DNA from: Flavobacteriia bacterium
GTDB taxonomy: Bacteria > Bacteroidota > Bacteroidia > Flavobacteriales_D > Crocinitomicaceae
DNA length: 64,000 nt
Assembly: GCA_016183815.1 (NCBI GenBank)
Contig: JACPDW010000007.1
Span: 62,001-126,000, forward strand
Direction of reading: 5' to 3'
The translations under genes were made by a program, and so were the position numbers. The notes beneath the pieces were generated by a model. It was not told the DNA's origin, did no database searches, and saw nothing but the letters and a program-made list of their open reading frames with translations. Shown one piece after another: positions 1 to 64,000 of this stretch; within the stretch, counting starts at the first letter, position 1, and every line of letters begins with the position of its first letter.

Positions 1-874
1 CGAAACTACCTGTTGCATACAATTGATTTTGGTAAACGGCTAAACTTTTTACTCCTCCAAAAGCAGAATTTGGACCAGCATTATCACTTGCCATTGCAAC
101 CCAATCACTTCCACTCCATTTTGCAACAGAAGCAAAAGGAAGATTGTCTGAAAAAGCACCAACTCTACTAAAAGCACCACCAATATATAAAAATCCATTA
201 TATTCTTCTAAAGCATAAGCGGCTTGATTGGGTTGATAAGAAGATAGAGCTTCCCAGTCGTTGTTAGTATTGTTCCATTTTGCAACATATTTTCTCATAC
301 CACCACCTTCAAAAGTGCCAGCACAATATAATTCATTATTGAATTTTTTTACAGCATATACCCCTGGAAAAGAGCTTGTGCCAGCAGTTAAATTCCCTAA
401 ACCTTGCCATGTAGTTCCATTTAACTTAGCAATATATATTCCAGGACTTGTAAATAAACCACCAGCGTAAAAAGTATTGTCACTTGGATCAACATATAAA
501 GTTAAGATTGGATCCGTAAATGGTCCAACTCCTTCCCATTGGTTACCATTCCATTTTTGAAGGGTGTTTGAACCTATATTATCTAGACCAGCATATAATT
601 CATTATTATAAATAGCTAAGCATTTTGGAACAGCAGGCAGACCTGTTCCCATTGTTTCCCATGATGTTCCATTCCATTTTGCTACAAATGCAGCAGCGAG
701 CCCTGAAACACTAGAAAATTCACCTGCAACAATTATATCGCCTTCGTACTCTTCAACATCTGAAACATAAACGATTGGATTGTCATCTACTCCTTGACCT
801 AAGGATGGCAACCAAGTTTGTGAAAAACTTAAGAATGATAAACTAAAAACAAATAGTATAAATATCTTTTTCAT
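1..874 (-). CDS. Secreted repeat protein, propeller-like (partial, C-terminus outside window)
   Basis: Reading frame open from an ATG at 874 to the left edge of the window, so only the first 291 codons are seen. It begins with a signal peptide (MKKIFILFVFSLSFLSFSQ, cleavage probably after the Q-containing end). The rest is a run of similar units of about 45-60 residues with the recurring elements 'AKWNGxxW' (WNGTSW, WNGNQW, LNGTTW, WNNTNNDW, WSGSDW) alternating with 'YAGG.F' or 'YxGxF', as in delta-60/Kelch-like beta-propellers of Bacteroidota surface proteins. The T9SS sorting domain expected at the C-terminus is not in the window. A TACCTTTG box lies 17 bases before the start. The substrate or partner cannot be told from the sequence. 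Confidence 0.85.
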   Translation of the reverse strand, partial: MKKIFILFVFSLSFLSFSQTWLPSLGQGVDDNPIVYVSDVEEYEGDIIVAGEFSSVSGLAAAFVAKWNGTSWETMGTGLPAVPKCLAIYNNELYAGLDNIGSNTLQKWNGNQWEGVGPFTDPILTLYVDPSDNTFYAGGLFTSPGIYIAKLNGTTWQGLGNLTAGTSSFPGVYAVKKFNNELYCAGTFEGGGMRKYVAKWNNTNNDWEALSSYQPNQAAYALEEYNGFLYIGGAFSRVGAFSDNLPFASVAKWSGSDWVAMASDNAGPNSAFGGVKSLAVYQNQLYATGSF

Positions 875-891
875 AGTTAAAATTTTAATAA

Positions 892-899
892 CAAAGGTA
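892..899 (-). promoter_or_regulatory. -7 box for the propeller-like secreted protein
   Basis: On the minus strand this reads TACCTTTG, a full match to the Bacteroidota -7 consensus TAnnTTTG, with the gene's ATG 17 bases downstream. No convincing -33 TTG is seen at the usual spacing, so the call rests on the -7 box alone. Confidence 0.5.
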
Positions 900-932
900 T
901 ATAAAATTAATTAATATAAAAACAAAAATCCT

Positions 933-940
933 TAGCTTTG
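933..940 (+). promoter_or_regulatory. -7 box for the ferredoxin reductase gene
   Basis: TAGCTTTG matches TAnnTTTG and ends 17 bases before the ATG at 958. It is back-to-back with the divergent box at 892-899, so the short 83-base gap between the two genes holds both promoters. Confidence 0.5.
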
Positions 941-957
941 CAAAAACAATAACAAAA

Positions 958-2022
958 ATGTCAAAAGAATTTCATACTTTAAAAATAAATCAAATTGTTA
1001 GGGAAACCGAAGACAGTGTTTCTGTTCAATTTGAAATACCCAATGATTTAAAAGATAAATTTCAATTTACTTCAGGACAATACCTTACTTTTAAGTCGGA
1101 AATCAATGGAAATGAGATTAGAAGGTCTTATTCTTTATGTACTGCACCATTTGAAGAAAAGTGGAAGGTTACAGTAAAAAAAATTCAAAATGGTCTTTTT
1201 TCAACTTATGCAAATGAAAAATTAAAAATTGGTGATGTGCTTGAAGTTTCAACTCCTAATGGAAATTTTAAACACAACACACAAAACAATCCTAAAAATT
1301 ATTTATTATTCGCAGCGGGTAGTGGGATTACACCTATTATCTCCATTTTAAAAAACATTTTAAAGACAGAAACAAACAGTACCGTTTCCTTGTTTTATGG
1401 AAATCAACATTCCTCATCAGTTATTTTTAAAGAAGAATTAGAAGGGTTAAAAAATTTGTACCTAACTCGTTTTTCATTACAACATTTTTTTTCGAAAGAA
1501 GATTTAGGGAATAGTTTACAAAACGGTCGAATTGACAAAAACAAGTGCAAAGAGATTTGTAAAAAACTTATTTCCTTTGACAAAAAAGACAATATAGAAG
1601 TTTTTGTTTGTGGTTCCGAAGAAATGGTACATGACATCAAAGATTGTATGTTAGAATGGGGAGTTGATGAAAAAGCTATACATTTTGAATTGTTTGGTGT
1701 AAAAAAACAAAACAAACAAATCCCACAAGAAATTAAAAAAATCCATTCAAAAGTAAAAATCATACAAGATGGCTATTCTTATGATATTGAATTGGATTCA
1801 GATGCCGATACTATTTTAGAAGCAGGGATAAATGCTGGTGCTGACTTGCCCTATTCTTGTAAAGGAGGTGTCTGCTGTACTTGTAAAGCCAAAGTAATTG
1901 AAGGAAAAGTAAAAATGGACTTAAACTACTCTTTAGAGCCAGAAGAAACGGAAGAAGGATATATTTTAACATGCCAAGCACATCCAATTAGTGAAAACGT
2001 TGTCATTTCTTTTGACGAATAA
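958..2022 (+). CDS. PaaE-type ferredoxin-NAD(P)H reductase with C-terminal [2Fe-2S] domain
   Basis: 354 residues in the order FAD-binding domain, NAD(P)-binding domain, plant-type ferredoxin. RRSYSLC (about residues 58-64) is the flavin-binding RxYS motif; GSGITPIISI (about 121-130) is the NAD(P)-binding glycine motif; the C-terminus has the cluster ligands PYSCKGGVCCTCKA (about 298-311) and a fourth Cys in LTCQAHP. This architecture is that of PaaE/PaaK, the reductase that passes electrons to the phenylacetyl-CoA epoxidase, and of related hydroxylase reductases. No paaABCD genes lie nearby, so its oxygenase partner is not known. The next gene starts three bases after its stop and is probably co-transcribed. 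Confidence 0.9.
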   Translation: MSKEFHTLKINQIVRETEDSVSVQFEIPNDLKDKFQFTSGQYLTFKSEINGNEIRRSYSLCTAPFEEKWKVTVKKIQNGLFSTYANEKLKIGDVLEVSTPNGNFKHNTQNNPKNYLLFAAGSGITPIISILKNILKTETNSTVSLFYGNQHSSSVIFKEELEGLKNLYLTRFSLQHFFSKEDLGNSLQNGRIDKNKCKEICKKLISFDKKDNIEVFVCGSEEMVHDIKDCMLEWGVDEKAIHFELFGVKKQNKQIPQEIKKIHSKVKIIQDGYSYDIELDSDADTILEAGINAGADLPYSCKGGVCCTCKAKVIEGKVKMDLNYSLEPEETEEGYILTCQAHPISENVVISFDE

Positions 2023-2025
2023 ACA

Positions 2026-2610
2026 ATGGCAAAAAAAAATGAGATTAAGTGGATTGGTGAGAGGATTAGCTTTCTTGATGATGAATATAAAACAACCATT
2101 GTCATAAGACCTAATTTATCTCCCTGGATTAAAGCTGTTTATGGTGCATGGATATCTATGTGGATAACAATAGGGATTGTCGTTTTTTATTTTGTTTTTT
2201 CACAAACTTTGACTAATAAAGAACAGATAATATTATTCGTATTTTTATCTTTCTGGAGTTATTATGCTTATCGAGTAGGCAAACAGTTTTTATGGATTAT
2301 GTGGGGACAAGAAAGATTTAAAATTAACGAAAGTGCTTTTTCTATTAAAAAAAGTTATTTTAATTATGGTAAAGCACAATCCTATTTATTACAAAACATT
2401 AACAAACTAAGGGGAGTTGATATAAAAGAAAATTCTTTACAATCTGTTTGGGAGTCCTCTCCTTGGATAGGAGGTGGCGAACGTTTTGAATTTGATTATT
2501 TAGGAAAAGTAGTTCGTTTTGGTAGAAAATTAAATTCTAAGGAACAACATTTACTATTTCAAGTCATAACTAAAAGAATCCAAGATAATTTAAGAAAAAA
2601 CAGCAAATAA
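2026..2610 (+). CDS. Membrane protein of unknown function, downstream of the ferredoxin reductase
   Basis: 194 residues, not recognised. Two hydrophobic stretches at about residues 36-60 and 67-90 are probable transmembrane helices separated by a very short turn, leaving a cytoplasmic C-terminal part of about 100 residues. That part (from WESSPWIGGGERFEFDYLGK) resembles the bacterial PH-like domains found behind two-helix hairpins, but I cannot confirm this by eye. It begins three bases after the reductase stop, so the two genes are very likely one operon. Confidence 0.8.
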   Translation: MAKKNEIKWIGERISFLDDEYKTTIVIRPNLSPWIKAVYGAWISMWITIGIVVFYFVFSQTLTNKEQIILFVFLSFWSYYAYRVGKQFLWIMWGQERFKINESAFSIKKSYFNYGKAQSYLLQNINKLRGVDIKENSLQSVWESSPWIGGGERFEFDYLGKVVRFGRKLNSKEQHLLFQVITKRIQDNLRKNSK

Positions 2611-2628
2611 TCTAAAAAAATTTATCTT

Positions 2629-2880
2629 TTATTTTTTCCACAATTCTTTCAGAAATAAATTTTCATTTCCAGAAACAATAGCTTGATAATTAATTTCTTT
2701 TTCAATATCCACCATTAATGCTTTAATAGACTGATTGTCAGACTGATTAAGAATGTTTCTTAATTCATTATGTTTCTTTTTCAACTCAATCGCTTTTTTC
2801 ATTCTTTCTGAATATTCAGATTGACAAGATTGGATTCCTAATGTTATTAGAGCGAGTCCTATGAATAATAATCTTTTCAT
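2629..2880 (-). CDS. Small lipoprotein of unknown function
   Basis: 83 residues. The start MKRLLFIGLALITLGIQSCQS is a lipoprotein signal peptide with a lipobox ending at Cys19. The mature part is very charged and predicted helical (KKAIELKKKHNELRNILNQ...), possibly a short coiled coil. No family recognised. A promoter-like TTACTTTG lies exactly four bases before the ATG with a TTTG 20 bases further upstream, so the mRNA may have almost no leader. It converges with the gene on the other strand 18 bases away. Confidence 0.7.
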   Translation of the reverse strand: MKRLLFIGLALITLGIQSCQSEYSERMKKAIELKKKHNELRNILNQSDNQSIKALMVDIEKEINYQAIVSGNENLFLKELWKK

Positions 2881-2881
2881 A

Positions 2882-3043
2882 TTACAAAGTAACGGCGGAA
2901 ATTTTGTTTACACAAATTATTTGTTTTTTATAAACATTGATTTGTTCATTTGTAGCACGTAAATAATCAATGAATGTTAAAAACTTAGATTTTTTTAGTG
3001 TTTCTAGTGCTTTTTGAAGATAATTTTTGTTAATAAGTCGCAT
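2882..3043 (-). CDS. Possible 53-residue small ORF just upstream of the lipoprotein (weak)
   Basis: An ATG at 3043 opens a 53-codon frame (MRLINKNYLQKALETLKKSK...) whose TAA lies one base before the ATG of the lipoprotein, a spacing typical of translational coupling. Against it: the last part of the frame overlaps what looks like the lipoprotein's own promoter, the product matches nothing I know, and a frame of this length arises readily by chance. Kept only because the junction is so tight. Confidence 0.22.
   Translation of the reverse strand: MRLINKNYLQKALETLKKSKFLTFIDYLRATNEQINVYKKQIICVNKISAVTL
2885..2916 (-). promoter_or_regulatory. Promoter of the small lipoprotein
   Basis: On the minus strand TTTG (2916-2913), 20 bases, then TTACTTTG (2892-2885), close to the consensus TTTG / TAnnTTTG (the first two positions are TT rather than TA). 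The box ends four bases before ATG, the same distance as at two other genes in this window. Confidence 0.45.
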
Positions 3044-3089
3044 TGTTTCATTTTGAATAGTAACTTTAACATCTTAAATTTTAGCTAAA

Positions 3090-4097
3090 ATGATATTAGT
3101 AACAGGTGCTACTGGTTTGCTTGGAAGTAATTTATGTTTAGAATTAGTTTTAACAAACAACAACATATTAGCAACTTATCATAGTGAAGCTAAAATTGAC
3201 AAAGTAAAAAAACTATTCAAATGGCGATTTGAAGAAGAATGGGAACATTATTTTAACAAGTTAAATTGGGAAAAACTAGATGTTTTAGACATATATAATG
3301 TCGAAAAAACGATAAAAAAAGTCGATTATGTCTATCATTGTGCGGCTTTAGTTTCTTTTCATAAAAGAGATTTTTCAGCTTTAATGAAGGTTAATGCTCA
3401 AGGAACTTCTAATATTGTAAATGCTTGTTTAAAATTTAATGTAAAAAAATTGCTTCATGTTTCCTCTACTTCTGCAGTTGGTAAAGTTTTAAATCATACT
3501 GTTTCTTATGTAGCAGAGAAAAATAAATGGGAAAACAGTAAAAACGTAAGTGGATATGGAATTTCTAAATACACAGCTGAAAAAGAAGTATGGAGATCTA
3601 TAGAAGAGGGTTTAAATGCAGTAATAATTAACCCAAGTATTATTTTTGGACCTGGTTCGTGGGAGGAAAGTTCATTGAGTATTTTTAGACAAATAGAAAA
3701 AGGATTGTCCTTTTATACAGAAGGAGAAAATGCTTTTGTCTCAGTAAAAGATGTAGTTGACGCTATGATTTTTTTAATGGAAAATGATTTTAAAAGTGAA
3801 CGTTATTTATGTACAGGTAATAATGTGTCTTTTAAAGAACTGTTTTCACTTATAGCAAAAAAATTAAACAAAAAAGAACCAAGATGGAAAGCCAGCAGAT
3901 GGATGATTGAATTGGCATGGAAAATTGCTTATTTAAAAGTGTTATTTGGGGAAAAACCAAACATTACTAAAGAAACTGCACATTCATCATACGAAAAAAC
4001 TATTTATTCTTCAGAAAAGTTAAAATCCATTTATGGAAAAGAATTCCTTTCATTAGAAGAAACGATAGATTATACAGTAACTGGCAGAATTGTTTAA
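3090..4097 (+). CDS. NAD-dependent epimerase/dehydratase (extended SDR)
   Basis: 335 residues. The N-terminus ILVTGATGLLGSNL carries the extended-SDR nucleotide motif TGxxGxxG (residues 5-12); DVLDIYNVEKTI gives the acidic turn; SSTSAVG is the catalytic Ser region and YGISKYTAE (YxxxK) supplies the Tyr/Lys pair. The family includes UDP-sugar epimerases, dihydroflavonol reductase-like and 3-beta-HSD-like enzymes; the C-terminal half favours the dihydroflavonol-reductase-like group, but the substrate cannot be read. It stands alone, with no sugar genes next to it. Start chosen at the ATG directly before the first beta strand. Confidence 0.88.
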   Translation: MILVTGATGLLGSNLCLELVLTNNNILATYHSEAKIDKVKKLFKWRFEEEWEHYFNKLNWEKLDVLDIYNVEKTIKKVDYVYHCAALVSFHKRDFSALMKVNAQGTSNIVNACLKFNVKKLLHVSSTSAVGKVLNHTVSYVAEKNKWENSKNVSGYGISKYTAEKEVWRSIEEGLNAVIINPSIIFGPGSWEESSLSIFRQIEKGLSFYTEGENAFVSVKDVVDAMIFLMENDFKSERYLCTGNNVSFKELFSLIAKKLNKKEPRWKASRWMIELAWKIAYLKVLFGEKPNITKETAHSSYEKTIYSSEKLKSIYGKEFLSLEETIDYTVTGRIV

Positions 4098-4280
4098 TTT
4101 AAAATAAAAATGTTAATTGAAATTACAGTTTTGAACATTGAATTATGAGTTTTATTCATTTACTTTAAATTGAATTTAAAACAATACTACCTTTATTTTA
4201 TAGATTTAGAAGTTTTGCATTTGACATTAGACTATGAAAAATATTAGATTTGAAAAAATCTAGTTTATTTAACAATTTTT

Positions 4281-4309
4281 AAACCTCTTTTATAGAGGTT
4301 TATTTTTTT
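4281..4309 (+). terminator. Intrinsic terminator upstream of def
   Basis: AAACCTCT (4281-4288), a 5-base loop, and AGAGGTTT (4294-4301) form an 8-bp stem followed by A and seven T residues. It lies 180 bases after the epimerase stop and just ahead of the def promoter, so it either ends a long epimerase 3' end or a separate short transcript. Confidence 0.6.
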
Positions 4310-4340
4310 GTCACAACTTTCACTATTGTTATTAATTTTG
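4307..4340 (+). promoter_or_regulatory. Promoter of def
   Basis: TTTG at 4307-4310 and TAATTTTG at 4333-4340, spacer 22 bases, match the Bacteroidota -33/-7 pair. The -33 element overlaps the T-run of the preceding terminator. The expected start of transcription is a few bases before the ATG at 4356, which decides between that ATG and the longer frame from a TTG at 4308. Confidence 0.55.
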
Positions 4341-4355
4341 CATAAAAATTTTAAC

Positions 4356-4949
4356 ATGATTTTACCAATCATAGCTTTTGGTGATCCTATTTTAAAAAAA
4401 AAGGCAGAAAAAATTGAAGCGTCCTATCCAAAAATAAAGGAATTAATCAATAACATGTATGAAACGATGTATAATGCCTCTGGAGTAGGATTAGCTGCAC
4501 CTCAAATAGGATTATCTATTCGATTGTTTATAACCGATGGTTCGCCGTTTGCAGAAGTAGAAGAAGGTGAAGTAATTGACCCAAAAGCAATTGGAATGGA
4601 AAATTTTAAAAAAGTTTTTATTAATCCTGAAATTCTAAAAGAAGAGGGTGAGGAATGGTCTTTTGCTGAGGGTTGTTTAAGTATTCCTAAAATTAGAGAG
4701 GAAGTTTTAAGAAAAGAAAAAATCCTTATTAGATATTACAATGAGGAGTTTGCCTTGTGTGAAGAAGAATTTGACGGCTATTCAGCTCGAATTATTCAAC
4801 ATGAATATGATCATTTAAATGGTGTGTTATTTACAGACTATTTATCTGGTTTAAAAAGAAAATTATTATCGAAAAAATTGTTGTCTATTTCAAAAGGTGA
4901 TATTAAAGTAGATTATAAGATGAAATTTCCTATATTAAAAAAGAAATAA
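4356..4949 (+). CDS. def: Peptide deformylase
   Basis: 197 residues from the ATG at 4356. Removes the N-formyl group from nascent proteins using a divalent metal. All three family motifs are present: GVGLAAPQIG (motif 1), EGCLSIP (motif 2, the Cys ligand) and QHEYDHLNGVLF (motif 3, HExxH with two His ligands and the catalytic Glu). An upstream TTG at 4308 would add 16 residues, but the -7 box lies within that extension and family proteins begin at MILPIIAFGDP. Its stop overlaps the next ATG by one base (TAATG). Confidence 0.97.
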   Translation: MILPIIAFGDPILKKKAEKIEASYPKIKELINNMYETMYNASGVGLAAPQIGLSIRLFITDGSPFAEVEEGEVIDPKAIGMENFKKVFINPEILKEEGEEWSFAEGCLSIPKIREEVLRKEKILIRYYNEEFALCEEEFDGYSARIIQHEYDHLNGVLFTDYLSGLKRKLLSKKLLSISKGDIKVDYKMKFPILKKK

Positions 4950-5527
4950 TGAAAAATCAATTTGTTCTCAACTGCTTAACCTTCACAGGACTACTCTTAT
5001 TATTTTCATGTAATAATGATAATAAATTGGACAAAAAGAAAGTAAAAATAATCACGCCATCTTCTATAAAAACAGACATAAAAAGTACCGACGACACTTT
5101 GCAACATTATTATAAATTGTTGATGGAGAACAAAATTGAGCAGATACATCCAAATCATTTTATAAATGCTACTCAAAATTATCTTCTTTTTTATAGGAAA
5201 TATCCAAATGATAGTTTTGCTCCAGTTTGTTTAGATAAAGCACAACAACTTTATACACAACAAAAAAAATACGCTTTGGCACTTAAATATACGGACACTT
5301 TACTTAAACATTATCCTAATTATAAAGACAATCCAACATTGTTAGTTAATGCCGGTTCAATTTGTGATGCCATTTTAAACGATAGAAAAAAGACACAATA
5401 TTATTATCAAAAACTTATCACTCAATATCCTTCCATTGATAAAGAAACAAAGGAAATGGTCGAATTTAGATTAAAACACATTGATTTGAGTTTTGATGAG
5501 ATGATTAAGCTTCAAAGTAAAAAATAA
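4949..5527 (+). CDS. TPR-like lipoprotein
   Basis: 192 residues. A lipoprotein signal ends at the lipobox LLFSC (Cys21). After a charged linker the rest is helical, with tetratricopeptide-like pairs: NATQNYLLFYRKYPND, CLDKAQQLYTQQKKYALALKYTDTLLKHYPNY, and KKTQYYYQKLITQYPS, each with the large/small pattern and the 'YP' ending common in outer-membrane TPR lipoproteins such as the BamD type. It is one base overlapped with def, so probably translated from the same message. Specific role unknown. Confidence 0.8.
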   Translation: MKNQFVLNCLTFTGLLLLFSCNNDNKLDKKKVKIITPSSIKTDIKSTDDTLQHYYKLLMENKIEQIHPNHFINATQNYLLFYRKYPNDSFAPVCLDKAQQLYTQQKKYALALKYTDTLLKHYPNYKDNPTLLVNAGSICDAILNDRKKTQYYYQKLITQYPSIDKETKEMVEFRLKHIDLSFDEMIKLQSKK

Positions 5528-5550
5528 TTTTATTTCTGTTAGTATTCAAA

Positions 5551-6078
5551 ATGGAACATAAAATAACTCTTAGACCTTGGAGAAAAAGCGATTTCTCTAC
5601 TCTTGCAGACTTAGCAAACAATCCATCAATTGCAAAAAATTTGACCGACAAATTTCCTCAACCCTATACAGAAAAAGATGCAAAAGATTTTATTAAAAAA
5701 GCATCTATCATTGTTCCTTGTACTCGTTTTGCAATTTTTTATAATGAAACTCTGGCTGGAAGTATAGGCGTTTACCCATTAGAAGATATAAACAGATTAA
5801 ATGCTGAACTTGGTTATTGGATTGGAGAAGCATTTTGGGGTAAGGGGATTATTACCAAAGCAATTGCTTATATGCTCGATTATGTTTTTGAAATTTTACC
5901 TATCGATCGGGTTTTTGCTAGACCTTTTCCTCATAATACAGCTTCTATTAAAGCATTAGAAAAAAATGGGTTTGTTTTGGAAGCAACTATTAAAGAAGGT
6001 TTGGTAAAGAATAATAAAAAAATGGATGAACTAATTTATAGTATAAATAAATCGAAAAGAGCAATAAAGAAGATTTGA
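5551..6078 (+). CDS. GNAT family N-acetyltransferase (RimJ/RimL type)
   Basis: 175 residues. The start ITLRPWRKSDFSTLADLANNPSIAKNLTD is the usual opening of the RimJ/RimL-like acetyltransferase_3 group. 'AELGYWIGEAFWGKGIITKAI' (about 92-112) carries the acetyl-CoA pyrophosphate-binding RGxG-like turn (here GKGI), and NTASIKALEKNGFVLEATIKEG is the conserved C-terminal motif B. Acetyl-CoA is the donor; the acceptor (a ribosomal protein N-terminus, an amino acid or a drug) cannot be told. The gene begins 23 bases after the TPR lipoprotein. Confidence 0.9.
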   Translation: MEHKITLRPWRKSDFSTLADLANNPSIAKNLTDKFPQPYTEKDAKDFIKKASIIVPCTRFAIFYNETLAGSIGVYPLEDINRLNAELGYWIGEAFWGKGIITKAIAYMLDYVFEILPIDRVFARPFPHNTASIKALEKNGFVLEATIKEGLVKNNKKMDELIYSINKSKRAIKKI

Positions 6079-6107
6079 AATACTATTTATTAACCTGAGT
6101 TCGATTA

Positions 6108-8456
6108 TTACCTCAGCAAATTGACATGACCAACAAATACTTTTTCTTCAAGTGAAGGAATAACATAACGAATTCTATATGTATAGGTTCCATCTGGACA
6201 GGGTTTTTCATTAAAATTGCCATCCCAAGAAAAACGATTTTGATTTTCAACATGAAAAATTAATTCACCCCAACGATTAAAAAGTTCAAATTCTCTTACA
6301 TCAATATTAGTTAAATATCCAAAAAACTCATTGTTAAATCTGTTTCCATCTGGTGTAAAGGTATTGGGAAAATACATTAAATAACCAACATTAATAGGTT
6401 TTGTGACGGTGTCTTTACAACCTAACTCGTCCTCAATTATTAAAGTGACATTATAAGTGCCTACTTCATTAAATTGAATAATAGGATTTTTTTCTTCCGA
6501 ACTTATTCCGTTATCAAAATTCCAAAAATAAGATATTGCATTGTTAGAATTGTCAAAAAAATGAATGTTTTGATTAATATCTAAAGACGCTGTATTATAA
6601 CTAAAATCTGCAAGAGGTTTAAAAACAGTTACCGTGCTTCCGATAGGAACAAAATAACTTTGGCATTCATCAGAAATTTCAACTATAAAAGTTGTAGTAT
6701 AAGGTGGAGCAACGACAACTGTGGGGCTTGTATCACCAGAATGAGGCCAAAAATATGAGTATTCACCAAGCCCTAGAGTTGCTGAAGCGGTAATTGAGGT
6801 TGTATCATAAGGACATATTGGTGAAGGTGTTGTAATAGAGGGAATTAACATTGGTGTTTCCACAATAAATTCAAAATCTAAACTGGTTTGTAAACCACAC
6901 ATATCGTTTACAATTAAAGTATAAGTGCTTGTTTGTAATGGACTTAAAGTGATAGTATCTCCATTTCCAATTGGAGCATTATTATATCGCCAAAAAAATG
7001 TATAGGGTGGTGTTCCTCCAATCGCGTTTGCTGTAAAAAAATGAGGAGTATTAGGACACAACACCGAAACCACATCAAAGGGTATAATTTCAAGAGGTGG
7101 AATGTCGGCCACAAAAATTTCTGCATCATCATCGTCTGTAGAATTCAGACAAGCATCCGTAACAGAAACAGAAAATACTTGTGTACTCGGTGGGCTTACA
7201 AAAATCGAAGAAGTGCTCTGTCCTGTACTCCAAGAATAAACATAAGGTTCAAGACCCCCTGTTACAATTGGAACTAACTCTTTAGTTTCTCCAGGGCCAC
7301 AAAGAAGCGAATCAGGAGGTAAAATTACATTAACAGGATTAACATTTCTTATTGTTAAAGAAATGGTTTCTGGAGCGGGTTCAAGACATTCATTGATTAA
7401 CATTAAAATAATTTGAATGGTTTCATCTCCTTCATTTAATCCATCAGCAAAAATATCAAAGGAAAAATCAAAAGAATTCTGTCCAGGATTAAATGTTATC
7501 TGATTAGGTATATCACCATAATCAATTCCTTCTGAAGCAGAGCCACTTATTTGAATAGGAAAACTAATAGATGAAGAAACATCTTCTCTTTCAACATGAA
7601 CATTTACAGATGTACATCCTTCAGCTACGATATCGTTTGATCCAAAATGTATTGGATTTATGCTATATGAACTGGTATATGGAGCGTTTGATTCAAGACT
7701 TTGAGCTTCTAAAAATATTCCTGAGTCTAAAATTCCATCACCTACATCAGCAATAGCAATCTTTAAGTGATACGTTTTTCCACATTGAACAGTAGAAGAG
7801 GCAGTTAAAACTTTTGTAAAACCATCATACTGAATATAATTTGTGCTAGAATTATAAGGTGCTTGACTTCCATCACCATTGTCCACATAATAGAAACTAT
7901 TTGATGTGGTATTAACGTTGTTAATTGAAACGACTGTTCCATTTGGCAATTTAGCGATATTTTGTGAACCAGTTATTCCTGGACCACTAATATATAACGC
8001 AAACACATCATTAAATTCAGTACCAACGTATTCAAGATATTCTTCAGAGGCAAAAACATATTTAAAAGAGACAAAATCACCAACTGAAACAAAATCAAAT
8101 TCTAATACTGAGGCATCAAAAGTACTTGTTCCAACTAAATTTGTCAATTGAGTATTTCCTGCTAATCCATTGTCAACACCAGATCCAGCACTATTATTTG
8201 GACCTAAAGGTCCATTTGGGTTTCCTAAAATTGTACCAGTTGTAATTACAATTCCTTCATTTATACCAAGATTAGTTCCATAAGCAGTAAAATGACCAAT
8301 TGCTTGAGAAGAACCAGTAAAATTAACATTACTTATTTCAACGCCTTCACCTAAGAGCACATTTTGTACCATTGCTTGAGGTGACGAAACTGTGGTTACC
8401 AATTGAGCATTTGAGAAAAAACAAATAAAAAAAGATATGTAAAAAACGACTTTCAC
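6108..8456 (-). CDS. Large secreted protein: choice-of-anchor L domain, PKD domain, T9SS type B sorting domain
   Basis: 782 residues from a GTG start. After a signal peptide (KVVFYISFFICFFSNAQ) the first 240 residues are a choice-of-anchor L domain: 'VNFTGSSQAIGHFTAYGTNLGI..GIVITTG', 'GSGVDNGLAGNTQL' and 'FKYVFASEEYLEYVGTEFNDVFALYISGPG'. Calx-beta-like and Ig-like stretches follow (GETKELVPIVTGGLEPYVYSW, IGGTPPYTFFWRYN). A PKD domain (about 612-690, SYFWNFDNG...GTYNVTLIIED) precedes the gliding-motility-associated C-terminal domain (YFPNTFTPDG..., ELFNRWGELIF, WDG, CPDGTYTYRIRY), which directs export by the type IX system. Probable surface adhesin or matrix protein; ligand unknown. Confidence 0.93.
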   Translation of the reverse strand: MKVVFYISFFICFFSNAQLVTTVSSPQAMVQNVLLGEGVEISNVNFTGSSQAIGHFTAYGTNLGINEGIVITTGTILGNPNGPLGPNNSAGSGVDNGLAGNTQLTNLVGTSTFDASVLEFDFVSVGDFVSFKYVFASEEYLEYVGTEFNDVFALYISGPGITGSQNIAKLPNGTVVSINNVNTTSNSFYYVDNGDGSQAPYNSSTNYIQYDGFTKVLTASSTVQCGKTYHLKIAIADVGDGILDSGIFLEAQSLESNAPYTSSYSINPIHFGSNDIVAEGCTSVNVHVEREDVSSSISFPIQISGSASEGIDYGDIPNQITFNPGQNSFDFSFDIFADGLNEGDETIQIILMLINECLEPAPETISLTIRNVNPVNVILPPDSLLCGPGETKELVPIVTGGLEPYVYSWSTGQSTSSIFVSPPSTQVFSVSVTDACLNSTDDDDAEIFVADIPPLEIIPFDVVSVLCPNTPHFFTANAIGGTPPYTFFWRYNNAPIGNGDTITLSPLQTSTYTLIVNDMCGLQTSLDFEFIVETPMLIPSITTPSPICPYDTTSITASATLGLGEYSYFWPHSGDTSPTVVVAPPYTTTFIVEISDECQSYFVPIGSTVTVFKPLADFSYNTASLDINQNIHFFDNSNNAISYFWNFDNGISSEEKNPIIQFNEVGTYNVTLIIEDELGCKDTVTKPINVGYLMYFPNTFTPDGNRFNNEFFGYLTNIDVREFELFNRWGELIFHVENQNRFSWDGNFNEKPCPDGTYTYRIRYVIPSLEEKVFVGHVNLLR

Positions 8457-8517
8457 TCCACTAATATAACGAAAAAAAAGAATTAAAGTTGTTTTTTCAA
8501 TAAAATTTAACTATTTT

Positions 8518-10350
8518 TTAGTTTTTCCATGATTCATATAATGAAAAATAGTGTTTTTTTAACTCTAATAATTCGCTATGAGTTCCAATTTCTATAACTT
8601 TTCCTTGATGTAACACAACAATTAAATCTGCATTGATAATTGTTGACAAACGATGAGCAATTACAATTGAAGTTCTGTTTTTCATTAATTCATCTAGAGC
8701 CCCTTGTACAATTTTTTCACTTTCATTGTCTAATGAGGATGTTGCTTCATCTAAAAGCAGGATAGATGGATTTCTCAAAACAGCTCGTGCAATACTAATT
8801 CTTTGTTTTTGTCCACCTGAAAGTTTATTCCCTCTTTCACCTATATTAGTATCGTAACCTTCTTCTAATTGAACGATAAAATCATGAGCGTGCGCTATTT
8901 TTGCAGCTTCAATAACACTTTGTTCAGAGCAATTTTCCATTCCAAAACAAATGTTATTTCTTATAGTATCATTAAACAATATTGATTCTTGATGAACCAC
9001 TGCAATTTCTCTTCTTAAATCTTTAGTTCTAATTTGCTCTATTGGAATGTCATCAAATAAAATTTTCCCTTCATTTACTGAATAAAAGTGTAAAATTAAG
9101 TCTGCTATGGTTGATTTTCCAGCACCCGATTCACCAACTAAAGCAATAGTTTTACCTTTTGGAAATTGTAAATTAAAATCTTTTAAAACCCAGTCTTCTT
9201 TGTATTTAAAAGAGACATCAACAAACTGAATATTTCTTTTAAGTCCGTCAAAAGGAATATTATCTTTTGAAATAGTTTCGTTTTTATTGATATTTAATAT
9301 TTCAAGGAATCGAGTATAAGAAACCGAAGCTTTTTGAATGGTAGAAAATGACGTAGCAATGCCTTGAATTGGCCTTAATAATTGAGAAAAAACAATAATA
9401 AAAGCAATAAATTCTTCACCTGACATCGATGAATTTCCTTTTGCTGATAAAATCATAGAACCCCCAAACCATACCAAAGCAATCATTACACAAGCTCCTA
9501 AAAACTCATTTAAAGGGGAGGATAAATCTTTTTTTCTATACATTTTAGACAATAAAAGTTGGTGTTTCAGATTGATTTTTTTAAAATTATTCATGACAAA
9601 AATTCGAGCTCCAAAAGCTGCAATAACTCTTATTCCTCCAAGACTTTCTTCTACAAATGAAACTAATAAACCTAATTGCTCTTGTCCTTGTTTGGCCGTT
9701 TTTTTTAAACTTTTCCCAATTATTGAAATAATAAATGCAGAAATAGGTAAAAGTATTAAAGAAACCAGCGTTAAAGTTGGGCTCCAATAAATTAAAGTAG
9801 CCAAACTTAATAAAATAGCAATGGGTTCTCTGAAAATAAGTTCGAGCATGGAAGTAGAGGCAAATTCTATTTCCCCCAAATCGTTATTTATTCGGGTTAA
9901 TAGGTCTCCTTTTTTTTCTTCTGTGTAATAAGACATTGGTAAATGTAAATATTTTTCAAACAATTGATTTCTCAAATCTCTAACGATAGCTACTTTCATG
10001 AAAGAGTGATGATATACAGCCAAATAACGAAAAAAACTTTTAAAGAAAAAAGCCATTAACACAACTAAACAGACCAATAATAGTGCTTTTGAAGGATCAT
10101 TTGTTGCTAAGGCGTTCATTTCATATTGATATTTTTGTTGGACATAATCGAAAAAAGACAGATCTAAACCCTCTGGATTTTCAATGATTTTTTTATTTTT
10201 TGTGTCTTGAAAAATAATTTGTAAAAAAGGAACAAATAATACCAATGAAAGCAAATTAAAAACAACAAACAGAAAATTATAGAATACTATAAGAAACGCT
10301 TGACCTTTATAAAAAACTGATAAACGATAAATTTCCCAAAATCCTTTCAT
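8518..10350 (-). CDS. ABC exporter, fused permease-ATPase (MsbA-like)
   Basis: 610 residues: a six-helix type 1 exporter membrane domain (about 1-330) and a nucleotide-binding domain (about 360-600). Walker A is GESGAGKST, the signature is LSGGQKQRISIARAV, Walker B is SILLLDEATSSLD, and the H-loop is VIAHRLST. Homodimeric exporters of this type move lipid A precursors, other lipids or drugs across the inner membrane. MsbA is the likeliest analogue but the substrate cannot be read. A TAACTTTG box lies four bases before the ATG, suggesting a leaderless message. Confidence 0.92.
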   Translation of the reverse strand: MKGFWEIYRLSVFYKGQAFLIVFYNFLFVVFNLLSLVLFVPFLQIIFQDTKNKKIIENPEGLDLSFFDYVQQKYQYEMNALATNDPSKALLLVCLVVLMAFFFKSFFRYLAVYHHSFMKVAIVRDLRNQLFEKYLHLPMSYYTEEKKGDLLTRINNDLGEIEFASTSMLELIFREPIAILLSLATLIYWSPTLTLVSLILLPISAFIISIIGKSLKKTAKQGQEQLGLLVSFVEESLGGIRVIAAFGARIFVMNNFKKINLKHQLLLSKMYRKKDLSSPLNEFLGACVMIALVWFGGSMILSAKGNSSMSGEEFIAFIIVFSQLLRPIQGIATSFSTIQKASVSYTRFLEILNINKNETISKDNIPFDGLKRNIQFVDVSFKYKEDWVLKDFNLQFPKGKTIALVGESGAGKSTIADLILHFYSVNEGKILFDDIPIEQIRTKDLRREIAVVHQESILFNDTIRNNICFGMENCSEQSVIEAAKIAHAHDFIVQLEEGYDTNIGERGNKLSGGQKQRISIARAVLRNPSILLLDEATSSLDNESEKIVQGALDELMKNRTSIVIAHRLSTIINADLIVVLHQGKVIEIGTHSELLELKKHYFSLYESWKN

Positions 10351-10354
10351 TGTA

Positions 10355-10362
10355 CAAAGTTA
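10355..10362 (-). promoter_or_regulatory. -7 box four bases before the ABC exporter start
   Basis: Minus strand TAACTTTG, then TACA, then ATG. An exact TAnnTTTG match; the spacing implies that transcription starts at or next to the A of ATG. No good -33 element seen. Confidence 0.5.
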
Positions 10363-10485
10363 TACCAAATGTATATACTTTATCATTCTATATCAAAATT
10401 AGTTTTAAAATTCAAAAAAAAGTTACAAAAATGAATAATCGCTTATTAATTAACTTTTGATTTTTAAAGTTCAGCTTTATTACAT

Positions 10486-12210
10486 TTAAATACTTTGTCT
10501 TATATCTTTAATATTCAGTTGAAGAGTAACTTTATCCAACCATTCATTTTTTTCTAAAGTATAAATAACGTCAATCGGTTTGCTATGAATACAAAATTCG
10601 CTTTTATCAACACTTTTAAAAGCAATTGCCGAGAAAACTATGCCTGAGCTTGATTCTCTTAACTGAAGTTTTAGGTGTTCTTCTTTAAGTATTTTTATAT
10701 CTTCGACATATAGATTTTTTGTTAAGAAAACAGGTTTATCGTTTCCTGGACCAAAAGGTTCCATTTTTTCTATTATTTTAAATGCTTTTGGGATACTCCA
10801 TCTGTTTTCGTTTTGTTCAAAAAAATCAGAAAAACTTACTTCTAAATCGACAATTTCTTGAGGAGTTAAATCTGCAATGTTTAATTTTGAAGAAACCACT
10901 TGTTCAAATTTATTTTTGAAAGGAGTAAAATTCTCTTTTTGAATTGTTAAACCAGCAGCAAAAGCATGTCCTCCAAACTGATCTATAAATTCCTCACATT
11001 CTTCTATACATTGATGAATGTTTAGTCCTGAAATGCTTCTTGCCGAGCCAGTTAATTTCCCTTCGGATTCTGTAAAAACAATGGTGGGTTTATAATAATT
11101 TTCAATTAAACGAGAAGCAACAATACCAATCACACCTTTCGACCAAGATTCATGAAAAACAACTGTGCTGAAGTGGTTTTCATAATTTGTTTCATTTTGA
11201 ATTATATTTAAAGCATGACTTGTAGTTTGTTGATCTAATTTTTTTCTTTCATTATTGTTGTCCTCAATACTAATAGCAATTTCATTTAATACTACATCAT
11301 CCGAACTTAAAAGCAAATCAACCGCTTTTTTTCCATGATGAATTCTTCCTGCAGCATTAATTCTTGGAGAGAGAATAAAAACAATGTTTGTAAAACTAAT
11401 CTCTTTAGATTTTTTTGCATTTGATAAAAGCGACAAAATACTTTTCCTTGTATTTTGATTTAATAAAACCAAACCATAATAAGCTAAAATTCTATTTTCT
11501 CCAGTAACTGGGACAATATCAGCCGCTATACTTATGGCAACTAAATCGAGTAAAGAAAATAAATGTTGTAAATCCCAAGAGTTTTCAATAAACAAACCTT
11601 GCATTAGTTTAAAACCAACGCCACAACCAGTTAATTCCTTGTAAGGGTAAAAGCAGTTTTTTTGTTTGGGATTTAAAATTAATGCTTTAGGCAACCTTTC
11701 TCCTGGTTCGTGGTGGTCACAAACCAACACATCAATTCCATATTTTTTTGCTAAATTGACAGAATCAATCGCTTTTATACCACAATCTAATGTGATTATT
11801 AATGCGATTTCATTGTTTTTTGCAAATTCTATCCCTTGCAAACTAACTCCATAACCTTCTTTATATCTATCTGGTATATAATACTCTACATTGGGATAAT
11901 ATTTCGTTAATGACAAAAAAGCAACACTTACAGCTGTAGTACCATCTACATCGTAATCACCGTATAAAAGAATTTTTTTGTTTGCTTTTATATGTTTATT
12001 CACAAGTTTAACAGCTAAATCCATGTTCAATAAACTAAAAGGAGAATGTAAATCTTCAATTTTCGGATGAAAAAAAGCTTTTGTTTCCTCTAAAGAGTGG
12101 ATTCCTCTTTGCAATAATAAAGAGCCGGTGATTTGATCTAATTGAGTTTCTTTTTGAAAAGCAAAAACTTCCTTTTCGTCAGGAATATTCTTTAAAAACC
12201 ATTTTTTCAT
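10486..12210 (-). CDS. recJ: Single-stranded-DNA exonuclease RecJ
   Basis: 574 residues. 5'-3' single-strand exonuclease of recombination and mismatch repair. DHH phosphoesterase motif I is 'YGDYDVDGTTAVS' (about 80-92), motif III is 'VCDHHEPG' (about 163-170, the DHH triad), and the DHHA1/RecJ core shows 'SPRINAAGRIHHGKKAV' and 'GGHAFAAGLTI' (metal and substrate loops). The OB-fold C-terminal domain follows. Length and motif order are normal for the family. It stands alone between two divergent neighbours. Confidence 0.97.
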   Translation of the reverse strand: MKKWFLKNIPDEKEVFAFQKETQLDQITGSLLLQRGIHSLEETKAFFHPKIEDLHSPFSLLNMDLAVKLVNKHIKANKKILLYGDYDVDGTTAVSVAFLSLTKYYPNVEYYIPDRYKEGYGVSLQGIEFAKNNEIALIITLDCGIKAIDSVNLAKKYGIDVLVCDHHEPGERLPKALILNPKQKNCFYPYKELTGCGVGFKLMQGLFIENSWDLQHLFSLLDLVAISIAADIVPVTGENRILAYYGLVLLNQNTRKSILSLLSNAKKSKEISFTNIVFILSPRINAAGRIHHGKKAVDLLLSSDDVVLNEIAISIEDNNNERKKLDQQTTSHALNIIQNETNYENHFSTVVFHESWSKGVIGIVASRLIENYYKPTIVFTESEGKLTGSARSISGLNIHQCIEECEEFIDQFGGHAFAAGLTIQKENFTPFKNKFEQVVSSKLNIADLTPQEIVDLEVSFSDFFEQNENRWSIPKAFKIIEKMEPFGPGNDKPVFLTKNLYVEDIKILKEEHLKLQLRESSSGIVFSAIAFKSVDKSEFCIHSKPIDVIYTLEKNEWLDKVTLQLNIKDIRQSI

Positions 12211-12348
12211 TTGTAAAAGTTTGTTTTAAAATTGTGCAATTTTTGTGTGTAATAATAAGATGTTTACTAAAATTAAGTATTTTTTTTCTAATTTGCAAAA
12301 GAATTTACTAAAATGAACTAATTTTAACCTTAAATGTATTTTATAGAC

Positions 12349-12990
12349 ATGAAGTATTTTCTAATCATTTTAACAATAAAAATAACAAATATTTGTGTAT
12401 TTGCACAAAGTTCTTTTTTATTTAAAGAAACATTGCCTGTAGAAGTTAAAGAAAACTCTTTTTTTGATGAAGAATATTTTGGTAAATATCAAGGCGATAA
12501 ACAAGAAGTATATTATGAAATTAATAAAGAGGGTATTTGTACAGTAAGTACGATGTACACTTTTATTTCAAAAGAACAAGTTAGAGAAACTTCACGATAT
12601 AAGGTAAAAGGAGATTATTTATTTGGAGTGGTAAACAACGACTCTGTTCTTTGCCATTTTGAAGACGATAAATATTATTTTAAAATAGAAATCAAAAAGT
12701 ATTTAAGTAAAGAAGAAGTCTCAATAAAAAAATGGAAAAAAAACAAATTTATTGTCAATTTTATTGAAGACGGGGGTTTTTCTCCTAGTATTTTTGAATT
12801 TTCAAATAAACAACTAATCGTTCAACACTTTAATTATAGTGAAAATGAAAAGTTTTCTTTTATCAACAATAAGGAAACTATTACAAAAGAAGGTTCTTTA
12901 ACCATCTATTTGAATCCAACTAAACAAGAAAGTAAAATTATTTTAGATAAAAACTATTTTGATAAAAGTTTGGTTTACAATAGACTGTAG
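12349..12990 (+). CDS. Exported protein of unknown function
   Basis: 213 residues from the second ATG. MKYFLIILTIKITNICVFAQ is a good Sec signal peptide with a Bacteroidota-type FAQ end; the upstream ATG at 12334 would put five extra residues (MYFID) before it and is less likely. The mature part is rich in Lys/Glu and aromatic residues with a predicted beta pattern (KYQGDKQEVYYEINKEGICTV, ESKIILDKNYF). No domain recognised. Divergent from recJ, convergent with the LacI gene. Confidence 0.7.
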   Translation: MKYFLIILTIKITNICVFAQSSFLFKETLPVEVKENSFFDEEYFGKYQGDKQEVYYEINKEGICTVSTMYTFISKEQVRETSRYKVKGDYLFGVVNNDSVLCHFEDDKYYFKIEIKKYLSKEEVSIKKWKKNKFIVNFIEDGGFSPSIFEFSNKQLIVQHFNYSENEKFSFINNKETITKEGSLTIYLNPTKQESKIILDKNYFDKSLVYNRL

Positions 12991-13080
12991 ACATTGGCTG
13001 TCTGATTGAGGGTTTGTTCTCTAAAAAACATCCTAAATAGATTCTAAATGGTGATTAAATTTTACAAATTATAAAAAAAA

Positions 13081-14070
13081 TCAATTGGATTCTCTCGCCA
13101 TAAATTTACAAGAAAATTCTACTTTTTTGCCTGGTATTTGATCTTCTTTTAATCTACTTAATAATTGATGTGCTGATTCTTTTCCAATATCTTTAATTGG
13201 CTGTTGAAGTGCTGAAATAGAGGGTTTTATGTATAGAAAGGTTTCCGAATCATCAAAAGAAATAAAACGAACATCTTTTGGAATAATTATTTTATATTGG
13301 TTCAAAAAAGAAATAATCTCTAGAGACACTTTATTGTTTAAACAAACCACACTGTCAACTCCATTTTTTTTCATCTCTTTGACATAAACATGTAAATTGT
13401 CATTTTGATAAGTATTAATCAAATCCAACTGTATATCTTCTTTTTTACAAATACTTTGTATCCCTTCTATTCTTAAATGAATTGTGGTTATAATATCTTT
13501 TTCATAGTAAAAAACTGCTAATTTTTTTGGTTTAATTGAAAATCTTTTAATTAATTGAACGGCTTCTTGATAATTATTTATACCGACGAAATCAGCAAAA
13601 TTATCGCCAAAACGATCAACAAAAACAACAGGTATTGGAGTGCTGTTTAATGTTTCTTTTAAATTTTCAATTGGGTTACATGCAGCTAATATCAAACCAT
13701 CAATGGAACGATTTAACAAATCTCTAAACAATTTTATTTCAAATTGTTCATCATCGTTTGTGTTAACAATGAATAGATTATAGCCGTTTTTATGTAATTC
13801 TTCTTGAATAGCTTTACTTAATTCGGCATAAAACACATTGGCTATATCTGGAATTAGTAAACCAATAGTTTTTGTCTTACCCTCTCTTAAAGTTTTTGCA
13901 AAAAAATTTGGAACAAAATTCATTTCTTTTGCCTTTTCCAAAATGAGTTTTTGTGTTTCTTTATTGATATTAAATTGATCACCTTTTCCATTTAACACAA
14001 AGGAAACGGTAGATTTTGACAAGCCAGTAGCTAATGCTATGTCTTGCAAGGAAACTTTTTTATTTTTCAT
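13081..14070 (-). CDS. LacI/GalR family transcriptional regulator
   Basis: 329 residues. The N-terminal helix-turn-helix and hinge are classic: VSLQDIALATGLSKSTVSFVLNGKG (residues 5-29), then a periplasmic-binding-protein-like effector domain with KTIGLLIPDIANVFYAELSKAIQ and DGLILAACNP. Such regulators normally sense a sugar or sugar phosphate and control a transport or utilisation operon, but no carbohydrate genes are in this window. The start overlaps the end of the upstream permease gene by 11 bases, so it is probably made from the rbfA-permease message. Confidence 0.93.
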   Translation of the reverse strand: MKNKKVSLQDIALATGLSKSTVSFVLNGKGDQFNINKETQKLILEKAKEMNFVPNFFAKTLREGKTKTIGLLIPDIANVFYAELSKAIQEELHKNGYNLFIVNTNDDEQFEIKLFRDLLNRSIDGLILAACNPIENLKETLNSTPIPVVFVDRFGDNFADFVGINNYQEAVQLIKRFSIKPKKLAVFYYEKDIITTIHLRIEGIQSICKKEDIQLDLINTYQNDNLHVYVKEMKKNGVDSVVCLNNKVSLEIISFLNQYKIIIPKDVRFISFDDSETFLYIKPSISALQQPIKDIGKESAHQLLSRLKEDQIPGKKVEFSCKFMARESN

Positions 14071-15280
14071 TCATTTTATTATTAAAAGATTTACTTAAAA
14101 AGTTAACGGTTAAAAAAGAAGCTAAAATAGAGAAAATTATTACAAATCCAAAAATAATAGCAATATCAACTGTTTTTAATAAAACAGGAAATGCTTGATA
14201 GTTACTATTAGGTAAGACTATAAAACTTCCCATTTTTTGTGCAAAAACCAATCCAAAACCAAGCACAAACCCAAAAATTATTCCCTTTAAAGAGATAAAA
14301 ATCCCTTGAAAAAAAAATACTTTTTTAATATTAACATAAGATAAACCCATAACATTCAACCACTTCATGTTTTGTTTTTTTTCAATAAAAAGCATCGTTA
14401 ATGAAGAAATTAAATTAAACAATGCTAATATAAAAACAAATAAAAGTATATAAAAAACAATTAGTTTTTCACTTTTACTTGTCTGAAAAATTAATTTATT
14501 TTTTTCAAGGTATGTAGTAACGTAAAATTTATTACCTAAAATCTGTTGTATTTCCTCTTTAGTATTATTTAAATATTTTTTTTCTTTTATAGATAAAAAA
14601 ATTGAATTGGAATAATTTTCTAAATCCAAAAGTTGTTGAACATAATTAAAAGGCAATAAAATTGCTTCATCATTCACCTCCTTATTGTAATTAATTCTCC
14701 CACTCACTAAAATATTGTCTGTTTTAAATGGTGAAGACATTGAATGTAATTTTGCATTTCTTTTGGGAATATAAAGTATAAGTGATTCAAAAGAACTGTC
14801 TGAGTGAATATAACCTTGTAATTTATCTAAAAGACCTGCACCGATTAGTCCTATTGATTTCTTTGGACTTTTTACACGTTCTCCATCAACGATGTGTTGT
14901 TTAATGTTTGCCATTTTATAAAAGTTGTCATCAACTCCATAAATCTTTGCATTTACCCATTTTTTCTCATGTTTTACTATTACAATTTCTTCGATGGCTT
15001 TACTTAAAAATTCCACATTGTTTACTTTTTTAATTTTCTCTAAAGGAAAAGTGCTTAAGTCTATAGTTTTACCCTTTTTTGGATAGATGATTATTGGTGC
15101 ATCAAATTCAGAATAGAGCCGCTCCACCATTTGTTCAATACCATTAAAAGCAGCAATCAAAATAATAAGAGCCGCTGATGTAATGGCAATTCCATATACA
15201 GCAATTCTTGTTATCCATTGAACAATAGAGTTCTTTTTGGAAAAAAAATATTTCTTTGCTATGTAAAAAGCTACCTTAAT
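14060..15280 (-). CDS. FtsX-like ABC permease (LolC/LolE type), apparently starting at ATT
   Basis: 406 residues if read from the ATT at 15280. LolC/E-like permeases extract lipoproteins from the inner membrane with a LolD ATPase. The frame upstream of the first conventional start (TTG at 15160) continues as KVAFYIAKKYFFSKKN...IAVYGIAITSAALIILIAAFNG, which is the expected N-terminal amphipathic stretch and first transmembrane helix of this family; without it the first helix would be lost. The only codons available at the family's N-terminus are ATA, GTT or ATT, with ATT immediately before KVAFYIAKK. A periplasmic domain and a three-helix FtsX block (about 270-400) follow. It starts two bases after the rbfA stop. 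Confidence 0.88.
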   Translation of the reverse strand: MKVAFYIAKKYFFSKKNSIVQWITRIAVYGIAITSAALIILIAAFNGIEQMVERLYSEFDAPIIIYPKKGKTIDLSTFPLEKIKKVNNVEFLSKAIEEIVIVKHEKKWVNAKIYGVDDNFYKMANIKQHIVDGERVKSPKKSIGLIGAGLLDKLQGYIHSDSSFESLILYIPKRNAKLHSMSSPFKTDNILVSGRINYNKEVNDEAILLPFNYVQQLLDLENYSNSIFLSIKEKKYLNNTKEEIQQILGNKFYVTTYLEKNKLIFQTSKSEKLIVFYILLFVFILALFNLISSLTMLFIEKKQNMKWLNVMGLSYVNIKKVFFFQGIFISLKGIIFGFVLGFGLVFAQKMGSFIVLPNSNYQAFPVLLKTVDIAIIFGFVIIFSILASFLTVNFLSKSFNNKMNEK

Positions 15281-15282
15281 AA

Positions 15283-15621
15283 CTATTTTTTAGATAGTAA
15301 TTGATCGATTTTTTCAGCATAATCAATAGAATCGTCAATAAAAAAATTCAGACTTGGGATTTTTCTAAGATTTTTCAATCTTTTTCCTAATGTACCTTTT
15401 ATTTTACTAGCATGTTGCTGAATGTTTTCTAAAACTTTTTCTTTATCCTTGTGCCCAAAAATACTTAAATATATTTTAGAGTATGACATATCGGGACTAA
15501 CTCGAACAATCGTTACACTTACCATAGCGCCCAAACATAAATCTCTACTATGAACCAATAAAAAAGAAGCCACCTCTTCTTGAATTACACTTTCTAATTT
15601 GTTTTGTCGAATACTAGACAT
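15283..15621 (-). CDS. rbfA: Ribosome-binding factor A
   Basis: 112 residues, the usual length. RbfA binds the 30S subunit and helps mature the 5' end of 16S rRNA, especially in the cold. The KH-like fold shows RQNKLESVIQEEVASFLL at the start, 'VTIVRVSPDMSYSKIYLSIFG' in the centre and 'IPSLNFFIDDSIDYAEKIDQLL' at the end, which are the family's conserved blocks. First gene of a probable three-gene message with the permease and the LacI regulator. A TAACTTTG box lies four bases before its ATG. Confidence 0.95.
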   Translation of the reverse strand: MSSIRQNKLESVIQEEVASFLLVHSRDLCLGAMVSVTIVRVSPDMSYSKIYLSIFGHKDKEKVLENIQQHASKIKGTLGKRLKNLRKIPSLNFFIDDSIDYAEKIDQLLSKK

Positions 15622-15625
15622 AGTG

Positions 15626-15633
15626 CAAAGTTA
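15626..15633 (-). promoter_or_regulatory. -7 box four bases before rbfA
   Basis: Minus strand TAACTTTG, CACT, ATG. Full match to TAnnTTTG. The spacing predicts a message with little or no 5' leader. A -33 TTG is not evident. Confidence 0.5.
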
Positions 15634-15864
15634 CAAAATGAAATTAAAAAATGTTTAGTAAAATTGTAATTTTTATTTAAAATACAACAAACTAAATAAA
15701 AATTTAACAAGCTTATATTAAATTAAACAGTAATTATATTCAGTTTAACATATAAAATTAGGTATTCATTAAATAATTGTTCAAAAAAAGTGTTTACTAA
15801 CACCATTTAGTACATTTTTTTAACATTTTTTTGACGAAATGCTTTTTTATTTCGATAAATACAC

Positions 15865-15872
15865 TAACTTTG
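15865..15872 (+). promoter_or_regulatory. -7 box of the first M43 metalloprotease
   Basis: TAACTTTG, 21 bases before the ATG at 15894. It lies inside the reading frame that would begin at a TTG at 15831, which argues for the ATG at 15894 as the real start. Confidence 0.5.
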
Positions 15873-15893
15873 TGCCCGCAAAACTATATTATC

Positions 15894-18275
15894 ATGAAAA
15901 AAATCTATTTAAGTGTAGTGTGTGGCTTACTTTTTATTAGTCACCTTTCCTTAGCACAACGAAATTGTGCTGTGATGGATCACCATCAAAAACTGGTTGA
16001 ACAAGATCCTCAAATCCAATTTAATTTGGATCAAATCAACCAATTTACAGAACAATTTATTGCCAACGGAGGTGGCGTAACCAACAAAGTTGCTGTAACC
16101 ATTCCAGTGGTTGTTCATGTATTGTATAATACCAGCACACAAAATATTAGTGATGCTCAGATACAATCACAACTAACTGTTTTAAACGCTGACTTTAAAA
16201 AACAAAATACCGATTGGAGTAATACTCCATCTGTTTACTCTTCTTTAGTCGCAAATTGTGAATTGACTTTTTGTTTGGCTAATCGTGATGCAAGCGGCAA
16301 TGCTCATACAGGTATTATTAGAAAATCAACTACTAAAACTGTTTTTGATGCTGAGCTTGATGATGCTAAATACAATTCTACAGGCGGATCTGACGCATGG
16401 TCTTCCTCTTCTTACTTAAATATTTGGGTAGTTCCAAGTATCAAATCGGGCTCAAACACTGGTATTTTAGGTTATGCTCAATTCCCAGGAGGACCAGCAG
16501 CAACAGACGGTTTGGTGATTTGTCATAATTATTTTGGCACAACAGGGTCTGTTTCAGCTCCTTTTAATAAAGGTAGAACAGCAACACATGAAATAGGTCA
16601 TTGGTTAAACTGTTACCATATTTGGGGAGATGACGATGGAGCTTGTACTGGCTCAGATCAATGTTCTGATACACCAAATCAAGCCGACGAAAATTATGGA
16701 ACACCAACTTTCCCGCAAACATCTTGTTCAAATTCAGGTGATATGCATATGAATTACATGGATTACGTGGACGACGCGGCTATGTATATGTTTACAACTG
16801 GACAAAAAGCAAGAATGCAAGCTTTATTTACTACAGGGGGTGCTCGCGCTAGTTTAATTAACTCATTAGGTTGTAGCGGTGGTACTTCTACACCAGCATA
16901 TTGTACAGCAAATGGGACAAATGTACAATATGAGTGGATTAACAATGTTACTGTTGGAACAATTAATAATACTACTTCATCCAATGCTGGATATGGAAAT
17001 TTTACAAACTTGTCAACAAATTTAACAATTGGAACTAGTAATTCCATTTCTCTTAAACCAGGATTTGCCAGTTCAACATACACAGAGTATTTTAATGTGT
17101 ATATCGATTATAACAAAGATTTAGATTTTGCTGATGCTGGTGAATTAGTTTATAGCGGATCTGGGACTTCAACTATTTCTGGAACATTTACAATTCCATC
17201 AACAACCACAACTGGCACAAGTAGAATGAGAGTGATTATGAAAGACGGTGCTATTTCAAGCTCTTGTGGAAGTTATACTTACGGTGAAGTAGAAGATTAT
17301 ACTGTTAATTTTGTTTCTGCAACAGTAACTTGTAATGCTCCATCATCATTAACGAGTTCCTCCATCACTTCCTCCTCTGCATCCTTAACTTGGGCAGCTG
17401 TAACAGGTGCTTCAAATTATACAGTACAAGTTAAACAATCTACTTCTTCTACATGGACAAGTTATACTGCTTCAAGTAATTCTTTATCTTTGACAGGACT
17501 TACAGCTAGCAAAATTTATAACTGGCAAGTAAAAACGAACTGTGTTTCAGGAAGTAGTGCTTTTGTTGCTGGAACTAATTTCACAACTTTGGCTTCCACA
17601 ACTGGTTGTACAGATAATTATGAAACAAACAATACCAAAAGTGCTGCTAAAAGTATCGCTGTAAACACCAATATTTCAGCAAAAATTGGCACTTCAACTG
17701 ATCAAGATTGGTTTTATTTCTCCAATACAAGCACTTATAAAAACATAAAAGTTACTTTAAGCAATCTACCAGCAGACTACGATTTATATTTGTACAATAG
17801 TGCGGGTACACTTCTTTACAGTTCTGAAAATGGAAGCACAAGTTCTGAAACCATCAAATACAACAATGCCCCTGTTGCTACATATTATGTATTGGTTAAA
17901 GGATACAATTCTGCTTACAGTTCCTCTCTTTGTTATACTTTAAACGCTAGTAGAAGTAGTACTGCTTATAAAGAAATGGAAAATGAAGAAGAAAATCTTG
18001 TTGTTAAAAAAACAGAAGAGCATATTTTAACTATGTTGCCAAACCCAACACAAGATGGTAAATTTACTGTTCGTTTATATAATGAACAAAAAGGTGAAAT
18101 CAATTTAGAAATTTTAGATTTTTCAGGTAGAATTATTGAAAAACAATCATTTATGAAAAATGAAGATTGGATTCAAAATGCAATTGATTTACAAGAAAAG
18201 AATGCGGGAGTGTATTTTGTAAGAATGTACAATGATTCTTTTAATATTACAGAAAAATTGCTTTATGTAAAATAA
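15894..18275 (+). CDS. M43 family zinc metalloprotease with GEVED, FN3, PPC and T9SS type A domains
   Basis: 793 residues from the ATG at 15894, which opens the signal peptide MKKIYLSVVCGLLFISHLSLAQ. The protease domain has the metzincin-type zinc site HEIGHWLNCYH (HExxHxxGxxH-like, first His about 232) and a downstream Met-turn 'NYMDYVDDAAMYMFT', as in M43/cytophagalysin enzymes. Then come a GEVED domain (ending GEVEDYTVNF), a fibronectin type III domain (CNAPSSLTSSSITSSSASLTW), a pre-peptidase C-terminal domain (DNYETNNTKSAAKSI...DQDWFYF) and a type A sorting domain (LPNPTQDGKFTVRL...GVYFVRM). Secreted by T9SS; natural substrate unknown. Confidence 0.95.
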   Translation: MKKIYLSVVCGLLFISHLSLAQRNCAVMDHHQKLVEQDPQIQFNLDQINQFTEQFIANGGGVTNKVAVTIPVVVHVLYNTSTQNISDAQIQSQLTVLNADFKKQNTDWSNTPSVYSSLVANCELTFCLANRDASGNAHTGIIRKSTTKTVFDAELDDAKYNSTGGSDAWSSSSYLNIWVVPSIKSGSNTGILGYAQFPGGPAATDGLVICHNYFGTTGSVSAPFNKGRTATHEIGHWLNCYHIWGDDDGACTGSDQCSDTPNQADENYGTPTFPQTSCSNSGDMHMNYMDYVDDAAMYMFTTGQKARMQALFTTGGARASLINSLGCSGGTSTPAYCTANGTNVQYEWINNVTVGTINNTTSSNAGYGNFTNLSTNLTIGTSNSISLKPGFASSTYTEYFNVYIDYNKDLDFADAGELVYSGSGTSTISGTFTIPSTTTTGTSRMRVIMKDGAISSSCGSYTYGEVEDYTVNFVSATVTCNAPSSLTSSSITSSSASLTWAAVTGASNYTVQVKQSTSSTWTSYTASSNSLSLTGLTASKIYNWQVKTNCVSGSSAFVAGTNFTTLASTTGCTDNYETNNTKSAAKSIAVNTNISAKIGTSTDQDWFYFSNTSTYKNIKVTLSNLPADYDLYLYNSAGTLLYSSENGSTSSETIKYNNAPVATYYVLVKGYNSAYSSSLCYTLNASRSSTAYKEMENEEENLVVKKTEEHILTMLPNPTQDGKFTVRLYNEQKGEINLEILDFSGRIIEKQSFMKNEDWIQNAIDLQEKNAGVYFVRMYNDSFNITEKLLYVK

Positions 18276-18294
18276 TTTTTTTTAACCACTATTT

Positions 18295-18324
18295 AAAAAA
18301 GGGCGAAATTTTCGCCCTTTTTTT
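18295..18324. terminator. Strong intrinsic terminator, probably bidirectional
   Basis: GGGCGAA and TTCGCCC form a GC-rich stem with a very short loop, flanked by six A on the left and seven T on the right, so it works on both strands. It lies 20 bases after the protease stop and serves that gene; on the minus strand it also lies past the end of the PspC gene. Confidence 0.85.
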
Positions 18325-18397
18325 GTGGTATTATTTTTTCAAAGTATGTGCTAAAGAAAGGAAAATCTATCTCAATTTTAAAAAAAGACAACGTAAC

Positions 18398-19888
18398 TCA
18401 ATTATTTTCTGCATAAATTTCAATGCACTCTTCTTCTTCATCCTCTTTTTGAGTTTCTCTTATTTTTTGATTAATAATTAACTTTTTGTTTTTTGGCACT
18501 TCAATGATCCATTTGAGTTTTTGATTTCTAAATTTATCCTCCACTGGAAAAGTGTAATAAGGTTTTATTTTAAGTGTATTTTGTTCTATTTGAAAGTTGT
18601 TTTTGATTTGTAACGCTTTTGTTTTTGCTTCTTCAAAGGTCTTTCCATTAGATGACACTTCTTGAAAAACATGAAATAAACTGTCTTTAGATTCTTTTAT
18701 TTTAAAAGGAATATAATAAAATGTAGCTGTTTGTTTATCAATCTTCAACATTTGGTCTAATCCTCCCCTTTTAACATTATAACCACTAATTGTGTCTTTT
18801 TGTTTACAAATAATTTCTAATTTCTCCCCTGAAAAGGTATTCACTTTTTTTTCCAGTTTTGCATAAGAAGTAAAGTTAGTGCTAATTTGGACAGCACTAT
18901 AAATACATAAAACAACTCCAACAATGTTTAAAAAGCTTAAAAGAAAATTGATGGCTTTTTTCCATGAATTTTTAATATTCCAAAATAAATAAATACCGTT
19001 TGTTAAAAACAACAAAACAAGTGAAAAGCCGAACAAAAAAAGTCCACTAAAAATCCAAAAAGACTCAAAATGGTTATTGAAAAAGAAAACATTTAAATCG
19101 GAGAGTTGAATGTAATCCATATTACTTTGAATAGGAATAATTCCCATAAAACCTAAAAACAATATCAGAAAAATTGCAAGAAAAAGCAAACCAAATAAAA
19201 TTAAAAAGATAGAGATTAACTTTCGAAAAACATTTCCGATTGAAAAAAATCTTTTTTTAAACTTTACGTCCTTTTTAATTTCATTAACAAAACTTTCTGA
19301 TTGCTTTTTAACTCTATCCGCCGCTGATTCAAATTCCTCTTTTAAATTGTCTAAAGTAATTGGTTTTCCATACATTTTTAGACGATCTATTTTTGAATTT
19401 GCTTTTGGGATAACTATCCATAAAATAAGATAGAGAGGAATCCCAAATCCACCAAAAAGAAATATAAAAAAGAAAATGATTCGTATTATAATTACATCTA
19501 TTACAAAATAATTTGAAATTCCTGCACATACCCCAGCAATTTTAGCCTCTTCCATGTCTCGATAAAGCCTTTTTTCAGAAAAAACTTGTTCGTCAGCTTT
19601 ATCAAATGAATCATTTTGTTCACCAAATTCACTAAAATCTTCTGGCTTACCTAAAGTTTCAAGTATTGAATTTACATCGTTTAAATCAACAACCTGTTTA
19701 TTGTCTTTGATTAAAGCTTGACAAAGTTCAGCTATGCGAAACTCGATGTCAGATACGATTTCTTTCACATCGGGATTGTTTTTTAAATAAAACTCTATAC
19801 TATCTAAGTATTTTTTTAATGTATTAAAAGCATCTTCTTCCATAATAAATGGAAAACCTTTTATGTGTATTGAGATTGTTTTTTTCAT
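18398..19888 (-). CDS. PspC domain membrane protein
   Basis: 496 residues. An N-terminal region (about 1-100, EEDAFNTLKKYLDSIEFYLKNNPDVKEIVSDIEFRIAEL) precedes the PspC domain (about 108-165: RDMEEAKIAGVCAGISNYFVIDVIIIRIIFFF...LYLILWIVIPKA). Further transmembrane segments lie near 220-250, 275-300 and 315-335, and a C-terminal extracytoplasmic part of about 150 residues follows (QVSSNGKTFEEAKTKALQIK...). PspC-type proteins sense envelope stress; this long Bacteroidota form is usually paired with a PadR regulator, as here, where the regulator's stop is two bases upstream of this ATG. Confidence 0.9.
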   Translation of the reverse strand: MKKTISIHIKGFPFIMEEDAFNTLKKYLDSIEFYLKNNPDVKEIVSDIEFRIAELCQALIKDNKQVVDLNDVNSILETLGKPEDFSEFGEQNDSFDKADEQVFSEKRLYRDMEEAKIAGVCAGISNYFVIDVIIIRIIFFFIFLFGGFGIPLYLILWIVIPKANSKIDRLKMYGKPITLDNLKEEFESAADRVKKQSESFVNEIKKDVKFKKRFFSIGNVFRKLISIFLILFGLLFLAIFLILFLGFMGIIPIQSNMDYIQLSDLNVFFFNNHFESFWIFSGLFLFGFSLVLLFLTNGIYLFWNIKNSWKKAINFLLSFLNIVGVVLCIYSAVQISTNFTSYAKLEKKVNTFSGEKLEIICKQKDTISGYNVKRGGLDQMLKIDKQTATFYYIPFKIKESKDSLFHVFQEVSSNGKTFEEAKTKALQIKNNFQIEQNTLKIKPYYTFPVEDKFRNQKLKWIIEVPKNKKLIINQKIRETQKEDEEEECIEIYAENN

Positions 19889-19889
19889 T

Positions 19890-20228
19890 TTATTTATTAT
19901 TTAAGTGAGTAATGTTTTGAACAGCATTATTTAATTCATTCCATGTTTTTTTTAATTCATTGAGAAAATCATTCCCTTTATCTGTCATGGCGTAATATTT
20001 TCTAGGAGGCCCTGAATTTGACTCTTCCCATCTATAAGATAATAATTCCATGTTTTTTAAACGTGTTAGCAAAGGATAAAGGGTACCTTCAACTACAATT
20101 AATTGTGCAGATTTTAAATGTTCAATGATTTCTGAAGGATAGGCCTCTTTTTTTTGATGAAGAATGGCTAGAATACAAAATTCTAATATACCTTTTCTCA
20201 TTTGTGCTTGTGTATTTTCTACATTCAT
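19890..20228 (-). CDS. PadR family transcriptional regulator
   Basis: 112 residues from the ATG at 20228. The winged helix reads RKGILEFCILAILHQKKEAYPSEIIEHLKS and VVEGTLYPLLTRLKNMELLSYRWEES..GPPRKYYAMTDKG, the PadR signature (TLYPxLxRLExxGL, PRKYYxLTxxG). A longer version from 20264 is possible, but its extra 12 residues would span the -7 box at 20247-20254, so the shorter start is preferred. It probably represses its own operon with the PspC gene through the inverted repeat at 20267-20282. Confidence 0.92.
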   Translation of the reverse strand: MNVENTQAQMRKGILEFCILAILHQKKEAYPSEIIEHLKSAQLIVVEGTLYPLLTRLKNMELLSYRWEESNSGPPRKYYAMTDKGNDFLNELKKTWNELNNAVQNITHLNNK

Positions 20229-20246
20229 TGATGAGTTAATTTTATG

Positions 20247-20282
20247 CAAAGATATATACATCACATTGTATTATGCAATACA
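20247..20282 (-). promoter_or_regulatory. padR-pspC promoter with an overlapping inverted-repeat operator
   Basis: On the minus strand TTG (20278-20276), 21 bases, TATCTTTG (20254-20247): a good -33/-7 pair. The inverted repeat TGTATT-atgc-AATACA (20267-20282) covers the -33 element. PadR proteins bind such short dyads, so this is a good candidate autoregulatory operator. Binding is inferred. Confidence 0.6.
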
Positions 20283-20312
20283 TAGTACTATAATTTAACA
20301 TTTATTAACATA

Positions 20313-20342
20313 TTGGTGGTATTGTTTTTTTGCTTAAGTTTG
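20313..20342 (+). promoter_or_regulatory. Promoter of the membrane-protein gene at 20362
   Basis: TTG (20313-20315), 19 bases, TAAGTTTG (20335-20342). Both elements and spacing fit the Bacteroidota consensus. It is 30-odd bases from the divergent padR operator. Confidence 0.6.
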
Positions 20343-20361
20343 TTATTTAAATACTCATTAT

Positions 20362-21132
20362 ATGGAAGATATAAATAAACAAATAAGAAAATCAAAGCTA
20401 TTTTATACTTTATTTGATTCATTAAGTTTATTAGCTTTACTATTAATAATGCAAAATTTTAAAAGTGCTGACCCAGGTGAATTTATCTTCCTATTTGCTT
20501 ACGAAAGTCAATTTATTTTAATTTCATTTTTCATTGTTTTGTTTGTTTTATTACCAATTCAAAAATCAATACTTAAAAAAAAAGGAAACCTTGTTTCATC
20601 ACACAACATAATACCAAATAATGAAGAGTTAAAGAAACATTTATTTTATTTCATTGGTTTTATAGCACTATTTTTTGTGCTTTATCTAATTTTTCTTTTT
20701 TTAAATCAGTTGAGTATTGAAATGATAATTTCCTATACTAAAGATAATGGATATATCTTTAATAGTTTAGAAATTTTAAATCAAAACACTGTATTTGTTG
20801 AACTTTCTGATCAATTGGGTGATTATTTAAATCTAAACATCAATTATCTTGTGGCCTTTTTTGTTTTAAAACATATCGTTTTATTTCTTATACAAATTCT
20901 ATTTAATCCTTATTTTAAAAAAGACGCTTCAATGCTTTATAAACAATTTTATACTGTCGGTACTTCAGCTATATTAAGTCCGCTTTCAATGTTTTTTGCT
21001 ATGCTTTTTTTAGTTATTTGTTCGTCAATTTTTGGTGCACAAAAATGGATACCATTACTTTCTATTGTAGTTTTTCAACTTATTTTTCGTTTTTCAACGA
21101 ATCGAATTTCTTCTTTATTAAAGGGTATTTAG
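20362..21132 (+). CDS. Multi-pass membrane protein of unknown function
   Basis: 256 residues, not recognised. Hydrophobic helices at about 13-30, 43-65, 92-115, 165-185, 208-230 and possibly a last one near 233-250. Strongly aromatic and Leu/Ile rich, no obvious catalytic motif. Divergent from the PadR-PspC pair and 20-odd bases upstream of the CBS gene, so it may share a message with the CBS protein and nadK. Confidence 0.75.
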   Translation: MEDINKQIRKSKLFYTLFDSLSLLALLLIMQNFKSADPGEFIFLFAYESQFILISFFIVLFVLLPIQKSILKKKGNLVSSHNIIPNNEELKKHLFYFIGFIALFFVLYLIFLFLNQLSIEMIISYTKDNGYIFNSLEILNQNTVFVELSDQLGDYLNLNINYLVAFFVLKHIVLFLIQILFNPYFKKDASMLYKQFYTVGTSAILSPLSMFFAMLFLVICSSIFGAQKWIPLLSIVVFQLIFRFSTNRISSLLKGI

Positions 21133-21168
21133 GTAGTTTTTAAAAATATTTGTAATTTGGCACAAGTT

Positions 21169-21831
21169 ATGACAGCAAAAGATTTAATTACAGACGAAAT
21201 TCCACCTCTAAAACACACCGATTCTGGAACTACTGCTTTACGTTGGATGGACGAATTTAAAGTTTCACATTTACCCGTTTTAAAAAACAACAACTTTGTC
21301 GGAATTGTTTCTGAATCCGCAATTTTTGATAAAGAAAATTTAGACGACTCTTTGGATAAATTGTTTGATCATTTGCCTCGACCTTATGTGTTTGATAACG
21401 CACATGTTTATGAAGTACTTTATAAAATTGCCGAGCATAAAATCTCAATTATTCCTGTTTTAAGAGAAGACGAATCGTATTTAGGGTGTACAAGTATTCA
21501 TCAGTTAATGAAATTAATAGCCAATACTGGTTCCATTAAAGAAACTGGAGGAATAATTGTGCTTGAATTAAATCAAGTTGATTATTCACTTGCTCAAATT
21601 GCTCAAATTGTTGAAAGCAACAACGCAAAAATTTTAAGTTCGTATATTTTAACTTCACCTGATTCAACAAAAATGGAGGTAACTTTAAAAATTAATCAGG
21701 TTGATTTAACTCGAATTATAAGAACCTTTGAACGTTATGATTATACAATAAGTGCTACCTATCAGAAAAGTGATTACAACGACGATTTAAAGATAAGATA
21801 TGACGCTTTAATGAATTATCTTAAATTCTAA
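21169..21831 (+). CDS. CBS-domain protein
   Basis: 220 residues from the ATG at 21169 (MTAKDLITDEIPPLKHTDSG); a TTG four codons earlier is less likely. Two CBS motifs occupy about residues 1-60 and 62-115 (MTAKDLI...FKVSHLPVL..NNFVGIVSE; RPYVFDNAHVYEVLYKIAEHKISIIPVLREDESYLGCTSI), which normally bind adenosyl nucleotides. The C-terminal 85 residues look like an ACT-like ferredoxin fold (GGIIVLELNQVDYSLAQIAQIVESNNAKILSSYI). Next to nadK with a five-base gap, which suggests a nucleotide-sensing role, but this is inference. Confidence 0.88.
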   Translation: MTAKDLITDEIPPLKHTDSGTTALRWMDEFKVSHLPVLKNNNFVGIVSESAIFDKENLDDSLDKLFDHLPRPYVFDNAHVYEVLYKIAEHKISIIPVLREDESYLGCTSIHQLMKLIANTGSIKETGGIIVLELNQVDYSLAQIAQIVESNNAKILSSYILTSPDSTKMEVTLKINQVDLTRIIRTFERYDYTISATYQKSDYNDDLKIRYDALMNYLKF

Positions 21832-21836
21832 ACCAT

Positions 21837-22718
21837 ATGAAAAACATTGCTGTTTATGGAAAAAAAGTTAATAAATCAACCGCTCCGTATTTTCTGCAAA
21901 TTCTACAAACAATTGAAAAATTTTCATGGAAAGTTGTATTAGAAAAGGAACTTAAAGAACAATTAGAAAAAAAACTTGGTCAACTTCCTTTTTGCGACAC
22001 TTTTAACCATTTTTCTGATTTTACTACTGGGATTGATTTAGTTTTAAGTGTAGGAGGGGACGGAACTTTTTTAAAAACCGTTAAATATATACGAAATAGT
22101 GGCGTTCCAATTGTAGGTGTAAATACAGGACGGTTAGGATTTTTAGCAAGTGTAAATACAGAAAACTTAGAAAGTGTATTTCAACAAATAAAAAATAAAA
22201 ACTTTGATTATCAACACCGTTCAATGTTAAAAATAGACACCAATCAACAACTTTTTGGTGAAGATAATTATGCAATGAATGAAGTAACCCTTCATAAAAA
22301 AGATACCGCATCAATGATTACCGTTCATGTAAAATTGGACGACAATTATTTAAATTCTTATTGGGCAGATGGATTGATTGTCTCAACCCCCACCGGATCA
22401 ACAGCTTACAATTTAAGTTGTGGCGGACCAATTGTTACCCCTGGTTGTCAAATTCATATTTTAACACCAATAGCACCACACAATCTTAATGTGCGACCAA
22501 TGGTTGTTCCCGATAAATTCCCTATAAAATTAAGTGTTGAAGGTCGAGAAAGAAAATGTTTAATTAGTATTGACTCCATTTCAAAAAACATCAATCAAGG
22601 AGAAGAAGTAATCGTTACAAAAGCTTCTTTTTTAATTAACGTAGTGAAATTTTATGATTCTAACTTTTTAGATACAATCAGAAAAAAAATGTCGTGGGGA
22701 ATGGACCAAAGAAATTAA
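21837..22718 (+). CDS. nadK: NAD kinase
   Basis: 293 residues. Phosphorylates NAD to NADP. The catalytic GGDG motif is at about residues 73-76 (SVGGDGTFLKTV), followed by GVNTGRLGFLA, the conserved NE in 'NYAMNEVTLHKKD' and the substrate loop DGLIVSTPTGSTAYNLSCGGPIV. Length and motif order are normal. Its TAA and the stop of the convergent OmpA gene overlap within the same four bases. Confidence 0.97.
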   Translation: MKNIAVYGKKVNKSTAPYFLQILQTIEKFSWKVVLEKELKEQLEKKLGQLPFCDTFNHFSDFTTGIDLVLSVGGDGTFLKTVKYIRNSGVPIVGVNTGRLGFLASVNTENLESVFQQIKNKNFDYQHRSMLKIDTNQQLFGEDNYAMNEVTLHKKDTASMITVHVKLDDNYLNSYWADGLIVSTPTGSTAYNLSCGGPIVTPGCQIHILTPIAPHNLNVRPMVVPDKFPIKLSVEGRERKCLISIDSISKNINQGEEVIVTKASFLINVVKFYDSNFLDTIRKKMSWGMDQRN

Positions 22719-23494
22719 TCCTCTAAAATAAAGATAATTTCAACTCTCCTATTGATACTTTCGGTATATTCATCAATTTCTTTTACTAAGGGTTGTCTGT
22801 TACTCATTCCTTCATAAGTCAATCTATTTTTATTAATTCCTTTGTCAATTAAATAATTATATACTGACAACGCCCTGTTTTTAGACAATAACCTTTCGTC
22901 ACTACAACACACATGACCAACAATTTTTGCTTTTACATTTGGCGTTTTTTTCATAAATTCAGCCACCAAAATCAAATCAGCATCTGATTCAGGTAAAAGA
23001 TTAAATTTGCCAGCTTTAAATTGAACGGTTAAACGAATTGGTTTGTTAAGTTCACTAAACTTTTCATATTTAGCTTCTGTTTCAATACGAGTAATAACCT
23101 TTTTGGGAACATAAGGACTAAAAACCTTTAATTTTACTATTCTATATTGTTCATTTTGTTTAGCATTTTGCGATAATTTTTCTCCAATTATTGACACTTC
23201 TGCAATTTTCATTTGGTTTGTATCTTTGATTAAAGATCTTACAAAAGAAATTCTTTTCGCAGCCAAGTTTTGATTGGCTTTTTCACTACCAATTTTATCT
23301 GTATAACCTTCTATTTTTATTCCACAAGTTTTACATAAATAAAACGGCGCAATAAATTTTTCAAACTTTTTTATGGAGTCTTCAATCTGAGTATTTTCCC
23401 CAAATTTGAAGTAAAACACATAAATACTGTCATTTTGTTGTGAAAAAAACGAAACAGTTAACAACAAATAAAAATATAAAAAAATGCTTTTCAT
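22715..23494 (-). CDS. OmpA-like protein with two peptidoglycan-binding-like halves
   Basis: 259 residues with signal peptide MKSIFLYFYLLLTVSFFSQ. The C-terminal half is a clear OmpA/MotB domain (LTVQFKAGKFNLLPESDADLILVAEFMKKTPNVKAKIVGHVCC..., LSKNRALSVYNYLIDKGINKNRLTYEGMSNRQPLV, NRRVEIIF). The N-terminal half repeats the same plan in weaker form (FYFKFGENTQIEDSIKKF, IKIEGYTDKIGSEKANQNLAAKRISFVRSLI, YRIVKLKV). There is no beta-barrel, so it is a periplasmic or outer-membrane-associated peptidoglycan-binding protein, not a porin. Confidence 0.88.
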   Translation of the reverse strand: MKSIFLYFYLLLTVSFFSQQNDSIYVFYFKFGENTQIEDSIKKFEKFIAPFYLCKTCGIKIEGYTDKIGSEKANQNLAAKRISFVRSLIKDTNQMKIAEVSIIGEKLSQNAKQNEQYRIVKLKVFSPYVPKKVITRIETEAKYEKFSELNKPIRLTVQFKAGKFNLLPESDADLILVAEFMKKTPNVKAKIVGHVCCSDERLLSKNRALSVYNYLIDKGINKNRLTYEGMSNRQPLVKEIDEYTESINRRVEIIFILED

Positions 23495-23586
23495 AGCTCT
23501 AAGATTGTTTGCTTTTACGATAAAGAACTAAAAAAGTTATATTATTCATTAAAAATGATTTATTTAAAACTATTCTAAATTGTAAA

Positions 23587-23608
23587 TCATGACAAAATCA
23601 TGACAAAA
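23587..23608 (+). repeat. Tandem 11-bp repeat upstream of hemA
   Basis: TCATGACAAAA occurs twice without gap, 66 bases before the hemA start. Each copy contains the palindrome TCATGA. An 11-base period puts both copies on the same face of the helix, as for a regulator bound in tandem. No protein is assigned. Confidence 0.6.
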
Positions 23609-23673
23609 CTCTATTTTCTACTCTGCAATTTTGTAACGAAAATCTATACTTTTAAAGGGATTTTATAAATATA

Positions 23674-24906
23674 ATGTTAGATACATTTTATACACTTGCT
23701 TTTACCCACCACAATTTAGATGTTTCTGAAGTTGGAAAACTTCATGTTGAAAAAGAAAAACAAAAAGAGGTTCTTTCTGAACTTAAAAAAATTTGTTGTA
23801 TTGATGAATTGATGTTTTTGTCAACGTGTAATAGAGTTGAATTTTTTATTTGCACTAAAAATGAAATCAATTCTTCTTATCTAACAACTTTTTTTAAAAC
23901 GCTTTACCCAAACTTTACTACATTTGATATTGATTCTTTTGTTGAAAGAGTGAGTATTTTTTCAGGAATTGGTGCGGTTGAACATTTATTACAAGTCGCT
24001 TCTTCTATAGATTCAATGATAATAGGTGAAAGAGAAATTATTACACAAGTCAGAAATGCTTTCGAAGAGTCTAGGAAAAACGAATTAACAGGAGATTTTA
24101 TACGTTTATTGATCCGTCACACCATTGAAACAGCAAAAAAAGTTTATACAGAAACATCTATTGCACAAAAACCCGTGTCTGTTGTTGCCTTAGCCTATCA
24201 CACCTTGCGTGATTTAAACATTCCTCTTTCTTCAAGGGTTTTAATTGTAGGTGCAGGCGTTACAAACACCAATATGGCTAGGTTTTTAAAAAAACATGGG
24301 TTTAAATCTTTTGTTGTCTTTAATCGTACATTGTCAAAAGCTAAAGCTTTAGCTGAAGACATACATGGTGAATATTACTCTTTAGAAAAATTACTCTCTT
24401 ACGAAAAAGGTTTTGATATATTAATAAGCTGTACAGCTTCAAAAGAACCTATTATTACACCAAAAATTTTTCATCGACTATTAAATGGTGAAAAAAACAA
24501 AAAAGTAATAATAGATTTAGCAATTCCACACGATATTGATGATCAAATTGTTATGGAAGAGAATGTTGTGCCAATTTCGGTGGATACTTTGCAAAAAATA
24601 TCAGATAAAAATTTGCGTGAACGCTCAAAAGAGATTACTCACGTCGATGCAATTCTAAAAGACGCATTAATTGAATTTCAACATATTCAAAAAATACGTA
24701 AAGTTGAAATCGCAATGAGAACCGTACCTGAATTGGTAAAAGAGATCAAACAAATCACTATGAATGAGGTGTTTAAAAAGGAAATCGAGCAACTAGATTC
24801 TTCTTCAAAAGAAGTTTTAGACAAAGTCATTTCCTATATGGAAAAAAAATACATTAGCATGCCAATGAAAATGGCAAAGGAAATTCTTTTAAGTAGTGAA
24901 ATTTAA
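23674..24906 (+). CDS. hemA: Glutamyl-tRNA reductase
   Basis: 410 residues. First committed step of the C5 haem pathway: NADPH reduction of glutamyl-tRNA to glutamate semialdehyde. The active-site Cys is in 'LSTCNRVEFF' (Cys52), followed by 'SSIDSMIIGEREIITQVR', the Rossmann motif 'VLIVGAGVTNTNMARFL' and the C-terminal dimerisation helices. Opens the hemA-hemC-hemD run, with 24 bases to hemC. The leader holds the tandem TCATGACAAAA repeat and a weak TATACTTTT box, so this is the likely control point. Confidence 0.97.
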   Translation: MLDTFYTLAFTHHNLDVSEVGKLHVEKEKQKEVLSELKKICCIDELMFLSTCNRVEFFICTKNEINSSYLTTFFKTLYPNFTTFDIDSFVERVSIFSGIGAVEHLLQVASSIDSMIIGEREIITQVRNAFEESRKNELTGDFIRLLIRHTIETAKKVYTETSIAQKPVSVVALAYHTLRDLNIPLSSRVLIVGAGVTNTNMARFLKKHGFKSFVVFNRTLSKAKALAEDIHGEYYSLEKLLSYEKGFDILISCTASKEPIITPKIFHRLLNGEKNKKVIIDLAIPHDIDDQIVMEENVVPISVDTLQKISDKNLRERSKEITHVDAILKDALIEFQHIQKIRKVEIAMRTVPELVKEIKQITMNEVFKKEIEQLDSSSKEVLDKVISYMEKKYISMPMKMAKEILLSSEI

Positions 24907-24930
24907 GATTTCTTTCAATATTAAACCATT

Positions 24931-25806
24931 ATGCAAGAAATAATTATTGGCTCAAGAGGAAGTGACTTAGCTTTATGGCAAGCTCATCACGTTAAAACTC
25001 TTTTAGAAAATCTTCATTGTAAGGTAAGTATAAAAATAATTCAAACACAAGGAGATAAAATTCAAAATTTAAGTTTTGACAAACTAGAAGGGAAAGGTTT
25101 TTTCACAAAAGAAATAGAACTAGAATTGATCGAAAAAAAAATTGATTTAGCTGTTCATTCCCATAAAGATTTAGAAACCACTACTCCTAAAGGTTTAATA
25201 GTAGCTGCCGTTTCTGATAGAGAAGACCCTAGTGAGTTGCTTCTTATCAATAAAACAAGTGTTGATTCGCAAAAGAAGTGGGATTTAAAAGAGAAAGCCA
25301 TTATAGGAACCTCCTCTGCCCGAAGAAAATCTTTAATTAAAGCATTTAGAGCCGATCTTCAGATTGAAGAACTTAGAGGAAACGTTCCCACTAGAATTCA
25401 AAAATTAAGAGAACAAAAATACGACGCTATACTTTTAGCAAAAGCTGGAGTTTCTCGTTTAAATTTAGATTTATCTTCCTTTCATGTTCTTACTTTAAAT
25501 CCACGGGAATTTGTTCCTGCACCTGCTCAAGGGGTTTTAGCACTTCAAATAAGACAAGGAGAAACAGCTCTTTTTGAATTATTGCAAAAACTTAACAACT
25601 CTAAAGTTGCACAAACAATAGCAATTGAAAGAGGGGTTTTAAATCAGATGCAAGGAGGATGTCAACTTCCTTTAGGAGTATATTGTGAAGACAATCAGGT
25701 GTTTGTTTCTTATTCTAAATCTTCACAAAACGCCGCTCTTTTCTTTTCATTTCCTGTTGAAAAAGAAATTATAAAAAAAATTGTAGCCAAGCTAAACTCA
25801 TTATAA
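24931..25806 (+). CDS. hemC: Hydroxymethylbilane synthase (porphobilinogen deaminase)
   Basis: 291 residues. Joins four porphobilinogens into hydroxymethylbilane. The start IIGSRGSDLALWQAHHVK, 'DLAVHSHKDLET', 'IGTSSARRKSL', 'LRGNVPTRIQKL', and the cofactor-bearing loop 'QMQGGCQLPLGVYC' (dipyrromethane Cys about 244) are all present. Immediately followed by hemD. Confidence 0.97.
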   Translation: MQEIIIGSRGSDLALWQAHHVKTLLENLHCKVSIKIIQTQGDKIQNLSFDKLEGKGFFTKEIELELIEKKIDLAVHSHKDLETTTPKGLIVAAVSDREDPSELLLINKTSVDSQKKWDLKEKAIIGTSSARRKSLIKAFRADLQIEELRGNVPTRIQKLREQKYDAILLAKAGVSRLNLDLSSFHVLTLNPREFVPAPAQGVLALQIRQGETALFELLQKLNNSKVAQTIAIERGVLNQMQGGCQLPLGVYCEDNQVFVSYSKSSQNAALFFSFPVEKEIIKKIVAKLNSL

Positions 25807-26487
25807 TTGAAACCTTCAACAGTTTTCATTACAAAAAACATGGAAGATTTAGAAGATTTTTCTAAATTTTGTATGGATCAGAACATTAAGTTATTTGGCA
25901 AATCTTTCATTGAATTTTCTCCGACTTCAAATCGACTTAGAACTCCTTGCGACGTTTATTTTTTTAGCAGTAAAAAAGGGTTTGATTATTTTATTCAAAA
26001 TCAAGTTATAGAAAGAAACAAAAAAATCGCCTGTTTAGGAAAAGAAACAAAAAATCACATAGAAAGTTTTGGTTACTGTGTAGATTTTTATTCTGTTTCA
26101 GCAGGAAATCCAGTAAAAGTATCTATTGAGTTTAAAGAATGGTTAAATGATAGAAGAGTAGCTTTTATTTTATCTCAAATCAGTTTAAAAAGCATATCAA
26201 AAGAAATCCCATCAACTCAAAAAGAAGAGTTGATTTTATACCATACTCAAATACAAAATCACAAAATAGAGGAAAAATTTGAAATGTATGTCTTTACCAG
26301 TCCAAGCAATGTACGAGGATTTTTGTTAAGTAATGAATTACCTGCAAGTGCCAAAATTATAGCGTGGGGTAAATCTACTGAAAAAACATTACAAGCTACT
26401 ACAAATAACAAGATAATCACGCTAAAAGAATCAACGTTTGACGAATTAAAAAAAGTTATACTCTTCGATTTTTATCTCGACATTTAA
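25807..26487 (+). CDS. hemD: Uroporphyrinogen-III synthase, TTG start
   Basis: 226 residues. Cyclises hydroxymethylbilane with inversion of ring D. The family is poorly conserved; the call rests on position directly behind hemC, length, the two-lobed alpha/beta pattern and the C-terminal 'MYVFTSPSNVRGFL...KIIAWGKSTEKTLQ' block (equivalent to the usual FTSPSxV...IAIGxxTAxAL). The TTG at 25807 touches the hemC stop and gives the first strand TVFITKN; starting at the ATG at 25840 would remove it. No hemE or hemB follows here. Confidence 0.88.
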   Translation: MKPSTVFITKNMEDLEDFSKFCMDQNIKLFGKSFIEFSPTSNRLRTPCDVYFFSSKKGFDYFIQNQVIERNKKIACLGKETKNHIESFGYCVDFYSVSAGNPVKVSIEFKEWLNDRRVAFILSQISLKSISKEIPSTQKEELILYHTQIQNHKIEEKFEMYVFTSPSNVRGFLLSNELPASAKIIAWGKSTEKTLQATTNNKIITLKESTFDELKKVILFDFYLDI

Positions 26488-26542
26488 AATTATTATTTTG
26501 AATGGAAATTAGAGATAAGAGTTTATTTTCTCTATCAAAAAA

Positions 26543-28333
26543 TTACAATTTTATAGATAAACCACCCAAAACTTGAATTCCCATAGTTGGATAATTGTAC
26601 CACCTTTGAAATCGTTGTGCTATGAAGTTGTTGACTTGTAAAAAGACAGAAACGTTTTTATAAAATTGATATTGAGTTTCAAAGTTAAAATCAACAATTA
26701 TTGGCAATTTTAAGTAGTATGTTCCAGATTTATTTCCATCACTATGTAAAGAATCAGTAGCTAAAGCTGTTCTGCCATTTTCAACTACACCTTCCATTTG
26801 AAGTGTTAAATTTTTAATCCCAACATATTTTATTCTTAAACTGCCTGTCAAATCAGGCAAATTCCAAGCAAAAGGTAATGTTTTTGTTTGATTGTTAAAA
26901 TAGCAAACATTTAATTCGGTTTTTAAATTATTTTCTATTTCATAACTTAAAGCAATTTCTCCTCCAATTTGTGTTAATTGATCATAAACTAAACTAAATT
27001 CATTACCAAAAGACTGTAATGTGTCGTTAATAAAAAATGCAGCGTTTTTACTTTGATTAAATAAAAAAGATAAATGAAAAGAGATTTTATCTGAAAATGT
27101 TCCTTTGAATCCAACTTTAGAATTAATTATCTGATTTTCATTTAAATACAAATTATTACTTGCAATAAATGGATTTAAAACTGACGATTGATACGCAGAA
27201 ATTTGTTTTAAACCACCCTTTATAATAAGATAAGGAATGAATAAATCGTTGAATAGAGAATATTTAATCTCTATATCAGGATAAATGTATGCTTTTGTAT
27301 TTTGAACATAATTCCATACGTTGTAATCAAGTGCAAATAATAATCCAATTTTATATTTTAATTTTAAATCTTTAGAAAAGGATTTTATAAATGGATTTAA
27401 AGTGAGTAAAATATTATCTTTTGATTGATTTATTAGTTGATTTCCTCTGTAATTTAAAATACTATCTTTTCCCTTCAATACAGAAAATCGATTATAAATT
27501 AACTGTGAATTTAAGTTTATACTTTCTTTTCCAAAACGATATAACAAATAGGAATTTAATTTCAAATTATTTTCAACGATTTTTAAATTTTTAATTGAAT
27601 CGCTCTCAGGGGATTTTTCTCTAAAATGTCTGTACCCTAAAACAAGTCTATGTTGCAAAGCCATTGTGTCTTTTTTCTTTAGACGGATACTAGCTTCAGC
27701 ATCTATAGTATTCCATCTTTGTTTTATTGAATCTCTTTTTATAGTTGTATTTTTTAAGCCGTATTGATGAATTAAAAAGTCGGAAAAATAGAGTTTTGTT
27801 TGAAAGTCTTTTTTCGATTCTATCCATTTGTTTTCAATAAACAAATCGGTTTTTGCAAGTGTTGAAGGGGCATAATTGGGAATAGAACCAAAAAAACCAC
27901 GATGCGAAATCTGAGCTGTAAACAAATTTTTTCTTGAACGTAAAGAGCCATAATAAGCATCAAAAAGCGTACTAATGCCATTTCCTAAACCTGCCTTTAG
28001 ATATATTGGTTTTAGTGGTTCTAATTTCTCTACTAACTTAACTTTTGCTATTTTGATTGAATCTAATTCAAATGATGTTTTGTACTTTAATGATAATAAT
28101 GGATATTGAATGTTTGAAATAGGAATTACAGAATCAATTGTTTTGGCGGGTTTTAAAATTCTATAAAAAGATTCAATCTGTCTTTTTCCAGCTACTTCGA
28201 GATTTACCTCCTGTGCACGATGTTCATGAAAAAATAGTATAAAAAAAAGAAAAAATAGTATTCTTTGTGAAAGTCTATTAAAAAATAATAATTCAAAGTA
28301 AAATTTAGAAATCAATAAGTTATTTTTTTTCAT
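26543..28333 (-). CDS. Outer-membrane beta-barrel protein, TonB-receptor-like
   Basis: 596 residues with a long signal region ending near 'FHEHRAQEVNLEV'. The rest alternates short amphipathic strands with aromatic girdles and turns (KIGLLFALDYN, FIPYLIIKGGLKQ, ISFHLSFLFNQS, SLRIKYVGIKNLTLQMEGVVENGR) and ends in an aromatic strand. It lacks the N-terminal plug of real TonB receptors, so transport by TonB is doubtful. Its ATG overlaps the end of the 1040-residue TPR gene by 14 bases, so the two are translationally linked and probably work together at the outer membrane. Confidence 0.85.
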   Translation of the reverse strand: MKKNNLLISKFYFELLFFNRLSQRILFFLFFILFFHEHRAQEVNLEVAGKRQIESFYRILKPAKTIDSVIPISNIQYPLLSLKYKTSFELDSIKIAKVKLVEKLEPLKPIYLKAGLGNGISTLFDAYYGSLRSRKNLFTAQISHRGFFGSIPNYAPSTLAKTDLFIENKWIESKKDFQTKLYFSDFLIHQYGLKNTTIKRDSIKQRWNTIDAEASIRLKKKDTMALQHRLVLGYRHFREKSPESDSIKNLKIVENNLKLNSYLLYRFGKESINLNSQLIYNRFSVLKGKDSILNYRGNQLINQSKDNILLTLNPFIKSFSKDLKLKYKIGLLFALDYNVWNYVQNTKAYIYPDIEIKYSLFNDLFIPYLIIKGGLKQISAYQSSVLNPFIASNNLYLNENQIINSKVGFKGTFSDKISFHLSFLFNQSKNAAFFINDTLQSFGNEFSLVYDQLTQIGGEIALSYEIENNLKTELNVCYFNNQTKTLPFAWNLPDLTGSLRIKYVGIKNLTLQMEGVVENGRTALATDSLHSDGNKSGTYYLKLPIIVDFNFETQYQFYKNVSVFLQVNNFIAQRFQRWYNYPTMGIQVLGGLSIKL

Positions 28334-31300
28334 TTTCTTTTATTTCTATAACTGGACTACTTACTTCATTTACGGTTTTCCCTTTGTTTTTTATTTGCAT
28401 GATTTCGTCCCACAAATGATTGGCTTCTGAAAGAATACCATCGTCTTTGTTTGGATAATGATCTACAACAGATTTAACTGTGTATTCAGCTTGAAAATAA
28501 TCTTTTTTCTGAACGTAACATTTGGCTTGTAACATTAGACCTTTTGCTATCCAAAAATCATAAGAAGGTTTCAATTTCATCAAAGATTTTATTTCAGTAT
28601 CGCATTTGGAAAAATCTTTTATTTGAAAATAAATGGAGGCCAATAAATAACTCGATTCTGAAGCAAAAGCCATGGTCGTGTTGCTTTTTACCCATTCTAA
28701 GGAGGGCTGAGCATTTTCAAAAACACCTAATTGAAAAGCGGATTTCCCTTTCGCAAATTCTGCTTCAACCCTAATACTGGTTGGCAATTGAGTATAAAAA
28801 AGTATTTTTTTAGAATAATCCAATGCCTCTTGCCATTTTTCCATCAAAGTATAACAACGCATTGCTCCCAATTTAGCATGATAAAGCACATCGGGTTTTG
28901 AAGATATTTTTTCCACCAATATGTACTTTTTTACTGCTTCTTGATAATTGTTTTTTGAGTAATAATATTTTGAACAACGAACAGCAGATAATTCTGAAAA
29001 ATCATTTAATGAATTAGACAAAATATCTTCATAAAGTTGAATCGCTTTTTCCTCTTGTTTGGTATGAAAATAACTATTGGCAAGATAAGATTTGATTTCA
29101 ATCGTATATTTTCCATTTACAAATTTTTTAATGTATTTTTCTAATTCGGGAATAGATTCAGCATAAGAGCTATCCAAATAGGGTTCTATTGCAGAGTTAT
29201 AATAGATTTCTTCTTGTTCATCAACTGATAAATTTGCACAAGAATAAAGTTTGATTAAATCTTCCACTTTTTCTGGAGTATGTTGTTGTTTATAAATTTC
29301 AACTATTCCTTTGACCGCTTTGTTGCAAATGCTTTTATTATTGGAGTTTTCATTTAATATTTTTTTATAGGTTTTTTCCGACAATTCATAATTCTTTGTT
29401 TTAAAATAAACATCGGCAATTTCAATTTCTGCTTCTTTAACTAAAGGCGATTGAGGATAATCTTTAATTAATTGTTCAAAATATTTTTTTGCTTTGTCTT
29501 CCTCATTTTTAAAACGGTAACTTAAACCAACTTCATAGATGGCTAAAATCATAAACCGAGATTTCTGAAAATTGTTAATCAAATCCAATAAGTTTTTGAT
29601 TTTAAGATCCATTTCACTTTTATATCCATAAGTCTTAGCCAAATAAAACAACGCTTGATCTTGATTTTTAAAATCTAAGTCTAAACACTCTTGATAATAT
29701 TTAATAGCTAATTCATTTTGCTTGCTTGCATAATAACAATCTCCCAAACGAACTAAAACATCGGCTTTTTGAGTAATGTCGGTTAACTCATCTTGTTGCA
29801 AATAGAATCTAAAGTTTTCAATAGCATCAACAAAATTTCCTTTGGACAAATAACAATAAGCCAATGAATATATAGCATCTTTTCGTCTTTGTAAAGTACT
29901 CGTTCCCGGAGATTGAATGTACTTTTTAAAAGATGAAATGGCTTTATCGTATTTTTTTTGTTGGTGATACGACTCGGCTGTCCAGTAATCGGCTTCATCA
30001 CTTACCTGCTCATTGATTGAGAAAGTATGAACCTTTTCAAAAGATTTTATTGCAAGCTCATATTGTGCTTTTTGAAAATAGGTAATTCCTTGATTAAAAG
30101 CAATTATTTGATAAGCTACTTTTAATCTGAAATTTTTATCCTTAATTTTCTCTAAAGATTTTAAAGCCAAATCATAATTACTTGTCGAAGTATATACATT
30201 TATCAAATAATCATAAACTTCATTTTTTCTATCTGAATTTGGGTATTTTTCTAAATACAATTCTAAGGCCTCAATTGCTTCATCATAGGGATTTAAACCG
30301 ATTTTATAAGACAATACAGCATATTGATACAACGCATCTTCTTGAATTTTAGCATTATAGGACAATACAGATGCTTGTTCAAAGGCACTTCTTGCATTTT
30401 CAAAAACATTTTGTTTCATGTAACATTCCCCAATATGATAATAAACAATTTGTGCCAATGAATCTTTTGTTCTAGTTATTTTGTCAAAAAGTAATATGGC
30501 TTTTTCAAAAAAATTACTTTTCATATAACTATATGCCAATTCATAATCGTCTTGCCTTTTTGTTTTTATATTAAAATTATAATTTTCTAAATAAGGTATT
30601 GCCTCATCGTATTTACCTAAAATAAAATATGCATCTCCAATTAAATGATTCATTTCAAGTAAAGTGGAACCAGTTACACTATCTAAATATTTAGGTCCGT
30701 AATTAATTACGTCCTGATATTTTCCAAGTCTATAATAAATTTGAATTATATAATTTTTAGCTATTTGGGCAAAAGAAACATCATTAACTAATTTTTCAAA
30801 ACCATCTAATGCACTTTGATAATTTTTCTCATCGTAAGCTATATGAGAATAATAATATAAACTGGGCATTGCATAGGAACTTGCCCCATCTTTTATTTCA
30901 TAAAACAAAGATTTTGCTTCTTTTATTTTATTTTCTTGAAAATAACTATAGGCAAGTTTAAAAATAAATTCTTCTTTTTGATTTTCTTTTAATTGAAATT
31001 TATTCAACTTAGAAAGCCATTTTATACAAGTTGCATATTCTTTTTTATGATAATAAAATCTTCCTAATTTGAAGTAAACATCAAATTTATAAATGTTTTC
31101 TGGATAGTTTGAATTAAAGTCTTCCAATAAATTTATTGCATCATTATGATACAATTCTAATGCCGATAATCCTTCAAAGTAATATGCTTTAACAAGGTAT
31201 AAATCATTAAGTTCTTTACTTTGATTAATAAATTCTCTAAAACGAATCCTTGAATTGGCATATTGTTTTTTCTCAAATAATTCTTCTGCCTCTAAAAAAA

Positions 31301-31442
31301 TCTGAAGTATATTATTGTGTTTTTGTGTAAGTTGAGCAAAAGAAAACAACGAAAATGAAAAAAAGAAAAGAAAAAGTAAGATTATTTTTACTTTTTTTAG
31401 AAATGATTCACAACCAAAATATAGTATTTCTCTATTTTTCAA
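28320..31442 (-). CDS. Large periplasmic TPR protein (about 1040 residues)
   Basis: 1040 residues from a TTG start. A signal segment VKIILLFLFFFSFSLFSFAQ follows an unusually long 15-residue polar start (KNREILYFGCESFLKK), so the true first codon may be downstream; no ATG is available between. The whole body is tetratricopeptide repeats, roughly twenty 34-residue units (for example KFDVYFKLGRFYYHKKEYATCIKWL, EADYWTAESYHQQKKYDKAISSFKKYI, VLVRLGDCYYASKQNELAIKYYQECL), with no catalytic domain. It is cotranscribed with the barrel protein and diverges from ftsE; the trio is a familiar set in Flavobacteriia. Probable scaffold for an envelope complex. Confidence 0.88.
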   Translation of the reverse strand: MKNREILYFGCESFLKKVKIILLFLFFFSFSLFSFAQLTQKHNNILQIFLEAEELFEKKQYANSRIRFREFINQSKELNDLYLVKAYYFEGLSALELYHNDAINLLEDFNSNYPENIYKFDVYFKLGRFYYHKKEYATCIKWLSKLNKFQLKENQKEEFIFKLAYSYFQENKIKEAKSLFYEIKDGASSYAMPSLYYYSHIAYDEKNYQSALDGFEKLVNDVSFAQIAKNYIIQIYYRLGKYQDVINYGPKYLDSVTGSTLLEMNHLIGDAYFILGKYDEAIPYLENYNFNIKTKRQDDYELAYSYMKSNFFEKAILLFDKITRTKDSLAQIVYYHIGECYMKQNVFENARSAFEQASVLSYNAKIQEDALYQYAVLSYKIGLNPYDEAIEALELYLEKYPNSDRKNEVYDYLINVYTSTSNYDLALKSLEKIKDKNFRLKVAYQIIAFNQGITYFQKAQYELAIKSFEKVHTFSINEQVSDEADYWTAESYHQQKKYDKAISSFKKYIQSPGTSTLQRRKDAIYSLAYCYLSKGNFVDAIENFRFYLQQDELTDITQKADVLVRLGDCYYASKQNELAIKYYQECLDLDFKNQDQALFYLAKTYGYKSEMDLKIKNLLDLINNFQKSRFMILAIYEVGLSYRFKNEEDKAKKYFEQLIKDYPQSPLVKEAEIEIADVYFKTKNYELSEKTYKKILNENSNNKSICNKAVKGIVEIYKQQHTPEKVEDLIKLYSCANLSVDEQEEIYYNSAIEPYLDSSYAESIPELEKYIKKFVNGKYTIEIKSYLANSYFHTKQEEKAIQLYEDILSNSLNDFSELSAVRCSKYYYSKNNYQEAVKKYILVEKISSKPDVLYHAKLGAMRCYTLMEKWQEALDYSKKILFYTQLPTSIRVEAEFAKGKSAFQLGVFENAQPSLEWVKSNTTMAFASESSYLLASIYFQIKDFSKCDTEIKSLMKLKPSYDFWIAKGLMLQAKCYVQKKDYFQAEYTVKSVVDHYPNKDDGILSEANHLWDEIMQIKNKGKTVNEVSSPVIEIKENEKK

Positions 31443-31655
31443 ACGAAAAAGAATGTTTATATAATATAAAAGTGAATAAAATTACATGAAGAACTCTAAT
31501 ACATTTATGAACAAATCAAAAAGTTATACACGTTCTTATGTTAAGATAAAATGAATATACCGAGTAAAAGACTCGATAAATTTTAAGAATTTTACACTAT
31601 TAATTTTTTTAAATAATGTGTTTCATTTTATTGTAAAAAATTTAAAATAAAATGA

Positions 31656-31687
31656 TCGATTTTTAGACAAAAATAATTCGATTTTTA
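31656..31687 (+). repeat. Two direct repeats upstream of ftsE
   Basis: TCGATTTTTA occurs at 31656-31665 and 31678-31687, start-to-start distance 22 bases (two helical turns), 10 bases before the ftsE ATG. The match extends to TTTTTAgAC / TTTTTAaAC. A small dyad CGAGT-aaaag-ACTCG lies at 31561-31575 in the same gap. Possible regulator sites; nothing is known about them from the sequence. Confidence 0.4.
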
Positions 31688-31697
31688 AACTGTTAAA

Positions 31698-32411
31698 ATG
31701 AATAATGAAGTCATCCATTATCAAAATGTAAGTCTTTATCAAGGAGATAATATGATATTAAAGGGCATTGATTTAAATGTCTTATCAAATGAAATAATTT
31801 ATCTAATAGGTAAAACTGGAAGTGGAAAAAGTAGTTTATTGAAAAGTTTGTTTGGAGAACTTCCCATATATGATGGAGAAGCAAAAGCCTGTGGATTTCA
31901 CCTCAACGCATTAAGAAAAAAAGAAATCCCTTTATTAAGGCGAAAAATTGGTATTGTTTTTCAAGATTTTCAACTTTTAAACGATCGGACGATAGAAAAA
32001 AACTTACTTTTTGTTCTAAAAGCAACGGGTTGGAAAGATAAAAAACTCATGAACGACAGAATCCACGATGTCCTTTCAATGGTAGGTTTAGAAGACAAAT
32101 TGAAAAACAAACCACACACTTTGTCGGGGGGAGAGCAACAGCGTGTCTCAATTGCAAGGGCTTTATTAAACAAACCTGAACTAATTTTAGCTGACGAGCC
32201 TACTGGAAATCTAGACCCAGAAACCTCTGAAGAAATAATGAAAGTTTTAATTGCTTCGGCAAAAGACGCAAAAGCAGCAGTAATTATGGCCACCCACGAC
32301 ATGTCAGTCGTAGAAAAATTTCCAGGAAAAATTTATCGCGTTGAACAAACCACAATTAAAGAAGTTACACCAATTAATCGTTTTAATCCTTTTAAACAGT
32401 TGGATTTATAG
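31698..32411 (+). CDS. ftsE: FtsE-like ABC ATPase
   Basis: 237 residues. Walker A is GKTGSGKSSL, the Q-loop FQDFQLL, the signature LSGGEQQRVSIARALL, Walker B LILADEPTGNLD and the H-loop ATHDMS. With FtsX, FtsE controls EnvC-type amidase activators during division; LolD and MacB ATPases look alike, so FtsE rests on the very close sequence pattern (DFQLLNDRTIEKNLLF...) and on the neighbouring envelope genes. No ftsX is in this window. Confidence 0.88.
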   Translation: MNNEVIHYQNVSLYQGDNMILKGIDLNVLSNEIIYLIGKTGSGKSSLLKSLFGELPIYDGEAKACGFHLNALRKKEIPLLRRKIGIVFQDFQLLNDRTIEKNLLFVLKATGWKDKKLMNDRIHDVLSMVGLEDKLKNKPHTLSGGEQQRVSIARALLNKPELILADEPTGNLDPETSEEIMKVLIASAKDAKAAVIMATHDMSVVEKFPGKIYRVEQTTIKEVTPINRFNPFKQLDL

Positions 32412-32488
32412 TTTTTTTATTCATTTAAACTCAGAATAATTTGTTTGGAAGAATGAAAAACAAGTAATGCCTTTTCGCTCTTTTTTTA

Positions 32489-32496
32489 TATCTTTG
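32489..32496 (+). promoter_or_regulatory. -7 box of the esterase gene
   Basis: TATCTTTG, full TAnnTTTG match, 16 bases before the GTG start at 32513. The -33 region is T-rich without a clear TTG. Confidence 0.5.
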
Positions 32497-32512
32497 CACT
32501 CAATTTAAAAAA

Positions 32513-33187
32513 GTGAAAGGATTATTTATATTACTTATTTTGTTTTTGCATTTAAACATGTTTGCTCAATTGAGTTCAGTGTATGGAAAAGCAGATTATC
32601 CTTTTTGGCAATACTTACCTCATGACTCTATCCTACAAAACAAAGCTCCATTAATCATTTTTTTGCATGGTAAAAGTCTTTCAGGAACAGACCTGAATAG
32701 GGTTAAAAAGTATGGTGTAATTCACGAAATAGAAAAAGGCAGAAATGTTCCTGCCATTGTTTTAGCTCCACAGGTTTCTTCAGGTTCTTGGGTGCCCGAC
32801 AAAGTTCTTTCTGTTTTAGAATATGCAAAAAAAAACCTCCCAATAGACACAAATAGAATCTATGTTGTGGGCATGAGTTTAGGAGCTTATGGAACTTTAC
32901 ACTTTGCTGGTAAATATCCAAACAAAATCAGTGCGGCCGTAGCATTATGTGGAGGGGGAAATCCTAAAGACGCTTGTAATTTATCCTCAATTCCTCTTTG
33001 GATTCAACATGGTGACAAAGATTATGCAGTCCCTATTCAACAATCTGAAATTATGGTAGAGGCAATAAAATCATGTAACGGTGATAAATTAATTTACACA
33101 GTTGTTAAAGGAGCAAATCATGGTGATTTAGAAAAGGTGTTCCGTACTGATGAATTATACGATTGGTTGTTAAAACAAAAAAAATAA
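32513..33187 (+). CDS. Exported alpha/beta-hydrolase (esterase, dienelactone/phospholipase-like)
   Basis: 224 residues from a GTG that opens the signal peptide VKGLFILLILFLHLNMFAQ. The hydrolase fold shows 'LIIFLHGKSLSG' (oxyanion loop), the nucleophile elbow 'GMSLGAYG' (Ser about 123), the acid in 'IQHGDKDYAVP' and the catalytic His in 'GANHGD'. Closest in style to the predicted peptidase or phospholipase/carboxylesterase family of Bacteroidota. Periplasmic or secreted. Its last bases lead directly into pgk, five bases apart. Confidence 0.88.
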   Translation: MKGLFILLILFLHLNMFAQLSSVYGKADYPFWQYLPHDSILQNKAPLIIFLHGKSLSGTDLNRVKKYGVIHEIEKGRNVPAIVLAPQVSSGSWVPDKVLSVLEYAKKNLPIDTNRIYVVGMSLGAYGTLHFAGKYPNKISAAVALCGGGNPKDACNLSSIPLWIQHGDKDYAVPIQQSEIMVEAIKSCNGDKLIYTVVKGANHGDLEKVFRTDELYDWLLKQKK

Positions 33188-33192
33188 AGAGA

Positions 33193-34389
33193 ATGAAAAC
33201 TTTAAAAACAATAGATTTTAAAAACAAAAGAGCATTGATTAGAGTGGACTTTAATGTCCCGCTCGACAAAACAACTTATGAAATTAACGACGACACTAGA
33301 ATGCGTGCTGCAATTCCAAGCATTCAATACGTTATAGACCAAGGAGGTAGTGTTGTTTTAATGTCACACTTAGGAAGACCAAAAGAGGGTCCAGATGAAA
33401 AATATTCTTTAAACCACATTGTAGATCATTTATCTAAATTAATGAACAAAAAAGTTTTATTTGTAGAGGATTGTATTAGTCAAAAAGCATTTGATTTAAG
33501 TTCAAGTCTTCCAAATGGAGAAATTCTTTTATTAGAAAATTTAAGGTTTTATAAAGAAGAGGAGAAAGGTGATTTGTCTTTTGCAGAAAAACTATCAAAA
33601 CACGGTGATATTTATGTAAATGATGCTTTTGGCACGGCACATAGAGCTCACGCTAGTACTGCAATAATTGCGAATTATTTTCCAAACAATAAATGTTTTG
33701 GGTTTTTAATGGAAGCAGAAATTGAAAATATTGAAAAAGTGTTAAATAATGGAGAGAAGCCAATTTGTGCTATAATTGGAGGGGCAAAAGTGTCCTCAAA
33801 AATTTCAATAATTGAACATTTAATGGACAAAGTCAATAGCATTATAATTGGTGGAGGTATGGCTTTCACTTTTATAAAAGCAAAAGGAGGTGAAGTCGGT
33901 GCTTCTTTGATTGAAGAAGATCAACTCCACAAAGCATTACAAATCCTCGAAATAGCAAAAGAAAAAAACGTCAAGATTCTACTTCCTATTGATTGTGTTA
34001 TTGCCGATCGTTTTGATAATAACGCCAGTAAAAAAACTGTTGATATCAATCAAATCCCGAACTCTTGGATGGGTTTAGATATTTCTGAAAAAACAATTAA
34101 ACTTTTTAACGAAGAAATTATGAAGTCAAAAACCATTTTATGGAATGGACCAATGGGTGTTTTTGAGATGGATTCCTTTTCTTTTGGAACAAAAAGTATC
34201 GCTCTAAGTTTGGTTGAAGCCACAAAAAAAGAAGCATTTACGCTTGTGGGTGGTGGAGATTCAGTTTCAGCTATTAATCAATATAATCTTGCTGATCAAA
34301 TCAGTTATATATCAACTGGTGGTGGAGCAATGTTAGAATATTTAGAAGGCATTGAACTGCCAGGAATTAAAGCAATAAATCAAAAATAA
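33193..34389 (+). CDS. pgk: Phosphoglycerate kinase
   Basis: 398 residues from the ATG at 33193 (MKTLKTIDFKNKRALIRVDFNVP); an earlier in-frame start at 33163 would lie inside the esterase gene. Converts 1,3-bisphosphoglycerate to 3-phosphoglycerate with ATP formation. Motifs: RVDFNVP, SHLGRPK, 'LLENLRFYKEEEKGD', 'DAFGTAHRAHAS', 'GGAKVSSKI' and the nucleotide site 'LWNGPMGVFEM...GGGDSVSAI'. Length normal. Ends in TAATG with metF. Confidence 0.97.
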   Translation: MKTLKTIDFKNKRALIRVDFNVPLDKTTYEINDDTRMRAAIPSIQYVIDQGGSVVLMSHLGRPKEGPDEKYSLNHIVDHLSKLMNKKVLFVEDCISQKAFDLSSSLPNGEILLLENLRFYKEEEKGDLSFAEKLSKHGDIYVNDAFGTAHRAHASTAIIANYFPNNKCFGFLMEAEIENIEKVLNNGEKPICAIIGGAKVSSKISIIEHLMDKVNSIIIGGGMAFTFIKAKGGEVGASLIEEDQLHKALQILEIAKEKNVKILLPIDCVIADRFDNNASKKTVDINQIPNSWMGLDISEKTIKLFNEEIMKSKTILWNGPMGVFEMDSFSFGTKSIALSLVEATKKEAFTLVGGGDSVSAINQYNLADQISYISTGGGAMLEYLEGIELPGIKAINQK

Positions 34390-35339
34390 TGAAAGTAACA
34401 GAACATATCGCAAAATCAAAAGGAACTTTATTTTCCTTTGAAATTTTACCTCCATTAAAAGGAACGAACATACAATCCATTTATGATGGAATAGACCCTT
34501 TGATGGAGTTTAAACCAAAATTTATTAATGTAACTTATCATCGAGAGGAGTATATTTATAAAGAGCGAGAAAACGGTTTACTTGAAAAAATAGCTATTCG
34601 AAAAAGACCTGGAACTGTGGGCATTTGTGCAGCAATTATGAACAAATACCGAGTTGATGCTGTACCACATTTAATTTGTGGAGGATTTAGTAAAGAAGAA
34701 ACAGAAAACGCATTAATTGATTTACATTTTTTAGGGATTGATAATGTATTAGCATTAAGAGGTGATTCAATAAAAACTGAGAATGTTTTTAAACCACATA
34801 TTGAAGGTCATGCATACGCAGTAAACTTAATCGAACAAATTTCAAAAATGAATAAAGGAAAATACATGTCAGAAGATTATAACTTGGACCCTACTGATAT
34901 CTGCATTGGAACGGCCGGTTATCCTGAAAAACATTTTGAAGCTATGAATTTAAGTACAGATTTAATGTATTTAAAACAAAAAGTTGATGCTGGTGCAGAT
35001 TATATTGTAACACAAATGTTCTTTGACAATCAAAAATATTTTCATTTTGTAAAGGAATGTCGTAATATGGGAATTAATGTTCCCATTATTCCGGGTCTAA
35101 AACCCATCAAATCACTCCAACACATTACTTTTTTACCAAAATTTTTTCATGTTGATTTTCCTGAAGAGCTTTCGAAAGAATTAGTAAAATGTAAAGACAA
35201 TGCTTCTGTTACAAAAGTAGGAATTGAATGGGGAATTCATCAGTCAAAAGAGCTCAAACAAAACAATGTGCCTTGCATACATTATTATACAATGTCCACA
35301 TCATCTTCTGTTAAAGCTATTGCGAGTCAAGTATTTTAA
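34389..35339 (+). CDS. metF: 5,10-Methylenetetrahydrofolate reductase
   Basis: 316 residues. FAD enzyme that makes 5-methyltetrahydrofolate for methionine synthesis. Motifs: 'FSFEILPPLKG' (the FE of the active site), 'INVTYHREEY', 'PHLICGGFSKEE', 'DNVLALRGD' (the LRGD loop) and 'AGADYIVTQMFFDN' with 'PIIPGLKPI'. Its ATG shares one base with the pgk stop. metH is not in the window. Confidence 0.96.
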   Translation: MKVTEHIAKSKGTLFSFEILPPLKGTNIQSIYDGIDPLMEFKPKFINVTYHREEYIYKERENGLLEKIAIRKRPGTVGICAAIMNKYRVDAVPHLICGGFSKEETENALIDLHFLGIDNVLALRGDSIKTENVFKPHIEGHAYAVNLIEQISKMNKGKYMSEDYNLDPTDICIGTAGYPEKHFEAMNLSTDLMYLKQKVDAGADYIVTQMFFDNQKYFHFVKECRNMGINVPIIPGLKPIKSLQHITFLPKFFHVDFPEELSKELVKCKDNASVTKVGIEWGIHQSKELKQNNVPCIHYYTMSTSSSVKAIASQVF

Positions 35340-35348
35340 AATATTTAT

Positions 35349-35888
35349 ATGAAAAAACTATGTTTTTTATTTATCCTTTTTGTTTTTGTAAGCAAAATAA
35401 ATGCTCAATATCAACCTCTTAATTTAACAAATTGTTTAGTTGCTGCACAACTTGAATTTCAAGAAGATCGTTTCACTTTAGAAGTTAACTTAAGCGAAAT
35501 ATTTGCTAATACAGGCATAAAAGCCATCCCTTCTTTAAATATTTTAAAAAGAGGAGCAAATATGGATTTATTAGCTTCAGATAGTTTAGTTCAAATCATG
35601 AAAAGTAAAGGGATTGATACTTATGTTTTAGTGTCTGTTAGAGGATACGACAACACATTTAAAATCAATCCAAAAGAAGAAAATATTATAAATGAAATTG
35701 AAGCGGGGCACATGTTTCCACTTTATCGAGATAATATAAGTTCGGTTACTTTAGAATTTAATTTCTATAGAAATGGGAAATTTATCGGAAATGATTTGCT
35801 AAAACTTGGTGGAATCGGTGAACGTGATGAAGTGATTAAAAAACTGAGGAAAAAACTCCCAAAAAAAATTAAAAATAATTGGAAATAA
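35349..35888 (+). CDS. Exported protein of unknown function
   Basis: 179 residues with a clear signal peptide (MKKLCFLFILFVFVSKINAQ). The mature part is a mixed alpha/beta domain (LDLLASDSLVQIMKSKGIDTYVLVSVRGYD, SVTLEFNFYRNGKFIGNDLLKLGGIGERDEVIKKLRKKL). It reminds me of the small exported ABC-substrate-like domain proteins of Bacteroidota, but I cannot name a family. Nine bases after metF, so probably in its message. Confidence 0.75.
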   Translation: MKKLCFLFILFVFVSKINAQYQPLNLTNCLVAAQLEFQEDRFTLEVNLSEIFANTGIKAIPSLNILKRGANMDLLASDSLVQIMKSKGIDTYVLVSVRGYDNTFKINPKEENIINEIEAGHMFPLYRDNISSVTLEFNFYRNGKFIGNDLLKLGGIGERDEVIKKLRKKLPKKIKNNWK

Positions 35889-35920
35889 TATTATTAATTT
35901 TATTTTTTTAATTTTAAAAC

Positions 35921-36757
35921 ATGAAAATACTATTTACCATTGCAATTGGAGTGCTAGGTTTGTCCTCTTTGAATGCACAAACATTAAAAGTTCCTGTAAA
36001 AAGTCCACTTTGTACAATTAAACAAGCCGTCGCTTTGTCTGAAATCAGTATAGATTACAGTCGTCCTAATAAAAATGGACGAACGATTTTTGGAGAATTA
36101 GTTCCGTATAACACACTTTGGAGAACTGGTGCAAACGCTCCTACAAAAATTACTTTTGGAGAAGATATTCTTTTAGAAAATAAGGAAGTAAAAGCAGGTA
36201 CATACTCCTTGTTTACAATTCCTGGAGAAACAGAATGGACATTGATTTTAAATAAAAATCTACAAATGTGGGGCACAGACGGTTATGATGAAAAAGAGGA
36301 TATTCTTAGACTGCAACTTCCTGTAAAAAAAGTGTCAGAAATTACAGAAAGTTTTACTATTCAATTTACTGATGTGAAACCAACTACATGCAACTTAGAA
36401 TTAGTTTGGGAAAATGTGAAAGTTTCTGCAAAAATTTCTATAGTAATTGATGACAAAGTAATGAAAAATATTGAATCAGTTATGACGCAAGACAAACGAC
36501 CTTATCATCAAGCGGCTCAATATTATTACGACAATAAAAAAGACCTGAACAAAGCTTTGGAATGGGCAACAAAAGCATTTGAACTTAATCCTAAAGCGTA
36601 TTGGTCTTCTTTGTTAAAATCAAAAATACAATTAGATCTCAAAGATAAAAAAGGAGCAATTTCTTCTGCAGAAATTACAAAAAAATTAGCAGAGGAAGAT
36701 AAAGATTCAGGTTATGTAAAACAAGCCGATGAAATTATAGAAAAAGCAAAAAAATAA
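35921..36757 (+). CDS. DUF2911 exported protein with C-terminal TPR
   Basis: 278 residues. After the signal peptide MKILFTIAIGVLGLSSLNAQ comes a DUF2911 domain (about 25-165) with the signature SPLCTIKQAV...ISIDYSRPNKNGRTIFGELVPYNTLWRTGANAPTKITF and LKAGTYSLFTIP. The C-terminal 80 residues are TPR-like (YHQAAQYYYDNKKDLNKALEWATKAFELNPKAYW). Biological role unknown; common in Bacteroidota. Confidence 0.9.
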   Translation: MKILFTIAIGVLGLSSLNAQTLKVPVKSPLCTIKQAVALSEISIDYSRPNKNGRTIFGELVPYNTLWRTGANAPTKITFGEDILLENKEVKAGTYSLFTIPGETEWTLILNKNLQMWGTDGYDEKEDILRLQLPVKKVSEITESFTIQFTDVKPTTCNLELVWENVKVSAKISIVIDDKVMKNIESVMTQDKRPYHQAAQYYYDNKKDLNKALEWATKAFELNPKAYWSSLLKSKIQLDLKDKKGAISSAEITKKLAEEDKDSGYVKQADEIIEKAKK

Positions 36758-36786
36758 TAAATAAGTTATAATTTAAACTAGAAAAG

Positions 36787-38088
36787 ATGAAGAAACAATT
36801 TTTTTTATTTTTATTTTTCATCCCAGGGATGTTTTATTCACAAACGATTCACAAGTGCTATTCAAAAGAAGCGATTGATTATCAAAACAGTTTGATTCCG
36901 AATTATGAACAACACGTGAACGAACAATTTGAAATTGCTAAACAATGGTCTAATAATCATACACCTACTCGAAGTTTATATACAATTCCTGTGGTGTTCC
37001 ACATTGTTTATAACAACTCTGAGCAAAACATCTCTGATGACATTATTCAGAATCAAATTGACATTCTAAATCAGGATTATGCCCGACTAAACCCCGACAC
37101 AGTTAATACACGATTAGAATTTCAAAATTTGGTTGGTTCGACAAATGTACGTTTTGTATTGGCTCAAGTAGATCCTGATGGAAATCCAACATCTGGAATC
37201 ACAAGAACTCAGACAAATATGTCAACTTTTGGCACATGGGATTTGGATTTTAATGAATTAGAAAAAGTTAAATCAACTGTAGATGGTGGTAAAGATCCAT
37301 GGGATCAAGAACATTATTTGAACATTTGGGTTTGTGATATGTCAGTAGATTTTCTAGGCACTCCTTATGTTATGTTATTAGGTTACGCAACACCTCCTTT
37401 AGGATTACCAAATTGGCCACCGGATTCAGGAACTGAAGATTTAGGTGATGGAGTTGTTTTACAGTATCATGCAGTAGGTGATTTTTTGCATAATACTAAT
37501 GATATTTTACCAGAATCCAAAGGTAGAACAGCAGTGCATGAGGTAGGACATTATTTAGGTTTAAGACACATTTGGGGTGATGGTGACTGTACGATGGATG
37601 ACGGTATAGAGGATACTCCAGATGCAACTGATGCATCAATGCAAGATTGTAATTTTAATATAAATTCATGCAATGCAGATGTAATGGGTTTGGGTGATTT
37701 GAACGATATGGTTGAAAATTTCATGGATTATTCTTCAGAACTTTGTCAAAATTCATTTACTCAAAATCAAATAGCACTTATGCACGGTGTACTCGAAAAC
37801 CAACGTCAAGAATTGGCTTTAATCAATTTTGGCGTAGGTATTGATGAAATAGAAAATTTAGACTTTAATGTGTTTCCTAACCCGACATACACTAATTTAA
37901 ATTTTAGTTCTGTTAAAGAAATGAAAAACATAAGTATTTACAATTTAAATGGAACTTTACTTTTTGAAAAAGAAGGAAATTTTCTAAGTACTTCTTTAAA
38001 TGTAAATGATTTATCTTCTGGTATTTATGTTGTAAATGTCAACTTTATGAATGGTCAGAGTTTTCATAAAAAAATATCAAAGAAATAA
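36787..38088 (+). CDS. Second M43 family zinc metalloprotease, T9SS type A
   Basis: 433 residues. A signal peptide ([19 protein letters not shown]) precedes a pappalysin/cytophagalysin domain: [11 protein letters not shown] zinc site (first His about 251) and the Met-turn '[20 protein letters not shown]'. The type A sorting domain ([14 protein letters not shown]...[12 protein letters not shown]) follows directly, without the GEVED, FN3 and PPC domains of the paralogue at 15.9 kb. Sequence similarity in the propart ([29 protein letters not shown]) links the two as paralogues. Confidence 0.94.
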
Positions 38089-38101
38089 ATTTAATAGAAT
38101 T

Positions 38102-38536
38102 ATGGAAGTTAAAGTAATCAATCGTTCAAAACACAATTTACCAAAATATGAAACCAATGGAGCTGCTGGCTTAGACTTAAAAGCCAATCTTCAAGAAACA
38201 GTTGTATTAAAACCATTGACAAGAGTTCTCGTGAAAACTGGTTTATTTCTTGAAATTCCTCAAGGTTATGAAGCACAAGTTCGTCCAAGAAGTGGTTTAG
38301 CTTTCAAAAACGGAATTACTGTACTAAACAGTCCGGGAACGATTGATGCTGATTATCGTGGAGAAGTTGGAGTGATTTTGATAAACCTTTCAGACAAACC
38401 ATTTGAAATTGTTGATGGTGAACGTATTGCCCAACTGATTTTTGCAAAAGTTGAACAAGCACATTTGATTCCCGAGTTAAATTTAAGTGAAACAGATCGT
38501 GGAGCAGGAGGATTTGGAAGTACTGGAAAAAAATAA
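38102..38536 (+). CDS. dut: dUTP diphosphatase
   Basis: 144 residues from the ATG at 38102 ([18 protein letters not shown]). Hydrolyses dUTP to dUMP and pyrophosphate. The five trimeric-dUTPase motifs are present: AAGLDLKA (1), PRSGLA (2), '[21 protein letters not shown]' (3), '[13 protein letters not shown]' (4) and '[12 protein letters not shown]' (5). An earlier in-frame start would overlap the protease gene. In related genomes dut normally leads into the nucleotidyltransferase-TPR-DUF4292-EnvC set, from which it is here separated by the restriction module. Confidence 0.97.
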
Positions 38537-38545
38537 ATTTTCAAC

Positions 38546-38564
38546 AACGTAAATTATTTACGTT
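38546..38564. repeat. Perfect 19-bp palindrome between dut and the restriction gene
   Basis: AACGTAAAT, a central T, ATTTACGTT: nine matched pairs on each side. As a hairpin it has seven pairs and a five-base loop, but no T-run follows, so it is a poor terminator and a better operator. It lies 50 bases before the restriction gene. Confidence 0.55.
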
Positions 38565-38614
38565 TCATTTATTGGAAATTTGTACTAACTTTAGTATGAT
38601 TTTGATTTGAAATT

Positions 38615-41600
38615 ATGAAAGAATTACAAGATTTGTTAAAAAAAATAGGTTTTCTACCAAAGGAAAATACTGATGGTATATATGAAAAAACATATTCTGG
38701 TTCTTATGTAATTTCAGTCGATTTTAAACAACAAAAAATTATTTACGGAAATAAAATAGTATCCGAAAGCAAAACAACTCAAAATTTTTCTCAAGCAGAA
38801 AACTTCGTCGTTTTAGAATGTGTGGATAGACTCTTACAAAAAGGTTATCTTCCTGAAAATATAATTCTTGAAAAAACATGGGCGGCAGGGCATGGAACTT
38901 CTGGCAGACTTGACATCTGTGTTACACGTGAAGATGGTTCTGAATACTTATTGATTGAATGTAAAACATTTGGAAAAGAGTTCGAAAAGGAATTCACCCG
39001 AATGAAAAAAGATGGTGGACAATTATTTACTTATTTTAAATTTAGTAATAAACCTGACATTATCATGCTTTATGCTTCTGAATTAAGAGCTAATGAAATC
39101 ATTTATCGAAATGAAATTGTAAAAATCGAAAATGATTATCGAATAGGAGATAAAGACGATTTTTACGAAAAATGGAACAAACTGACTAAAGACAATGGCG
39201 TTTTTGAAAACTGGGTAAATCCTTATAGTTTTGAAAGTAAAGCATTGACAATAAATGATTTAGAAGAAATTAGACAAGAAGACAGTAGTTTCATTTTCAA
39301 TCGTTTCCTTGAAATTCTTCGCCATAATGTTGTTTCAGATAAAGGAAATGCCTTTAATCGTATTTTCACTTTATTTCTTTGTAAAATCTACGATGAAAAA
39401 ATAAATGAAGGTACTGATAATGAGTTGGGGTTTCAATGGTTGGAAGGAATTGATGATCACAGAAGTTTTCAACTCCGATTAACCGACCTCTACAAAAGTG
39501 GAATGCATGAATTTTTAGAAAAAGTCGCTACTGATTTTTCAGAAACAGAGTTTAAAAATAGATTCCCGTTTTTATCTGAAGAGCAAAGAAATCCAATTTT
39601 AGAAGAGTTTAGAAAAATTAGATTAGAAAAAAATAATGAGTTCGCGATTAAAGATGTGTATGACGAACAATCATTTAACGAAAATGCTGTTGTTGTAAAA
39701 GAGATTGTTGAACTTTTACAAAAATTTAAACTGCGTTATACCAAAAAACAACAATATTTATCTGACTTTTTTGAATTATTACTTACAACGGGTTTAAAAC
39801 AAGAATCAGGACAATTTTTCACTCCTGTTCCTGTAGCACAATTCGTGATAAAAAGTTTACCAATTGATACTATTTTAGAAGAAAAATTATCTACCGCTAA
39901 AATAGATAATGACACGCTTTTACCGTACGTAATGGATTATGCAGCGGGGAGTGGTCATTTTTTGACAGAAACCATGCATGAAATGCAACGCCTAATTAAA
40001 CAAAAAGACGATAAAAAATATAATCCTAGCGTTGCTAAAAAAATAAGAAACTGGCAAGATGATCATTTTGCTTGGGCCATCCAATATGTTTATGGAATTG
40101 AAAAAGATTATCGTCTTGTTAAAGTAGGAAAAGTAGGTTGTTATTTACACGGTGATGGTTTGGCAAATGTGATTCATTCAGATGGTTTAGCTAGATTTAC
40201 TCATCCTGACTATAAAGGAAAATTATTACAAACCGACAAAGACTTTCCGACAGAAAACAAACAGTTTGACATCATTGTTTCCAACCCTCCATATTCGGTT
40301 TCTGCATTTAAAAATAATGCAAGGTCATTTTATAAAGAAGATCAGTTTGAACTTTACGATAAACTCACAGATAACAGTTCTGAAATTGAATGTTTGTTTA
40401 TAGAGCGAACAAAACAATTGCTAAAAGACAGAGGTGTTGCCGGGATAATACTGCCAAGTTCAATATTAAATGGAACATCCGTAATTTATGAGAAGACACG
40501 AGAACTTATCTTAAATTTTTTTGAAGTTATAGCAATCACAGAATTGGGCGGAGGAACATTTATGGCAACAAATACAAAAACTGTTACCTTATTTTTGAGA
40601 AGACGAAATAATTATGACAGTATTAATTTAAAAATTGCTATTGAGAAGTTATTTGCTTCTTTGCAAGATGTTACCTTGAATGGAATTGAGAAACCAATAG
40701 CTAAATATCTGAATCATGTTTGGGAAGGTGTTTCTTTTGAAAATTATCTTACTTTGCTCAAAAAAGAACCAAACAAAGCAATAACAGAACACGAAATTTA
40801 TACCGAATACCGAAAAAAGCTAAATGTAAAGAATGACAAAGAATTTTGGGCTATAGTATTTGAGCGAGAAGCAGAAAAGATTTTTTATTTCATTTTAGCA
40901 TATCCACAAAAAGTAGTTTTAGTGAAAAGTGGTGAAAAAGATGCAGAAAAGCGCTTTTTAGGCTATGAATTTTCGAATAGCCGAAGAAATGAAGGGATTC
41001 ATCCTATAAAAGGTAACAGTATTGAAGATTGTACAAGATTATTTGATTCGGAAAGATTTGATAATCCTAAAAAAGCAAGTACTTATATTTATAAAGCCTT
41101 TCAAGGAGATTTTGATTTTTCAATTGATGAATCTTTGTTGGAGAATGTTTCAAGGCATAATTTGGTAGACTTTTTTACTTTTGATAGAGTGAATTTCAAT
41201 AAAAATTTCACTTTATCAGCAAGGAAAAAAATTAAAATTGAAAGTAAATGGCCTATTTTTAAACTAAATCAACTCATCAATATTGTTAGGGGTGCTTCAC
41301 CGAGACCTATTAGAAACTACATAACGGATAATGCTGATGGAATAAATTGGATTAAAATAGGAGATGTTAAACCTGATTCGAAATTTATTACTGAAACAAA
41401 AGAAAAAATAACAATCCAAGGAGCGGAAAAATCACGTTTTGTTAGAAAAGGAGATTTTATTCTTTCTAATTCAATGAGTTTTGGTCGACCATATATTTTA
41501 GATATCGAAGGTTGTATTCATGATGGGTGGCTATTATTAAATAATTTTTCAAAAAATTTGAATAAAGATTATCTTTATTATATGCTTTCAAGTACCATGA

Positions 41601-41815
41601 TTCAAGATCAATTTACAAGCGCTGCAAGTGGAGGTACATCTGTTGACAACTTAAATATAGAAAAAGTTGCTTATACACAAATTCCTCTTCCAACCATTGA
41701 AATTCAGGAAAAATTAGTTCAAGAAATTATTGATTTAGAAAAAAAATCAAAAACAATTGTCATTAGAGATTTAGATATCCAAATTGAAAAAATAATTAAA
41801 AAATATCTTTTATGA
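38615..41815 (+). CDS. Single-chain restriction-modification enzyme: nuclease, N6-adenine methylase, target-recognition domain
   Basis: 1066 residues, type IIG/IIL-like plan. N-terminal HsdR-like nuclease (about 60-150) with a PD-(D/E)xK core: D100 in 'GRLDICV' and E115-C-K117 in 'LLIECKTFG'. A helical linker leads to a type I HsdM-like methylase: 'GQFFTPVPVAQFVI' (motif X), D441-YAAGSGHF (motif I) and NPPY at 557-560 (motif IV, which places it among N6-adenine enzymes). The C-terminus from about 880 is a single HsdS-like half (WPIFKLNQLINIVRGASPRP...GGTSVDNLNIEKVAYTQIPLP..EIQEKLVQEI), so recognition would be asymmetric. No helicase or translocase is present. All key residues look intact. Confidence 0.92.
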   Translation: MKELQDLLKKIGFLPKENTDGIYEKTYSGSYVISVDFKQQKIIYGNKIVSESKTTQNFSQAENFVVLECVDRLLQKGYLPENIILEKTWAAGHGTSGRLDICVTREDGSEYLLIECKTFGKEFEKEFTRMKKDGGQLFTYFKFSNKPDIIMLYASELRANEIIYRNEIVKIENDYRIGDKDDFYEKWNKLTKDNGVFENWVNPYSFESKALTINDLEEIRQEDSSFIFNRFLEILRHNVVSDKGNAFNRIFTLFLCKIYDEKINEGTDNELGFQWLEGIDDHRSFQLRLTDLYKSGMHEFLEKVATDFSETEFKNRFPFLSEEQRNPILEEFRKIRLEKNNEFAIKDVYDEQSFNENAVVVKEIVELLQKFKLRYTKKQQYLSDFFELLLTTGLKQESGQFFTPVPVAQFVIKSLPIDTILEEKLSTAKIDNDTLLPYVMDYAAGSGHFLTETMHEMQRLIKQKDDKKYNPSVAKKIRNWQDDHFAWAIQYVYGIEKDYRLVKVGKVGCYLHGDGLANVIHSDGLARFTHPDYKGKLLQTDKDFPTENKQFDIIVSNPPYSVSAFKNNARSFYKEDQFELYDKLTDNSSEIECLFIERTKQLLKDRGVAGIILPSSILNGTSVIYEKTRELILNFFEVIAITELGGGTFMATNTKTVTLFLRRRNNYDSINLKIAIEKLFASLQDVTLNGIEKPIAKYLNHVWEGVSFENYLTLLKKEPNKAITEHEIYTEYRKKLNVKNDKEFWAIVFEREAEKIFYFILAYPQKVVLVKSGEKDAEKRFLGYEFSNSRRNEGIHPIKGNSIEDCTRLFDSERFDNPKKASTYIYKAFQGDFDFSIDESLLENVSRHNLVDFFTFDRVNFNKNFTLSARKKIKIESKWPIFKLNQLINIVRGASPRPIRNYITDNADGINWIKIGDVKPDSKFITETKEKITIQGAEKSRFVRKGDFILSNSMSFGRPYILDIEGCIHDGWLLLNNFSKNLNKDYLYYMLSSTMIQDQFTSAASGGTSVDNLNIEKVAYTQIPLPTIEIQEKLVQEIIDLEKKSKTIVIRDLDIQIEKIIKKYLL

Positions 41816-42009
41816 ACCTCGTTCAATCTAAAATATTAAATGCTATTGAAACTAATAAACTCAACCCTCAAATTTTAGGAGAACGAAATTGGTACAGTTA
41901 TTTCATAAGAGTTAAAGAATTAGTTTGGTCTAGAAACTTACGTGATGGTTATTTAATAGAGGTATATGACGAAAAACATGGAAATCATTTAGCTACAATC
42001 ACACTTTAG
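41812..42009 (+). CDS. Small protein coupled to the restriction enzyme, unknown
   Basis: 65 residues, not recognised. Its ATG overlaps the TGA of the restriction gene (ATGA), so it is translated by coupling and belongs to the same module. It is basic and aromatic (KLNPQILGERNWYSYFIRVKELVWSRNLRDGYLIEVYDEKHGNH), no transmembrane helix, with a possible small beta fold at the C-terminus. It could be an inhibitor, a specificity helper or a remnant; nothing in the sequence decides this. Confidence 0.7.
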   Translation: MNLVQSKILNAIETNKLNPQILGERNWYSYFIRVKELVWSRNLRDGYLIEVYDEKHGNHLATITL

Positions 42010-42044
42010 GTTTTAAATCTCCATCATACCTCAACAAAAAGAAT

Positions 42045-42052
42045 TAATTTTG
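42045..42052 (+). promoter_or_regulatory. -7 box of the nucleotidyltransferase operon
   Basis: TAATTTTG, full TAnnTTTG match, 15 bases before the ATG at 42068. It indicates that the envelope operon has its own promoter behind the restriction module. No clear -33 TTG. Confidence 0.5.
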
Positions 42053-42067
42053 AAGAAATATTTATAA

Positions 42068-43078
42068 ATGAAAGTTATTATCCCGATGGCTGGACGTGGT
42101 AGCCGACTTAGACCACATACTTTAACCCTTCCAAAACCCTTGATTCTGGTTGGAGGAAAAGCAATTGTTCATCGCTTGGTGGAAGATATTGCCTCCGTTT
42201 GTTCCGATCCAATAACTGAAATTGGTTTTGTGATTGGAGATTTTGGAAAAGAAGTTGAAGAAGAATTAATCCAAGTTGCAGCAAATTTAGGGGCAAAAGG
42301 GAAAATTTATTATCAACAGGTGCCACTTGGTACAGCTCATGCCGTTATATGCGCAGAAGAATTATTAGAAGGACCAGTAGTTGTAGCTTTCGCAGATACG
42401 TTGTTTAAGGCTGACTTTAAAATTGATGTTAAAGTAGATGGTATTTTATGGGTAAAACAAATTGAAGACCCTTCGGCTTTCGGTGTTGTTAAAATGAATG
42501 AAGCTGGTGATATCATCGATTTCGTTGAAAAACCTCAGACCTTTGTTTCCGATTTAGCTATGATTGGAGTTTATTACTTCAAATCTGGAGAAGAATTAAA
42601 AAGAGAAATCAATTATTTGATTGATAAAAATATCATCAAAGGTGGTGAATACCAGTTACCAGATGCTTTGCGACGATTGACAGAAAAAGGTAAAAAATTC
42701 AAACCTGGTAAAGTGGACGAATGGTTAGATTGTGGAAATAAAGAAGTTACCGTTTTTACCAATCAAAGAGTGTTGGCTTATGACCAAGAAAAACAACTTG
42801 ACCTCATCAAAACAAGTGCTCAAATAAAAAATTCTACGATTATTCCCCCCTGTTTTATAGGAGACAACGTGAAAATAAATAATTCAATAATAGGCCCTTA
42901 TGTTTCTCTTGGGAAAAACTCAATAGTTAATAAATCTATCATTGAAAACTCAATAATTCAAGATCAAAGTACCATTCAATATGCCCTATTAAAAAATTCT
43001 ATGGTAGGTCATCACACAAAAGTTATTGGCAAAGAATCCGATCTTAGTATAGGAGATTTTAGTATAATTAAAATATGA
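42068..43078 (+). CDS. Sugar-phosphate nucleotidyltransferase
   Basis: 336 residues. The N-terminal nucleotidyltransferase domain opens with MKVIIPMAGRGSRLRPHTLTLPKPLI (GxGxRxxPxTxxxPKP), followed by 'VVVAFADTLFKADFKID' and 'EDPSAFGVVKM...DFVEKP', as in RmlA/GlmU/ManC-type enzymes. The C-terminal 90 residues are a left-handed beta helix of hexapeptide units (IKNSTIIPPCFIGDNVKINNSIIGPYVSLGKN). It activates a sugar phosphate to a nucleotide sugar, but the sugar is unknown. It overlaps the next gene by four bases. Confidence 0.93.
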   Translation: MKVIIPMAGRGSRLRPHTLTLPKPLILVGGKAIVHRLVEDIASVCSDPITEIGFVIGDFGKEVEEELIQVAANLGAKGKIYYQQVPLGTAHAVICAEELLEGPVVVAFADTLFKADFKIDVKVDGILWVKQIEDPSAFGVVKMNEAGDIIDFVEKPQTFVSDLAMIGVYYFKSGEELKREINYLIDKNIIKGGEYQLPDALRRLTEKGKKFKPGKVDEWLDCGNKEVTVFTNQRVLAYDQEKQLDLIKTSAQIKNSTIIPPCFIGDNVKINNSIIGPYVSLGKNSIVNKSIIENSIIQDQSTIQYALLKNSMVGHHTKVIGKESDLSIGDFSIIKI

Positions 43079-44796
43079 CAAAAACACTACTTCTTTTTTC
43101 TATTATATTTTTGTTGTTTTCTTGTTCGACAAGTAAAGGAACAAAGCCAACCACTAGTTCTACTCCAATACAACAGAAATCAGATTTTTCTTACATAGAA
43201 AAGACACATAAAGCAATGCGTCATAGGTTATTAGGTCAATTACAAGAATCTATTAAAGCGTACGAAGAATGTTTGTCAATTAACCCAAAAGACGATGCTG
43301 TTTATTACGCATTATCTGGATTATATTTACAAAATCAACAATTACAAAAATCTTCATTTGCAATTGAACAAGCGACAAAACTAGACCCAAAAAACAAATG
43401 GTATTTACAAGAATTGGCTTATATGCAATACGATAGAGGGTTGTATAAAGAGGCAACAAAAAGTTTTAAAAAATTAATTGACTTAGACGATAGAAATGTG
43501 GAATGGTTGTTTTCCTATACCGATTGTTTGATTAAACAAAATGACATTAGCTCTGCACTAAAAATTCTTGATAAATTGGAAAACGAGTTGGGAAAAACTC
43601 CCGAATTGAGTATAGAAAAATTTAAAATGTATCGTTCAATTCGTCAAGATGAAAAAGCAGTAAATGAATTGACTACTGCTCTTTTAGAGTTTCCAAACGA
43701 CATACAACTTTTAGCCAATTTAGTGGATTATTATTTTGAAAAAAAGCAAGATCAAAATGCTTTTGACTACCTCATTTTATTAGCTCAAAACGATCCTGAG
43801 AATGGAAATGCACATTTGGCTTTAGCACAATATTACGATAGAAAAGGCAATAAATCCAATTCTTATTCGGAACTTAAAAAAGCATTTGTTTGTGAAGACA
43901 TAGCAATCGACACCAAATTAAAAATTATTTTAAGCATGTACGATTTACAGTTTAAACTTGATGCAGAAATGTTTGATCTCATTAATATTTTAGTAGATAA
44001 AAACCCTAACAACTCAAAAGTGTTTACAATTAGAGGTGATTTTTATATGAAAGAACAAAAAAATGAGGAAGCATTGTCTGATTATAAAAAAGCACTTGAT
44101 TTTGATCAAAGTAAATACATAATTTGGGAGCAAGTTTTAATCATGCTTTATCAAAAACAAGATTATACTTCTTTGTATGAAACAAGTAAAAACGCCTTGA
44201 TATATTTTCCTGTAATGCCAAAAATTTATTACTTTTATTCTGTTGCTTCCAATCAATTAAAATTCTATCAAGAAACCGTTGATAAAATTGATGCAGGAAT
44301 TGAATTGTTAGCCAATGATCCTTCTTTAAAAGCGGAAATGCTTGCTCTTAAAGGAGATGCTTACTTTGGCTTAAAAAACATTAAAGACGCAAAAAGTTCT
44401 TATGAAGAAGCACTTATTATTGAAAACCAAAATATATTATTAAAAAACAATTACGCTTATCGTTTAGCACTTGCTAATGAAGACTTAGAAAAAGCAGAAA
44501 ATCTAATTAAAAGTGTGTTAAATAAAAACCCAAATGAATCACATTTTATAGATACTTATGGATGGGTTTTGTTTCAACAAAAAAAATATCAAGACGCTCA
44601 AATCCAATTTGAAAAAGCTTTAGAATTAAAGGCAAATGATAAACATTTAATTGAACATTATGGTGACGTACTTTTTAAATTAGGAAAAACGTCAGAAGCA
44701 GTTCAACAGTGGATTAAAGCAAAAGAAATGGGCTCAACTAATTTAAAATTAGAAGAAAAAATTAAAAACAAAACCTATTATGATCCGATTTATTAG
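43075..44796 (+). CDS. TPR lipoprotein in the envelope operon
   Basis: 573 residues. Lipoprotein signal TLLLFSIIFLLFSCST (lipobox FSC, Cys about 17). The rest is about fourteen TPR units (for example ESIKAYEECLSINPKDDAVYYALSGLYLQNQ, FIDTYGWVLFQQKKYQDAQIQFEKALELKANDKHLIEHYGDVLFKLGK). Four-base overlap upstream and 17-base overlap downstream tie it to the nucleotidyltransferase and DUF4292 genes. Probably an outer-membrane-anchored scaffold on the periplasmic side. Confidence 0.92.
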   Translation: MTKTLLLFSIIFLLFSCSTSKGTKPTTSSTPIQQKSDFSYIEKTHKAMRHRLLGQLQESIKAYEECLSINPKDDAVYYALSGLYLQNQQLQKSSFAIEQATKLDPKNKWYLQELAYMQYDRGLYKEATKSFKKLIDLDDRNVEWLFSYTDCLIKQNDISSALKILDKLENELGKTPELSIEKFKMYRSIRQDEKAVNELTTALLEFPNDIQLLANLVDYYFEKKQDQNAFDYLILLAQNDPENGNAHLALAQYYDRKGNKSNSYSELKKAFVCEDIAIDTKLKIILSMYDLQFKLDAEMFDLINILVDKNPNNSKVFTIRGDFYMKEQKNEEALSDYKKALDFDQSKYIIWEQVLIMLYQKQDYTSLYETSKNALIYFPVMPKIYYFYSVASNQLKFYQETVDKIDAGIELLANDPSLKAEMLALKGDAYFGLKNIKDAKSSYEEALIIENQNILLKNNYAYRLALANEDLEKAENLIKSVLNKNPNESHFIDTYGWVLFQQKKYQDAQIQFEKALELKANDKHLIEHYGDVLFKLGKTSEAVQQWIKAKEMGSTNLKLEEKIKNKTYYDPIY

Positions 44797-45592
44797 TCTA
44801 TTATTTATAGGTTTAGTTTTATTCCTTTTTTCCTGTTCAAAAAAGATATTGGGAGAAAATTTAACAAAAATTGATCGAAAAAAAACCCATGAACTTGTCA
44901 ATGCTTTAGACAGCATGTATGTAAAACAACCTTCCTCTTTTTATACAAAAATATCAACCAAATATAAAGACACCTCTATGCAAATTAGTTTTAAAACTTC
45001 TGTTAGAGTTAAGAACGATAGTGCTACAAGTGCTTTAATAACTTATTTAGGATTACCTATTTATCAGTCAATTGTTACAAAAGACTCCCTTACCATTGTT
45101 GACAAACGTTCCAAATGTTATATTAAAACTAAACTTCACTTTATAAAAGAGAATTTTGGTGTCAATTTTGATTATAAAAATATTGAAGAATTATTGTTAG
45201 GACTGCCGATTGGCTATGACATTAATCAAAAATATTTTCAAATTCATAATCCCTATCAGTATATCGTCTCTTCTCATCGAAAAAGAGAGATAAAAAAATC
45301 AGACAAAAAAGAAAAAATGCAAGATGACATCATTATTAAATATTATTTAAATAGTGACTTACAAACGTTACAAAAAACAGAAATTGAAAGTAAAGAAGAT
45401 TCAACTTCAATTGTTATACATTATTTAAATAGACAAAACATTGAAAATATTAACGTTCCAGAAGAAGTAAAAATTGAAATAATTGCCCCACGAAATACTA
45501 TTTTGGTTGAAATGAATTATGACAAAGTAGAAATCAATCAAATACAAGAGTTTATCCTAAATATTCCCGAAAAATATGGTGAATGTAAATAG
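44780..45592 (+). CDS. DUF4292 lipoprotein (LolB-like fold)
   Basis: 270 residues. Lipoprotein signal ISLLFIGLVLFLFSCSKK (Cys about 19). The mature domain is DUF4292: 'FYTKISTKYKDTSMQISFKTSVRVKNDSATSALITYLGLPIYQSIVTKDSLTIVDKRSKCYIKTKLHFIKENFGVNFDYKNIEELLLGLP', with a beta-barrel pattern similar to LolB/LolA. It may carry lipids or lipoproteins, but that is inference from the fold. Start and stop overlap both neighbours by 17 bases. Confidence 0.9.
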   Translation: MIRFISLLFIGLVLFLFSCSKKILGENLTKIDRKKTHELVNALDSMYVKQPSSFYTKISTKYKDTSMQISFKTSVRVKNDSATSALITYLGLPIYQSIVTKDSLTIVDKRSKCYIKTKLHFIKENFGVNFDYKNIEELLLGLPIGYDINQKYFQIHNPYQYIVSSHRKREIKKSDKKEKMQDDIIIKYYLNSDLQTLQKTEIESKEDSTSIVIHYLNRQNIENINVPEEVKIEIIAPRNTILVEMNYDKVEINQIQEFILNIPEKYGECK

Positions 45593-46817
45593 AATACTGT
45601 TTTTAATTTTCTTCTTTTATTCTGTTGGAGTGATGGCTCAAAAATCAACTGAAAAATTAAGAAAAGAGCAAGAAAGAATTGAAAAAAAAATAAATACCAC
45701 TAAGTCTTTACTTGAAAAAACTAAAACTAGCTCACAAACTACTATTAATGAATTAAAACTGTTAGAAAAACAAATCTCTCTTCGAGAAAATTTAATTCAA
45801 AACTATGACAATCAAATTAAAAGTAACGAATTAAAAATCAAAGAGAAACATATCCACATTCAATTTCTTGAAAACGAACTAAAAACACTTAAAAATGAAT
45901 ATAAAAAATTGTTGCTTTACGCTTATAAAAAAAGAAATAAGTCTGGTCAATTAATGTATTTGTTTTCTTCTTCCTCCTATAATCAAGCGCTAAATAGAAA
46001 AAAATATTTAGATAAACTCGTTATTTTTCAACAAAATCAAAAAAAAATAATACTTCAACATCAAAAGTTATTAAACGATGAAATTAAAGAATTAGAAAAG
46101 GGTAAAAAACAAATTGTTTCTTTGTCTCAAGTTAAAAAACAAGAAAAAGAGTTAATTGTAACAGATAAAAGCAAACAAGAACAAACTTTAAGTAAGTTAA
46201 AAAATGAAGAACAATTTTTGCTGACTAAATTAAGAGAAGACGAAAAACAAAGAGATCAGATAAAAAGGCAAATCGATGAAGCAATACAAAAAGAACTAAC
46301 ATCAAATAAAAACAAGTCTTCCTCTACAACAAAAACAGTTAAAAAAACAAAAACTAAAGAAACATTCGTTGAACCACAAGAGTATGAATTGAACAATTCT
46401 TTCGAAAGCAACAAAGGACGCTTGCCTTGGCCTGTAAGTGGTGGTGCAATAACAGAGCGATATGGTAAAAATTTACACCCAACAATCCCCAATGTTTATA
46501 CAAGTAATAATGGCGTAGATTTTAGTGTGTCTAAAGGGGCCAATGTTAGAGCTGTTTTTGAGGGAGAGGTAAGTAGTGTTTTTACAATCCCTGGTGCTGG
46601 AAAAGTGGTTATTTTAAAACATGGAAATTATCGCACAGTTTATAGCAACTTGCAAGAAGTGTATGTTTCCTTAGGATCAAAGGTAAATACTAAACAATCT
46701 ATTGGTTCATTATTAACACAAGAAAATGAAAATATTTCCGTTTCTCATTTTGAAATTCACCAAGTAATTGGTTCTAATGTTAATCGGATGAACCCTGAAT
46801 TATGGATCGCTAGATAA
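45576..46817 (+). CDS. EnvC-type murein hydrolase activator (degenerate LytM domain)
   Basis: 413 residues. Signal peptide (MVNVNRILFLIFFFYSVGVMAQ), a long coiled coil at about 25-240 (KLRKEQERIEKKINTTKSLLEKTK..., REDEKQRDQIKRQIDEAI), and an M23/LytM domain at about 285-410 (GRLPWPVSGGAITERYGKNLHP...GVDFSVSKGANVRAVFEGEVSSVF...GNYRTVYSNL...HFEIH). The zinc site is broken: the usual HxGvD His is Asn (NNGVD) and the usual YxHL His is Asn (YSNL), so it should not cut peptidoglycan itself but activate amidases, as EnvC does in division together with FtsEX. ftsE lies 13 kb away in this window. Confidence 0.92.
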   Translation: MVNVNRILFLIFFFYSVGVMAQKSTEKLRKEQERIEKKINTTKSLLEKTKTSSQTTINELKLLEKQISLRENLIQNYDNQIKSNELKIKEKHIHIQFLENELKTLKNEYKKLLLYAYKKRNKSGQLMYLFSSSSYNQALNRKKYLDKLVIFQQNQKKIILQHQKLLNDEIKELEKGKKQIVSLSQVKKQEKELIVTDKSKQEQTLSKLKNEEQFLLTKLREDEKQRDQIKRQIDEAIQKELTSNKNKSSSTTKTVKKTKTKETFVEPQEYELNNSFESNKGRLPWPVSGGAITERYGKNLHPTIPNVYTSNNGVDFSVSKGANVRAVFEGEVSSVFTIPGAGKVVILKHGNYRTVYSNLQEVYVSLGSKVNTKQSIGSLLTQENENISVSHFEIHQVIGSNVNRMNPELWIAR

Positions 46818-46823
46818 AATATT

Positions 46824-47876
46824 ATGAAATTTAACTCAAAATTATTAGCAGAAATTTGTAAAACTCCAGGAGCTCCTGGGTTTGAACAAAAAATTCGTGA
46901 ACTTGTTATTAAAGAAGTAAAATCATTGGCAGATCATGTGGAAACAGATAATTTAGGCAATGTTTATTGCTATAAAAAAGGTCAAAAAAGTAAAAAAGTG
47001 ATGGTGGCTGCCCACATGGATGAAATTGGATTTATCGTTACTCATATTGATGATCGAGGATTTATTCGATTTCACACTTTAGGTGGTTTTGACCCAAAAA
47101 CGCTTACCGCACAGAGAGTTATTATACATGGTAAAAAAGATGTAATTGGTGTTATGGCATCTAAACCAATTCATGTTATGACAGACGAAGAAAGAAACAA
47201 AGTAGCTAAATTAAAAGACTATTTTATTGATACAGGTTTAAGTAAAAAAGAAGTTGAGAAATACATTACAATTGGAAATCCTATAACAAGAGAACGAGAA
47301 TATATTGAATTAGGAGATTGTGTAAACTCCAAATCTCTTGACAATAGATTAGCTGTGTTTATTTTAATAGAAACGCTTAAAAAATTAAAAAACACCACTT
47401 TACCTTATGATTTGTATGCTGTTTTTACTGTTCAAGAAGAAGTAGGTATTAGAGGTGCAAATGTCTCTGCTTTGAAAATTAATCCTGATTTTGGCTTTGG
47501 TCTTGATACAACCATTGCTTTTGACCTGCCTGGGGCTTCAAATCATGAAATGATAACCAAACTAAATGAAGGTGTAGCTATTAAAATTATGGATGCTTCA
47601 ACTATTTGTGATTACAGAATGGTTGACTATATGAAAAAAACAGCCGACAAGCATAAAATAAAATGGCAACCAGAAATATTAACAGCGGGAGGCACAGATA
47701 CTGCTGGTGTACAAAGAATGACTAAAGGTGGATCTATTGCTGGGGCAGTATCAATCCCCACAAGACATTTACATCAAGTAATTGAAATGGCACATAAAAA
47801 TGACATTTTAGCAGCAGTTGAGTTACTCACAGTTAGCTTGTCTGAATTAGATACTTACGATTGGTCATTTGTTTAA
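46824..47876 (+). CDS. M42 family metallo-aminopeptidase
   Basis: 350 residues. The M42 glutamyl aminopeptidase/cellulase-M family: 'APGFEQKIRELV' at the start, first metal ligands in 'VAAHMDEIGFIVT' (HxD), the bridging Asp in 'SLDNRLAVFILIE', the catalytic Glu pair in 'TVQEEVGIRGA', and the last His in 'PTRHLHQVIEMAH'. Cytosolic dodecameric peptidase that trims peptides. It follows EnvC by six bases, so it may be read through from that operon. Confidence 0.94.
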   Translation: MKFNSKLLAEICKTPGAPGFEQKIRELVIKEVKSLADHVETDNLGNVYCYKKGQKSKKVMVAAHMDEIGFIVTHIDDRGFIRFHTLGGFDPKTLTAQRVIIHGKKDVIGVMASKPIHVMTDEERNKVAKLKDYFIDTGLSKKEVEKYITIGNPITREREYIELGDCVNSKSLDNRLAVFILIETLKKLKNTTLPYDLYAVFTVQEEVGIRGANVSALKINPDFGFGLDTTIAFDLPGASNHEMITKLNEGVAIKIMDASTICDYRMVDYMKKTADKHKIKWQPEILTAGGTDTAGVQRMTKGGSIAGAVSIPTRHLHQVIEMAHKNDILAAVELLTVSLSELDTYDWSFV

Positions 47877-47880
47877 TAGT

Positions 47881-48945
47881 ATGTCAGGTTCTAGTTTTGG
47901 AAAAATATTTAAATTAACGTCGTTTGGTGAATCCCACGGTCCTGCAATTGGTGGTATAATTGAAGGTTTTCCTCCAAACATTTCTATTGATTTTGAATTT
48001 ATTCAAAATGAATTAAATCGACGAAAAACTGGATTTACCAATTTTAGCAGTTCAAGAAAAGAAAACGATAAAGTACAATTTTTATCGGGCATTTTTGAAG
48101 GAAAAAGTATTGGAACTCCAATTGCCTTTGTTGTCTTTAACGAAGACCATAAACCAAAAGACTACGATTTTTTAAAAAATGCTTACAGACCCTCACATGC
48201 TGATTTTACCTATGAAAAAAAATATGGAATAAGAGATTACAGGGGTGGAGGTAGAGCAAGTGCGAGAGAAACCCTTTCAAGAGTTGTTGGAGGTGCTTTT
48301 TCAAAAATTATTCTTAAAAAAGAAAATATACTCGTAAGGTCTTACGTTGATCAAATTGGGCATATTAAACATACAAATAAAGAAAGTCTTGACTGGGATT
48401 TTGTAGAACAGAATTCAGTACGTTCATCTAATCAAGAGATTTCCAAAGAAATGGAAAAACTTCTATTAGTGATTAAAAAAAACGGGGACACAATTGGTGG
48501 GAGTATCTATTGCGAAATATTGGGCGTTCCCGCAGGATTGGGAGAACCTGTCTTTGATAAATTTCAAGCTGAATTGGCTAAAGCCATGTTGTCTATTCCT
48601 TCGGTAAAAGGTTTTGAATATGGGTCGGGGTTTAATTCTTTAGAAAAAAGAGGATCTGAGTTAAACGACGAATGGAATGCTGATTTTACAACAAAAACTA
48701 ATAATAGTGGCGGAATTCAAGGTGGTATTAGCAATGGAATGCCAATTTATTTTAGAGTTGCTTTTAAACCTGTGGCTACAATTTTTAAAGATCAAAACAG
48801 TGTTGATAAAAACAGAAATGCCATTATTTTAAAATCTAAAGGAAGGCACGATTCCTGTGTTGTTCCTCGTGCAGTGCCAATTGTAGAAGCTATGGCAGCA
48901 ATGCTTACTTTAGATTTTTTACTAAGACAAAAAGTAAATCTTTAA
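47881..48945 (+). CDS. aroC: Chorismate synthase
   Basis: 354 residues from the ATG at 47881 (MSGSSFGKIFKLTSFGESHGPAIGG); a TTG at 47869 lies inside the M42 gene end and is not needed. Last step of the shikimate pathway: EPSP to chorismate with reduced FMN. Motifs: 'GESHGPAIGGIIEG' (His of the active site), 'RPSHADFTYEKKYGIRDYRGGGRASARET' and 'GGIQGGISNG...GRHDSCVVPRAVPIVEAM'. Length normal. The stop is followed by about 120 bases to hpt. Confidence 0.97.
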   Translation: MSGSSFGKIFKLTSFGESHGPAIGGIIEGFPPNISIDFEFIQNELNRRKTGFTNFSSSRKENDKVQFLSGIFEGKSIGTPIAFVVFNEDHKPKDYDFLKNAYRPSHADFTYEKKYGIRDYRGGGRASARETLSRVVGGAFSKIILKKENILVRSYVDQIGHIKHTNKESLDWDFVEQNSVRSSNQEISKEMEKLLLVIKKNGDTIGGSIYCEILGVPAGLGEPVFDKFQAELAKAMLSIPSVKGFEYGSGFNSLEKRGSELNDEWNADFTTKTNNSGGIQGGISNGMPIYFRVAFKPVATIFKDQNSVDKNRNAIILKSKGRHDSCVVPRAVPIVEAMAAMLTLDFLLRQKVNL

Positions 48946-49000
48946 AGTAAAATCAACTTTTGTAAAAAATTTTATGCTCTTAATTTTTTTTAGATCGAAA

Positions 49001-49015
49001 AGTTGTATTACAACT
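49001..49015. repeat. Short palindrome upstream of hpt
   Basis: AGTTGT, ATT, ACAACT: six-base arms about 30 bases before the hpt -7 box, a position where a regulator could act. No protein is assigned. Confidence 0.3.
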
Positions 49016-49043
49016 GATTTCTGTTAATAAATTAAAAATTTAT

Positions 49044-49051
49044 TACCTTTG
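49044..49051 (+). promoter_or_regulatory. -7 box of hpt-adk
   Basis: TACCTTTG, full TAnnTTTG match. It overlaps a possible TTG start at 49049, so translation must begin downstream, at the TTG at 49067. Confidence 0.55.
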
Positions 49052-49066
49052 CAAAAACATCTTACA

Positions 49067-49597
49067 TTGATTCAAATTCACGATAAAAATTTTATTCCAT
49101 TTATAGATAAGCCACAGATACAAAACAAAATTTGTGAAATTGGTAGAGAATTGTCTAATAATTATCAAGGACATGAGTTGGTTTTCATATCCATTCTAAA
49201 TGGGTCATTTATGTTTGCTTCCGATTTAATGAAACAAATTACTATCCCCTGTGAAATCTCTTTTGTTAAAGTGAAATCCTATCAAGGAACAAGCTCCACA
49301 GAAAGAGTAGATGAATTAATTGGCTTAAATACAAACATTGAAAAAAAATCTGTCGTTATTTTGGAAGATATTGTTGATACTGGAATTACAATGAACAAAG
49401 TATATTCATATTTAAATTCATTTAATCCTTCAAGTTTAAAAATTTGTTCTTTATTATTTAAACCAGAAGCATTTAAAGGCAAACACAAACCTGATTTTGT
49501 TGGATTTACAATTCCAAATAAATTTGTGGTCGGTTTTGGTTTAGATTACAACGAAAAAGGTAGAAATTTAGAAGATATTTATCAATTAAAAGAGTAG
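49067..49597 (+). CDS. hpt: Hypoxanthine phosphoribosyltransferase, TTG start
   Basis: 176 residues from the TTG at 49067 (LIQIHDKNFIPFID), which matches where relatives begin. Salvages hypoxanthine and guanine with PRPP. The PRPP loop is 'VVILEDIVDTGITMN', the other conserved loop is 'FVKVKSYQGTSSTERVDELIGLN', and 'FVGFTIPNKFVVGFGLDYNEKGRNLEDIYQL' is the C-terminal base-binding part. No ATG exists near the N-terminus. Two bases separate its stop from adk. Confidence 0.94.
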   Translation: MIQIHDKNFIPFIDKPQIQNKICEIGRELSNNYQGHELVFISILNGSFMFASDLMKQITIPCEISFVKVKSYQGTSSTERVDELIGLNTNIEKKSVVILEDIVDTGITMNKVYSYLNSFNPSSLKICSLLFKPEAFKGKHKPDFVGFTIPNKFVVGFGLDYNEKGRNLEDIYQLKE

Positions 49598-49599
49598 GT

Positions 49600-50175
49600 A
49601 TGCTTAATATTGTTTTATTTGGCCCTCCTGGTGCAGGAAAAGGAACTCAATCAGAAAAAATGATTGAAAAATATAGTTTAATCCATTTATCTACGGGTGA
49701 CATATTTAGAAAAAACATCAAAGAAGAAAGTGAGTTAGGAAAATTAGCAAAAAGTTATATCGACAAAGGTCAATTGGTCCCTGACGAAGTAACTATCAAC
49801 ATGTTAAAACAAGAAGTGAACAATCATTCTAACGCTAAAGGGTTTATTTTTGATGGATTTCCTAGAACAAACAAACAAGCAGAAGCATTAGACACTTTAT
49901 TAAAAGAGTTAAATACCGAGGTTACGCTAATGGTTTCTCTTGAAGTAGAAGAAAATGAGTTAAAACAAAGGTTAATAAAAAGGGCAGAATTAAGCGGAAG
50001 AAGTGACGATGCCGATCCAAAAATCATTCAAAACAGAATTGTAGTTTATCAAAAAGAGACTGCACCAGTAAAAGAATATTATCACAATCAGGGAAAACTT
50101 AAATCCGTTGATGGAATTGGAAGTATTGACGATATTTCTTCAAACATTTTTAAATCCATTGATAATTTTCTTTAA
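49600..50175 (+). CDS. adk: Adenylate kinase
   Basis: 191 residues, the short form without a zinc-binding LID. Makes two ADP from ATP and AMP. The P-loop is 'GPPGAGKGTQ', the AMP site is 'LSTGDIFRKNI' and 'FIFDGFPRTNKQAEAL', and the short LID is 'KRAELSGRSDDADPKIIQNRI'. Co-transcribed with hpt, a common Flavobacteriia pair; the obgE gene that often follows is absent here. Confidence 0.97.
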   Translation: MLNIVLFGPPGAGKGTQSEKMIEKYSLIHLSTGDIFRKNIKEESELGKLAKSYIDKGQLVPDEVTINMLKQEVNNHSNAKGFIFDGFPRTNKQAEALDTLLKELNTEVTLMVSLEVEENELKQRLIKRAELSGRSDDADPKIIQNRIVVYQKETAPVKEYYHNQGKLKSVDGIGSIDDISSNIFKSIDNFL

Positions 50176-50201
50176 CTTTATATTCTAATTTATTTAGCTT
50201 A

Positions 50202-51245
50202 ATGAAGTTTTTTTATGTAATACTATTAATTGTCTGCTCTTTCTTTTTTCTTTTAAAGAAAACAAACTTAAAAGATGATGGCAAATTAAAAGGCGAATGG
50301 ATAGTAGAAAGTGCTATTGAATCTAATTATGATATCTTAAAAATCGGGAATACTTATAATTTTTATGGGGATAGCATCCGAGTTTTTGACAATGGATATC
50401 TATATGGAACTTATGAAGTTATTGAAGATTCTATTTTAGAAATCTACATCAATGGTTACCCTAAAAAAACTTGGGTAATTAGCAAAAAAGCAAATTCTTT
50501 TCATTTTTTTGATTCTGAGTCAAATGTACATTATGTGTTAAAACCTTACGATTCATTTGATTTTTTAGTGTTCATTTTGTTGTTTATTATAGGTTTAATT
50601 AGTATTGCCGTATTAATGGTTGTGTTTGAAAACTTATATGTTTGGATGGTTTCTGTCTCTTGGCCTTCTGTTAAAGCGAGAGTAGTTGAAGCAAAAGTTA
50701 ATGTCAGCAAACATGAGACTTACAAAAAACACGCAGAATTAACTGATTATCAGTTTAAAACGGTTAAAAGAGGACTTTTTGGCTTTGGAGATAAAATAAT
50801 CAGCAAATATTATTCCCCTTATGTAAAATTTGAGTTTATTTACAACAATAAAAAAATTGTAACTGACAATTCTTCTTCCTATAATAAACGTTCGGGAGGA
50901 TACACAGAAAATGAATCCAACGAATGGATAGCAGAATGGAGAAAAAATGGAGTTCCTGTAAGAATAAACCCAAAGGACGCAAAACAAGTTTTTTTCGGTT
51001 GGAAACATTTTCCTTTTGTCTGGACAATACTTTTATTTTTTGTTTTTAATCTTTTATCCATAACTTTTTTTGTTTCTTTAGAAATGATTTTTAAACTTTT
51101 TAATTTAGAGTTTGTAAGAATAAATGGAACAACTTCTGTATTGGTTTTTATCATTCCTGTCACCTTTATTCTTTACTTTATATTGAGCATATTTCTTAAT
51201 TTTTTTCAAAGCAAAAAGGTTATTTCTCAAGAAAAGTTTGAATAA
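50202..51245 (+). CDS. Membrane protein with DUF3592-like segments
   Basis: 347 residues. A first transmembrane helix lies at 1-18, then a lipocalin-like stretch (KGEWIVESAIESNYDILKIGNTYNFYGDSIRVFDNGYLYGTYEV), a helix at about 125-150, a DUF3592-like domain (SWPSVKARVVEAKVNVSKHET...YSPYVKFEFIYNNKKI...VPVRINPKDAKQVFFGW) and two helices near 275-300 and 310-335. The function is unknown. 26 bases after adk, so it may be in the same message. Confidence 0.8.
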   Translation: MKFFYVILLIVCSFFFLLKKTNLKDDGKLKGEWIVESAIESNYDILKIGNTYNFYGDSIRVFDNGYLYGTYEVIEDSILEIYINGYPKKTWVISKKANSFHFFDSESNVHYVLKPYDSFDFLVFILLFIIGLISIAVLMVVFENLYVWMVSVSWPSVKARVVEAKVNVSKHETYKKHAELTDYQFKTVKRGLFGFGDKIISKYYSPYVKFEFIYNNKKIVTDNSSSYNKRSGGYTENESNEWIAEWRKNGVPVRINPKDAKQVFFGWKHFPFVWTILLFFVFNLLSITFFVSLEMIFKLFNLEFVRINGTTSVLVFIIPVTFILYFILSIFLNFFQSKKVISQEKFE

Positions 51246-51307
51246 CTCAAATTCTTTTGTTTAACCTTCATTCTTAAAGCAATAAAATGAATTCAGCAAA
51301 ATAGTAG

Positions 51308-52189
51308 CTATTTTATCATGTTTGCGTCAAAAGAGTTAGAATAAAACCCCGCTTCTTTTTCAAACTTATTATCATAGTAATATTTTGCTCTATTCATTTC
51401 AAAATTATACAGTAGTACTTCGGGTAGATATCTAAAGTCGTAATAAATAAATTTATTGAGTTGATATAAAAAGTTGCTTTTAGTGTTGATATACTTTAAT
51501 GGTTTGTTAAAAAAACTATCGAAAGGAGAAAAATCATTCGCTTGATAAATATGAATAATTTCATGTGAAATTGTTTTAAAATCTGTTTTAATTGGTTCCA
51601 AGAGTACTATTGAACCTGGAAAAGTTGTTGCAATTGCACTTGAGTTAAAAAAAGACAATTTATTATTAGAAAAAATTATTTGCCCTGTTTTAATAGAACT
51701 TTTGAACTCAAATTTTGACTGACTAGCAATCCAAATAGTGTTAAACAATGCGACGGGCATAATTTTATAATTTATTTTTAACTTTTTTAAATAGGAAAAC
51801 TCAATCCTACTAAAACCAATATTTATATGTCCTTTTGTCCAAAAATCTTGATTTGATGCTGCATTATCTTTAATTGATGTACCACAAGCATTTAAAATCT
51901 TTGAACTCCAAATTAAGGTATAATCCTTTTTTGGCTCTGCATATCTTATAATTCTTTTACTTTCAAAAGAAAGATAACCACCTAAAGCTCCTTGTGAAAT
52001 GCCTTTCAATAATACTTTTGACCAGTTTTGTTCTGGATTTTTGTTAATTAACGCACCGACTCCTCCAATTAAAGCTCCAATTCCAATATTATACATGGCT
52101 TCTTTACCATCATTTGTCTTTGGAGCTTGATTAAAAACAGAAAAAGGTATAATCATTAAAATAAATACTATTCTTTTAGTTATAATCAT
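51308..52189 (-). CDS. Exported protein of unknown function
   Basis: 293 residues from the ATG at 52189; a longer start at 52213 would span the -7 box at 52201-52208. Signal peptide IITKRIVFILMIIPFSVFNQ. The mature part contains glycine-rich 'AMYNIGIGALIGGVGALINKNPEQNW' and, near the middle, 'FKTISHEIIHIYQ', a HEIIH sequence that has the form of a zinc-protease HExxH motif. It could be a membrane-associated metallopeptidase-like protein, but no third ligand is obvious. No family named. Confidence 0.78.
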   Translation of the reverse strand: MIITKRIVFILMIIPFSVFNQAPKTNDGKEAMYNIGIGALIGGVGALINKNPEQNWSKVLLKGISQGALGGYLSFESKRIIRYAEPKKDYTLIWSSKILNACGTSIKDNAASNQDFWTKGHINIGFSRIEFSYLKKLKINYKIMPVALFNTIWIASQSKFEFKSSIKTGQIIFSNNKLSFFNSSAIATTFPGSIVLLEPIKTDFKTISHEIIHIYQANDFSPFDSFFNKPLKYINTKSNFLYQLNKFIYYDFRYLPEVLLYNFEMNRAKYYYDNKFEKEAGFYSNSFDANMIK

Positions 52190-52200
52190 AATCTGTTTAC

Positions 52201-52208
52201 CAAAATTA
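52201..52208 (-). promoter_or_regulatory. -7 box of the exported HEIIH protein
   Basis: Minus strand TAATTTTG, full TAnnTTTG match, 11 bases before the ATG at 52189. Used to choose that start. Confidence 0.5.
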
Positions 52209-52286
52209 AACAAATAATATTTAGAATTTTTAATTTATATAACAATTTAAGAACATTTGTTCATTTATAAAATCATTTATTTTGTT

Positions 52287-52294
52287 TAACTTTG
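52287..52294 (+). promoter_or_regulatory. -7 box of the gene pair leading to recF
   Basis: TAACTTTG, full TAnnTTTG match, 15 bases before the ATG at 52310. A TTTG at 52256-52259 is too far for a -33 element. Confidence 0.5.
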
Positions 52295-52309
52295 GTTTTT
52301 CTTTAGTAA

Positions 52310-52633
52310 ATGAAAATTGTAAACAGAGGTTTTATTTGGATTAAGCCAAAACAAGAGTATTGGGATTGGGCAAGTAGTATTTCTGATGAACAAATTATTG
52401 TAGATACAAACAATTCCGAAGGCAGTATTTATTTAATCGAAGAAGATTTTTTTGATTTAGAACCGATTATAAAAAAACATTTTTCTAGTATTTTAAAAAC
52501 AGAATGTTCTTCTTTTTGTTCTGCCGAGCATTTTCCCGAATTTACTCTCGAACTTTTTGAAAACTGGTTCGACCTCGATGTTGGTTCTTGTGTTTTTGAT
52601 TTACTATCTTCAAAACTTGAAAAAGAAAAATAA
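52310..52633 (+). CDS. Small acidic protein upstream of recF, unknown
   Basis: 107 residues, strongly acidic and soluble, no signal peptide or membrane segment. Sequence features: 'MKIVNRGFIWIKPKQEYWDWASSISDEQ' at the start, then 'SIYLIEEDFFDLEPIIKKHFSSILKTE' and 'FTLELFENWFDLDVGSCVFDLLS'. No domain recognised. It ends one base before the recF ATG and has its own -7 box, so it is the first gene of the recF message. Confidence 0.8.
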   Translation: MKIVNRGFIWIKPKQEYWDWASSISDEQIIVDTNNSEGSIYLIEEDFFDLEPIIKKHFSSILKTECSSFCSAEHFPEFTLELFENWFDLDVGSCVFDLLSSKLEKEK

Positions 52634-52634
52634 T

Positions 52635-53750
52635 ATGCAGCTGACTTCTCTTTCATTAACTCAATTCAAAAATTATAAACACAAAGAATTTCATTTTTTT
52701 GAAGACGTGGTTTGTTTTGTCGGGAAAAATGGTTCTGGAAAAACAAATGTTTTAGACGCCATACATTATTTAAGCACAAGCAAATCTTTCATTCAAACGG
52801 TAGACAAAAACAATATTCATTTCGGTGAAAATTTTTTTTTAATTCAAGGCACTTTTGAAGATAATAAGGAAAAAAACGACATCTTATGTGTTGTAAAAAT
52901 AGGTCAAAAAAAAATTATAAAAAAAAACAAAGCTGCTTTTGAAAAATTATCAGATTTCGTTGGACAATTTCCTAGTGTAATAATTTCACCATACGACAGA
53001 GACCTCATTTCAGAAGGAAGTGAAATCAGAAGAAAATGGATGGATAGTATTATTAGTCAGTGTGACAGAAACTATTTAGACAATTTAATACGTTACAACA
53101 AAATTTTAGACCAAAGAAATGCTTTATTAAAACAATTTTATGAAAACGGATACTTTGATAAAGAAAGTTTAGCCCTTTGGGACAATCAGTTAATTCAATT
53201 TGGTGAAAGTATTTACCAAGAAAGGAAAAAATTTATTGAAGAATTTGTAGAAGTTTTTCATCCCATCTATTCATATATCAGTTCAGGCGAAGATAAAATC
53301 GAACTTTCGTATAAATCGCAGTTAGACGATAAATCGTTTTCGGAATTATTGATTGAACATAAAAAAAAAGACACATTAAGTCAGCATTCTACTGTTGGAA
53401 TTCATAAAGACGATTTGCATTTTTTAATACACGAACATCCTATAAAAAAATATGGTTCTCAAGGACAACAAAAATCGTTTTTAATTTCGCTTCGTTTAGC
53501 CCAATATGAATGGCTTTCAGCACATCTTCAAAAAAAACCAATTTTACTATTAGATGACATTTTTGATAAATTAGATTCGACTAGAGTAAATAAACTTTTG
53601 CTTTTTGTTTCTCAGCATCAATATGGTCAAATTTTTATTACAGATACAGAAAAAGATAGAGTGAACACCTTATTGAATGGTCTTTCTTTCCGATTCAACA
53701 TATACGACACCGAAGAAGAATTAATTCCAATTGTTCATGAAGAAAGATGA
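52635..53750 (+). CDS. recF: DNA replication and repair protein RecF
   Basis: 371 residues from the ATG at 52635 (MQLTSLSLTQFKNYKHKEF). Structural-maintenance ATPase that loads RecA at gaps with RecO and RecR. Walker A is GKNGSGKTNVLDA; the signature is 'KYGSQGQQKSFLISLRLAQ'; Walker B is 'ILLLDDIFDKLDSTRV'. Length normal. It overlaps the next gene by 14 bases. Confidence 0.96.
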   Translation: MQLTSLSLTQFKNYKHKEFHFFEDVVCFVGKNGSGKTNVLDAIHYLSTSKSFIQTVDKNNIHFGENFFLIQGTFEDNKEKNDILCVVKIGQKKIIKKNKAAFEKLSDFVGQFPSVIISPYDRDLISEGSEIRRKWMDSIISQCDRNYLDNLIRYNKILDQRNALLKQFYENGYFDKESLALWDNQLIQFGESIYQERKKFIEEFVEVFHPIYSYISSGEDKIELSYKSQLDDKSFSELLIEHKKKDTLSQHSTVGIHKDDLHFLIHEHPIKKYGSQGQQKSFLISLRLAQYEWLSAHLQKKPILLLDDIFDKLDSTRVNKLLLFVSQHQYGQIFITDTEKDRVNTLLNGLSFRFNIYDTEEELIPIVHEER

Positions 53751-54042
53751 TTTTAGAAATGAAAAAGAATCACATGTAAAAGAGTTGATTCAACAATTGT
53801 TTCGTTCCTACAGAATGGAAGATAAATTATTTGAATTAGAAATTTTATCTAAATGGGAAGAATTAATGGGAAAAGCTGTTGCCGTAAGAACAAAAAACAT
53901 TTATATAAAAAATAAAATTCTTCATTTAACCATTGACTCTTCAGTGATGAGAGAAGAATTGAGCTATGGAAAAACAGTAATAATAGAAAGAATAAATTCT
54001 TTTGCAGGTAAAGAGTTTATTAATGATGTTTGGTTTAAATAG
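53737..54042 (+). CDS. DUF721/DciA-like protein
   Basis: 101 residues from the ATG at 53737, overlapping the recF end. The DUF721 pattern is clear: 'VKELIQQLFRSYRMEDKLFELEILSKWEELMGKAVAVRTKNIYIKNKILHLTIDSSVMREELSYGKTVIIERINSFAG'. DciA proteins help load the replicative helicase DnaB in bacteria that lack DnaC; the place next to recF fits a replication role. Confidence 0.92.
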   Translation: MKKDDFRNEKESHVKELIQQLFRSYRMEDKLFELEILSKWEELMGKAVAVRTKNIYIKNKILHLTIDSSVMREELSYGKTVIIERINSFAGKEFINDVWFK

Positions 54043-54058
54043 GGTCTGACCTTAACAC

Positions 54059-56740
54059 TTATTTAATTACCTGAAATGGGAAAGCAGGAAGACCAACTCC
54101 TTTTAGAGTTAGGTAATAAGTTCCATTTGCAATTGTTTTTAAGTCAATTTTTACTTCATTTGAAAAATTTATTTCAATTGAAACAACAACTCTTCCTACT
54201 TGATCTATTACTTCAATTTGTTCATATGAACTTAAATTATCTGCTTTTAGAGTTATCCAAGAACTTGTAGGATTTGGAAATAATTGAATATTTGTTAGTT
54301 GTCCCTCGTTTAATCCAACACAATCAATAACAAAAACAGTTGCTTCATCTGAAGCAGAACAAGCATTTAAAATTCCTGTTACAGTATAAGTTAGAGTTAA
54401 GATATTTGTGTCAGGAACGACAAACGGCACTCCATTTGAAATTCCTCCAGTCCATTGAAAAAACTCAGCCCCAGTTGCAGTTAATACAGTTTCTTGACCA
54501 ACACAAACAGTCACATCATCGCCAGCATCAACAATAGGAATTGGATTTACTGTGATTACAACTTGATCTGAACTTATACATCCATTTTCATCTGTTCCTG
54601 TTACATTATAAGTTGTTGTATTAATTGGATAAACATCATGATTGTTACCAGCACCTAATCCGTTGTCCCAATTGTAGGTAGTTGCTCCAGTTGAAGAAAT
54701 GTTTGTTGAATCTCCTAAACAAATAAAGTCATCATCACTTGCTATTACGATAGGATTTGGATTGACCGTTAATGAAAATGTAATGGGTTGACCAATACAA
54801 TCCCCAATGTAGGCATAAGCAGTTATTATTGAAATAGACGCCTGACCGTTAGGAGCTTGACCGTTAAAACTTGGTATATCGGCATATCCTGTATCGGCTA
54901 ATCCTATATTTTCGTTTGTATTTACCCAAACAAGATTTGTATTGTCAGTAAAAGTAAAATCAATTGGGTCAAAATCTTGACCTTCACAAACCGTTTGAGA
55001 TAGAACAGGATCTACAACAGGAAAATCTGTTACATGAAGAGTTATAGTAGTATCATAAACACAACCATAATTGTCTATTACTTGATAGATATAAAAATGA
55101 TCTCCAAAAGTATTAGGTTGTACCACTATCATTGTATCGGTTAATCCTGAAATTATAGTAGGGTTAGGCAACCAATATTCGTCAACTAAATGATTCACAT
55201 AAGTTTCCATTTCTAAATTTGATGAAGAATTAAAATACAAACCCCATTCAAAAATATATCCATCATCAACGCCCAAATTATCTCTAACATGAATTGTCCA
55301 ATCACCGTTTAAAGGACAACCAATTAAATCTTGGAAATTTCCATCAGGTAAATATACTCCATCTGGGTTCATAGCAGATCCAACTGAAATTGTTGTAGGA
55401 AGTGTATTGCCAGCAGCAAGTTCATCTCCCATTGTGCCAAAAGTGTTGTTTACTGCAGAAAAACAATATTCCCAACCAATACCTGGAGTACCATTCCCAT
55501 TATCATCAGCATCACCTAAAAAAGTACCACCACCAGCAAAACCGCCAGGAATAGCACCTGTGTCGGCAGGAGATAATCCTACATCATATGAATTAATTAA
55601 TGAAACAGATGTCCCATTAGGGCAAGTTATCCATACTTCAAGATCTCCAAGATAACTGTGTTCCATTGTTAAACAAATATCTTTGATATCACTCATGTTT
55701 TGAACTGTTAAATTGCTGTCAAAATCAGACATATTTATAGTAGTTGAATATTCTTGTCCTGATCCGTCTGGTAAATAAGTTAATCCTGCAACGGATTCAC
55801 CAAGAAAAAATGTACCCGTTGGATTTTCAATTTCAAGAGTATCTTGAGGCAATGTGCCTCCTATAATTGTAAGTTGTTGGTTTATACAAACAATTGTATC
55901 TTGTATAGCAGTAATTTGGAATATGGGTTGTTGACTGACACGAATCTTAAAAGGCATTTCTTTAGTGTATGAAAATGAATCAGTAATTTTTAAAGACATA
56001 TAATAACCTTTTCTTTGAGGAGGTACAAACCAAATACTATCGTTGTTAGGTCCAATCCAATTGTTGCTGGTTTCCCAATGATAATTGACATTGTCAATGT
56101 TTTGTGGGTAACCAAAGCCATTATTTTCAAAAGAATAGGGAAAAACAGGTTTAGCAATTAATAAAATTGAATCTCCAAAACAAATATCCACATATCCAGT
56201 ATCTAATGGGTTTAAAGCATTATTGCCAAAGCCGTTAATATACGCCTCTACTTGAATATCAAATGGTTGAGGAGGATTTCCACATGAAATATTTGCAGCC
56301 CATCCAGTTCCCTCGTTGCTACCATCTGATAGAAAACGAACAGTTAAACAACCAGTTGGATTATTGTTAAAGGTAGAGAACAAATTGCCGCCATTTGGTG
56401 TGATTCCATTATTAAATTTTCCAAGTAATGGGGCGTTAATGTCTATACCATCATAAACAAATATTGTATCACTATTATGAATATCAAAAGAAAAACCAAT
56501 ATTTGTACTAAATGTGATTGAAATTTTAGGTCCATTCGGCAAGTCAGGACAAAAAGTTATGACATCCTCTCTGTTTGGTCCATAATTGCTTGTTCCTCCA
56601 TCGTCTTCAAAATTTAACACAGAAGTATCATTAAAATTATTACAATTTAATGGAATCTGATCAGCATCAGTAACGTTAATAACCTGAGAATTCAAAGAAT
56701 TAAAAACGAAAACTAAAACAAGTGTAATTAAATTTTTCAT
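54059..56740 (-). CDS. Large secreted protein: CUB-like, P-domain, T9SS type A sorting domain
   Basis: 893 residues with signal peptide MKNLITLVLVFVFNSLNSQ. A CUB-like domain (about 30-155: 'SFDIHNSDTIFVYDGIDINAPLLGKFNNGITPNGGNLFSTFNNNPTGCLTVRFLSDGSNEGTGWAANISC'), then Ig-like material, a proprotein-convertase P-domain (about 325-510: 'YSTTINMSDFDSNLTVQNMSDIKDICLTMEHSYLGDLEVWITCPNG...GDWTIHVRDNLGVDDGYIFEWGLYF'), further HYR/Ig-like repeats (ITVNPIPIVDAGDDVTVCVGQETVLTATG) and a type A sorting domain (LFPNPTSSWITLKADN...IANGTYYLTLKG). No protease domain is present, so it is probably a binding or matrix protein. Confidence 0.92.
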   Translation of the reverse strand: MKNLITLVLVFVFNSLNSQVINVTDADQIPLNCNNFNDTSVLNFEDDGGTSNYGPNREDVITFCPDLPNGPKISITFSTNIGFSFDIHNSDTIFVYDGIDINAPLLGKFNNGITPNGGNLFSTFNNNPTGCLTVRFLSDGSNEGTGWAANISCGNPPQPFDIQVEAYINGFGNNALNPLDTGYVDICFGDSILLIAKPVFPYSFENNGFGYPQNIDNVNYHWETSNNWIGPNNDSIWFVPPQRKGYYMSLKITDSFSYTKEMPFKIRVSQQPIFQITAIQDTIVCINQQLTIIGGTLPQDTLEIENPTGTFFLGESVAGLTYLPDGSGQEYSTTINMSDFDSNLTVQNMSDIKDICLTMEHSYLGDLEVWITCPNGTSVSLINSYDVGLSPADTGAIPGGFAGGGTFLGDADDNGNGTPGIGWEYCFSAVNNTFGTMGDELAAGNTLPTTISVGSAMNPDGVYLPDGNFQDLIGCPLNGDWTIHVRDNLGVDDGYIFEWGLYFNSSSNLEMETYVNHLVDEYWLPNPTIISGLTDTMIVVQPNTFGDHFYIYQVIDNYGCVYDTTITLHVTDFPVVDPVLSQTVCEGQDFDPIDFTFTDNTNLVWVNTNENIGLADTGYADIPSFNGQAPNGQASISIITAYAYIGDCIGQPITFSLTVNPNPIVIASDDDFICLGDSTNISSTGATTYNWDNGLGAGNNHDVYPINTTTYNVTGTDENGCISSDQVVITVNPIPIVDAGDDVTVCVGQETVLTATGAEFFQWTGGISNGVPFVVPDTNILTLTYTVTGILNACSASDEATVFVIDCVGLNEGQLTNIQLFPNPTSSWITLKADNLSSYEQIEVIDQVGRVVVSIEINFSNEVKIDLKTIANGTYYLTLKGVGLPAFPFQVIK

Positions 56741-57119
56741 TTTATAAAGTATTAAGTTTATTTGTTTAAGAAAATTTTACAAGTAAATAACATTCAATTA
56801 TATTAATACAAATATTATAACGTCGAAGATATTAAAAAGTTGTCTAAATCAAAGTTAAGTAAAGAATTTCTAATAAACTATAAATTTAACAATTAGTATT
56901 ATTTAAGTACTTTAGAATATCATATTCTTAAAAAAGATATTGTTTAACTGTTGATTTGTGAATTACTAAATTTTTGTACCTTTCCTCTATAAATTTTATT
57001 AAATTTTTATCTAATTGTTTGAAATTGTCCTATTTTATTTACATTTGAAAACTGTAGCAATTATTATTAATAAGTAAAAAATAGATTTGAAGATAATTAT
57101 TATTCACATATAATTTAAA
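56741..57119. other. 379-base intergenic region
   Basis: Very AT-rich, no frame of note. It holds the divergent starts of the T9SS protein (left) and a lipoprotein (right), a perfect 15-base dyad AGAATAT-C-ATATTCT at 56914-56928 that could be an operator, and the promoter pair at 57018-57047. Nothing else supported. Confidence 0.6.
57018..57047 (+). promoter_or_regulatory. Promoter of the lipoprotein at 57120
   Basis: TTTG (57018-57021), 18 bases, TACATTTG (57040-57047): both elements match the Bacteroidota consensus. It predicts a leader of about 65 bases. Confidence 0.55.
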
Positions 57120-57746
57120 ATGAACAAGTTACATTATATTGTTTTTTTATTTATATCCTTAACATCTTGCAAAAAAGACCTGTATTTTCAAATTGAAGGT
57201 CAGGTGTTTGATGGCTCATTGAATACTGTTCTTAATGCTGCAGACATTCAAATCGTACAAGTAAATAATGATGGAAGTGTCAACAATACCGCAGTTTATA
57301 ATACTATCACTGATAATAATGGAAAATTTTCTCTAAATATTAAAAGAGAGAAAGCAATTAAATACTTGATTAATATTAGTAAAGATAATTATTTTGATGA
57401 AGAAAAAAGTATAAATTTTTCTGATTTATCTACCGAAACACCAAACATAGTATTATATCAGTTATTTGCTAAATCTTGGATTAAATTTAGAATTAACAAT
57501 GTCTTTCCTGCCAACTCAAGCGACGTTTTTACCTTAAATTTCAACGACAAACTCACTGTATGTAATGAGTGTTGTATCGATAGTAAATATTATTATAATG
57601 GAAACATACACGATAGTTTAATTTGTCTATTTAAAGGTAATCAGAGCTACTTTTTTAATTATATTGTGTCAAGTCCTTTTGAACAAAAAGACATTGAGAT
57701 TAAAACAATTTCTTTTGATACAGTTACTTATGACTTCAATTATTGA
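57120..57746 (+). CDS. Lipoprotein with carboxypeptidase-regulatory-like domain
   Basis: 208 residues. Lipoprotein signal MNKLHYIVFLFISLTSC (Cys17). The first half is a transthyretin/CarboxypepD_reg-like beta sandwich ('FQIEGQVFDGSLNTVLNAADIQIVQVNNDGS...TITDNNGKFSLNIKREKAIKYLINISKDNYFDEEKSI'), a common surface or periplasmic fold. The second half (about 120-208) is beta-rich with three Cys (CNECC) and is not recognised. Alone in its transcription unit. Confidence 0.82.
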   Translation: MNKLHYIVFLFISLTSCKKDLYFQIEGQVFDGSLNTVLNAADIQIVQVNNDGSVNNTAVYNTITDNNGKFSLNIKREKAIKYLINISKDNYFDEEKSINFSDLSTETPNIVLYQLFAKSWIKFRINNVFPANSSDVFTLNFNDKLTVCNECCIDSKYYYNGNIHDSLICLFKGNQSYFFNYIVSSPFEQKDIEIKTISFDTVTYDFNY

Positions 57747-57829
57747 AAATGTTGATGAATTTGAAGTCAACATTACATAAAAAATTTTTTTTGGTTAAAT
57801 AAACCAACTGTCATATAAAATGGGTTTAC

Positions 57830-57837
57830 TATTTTTG
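57830..57837 (+). promoter_or_regulatory. -7 box of the YebC-like gene
   Basis: TATTTTTG, fits TAnnTTTG, 13 bases before the ATG at 57851. T-rich context makes a chance match possible. Confidence 0.35.
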
Positions 57838-57850
57838 TAAAAAATAAAAC

Positions 57851-58561
57851 ATGGGAAGAGCGTTTGAATACCGAAGAGCAGCTAAAGAAAAGCGTTGGGA
57901 CAAAATGTCTAAATTGTTTCCGAAATTAGGAAAAGCCATTACAATGGCCGCAAAAGAAAGTGGCACCGACCCAACAACAAACGCAAAACTTCGAACAGCT
58001 ATTCAAAATGCTAAGGCAGAAAACATGCCTAAAGACAATATTGAAAATGCAATTAAAAGAGCCAATCAAAAAGATATTGCTTCTTTTTCGGAGATTATTT
58101 ATGAAGGTAAGGGTCCTCATGGTGTGTTAGTCATTGTAGAATGTGCCACAGACAATCCAACACGAACAGTAGCAAATGTTAAGTCTTATTTCAACAAAGC
58201 GGGTGGACAAGTTGTTCCAAATGGTTCATTAGAATTTATGTTTAATAGAAAATCCGTTTTTGAATTAGAACTTTCAAACATCAACGATTTAGAAGAGTTG
58301 GAATTTTCTTTAATTGATGCTGGTTGTGATGAAATTGAAGTAAATGAAAACACTGTTTACGTTTATGGTGATTACACTTCATTTGGTGCAATAGCTCAAA
58401 AATTAGAAGAGTTAAATATTGATGTGAAAAAATCCAGTTTGCAAAGAATAGCAACTTCTCCAATCGAATTATCAGAAGATCAAATGAATGACGTTGAAAA
58501 AATGTTAGACAAAATAGAAGACGATGATGATATTCAACAAGTATTCACAAATATAGCTTAA
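57851..58561 (+). CDS. YebC/TACO1 family protein
   Basis: 236 residues. The N-terminus '[70 protein letters not shown]' is diagnostic (the usual second word is AGHSKWxNI; this GRAFEYRR form is the Bacteroidota variant). Members act as transcriptional regulators or, as shown for TACO1/YebC2, help ribosomes pass polyproline. Which role applies here is open. Length normal. Confidence 0.95.
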
Positions 58562-58705
58562 TTTTTTCATTTTGTTGGGTTGTTAATTTTATAAAATGAT
58601 AGCAACAATAACTTTTTAAACTAAGAATAATTTTCTAAAATTGTAATTTTGGAAATAATTATATTTCACTTTCAAATTGAATTTTTAATACTGTACTAAG
58701 ATTAA

Positions 58706-59944
58706 ATGAGCAACATACTAATTAAAAATATCCAAGCATTATTTCAATGTGGAGAAAATTTTCCAGCATTTTTGAAAGGAAAAGAAATGGACAATGTGCC
58801 TCAAATTCAAAACGCTTTTGTTCTCATTGAAAATGGTTTAATAAAAGATTATGGGTCAATGAAAGATGCACCAAGCATGTTTCATGAGACCAACATCTTT
58901 GAAACAATTGATGCTAATGGAAAATTTGTGTTGCCTTGTTTTATTGATTCGCACACACATATAGTTTTTGCAAAATATAGAGAAGAAGAATTTGTGGACA
59001 GAATTAACGGATTATCGTATGAAGATATTGCAAAAAAGGGAGGTGGAATTTTGAATTCTGCTCAAAAACTTGCTTCTTCATCTGAAGAATTTTTGTTTAA
59101 CTTTTCAATGGAAAGAATAAATTTAATTAAAAAGTATGGAACAGGTGCAGTTGAAATAAAGTCTGGTTATGGTTTAAGTCCTGACGCTGAAATTAAAATG
59201 TTGAGAGTTATCAAAAAAATCAAAGAGAAGTCAACTTTAGATGTTAAAGCTACTTTTTTAGGTGCACATGCCATACCTTTAGAATACAAAAATAACACGG
59301 AAAAATATGTTGATTTAATTATCGAAAAGATGTTGCCAATTGTTGCTGAAGAGCAATTAGCAGACTTTGTAGATGTTTTTTGTGAAAGAAATTATTTCAG
59401 TGTTAAACAAATGGAAAAGATTTTAATAGCGACAGATAAAGTGGGCTTGAGATCAAAGGTTCACGTCAATCAATTTTCTTCTCTGGGTGGAATTCAAAAA
59501 GCGGTCGAATTAAAGAGTTTAAGTGTAGATCATTTAGAGGTGATGGAAAATGAGGATTATCAAGCTTTAAAACGGTCGAATACAATTGCCACTCTACTTC
59601 CTGCTTGTTCTTATTTTATTAATATTCCTTATGCAAATGCTAAAAAATTCTTAAAAAAAGATATTCCATTTTGTTTGGCAAGTGATTTTAATCCTGGCTC
59701 AACACCAACCGGAAACATGCAGTTTGTTATGAGTTTGGCATGCACCCAAATGAAATTAACACCAGAACAAGCTTTAAACGCTATGACAATCAATGCAGCT
59801 TATTCGATGGGACTTCAAAACGAACTAGGCACGATAAGTAAAGGAAAAAAAGCAAAACTTATTTTAACCAATTCTATCCCTTCTTTAGCTTACATTCCTT
59901 ATGCCTTTGGTCAAAATCACATAGAAAATACAATTGGTTTTTAA
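58706..59944 (+). CDS. hutI: Imidazolonepropionase
   Basis: 412 residues. Third step of histidine degradation: imidazolone-5-propionate to formiminoglutamate. Amidohydrolase motifs: metal site 'FIDSHTHIVFAKYREEEF' (HxH, with the R and E of HutI), 'EIKSGYGLSPDAEIKMLRVI', 'FLGAHAIPLEY', 'VHVNQFSSLGGIQKAVEL', 'SVDHLEVM' and 'ASDFNPGSTPTGNM'. All HutI-specific. hutH, hutU and hutG are not in the window. Its stop shares a base with the next glycosyltransferase. Confidence 0.96.
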   Translation: MSNILIKNIQALFQCGENFPAFLKGKEMDNVPQIQNAFVLIENGLIKDYGSMKDAPSMFHETNIFETIDANGKFVLPCFIDSHTHIVFAKYREEEFVDRINGLSYEDIAKKGGGILNSAQKLASSSEEFLFNFSMERINLIKKYGTGAVEIKSGYGLSPDAEIKMLRVIKKIKEKSTLDVKATFLGAHAIPLEYKNNTEKYVDLIIEKMLPIVAEEQLADFVDVFCERNYFSVKQMEKILIATDKVGLRSKVHVNQFSSLGGIQKAVELKSLSVDHLEVMENEDYQALKRSNTIATLLPACSYFINIPYANAKKFLKKDIPFCLASDFNPGSTPTGNMQFVMSLACTQMKLTPEQALNAMTINAAYSMGLQNELGTISKGKKAKLILTNSIPSLAYIPYAFGQNHIENTIGF

Positions 59945-61068
59945 TGGGAAAAAAGCTAACAAATAAGGTTTATGTTTGTGTAAGCAATGATTTGTCGAGT
60001 GACCAACGGGTACACAAAATTTCTACTTTCATCAAAAATCAGAATTATGAAGTTCATGTAATAGGCAGAAAACTGAAAAATAGTTTGCCCATAAATAGAG
60101 AGTATAACACAAAACGCATAAAATTAATGTTTAATAAAGGTCCATTGTTTTATGCTTGTCTAAATATTCGTTTGTTTTTTTATCTTTTAACGAAAAGAAT
60201 TAATATTTTAGTGTCTAACGACTTAGACACATTGTTGTCATGTTATTTAATTTCTAAAATAAAAAGAGTAAAATTAATTTACGATAGCCATGAATATTTT
60301 ACCGAAACACCAGAATTAATAAATAGACCGATGGTTAAGAGGATTTGGTTATTAATCGAAGAAAGTATTTTTCCAAAACTTAAATATATCTATACTGTAA
60401 ATCAATCAATTCAAGAAATATATCAAAAAAAATATAATAAAGTAATTAAGGTAATTAGAAATGTTTCACCCATTTGGAATCCTCAAAACATTAAATCTAA
60501 AAAGGAACTAGGACTTCCAGAAGATAAACCTATTTTAATTTTACAAGGTGCAGGAATAAATATAGACCGTGGTGCTGAAGAATTGGTAGAAAGCATGATA
60601 AATTTGCCTCAGTATTTTTTGCTTATAATAGGATCAGGAGACGTTTTTAAACACATTAAAAATATAGTTAAAACTAATAATTTAAACAATGTTTTAATCA
60701 TTGACCGTTTGCCCTATTTAGAAATGATGAATTATACTTTTCATGCTGACTTAGGTATAAGTTTAGATAAAAAAACAAATTTAAATTATCTTTATTCATT
60801 ACCAAATAAAGTTTTTGATTATATTCAGGCGGGAACTCCTATTTTGTCTTCAAATGTTATTGAAGTTAGCAATATTATAAATAAATATTCTATTGGAACT
60901 CTTATTGAAGAGGTAAGTGTTGAAAATATTACAAAACAATTAAAAATGATATTAGAAAATATAGATTTACTTCTGTTGTGGAAACGAAATGTTGAAAAGG
61001 TAAAATTGATTGAGAATTGGGAAAATGAACAAAAGTATTTGGAAGAATTTTATGTAAAAATGCAATAA
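59944..61068 (+). CDS. Glycosyltransferase, family 4-like
   Basis: 374 residues, GT-B fold. The first half has 'KVYVCVSNDLSSDQRVHKISTFIKNQNYEVHVIGRK' and 'VSNDLDTLLSCYLISKIKRVKLIYDSHEYFTETPELINR'; the second half has 'ILQGAGINIDRGAEELVESMINLPQYFLLIIGSGD' and 'LPYLEMMNYTFHADLGISLDKKTNLNYLYSLPNKVFDYIQAGTPILSS', the family 4 acceptor-donor pattern with the E-x7-E region replaced by D/S. Donor and acceptor are unknown; it sits with envelope genes and is translationally coupled to hutI. Confidence 0.92.
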   Translation: MGKKLTNKVYVCVSNDLSSDQRVHKISTFIKNQNYEVHVIGRKLKNSLPINREYNTKRIKLMFNKGPLFYACLNIRLFFYLLTKRINILVSNDLDTLLSCYLISKIKRVKLIYDSHEYFTETPELINRPMVKRIWLLIEESIFPKLKYIYTVNQSIQEIYQKKYNKVIKVIRNVSPIWNPQNIKSKKELGLPEDKPILILQGAGINIDRGAEELVESMINLPQYFLLIIGSGDVFKHIKNIVKTNNLNNVLIIDRLPYLEMMNYTFHADLGISLDKKTNLNYLYSLPNKVFDYIQAGTPILSSNVIEVSNIINKYSIGTLIEEVSVENITKQLKMILENIDLLLLWKRNVEKVKLIENWENEQKYLEEFYVKMQ

Positions 61069-61075
61069 ATTTTAT

Positions 61076-61825
61076 TTAACTATCACTAGTTGAAGGTTTT
61101 GAACAAATTAATATTGTTTCAGCTTCACAAAAACCTTTAGAATTTATTTTATTTTCAAAAAAATCTCTTTTCTCAACATTGAACCCTACTGATTCTAAAC
61201 GTGAAATTAACCCATTAACTGAATAAATTCTTACATGATCGGATTGACCGAAATGTTTCTCTCTTTCTTTTTCTGTTTTTATGCTCTCATTTTCATAAAT
61301 TACACCCGTTTTAAAAGGTGTTTGAATAATACAAAAACCATTTGGGTTTAGCACTCTAATTAATTCATGCATTGCTTTAATGTCCTTTTCTATATGTTCT
61401 AAAACATGGTAGCAAATTATTAAATCAAAAGAATTATCAATAATTGGTATGTTGGTTATATCATATTTCTCGTCAGATAAAAAATTTCCAGAAAGGTCAG
61501 AGGCAATATAGTTTTCATTTTTCTTTTTAAATGCCCTATAAATATGTCTTGATGGTGAGATGTCAAGAATTTTATTATTTTCTTTTAAAAATTCCTTTTC
61601 TATTATATCCCACAACCTTCTAGTTCTTCCAATACTTCCACATTTTGGACAAAATAGTTCTTTTTTATTATCAATAAATTGTCTTAAATTGGCTTTACAC
61701 ACAACACAATGAAAACCTCTTCCAATAAATAATAGATAATAAAAAAATCTAAAAAAAAGTTCATATCTATAAATTGATTTTATAGGGAATATAGAAAATA
61801 ATATTTTTTTAAAAAACGTGTACAT
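61076..61825 (-). CDS. SAM-dependent methyltransferase with N-terminal zinc ribbon
   Basis: 249 residues. A zinc-ribbon-like part (about 38-70: 'FHCVVCKANLRQFI...LFCPKCGSIGRTRRLW', two CxxC) precedes a class I methyltransferase: motif I 'KILDISPSRHIYRAF', 'ASDLSG', motif II/post-I 'SFDLIICYHVLEHIEKDIKAMHELIRVLNPNGFCIIQTPF'. It resembles the methyltransferase type 11 proteins seen in polysaccharide clusters. Substrate unknown. Convergent with the glycosyltransferase, eight bases away; its gene lies behind the family 2 glycosyltransferase on the same strand. Confidence 0.9.
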   Translation of the reverse strand: MYTFFKKILFSIFPIKSIYRYELFFRFFYYLLFIGRGFHCVVCKANLRQFIDNKKELFCPKCGSIGRTRRLWDIIEKEFLKENNKILDISPSRHIYRAFKKKNENYIASDLSGNFLSDEKYDITNIPIIDNSFDLIICYHVLEHIEKDIKAMHELIRVLNPNGFCIIQTPFKTGVIYENESIKTEKEREKHFGQSDHVRIYSVNGLISRLESVGFNVEKRDFFENKINSKGFCEAETILICSKPSTSDS

Positions 61826-61846
61826 ATTTAATCTTCAAAGTTAGTG

Positions 61847-62743
61847 TTAAAAAGAATTTTTCTTTTTTAAAGAAGAAATTAATTCTCCTAATTTATAAAA
61901 ATCAAAGAAAATTAGTAAAAAATAACCTTTTTTTAAAGAAAATAGTAAAAATGGTTTGATGATTCTAAAAATAAACAGTAGAGCGACATCATAATTTTTA
62001 TATTTAAAATAAAATTTTATTAATGAAATGTTTTCTAATAAGTCTTTAGAAAGAGTTTGATTTTGCATGATTTGACACAAACTTGTTATACTTTCTTTGG
62101 TTTTTTTAATATACAATTGATTGTCTTCGATTTCTCCATTTTCTATTGGATTGTTTATGTGAAGTACTGAAATGTTGTTTTTTAATAACTCTAAACCAAA
62201 CAAAGTGTCTTCATGTCCATATTGTTTAATTCTTTCATCAAAAGGATATTTTTGAAGAATGTTTTTTTTTACAAGAAAATTATTAGTCATAAAAGATAAA
62301 TATGGAGATTTCCCTCTCTCTAAAACATCTTTACTTTCTCTTTGAATTCCATATTTCCATCGCAACAATTTATTTCTTTTTGGTTTAATTGGATTATAGT
62401 TTCTTCCTCCACATACTACATTTGTTTGCTGATTAATATTGTCAATATAAAGTTTTAAAAAAAGAGAAGAAATAATTTTGGAATCACAATCCAAAAAAAG
62501 TAGATAATCATATAAAGCATATTTTAGAAAAAGATTTCTAATTTTTGCTCGACCAATATTTTTAGTTAGTTCGATATAATTGTGCTTTTGGCAAATTATC
62601 TGATTTGTTTCTTTAAAAAATTCAGAGCCATCGTCAATAATAATAATTTCAATATTAGTCTCTAAAGTCTTAATTTGTTTGTTTAACTCTTCTATCAAAG
62701 AAGTTATATCGAAATTAAAAACAGGAATACAAATTGAAAGCAT
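61847..62743 (-). CDS. Glycosyltransferase family 2
   Basis: 298 residues, GT-A fold. 'LSICIPVFNFDITSLIEELNKQ', 'IEIIIIDDGSEFF' and 'LFLDCDSKIISSLF' (DxD-like DCD) give the donor nucleotide and metal site; 'KYPFDERIKQYGHEDTLFGLELLKNNISVLHINNPIENG' is the C-terminal ED-H motif of the galactosyltransferase-like branch. Probable envelope or capsule sugar transfer. Its ATG shares one base with the stop of the upstream lytic transglycosylase gene. Confidence 0.92.
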   Translation of the reverse strand: MLSICIPVFNFDITSLIEELNKQIKTLETNIEIIIIDDGSEFFKETNQIICQKHNYIELTKNIGRAKIRNLFLKYALYDYLLFLDCDSKIISSLFLKLYIDNINQQTNVVCGGRNYNPIKPKRNKLLRWKYGIQRESKDVLERGKSPYLSFMTNNFLVKKNILQKYPFDERIKQYGHEDTLFGLELLKNNISVLHINNPIENGEIEDNQLYIKKTKESITSLCQIMQNQTLSKDLLENISLIKFYFKYKNYDVALLFIFRIIKPFLLFSLKKGYFLLIFFDFYKLGELISSLKKKNSF

Positions 62744-64000
62744 TATTTAACTCTTAACTTTTGACCTACTCTTATTTTATCAGGGTTAACCCCTGGGTTG
62801 AGTTTTTGAAGTTCTGCTTGACTCATTTGATGTTTTTGTGCAACTCTATTGAATAAATCTCCTGAGCGAACGCTGTAATATTTGGGTTTATTTGTGTTAA
62901 CTTTTGTTTCGTTTTCTTTTTTTGGTAACTCTTTTTTACTGTTTTTAGAGACAAGAATTTCTTTGCTTAATTGAATTTTAGTATATATCTGAAGTTTTTG
63001 GTCAACGTTTATAACAGAGGAATTTAAATTGTTCCATAACAACAAATCAGCGGTTTTTACTTTATATAAATTTGCTATGTTTTCAATTGTTTCATTTCTT
63101 TGTACAACATGATAAATAATAACTAAAGTGTCATAAGTAATGATTTGAATAACTGAATCACTTTTAGACATGTTTTTGGGCACTGAAGAGTTTTTGTTTA
63201 GTTCTTTTTCATTCAAAATAATTTTTAAATTTTTCCCATAACTTAGCTTATTTGAACGTAAACGATTCCATTTTTTAATATCATTAGTACTAACTTTATA
63301 TTTATAAGCAATTTTACTAATTGTTTCACCTTTTTTTACTTTATGATAAATTACAGATTGATCAATCAAATTGTCTTCTTCAAGAATTTTAGTGCTATCG
63401 TTTAATTGTGGTAATACTATTAAGGGAAGCGAAGGTGTGTTATACATTCTATTTTCAATAGCATATATAGAATCTTCTAAATCAATAAATTTTGAAATTT
63501 TGTTTCTAGGCAATAAAATACATTGTTTCGGATTACTTTCAGGAATTATTGTCTTTTTAAAAATAGGATTCAATTTTTTTATCTCTTCTAACTCGATTTG
63601 TAAAACAGAAGATATGCTTTCCATGTGTAATGTATTATTTATACAAACAGAATCTAGTTGGTTTTGATAATAAGGAATCTCCACTGGAAATAGTTTGTTT
63701 TCTTTATAATAAGTCATTAAATATGTTGCAGCAACAAAATTCGGCACATATCCTTGTGTTTCTCTTGGCAAAAACGGCCTAACCTCCCAATAGGTTTTTT
63801 TTCCTCCAGATCTTCTAATAGCTTTGTTCACATTTCCAGGCCCAGCATTATACGCAGCCAACGCCAAATTCCAATCCCCATAAATGTCAAATAATTTTTT
63901 TAAATACTTACATGCTGCTTCTGTTGATTTTATAGGATCCATCCTCTCATCAATATATGAATTTTCTGCTAGTCCATACATTTTTCCAGTACCGTACATA
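62743..64000 (-). CDS. Membrane-bound lytic murein transglycosylase with LysM repeats (partial, N-terminus outside window)
   Basis: The frame is open to the right edge; 418 residues from 63999 to the stop are seen and the true start lies beyond. The visible N-terminal part is the end of an SLT domain (GTGKMYGLAENSYIDERMDPIKSTEAACKYLKKLFDIYGDWNLALAAYNAGPGNVNKAIRR...RETQGYVPNFVAATYLM), as in MltD. Three LysM units follow: 'YHKVKKGETISKIAYKYKVSTNDIKKWN', 'YHVVQRNETIENIANLYKVKTADLLLWN' and 'YYSVRSGDLFNRVAQKHQMSQAELQKLN..VNPDKIRVGQKLRVK'. Cuts and recycles peptidoglycan in the periplasm. The catalytic Glu would be outside the window. Confidence 0.93.
   Translation of the reverse strand, partial: MYGTGKMYGLAENSYIDERMDPIKSTEAACKYLKKLFDIYGDWNLALAAYNAGPGNVNKAIRRSGGKKTYWEVRPFLPRETQGYVPNFVAATYLMTYYKENKLFPVEIPYYQNQLDSVCINNTLHMESISSVLQIELEEIKKLNPIFKKTIIPESNPKQCILLPRNKISKFIDLEDSIYAIENRMYNTPSLPLIVLPQLNDSTKILEEDNLIDQSVIYHKVKKGETISKIAYKYKVSTNDIKKWNRLRSNKLSYGKNLKIILNEKELNKNSSVPKNMSKSDSVIQIITYDTLVIIYHVVQRNETIENIANLYKVKTADLLLWNNLNSSVINVDQKLQIYTKIQLSKEILVSKNSKKELPKKENETKVNTNKPKYYSVRSGDLFNRVAQKHQMSQAELQKLNPGVNPDKIRVGQKLRVK

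Follow-up and report, generated by a model that had tools for sequence, protein, structure and literature searches.

A single-chain restriction-modification enzyme with one recognition domain, most likely a half-S form of the AloI/TstI-like type IIB build, inserted behind dut in a Flavobacteriia bacterium

What does a restriction-modification enzyme with a single target-recognition domain (TRD) recognize, and does the small frame that overlaps its stop codon belong to it? These questions are raised by a locus in the window, a stretch of 64,000 nucleotides of contig JACPDW010000007.1 from a Flavobacteriia bacterium (Crocinitomicaceae). The single-chain R-M-S enzyme gene (38615..41815, + strand) starts with ATG and encodes 1066 aa with one TRD. 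It is followed by a 65-aa orphan frame (41812..42009, + strand) that also starts with ATG, and the bases at the junction (...TTTATGAAC...) show that the TGA of the enzyme gene and the start of the small frame overlap as ATGA, as the earlier note had read them. Both lie in an extra segment (38537..42067, no strand assigned) between a dUTPase gene that ends at 38536 (family match with E 2e-34) and a nucleotidyltransferase gene that starts at 42068 (NTP_transferase, E 7.1e-28), past which genes for TPR, DUF4292 and Peptidase_M23 proteins are found. An insertion after dut had been suspected before, and the proposed comparison of the dut-to-nucleotidyltransferase interval bore this out: the segment is missing in 4/4 same-genus genomes, in which the flanking genes adjoin with 17-71 bases between their aligned ends (dut stop codon counted). 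The enzyme unit is an insertion into a conserved gene order. Boundaries of a mobile element were also considered and rejected, as the junctions share no direct repeat longer than 9 bp (AAAGAATTA, at 38618 and 42038) and no inverted repeat longer than 10 bp, which was taken as chance in this AT-rich DNA. No integrase was present among the six neighbouring genes scanned, and the GC content of the insert is about that of its surroundings and, therefore, gives no signal of foreign DNA.

The enzyme frame had been described as a nuclease, an N6-adenine methylase and one HsdS-like half with no helicase, and Pfam matches together with residue conservation confirm this description. The PD-(D/E)xK nuclease core (38837..38989, + strand; residues 75-125) matches HSDR_N_2 below threshold (E 0.00024, 21.6 bits versus a cut-off of 25), and its residues D100, E115 and K117 are nearly invariant among 19 aligned sequences. 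The N6-adenine methyltransferase (39749..40612, + strand; residues 379-666) matches N6_Mtase with an E of 9.5e-23, and Eco57I also matches the enzyme (E 8.3e-16); in motif I (D441-x-A-x-GSGHF) and motif IV (NPPY, 557-560), D441, A443, G445-F449 and N557-P-P-Y560 are invariant in the 19 aligned sequences. The HsdS-type TRD (41243..41743, + strand; residues 877-1043) corresponds to a single Methylase_S stretch (E 3.1e-08) with a modest score of 34-40 bits. Among the eight Pfam families listed for the enzyme at E up to 1, none is a helicase, and a sub-threshold dynein AAA entry (E 0.13) was taken as chance. Furthermore, the PADLOC model REase_MTase_IIG matches with an E of 1.1e-208. The predicted structure has a mean pLDDT of 71.9 and a pTM of 0.56 and is weak in the TRD, where residues 913-939 have a pLDDT under 50. 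In sum, the enzyme is a single chain that combines a nuclease and an N6-adenine methylase with one HsdS-type TRD, and it has no motor. It does not have the makeup of a type I system with its HsdR motor and its M and S subunits apart, being a single chain for which no helicase family is listed and having dUTPase and nucleotidyltransferase genes as neighbours.

A nuclease, a methylase and one recognition domain in a single chain are also found in MmeI and the type IIL enzymes, and single-TRD enzymes acting on asymmetric sites do exist among type IIG enzymes such as MmeI, according to a 2013 review (PMC3874165). The earlier note had taken this plan as its model; the enzyme would then be of type IIG/IIL, recognize an asymmetric site with its one TRD and methylate one strand. 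However, membership in the MmeI/type IIL group was rejected on the MmeI_Mtase match, which stays below the cut-off (E 0.012, 15.2 bits versus 27), and on kinship. No other MmeI model appears in the Pfam list up to E 1, the TRD is of the HsdS type, and two TRDs are present in 17 of the 18 relatives whose C-terminal parts were scanned for Methylase_S stretches. The best solved relative is the RM part of BsaXI, a type IIB enzyme, both by sequence (E 1.2e-42; profile E 4e-63) and by fold (Foldseek E 9.4e-26, with a TM of only 0.35-0.40); the type IIG enzyme BpuSI (3s1s) is far behind by Foldseek (E 3e-10). Judged by sequence, the closest relatives have the single-chain type IIB build of AloI and TstI and are not MmeI-like, and we consider the MmeI plan improbable for the window enzyme.

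AloI and TstI are described as single-chain type IIB enzymes composed of nuclease, adenine methylase and recognition module (PMC3874165, PMC4027205). Compared by such descriptions, the window enzyme has the same chain order as AloI, TstI and PpiI, an HsdS-type module and no translocase, but it has one TRD, 1066 aa and a different tail, whereas these enzymes have two TRDs and about 1250 aa. Most of its relatives, too, have the AloI/TstI-like length of about 1250 aa and two TRDs; a single Methylase_S stretch was seen in the window enzyme and in one remote relative, L060. The count omits L010, whose contig stops within the gene; L059, whose frame breaks in TRD1 and which has a second TRD in the piece downstream; L065 and L067, which yielded no frame; L066 (938 aa, distant); and L072 (visible C-terminus the same as in L012, probably from one genome). 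The N terminus of L007 is missing because its contig begins there. With L060 as the query, 120 genomes related to that of L060 yielded one further family member, L072, which by eye is a two-TRD form.

The core of the window enzyme is up to 84% identical to that of two-TRD kin, among them the Flavobacterium shii gene in L002 (84%). The enzyme very probably descends from a type IIB enzyme of about 1250 aa with two TRDs and the AloI/TstI-like build, and in its 1066-aa form it most likely represents a half-S version of that build. All seven of the closest kin (80-84% core identity) have TRD2, which would also be expected if the enzyme were a decaying remnant that lost TRD2 by accident, is inactive or acts as a methylase only, and is followed by leftover DNA in the shape of the 65-aa frame. 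In the core tree, the end branch of the window enzyme (0.14) exceeds in length those of the nearest neighbours with two TRDs (0.066-0.099), which also fits with decay. Yet the frame is intact across 1066 codons with a gene-like codon score of 0.235 per codon, the catalytic residues are kept, and the C terminus, rather than being ragged, is similar to the one in another one-TRD lineage, and decay therefore appears very unlikely to us.

That other lineage is represented by L060. The one-TRD tail of the window enzyme (41723..41812, + strand; residues 1037-1066) takes the place that coil 1, TRD2 and coil 2 occupy in relatives with two TRDs, and the structure model predicts helices at residues 1028-1047 and 1053-1065, which we propose as putative homodimerisation helices. 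The tail is identical to that of L060 at 19/29 positions versus at most 12/29 for two-TRD kin, and at most 10/29 for each of 17 two-TRD relatives. When used as a query, it found the L060 tail with an E of 4.5e-6, whereas the control search in four genomes with two-TRD relatives gave only E values of 0.105-0.97; in 188 class genomes at E 0.01 the window alone was found, and in plasmids one search gave a single match at E 10 and another gave none. A similar tail is present in a second, separate one-TRD lineage, and since only one other one-TRD form was found, the case for similar tails rests on two sequences. In a tree of 720 core columns, of a quick kind and with two long rows (L014 and L064), the window enzyme and L060 fall in different clades, and the AU test against one clade for both one-TRD forms gave a p of 0.000155. 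The core tree thus rejects the two as sisters, so that the TRD change needs two steps; indeed, the one-TRD states require two changes on it, as forced by the starred branches too. It is imaginable, although we put this forward tentatively and would not bet on it, that a one-TRD "halving module", consisting of a TRD and a dedicated homodimerising tail, replaced the two-TRD module at least twice, perhaps by domain exchange.

How could a single TRD serve such an enzyme? Having one HsdS-type TRD where nearly all kin scanned have two, it probably acts as a pair of matching chains on a mirror-image site. We hold it to be probable, with fair assurance, that the window enzyme is a stand-alone half-S restriction-modification enzyme derived from a two-TRD ancestor, a homodimer that would read a palindromic site of two halves and methylate both strands, as the single HsdS-type TRD predicts. 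In our model, coil 1, TRD2 and coil 2 would together have been swapped for the short helical tail in the lineage of the window enzyme. Two chains may then pair via their tails and hold identical TRDs in inverted orientation, and the dimer would read a half-site, a spacer and the reverse complement of the half-site. One adenine per half would be methylated, on opposite strands, and unmodified DNA would be cut at fixed distances beyond the site, probably on both of its flanks. Homodimer, palindromic site, both-strand methylation, cleavage pattern and a defence role are what we infer for the enzyme.

HaeIV, for which the review gives the plan R~M~[one TRD], the symmetric site GAY N5 RTC and a suggested homodimer (PMC3874165), shares the plan of the window enzyme, which likewise has nuclease, methylase and a single HsdS-type TRD on one polypeptide; the likeness lies in the described plan. 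Furthermore, an engineered fusion of HsdM with half of HsdS (CC398-1, type I) is reported to have dimerised and methylated the palindromic site ACC N5 GGT (PMC6158711). Like the window enzyme, it has a methylase fused to one TRD, but it is a laboratory construct without a fused nuclease. BsaXI differs from the window enzyme in having a separate two-TRD S subunit and forming (RM)2S (PMC11997821), and TstI is described as a tetramer, so the quaternary structure varies among relatives in the papers cited and the oligomer of the window enzyme cannot be read off its kin.

How AloI-type enzymes work is "a mystery" in the words of the 2013 review, since a single catalytic part per chain serves two TRDs (PMC3874165). 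A natural one-TRD enzyme this close to two-TRD kin (up to 84% core identity) offers a ready-made control for them: comparing the two forms for oligomer state, site symmetry and cutting would speak to the role of the second TRD, and the pair would also be informative on how one domain exchange can take a restriction enzyme from asymmetric to symmetric recognition. If the halving module is true, it would make symmetric 1RM:1TRD enzymes out of asymmetric 1RM:2TRD ones and provide natural matched pairs (with 84% identical cores) in which the puzzling 1RM:2TRD stoichiometry of the AloI type could be tested.

The sequence identity of the TRD itself is 13-24% with the first TRD of the two-TRD kin and 47-54% with TRDs of HsdS subunits encoded on plasmids. 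At about 50% identity, it matches the C-terminal TRD of HsdS proteins from a plasmid in a Salmonella Tennessee isolate and from an E. coli plasmid, and the N-terminal TRD of one from Picosynechococcus. Motifs are reported for other Tennessee strains, and the available part of that source (PMC9507087) ties none of them to this plasmid HsdS; we therefore claim no half-site for the window TRD.

As to the second question, the earlier note had made the 65-aa protein part of the system. As a dedicated partner of the enzyme it would be an inhibitor, a dimer or specificity factor or a guard, translated by coupling, and the ATGA overlap, the gene-like codon use and the position of both genes within one inserted segment are in line with such a role. 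The note proposed to check whether the small gene always follows close homologues of the large one and held that homologues lacking it in most genomes would refute a partnership, and this is what the searches returned. In 22 genomes with enzyme relatives, no homologue above chance was detected (the single match, E 0.093, lies inside a 341-codon frame), and tblastn of the DNA downstream of 20 relatives gave a best E of 1.7; this set included L060 as well as L059, which says little because of its broken frame. No other match was obtained in 240 family genomes at E 0.01, phages and plasmids gave nothing at E 10, no match was confirmed in viral contigs by a search that reaches close relatives only, and 28 matches in other genomes of a 399-genome order sample (E 0.011-0.1) are about what chance gives. 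The best PDB sequence match had an E of 1.1, and PHROGs gave none. The single-sequence structure model (pLDDT 68, pTM 0.44) had its top structural match at Z 3.5 (7u66_G, T7 Gp1.2) with many tied rows, and therefore no fold family is claimed. As far as these searches reach, the 65-aa gene is not a general component of the enzyme family, and a dedicated partnership seems unlikely. The observations of the earlier note thus stood, and of its interpretation the motorless single chain, the one HsdS-like half and the insertion were supported; the MmeI plan with its one-strand modification and the coupled partner were not.

Nevertheless, the 65-aa frame is probably a real gene, likely translated, that probably was co-inserted with the enzyme gene or arose in place; being gene-like, it may have a role peculiar to the strain of the window. 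Under a base-transition model for this stretch, the chance that an ATG at this position stays open for 65 codons is 0.0037. The codon score of the frame, 0.231 per codon, compares with a mean of 0.247 (sd 0.124, n=256) for 65-codon pieces of window genes and is above that of 143/145 spurious frames (mean -0.19). Its GC content by codon position is 0.40/0.28/0.20 versus 0.40/0.30/0.20 in the other genes of the window.

The gene at 38615-41815 encodes a 1066-aa single-chain restriction-modification enzyme. Its general kind is known, but its halved form is unusual and very probably descends from ancestors with two target-recognition domains (TRDs). As the earlier note had read from the DNA, the chain combines an N-terminal PD-(D/E)xK nuclease of the HsdR type (residues 75-125; HSDR_N_2, a weak match below the cut-off), an N6-adenine methylase (residues 379-666, Pfam) and a single HsdS-type TRD (residues 877-1043, Pfam), and no helicase family was found among the Pfam families listed at E up to 1. 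The PADLOC type IIG model matches the enzyme at E 1.1e-208. Across 19 aligned family members, the nuclease residues D100, E115 and K117 hardly vary, and the two methylase motifs (441-449 and 557-560) are largely invariant; the catalytic residues named at the outset are therefore correct. The proposed MmeI-like plan is not supported: the MmeI model scored 15.2 bits, below its cut-off of 27, and the best solved relative is the type IIB enzyme RM.BsaXI, by sequence (E 1.2e-42; profile E 4e-63) as well as by fold (Foldseek E 9.4e-26, TM 0.35-0.40).

Most relatives share the plan reported for AloI and TstI, with two TRDs and about 1250 aa (PMC3874165, PMC4027205), whereas the window enzyme has one TRD in 1066 aa. 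Scanned with Pfam, the C-terminal part contains two Methylase_S stretches in 17 of the 18 relatives examined (L002-L009, L011, L012, L014, L057, L058, and L061-L064), but only one in the window enzyme and in L060, a remote relative of 1047 aa. The two-TRD proteins are 1205-1266 aa long in the 16 of 17 cases with the N terminus present; the remaining one, L007, starts at the edge of its contig. In the core (residues 150-868), identity between the window enzyme and two-TRD relatives reaches 84%. The window TRD has 13-24% identity with their first TRD, compared to 47-54% with TRDs of plasmid-borne type I HsdS subunits (segment 41246-41734, residues 878-1040, ~50%); the matched HsdS TRD is C-terminal in the examples from Salmonella and E. 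coli and N-terminal in Picosynechococcus. Hence, the specificity part was exchanged while the core was kept. An assigned target for one of these three HsdS TRDs could allow the half-site of the window enzyme to be predicted. In a further relative, L059 (1492-4146), the frame breaks within TRD1, and the rest of TRD1 and the second TRD lie in the following 286-aa ORF; a frameshift, an assembly error, or a phase switch are possible causes.

The two one-TRD proteins also share a C-terminal tail (EIIDLEKKSKTIVIRDLDIQIEKIIKKYL-L in the window enzyme, EIDTLEDKAKTHVIADIDEQREKILKKYL in L060; 19 of 29 residues identical), a likeness resting on these two sequences. Without gaps, neither tail matched any of the 17 two-TRD proteins, within their final 400 residues, at more than 12/29. 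When the last 198 residues of the window enzyme were compared by BLASTP to the last 195 of L060, E was 9e-10, a score owed to the final 82 residues, and the 45-residue window tail alone retrieved L060 at E 4.5e-6. In four genomes with two-TRD relatives, this query matched only at E 0.105 to 0.97, and no further copies were found in 188 genomes of the class at E 0.01. On the core tree (720 columns), which is of the quick kind and calls for some caution with its two long rows (L014, L064), the window enzyme lies within a set of 8 that otherwise have two TRDs (support 100), L060 groups with two other two-TRD proteins (support 99), and the one-TRD state requires two changes. FastTree separated the two in the same way, and the AU test rejected a window-L060 clade (p 0.000155). 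This leaves two accounts: independent origins of the halved form with convergence of the tails, or transfer of a TRD-plus-tail module from one enzyme to another.

Type I and type IIB systems are described as reading a bipartite site by two inverted TRDs on helical coils (PMC3874165). A one-TRD chain would become symmetric again by joining a second such chain, and the window enzyme probably dimerizes via its tail; the dimer would methylate one adenine per half-site, on opposite strands, and cut outside an unmodified site. A laboratory precedent for such a dimer is a reported fusion of a methylase and half an HsdS, which formed dimers and methylated the palindrome ACC N5 GGT (PMC6158711), and a natural precedent for a one-TRD enzyme with a symmetric site is HaeIV, listed with GAY N5 RTC (PMC3874165). 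According to a 2025 BsaXI paper, in which 16 sequenced type IIB systems were modeled (three poorly), the single-chain group ends in TRD1-CR1-TRD2-CR2 in all but one, the exception being likened to BpuSI and MmeI (PMC11997821). An AlphaFold2 model of the window enzyme (mean pLDDT 71.9, pTM 0.56, part of the TRD weak) has helices in the tail region (1028-1047 and 1053-1065); it agrees with the domain order and is uninformative on quaternary structure. With its two-TRD kin, the halved enzyme forms natural matched pairs suited to the puzzle, stated in the literature, of AloI-type stoichiometry.

The enzyme family is rare, since members occur in 2 of 149 genomes (E 1e-60) and, at E 1e-100, in 5 of 395 genomes of the class and 9 of 395 of the phylum, the window's own genome included each time. 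A single scan across species genomes of bacteria and archaea retrieved 11 relatives (59-76% identity across the best segment) in Bacteroidota, Campylobacterota (two Sulfuricurvum), and one Caenarcaniphilales, several of them MAGs. The Sulfuricurvum MAG relatives L006 and L009 have core identities of 72.5% and 83.1% to the window enzyme, pointing to inter-phylum transfer or mis-binning.

The end of the enzyme gene and the start of a 65-aa frame (41812-42009) share the ATGA overlap seen in the earlier note. Codon use of this frame is gene-like: it scores 0.231 per codon, compared to 0.247 for 256 gene pieces, and 143 of 145 spurious frames score lower; it would stay open by chance with a probability of 0.0037. 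Domain-family, PADLOC, and PHROGs searches gave no family match, and at E 0.01 the sole match among 240 genomes from the host's family was the frame itself. Twenty-eight other matches in a 399-genome order sample (E 0.011-0.1) are about the chance expectation; phages and plasmids gave none at E 10, and none was confirmed in viral contigs by a search reaching close relatives only. The idea of a coupled partner is not borne out: 22 genomes with enzyme relatives yielded a single match, at chance level (E 0.093, within a frame of 341 codons), and tblastn against up to 900 bases downstream of 20 relatives, including the broken and little-telling L059, gave nothing better than E 1.7. Judged by these searches, the 65-aa protein is no conserved partner of the enzyme family, which is the outcome that the earlier note had named as refuting its idea; the frame may be a strain-specific gene. 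In the two-TRD relative L062, the final base of the stop codon is also the first of a 47-aa ORF (5259 onward); it is unlike the 65-aa protein by eye, and the tblastn matches listed for L062 lie elsewhere (E 1.7 or worse).

The pair does interrupt the dut-to-nucleotidyltransferase interval, as suspected. In all four same-genus genomes, the nucleotidyltransferase gene comes directly after the dUTPase gene, their aligned ends lying 17-71 bases apart (stop codon included), and therefore, the pair is an insertion in the window's species; loss from four genomes would explain the pattern less simply. No clear target duplication was found at the insert junctions. HsdS-type domains occur on four other contigs of the host genome (C19, C14, C11, and C29; each has two matches, and the open frames are 441, 414, 327, and 463 aa long), and thus, the host probably has several restriction systems.
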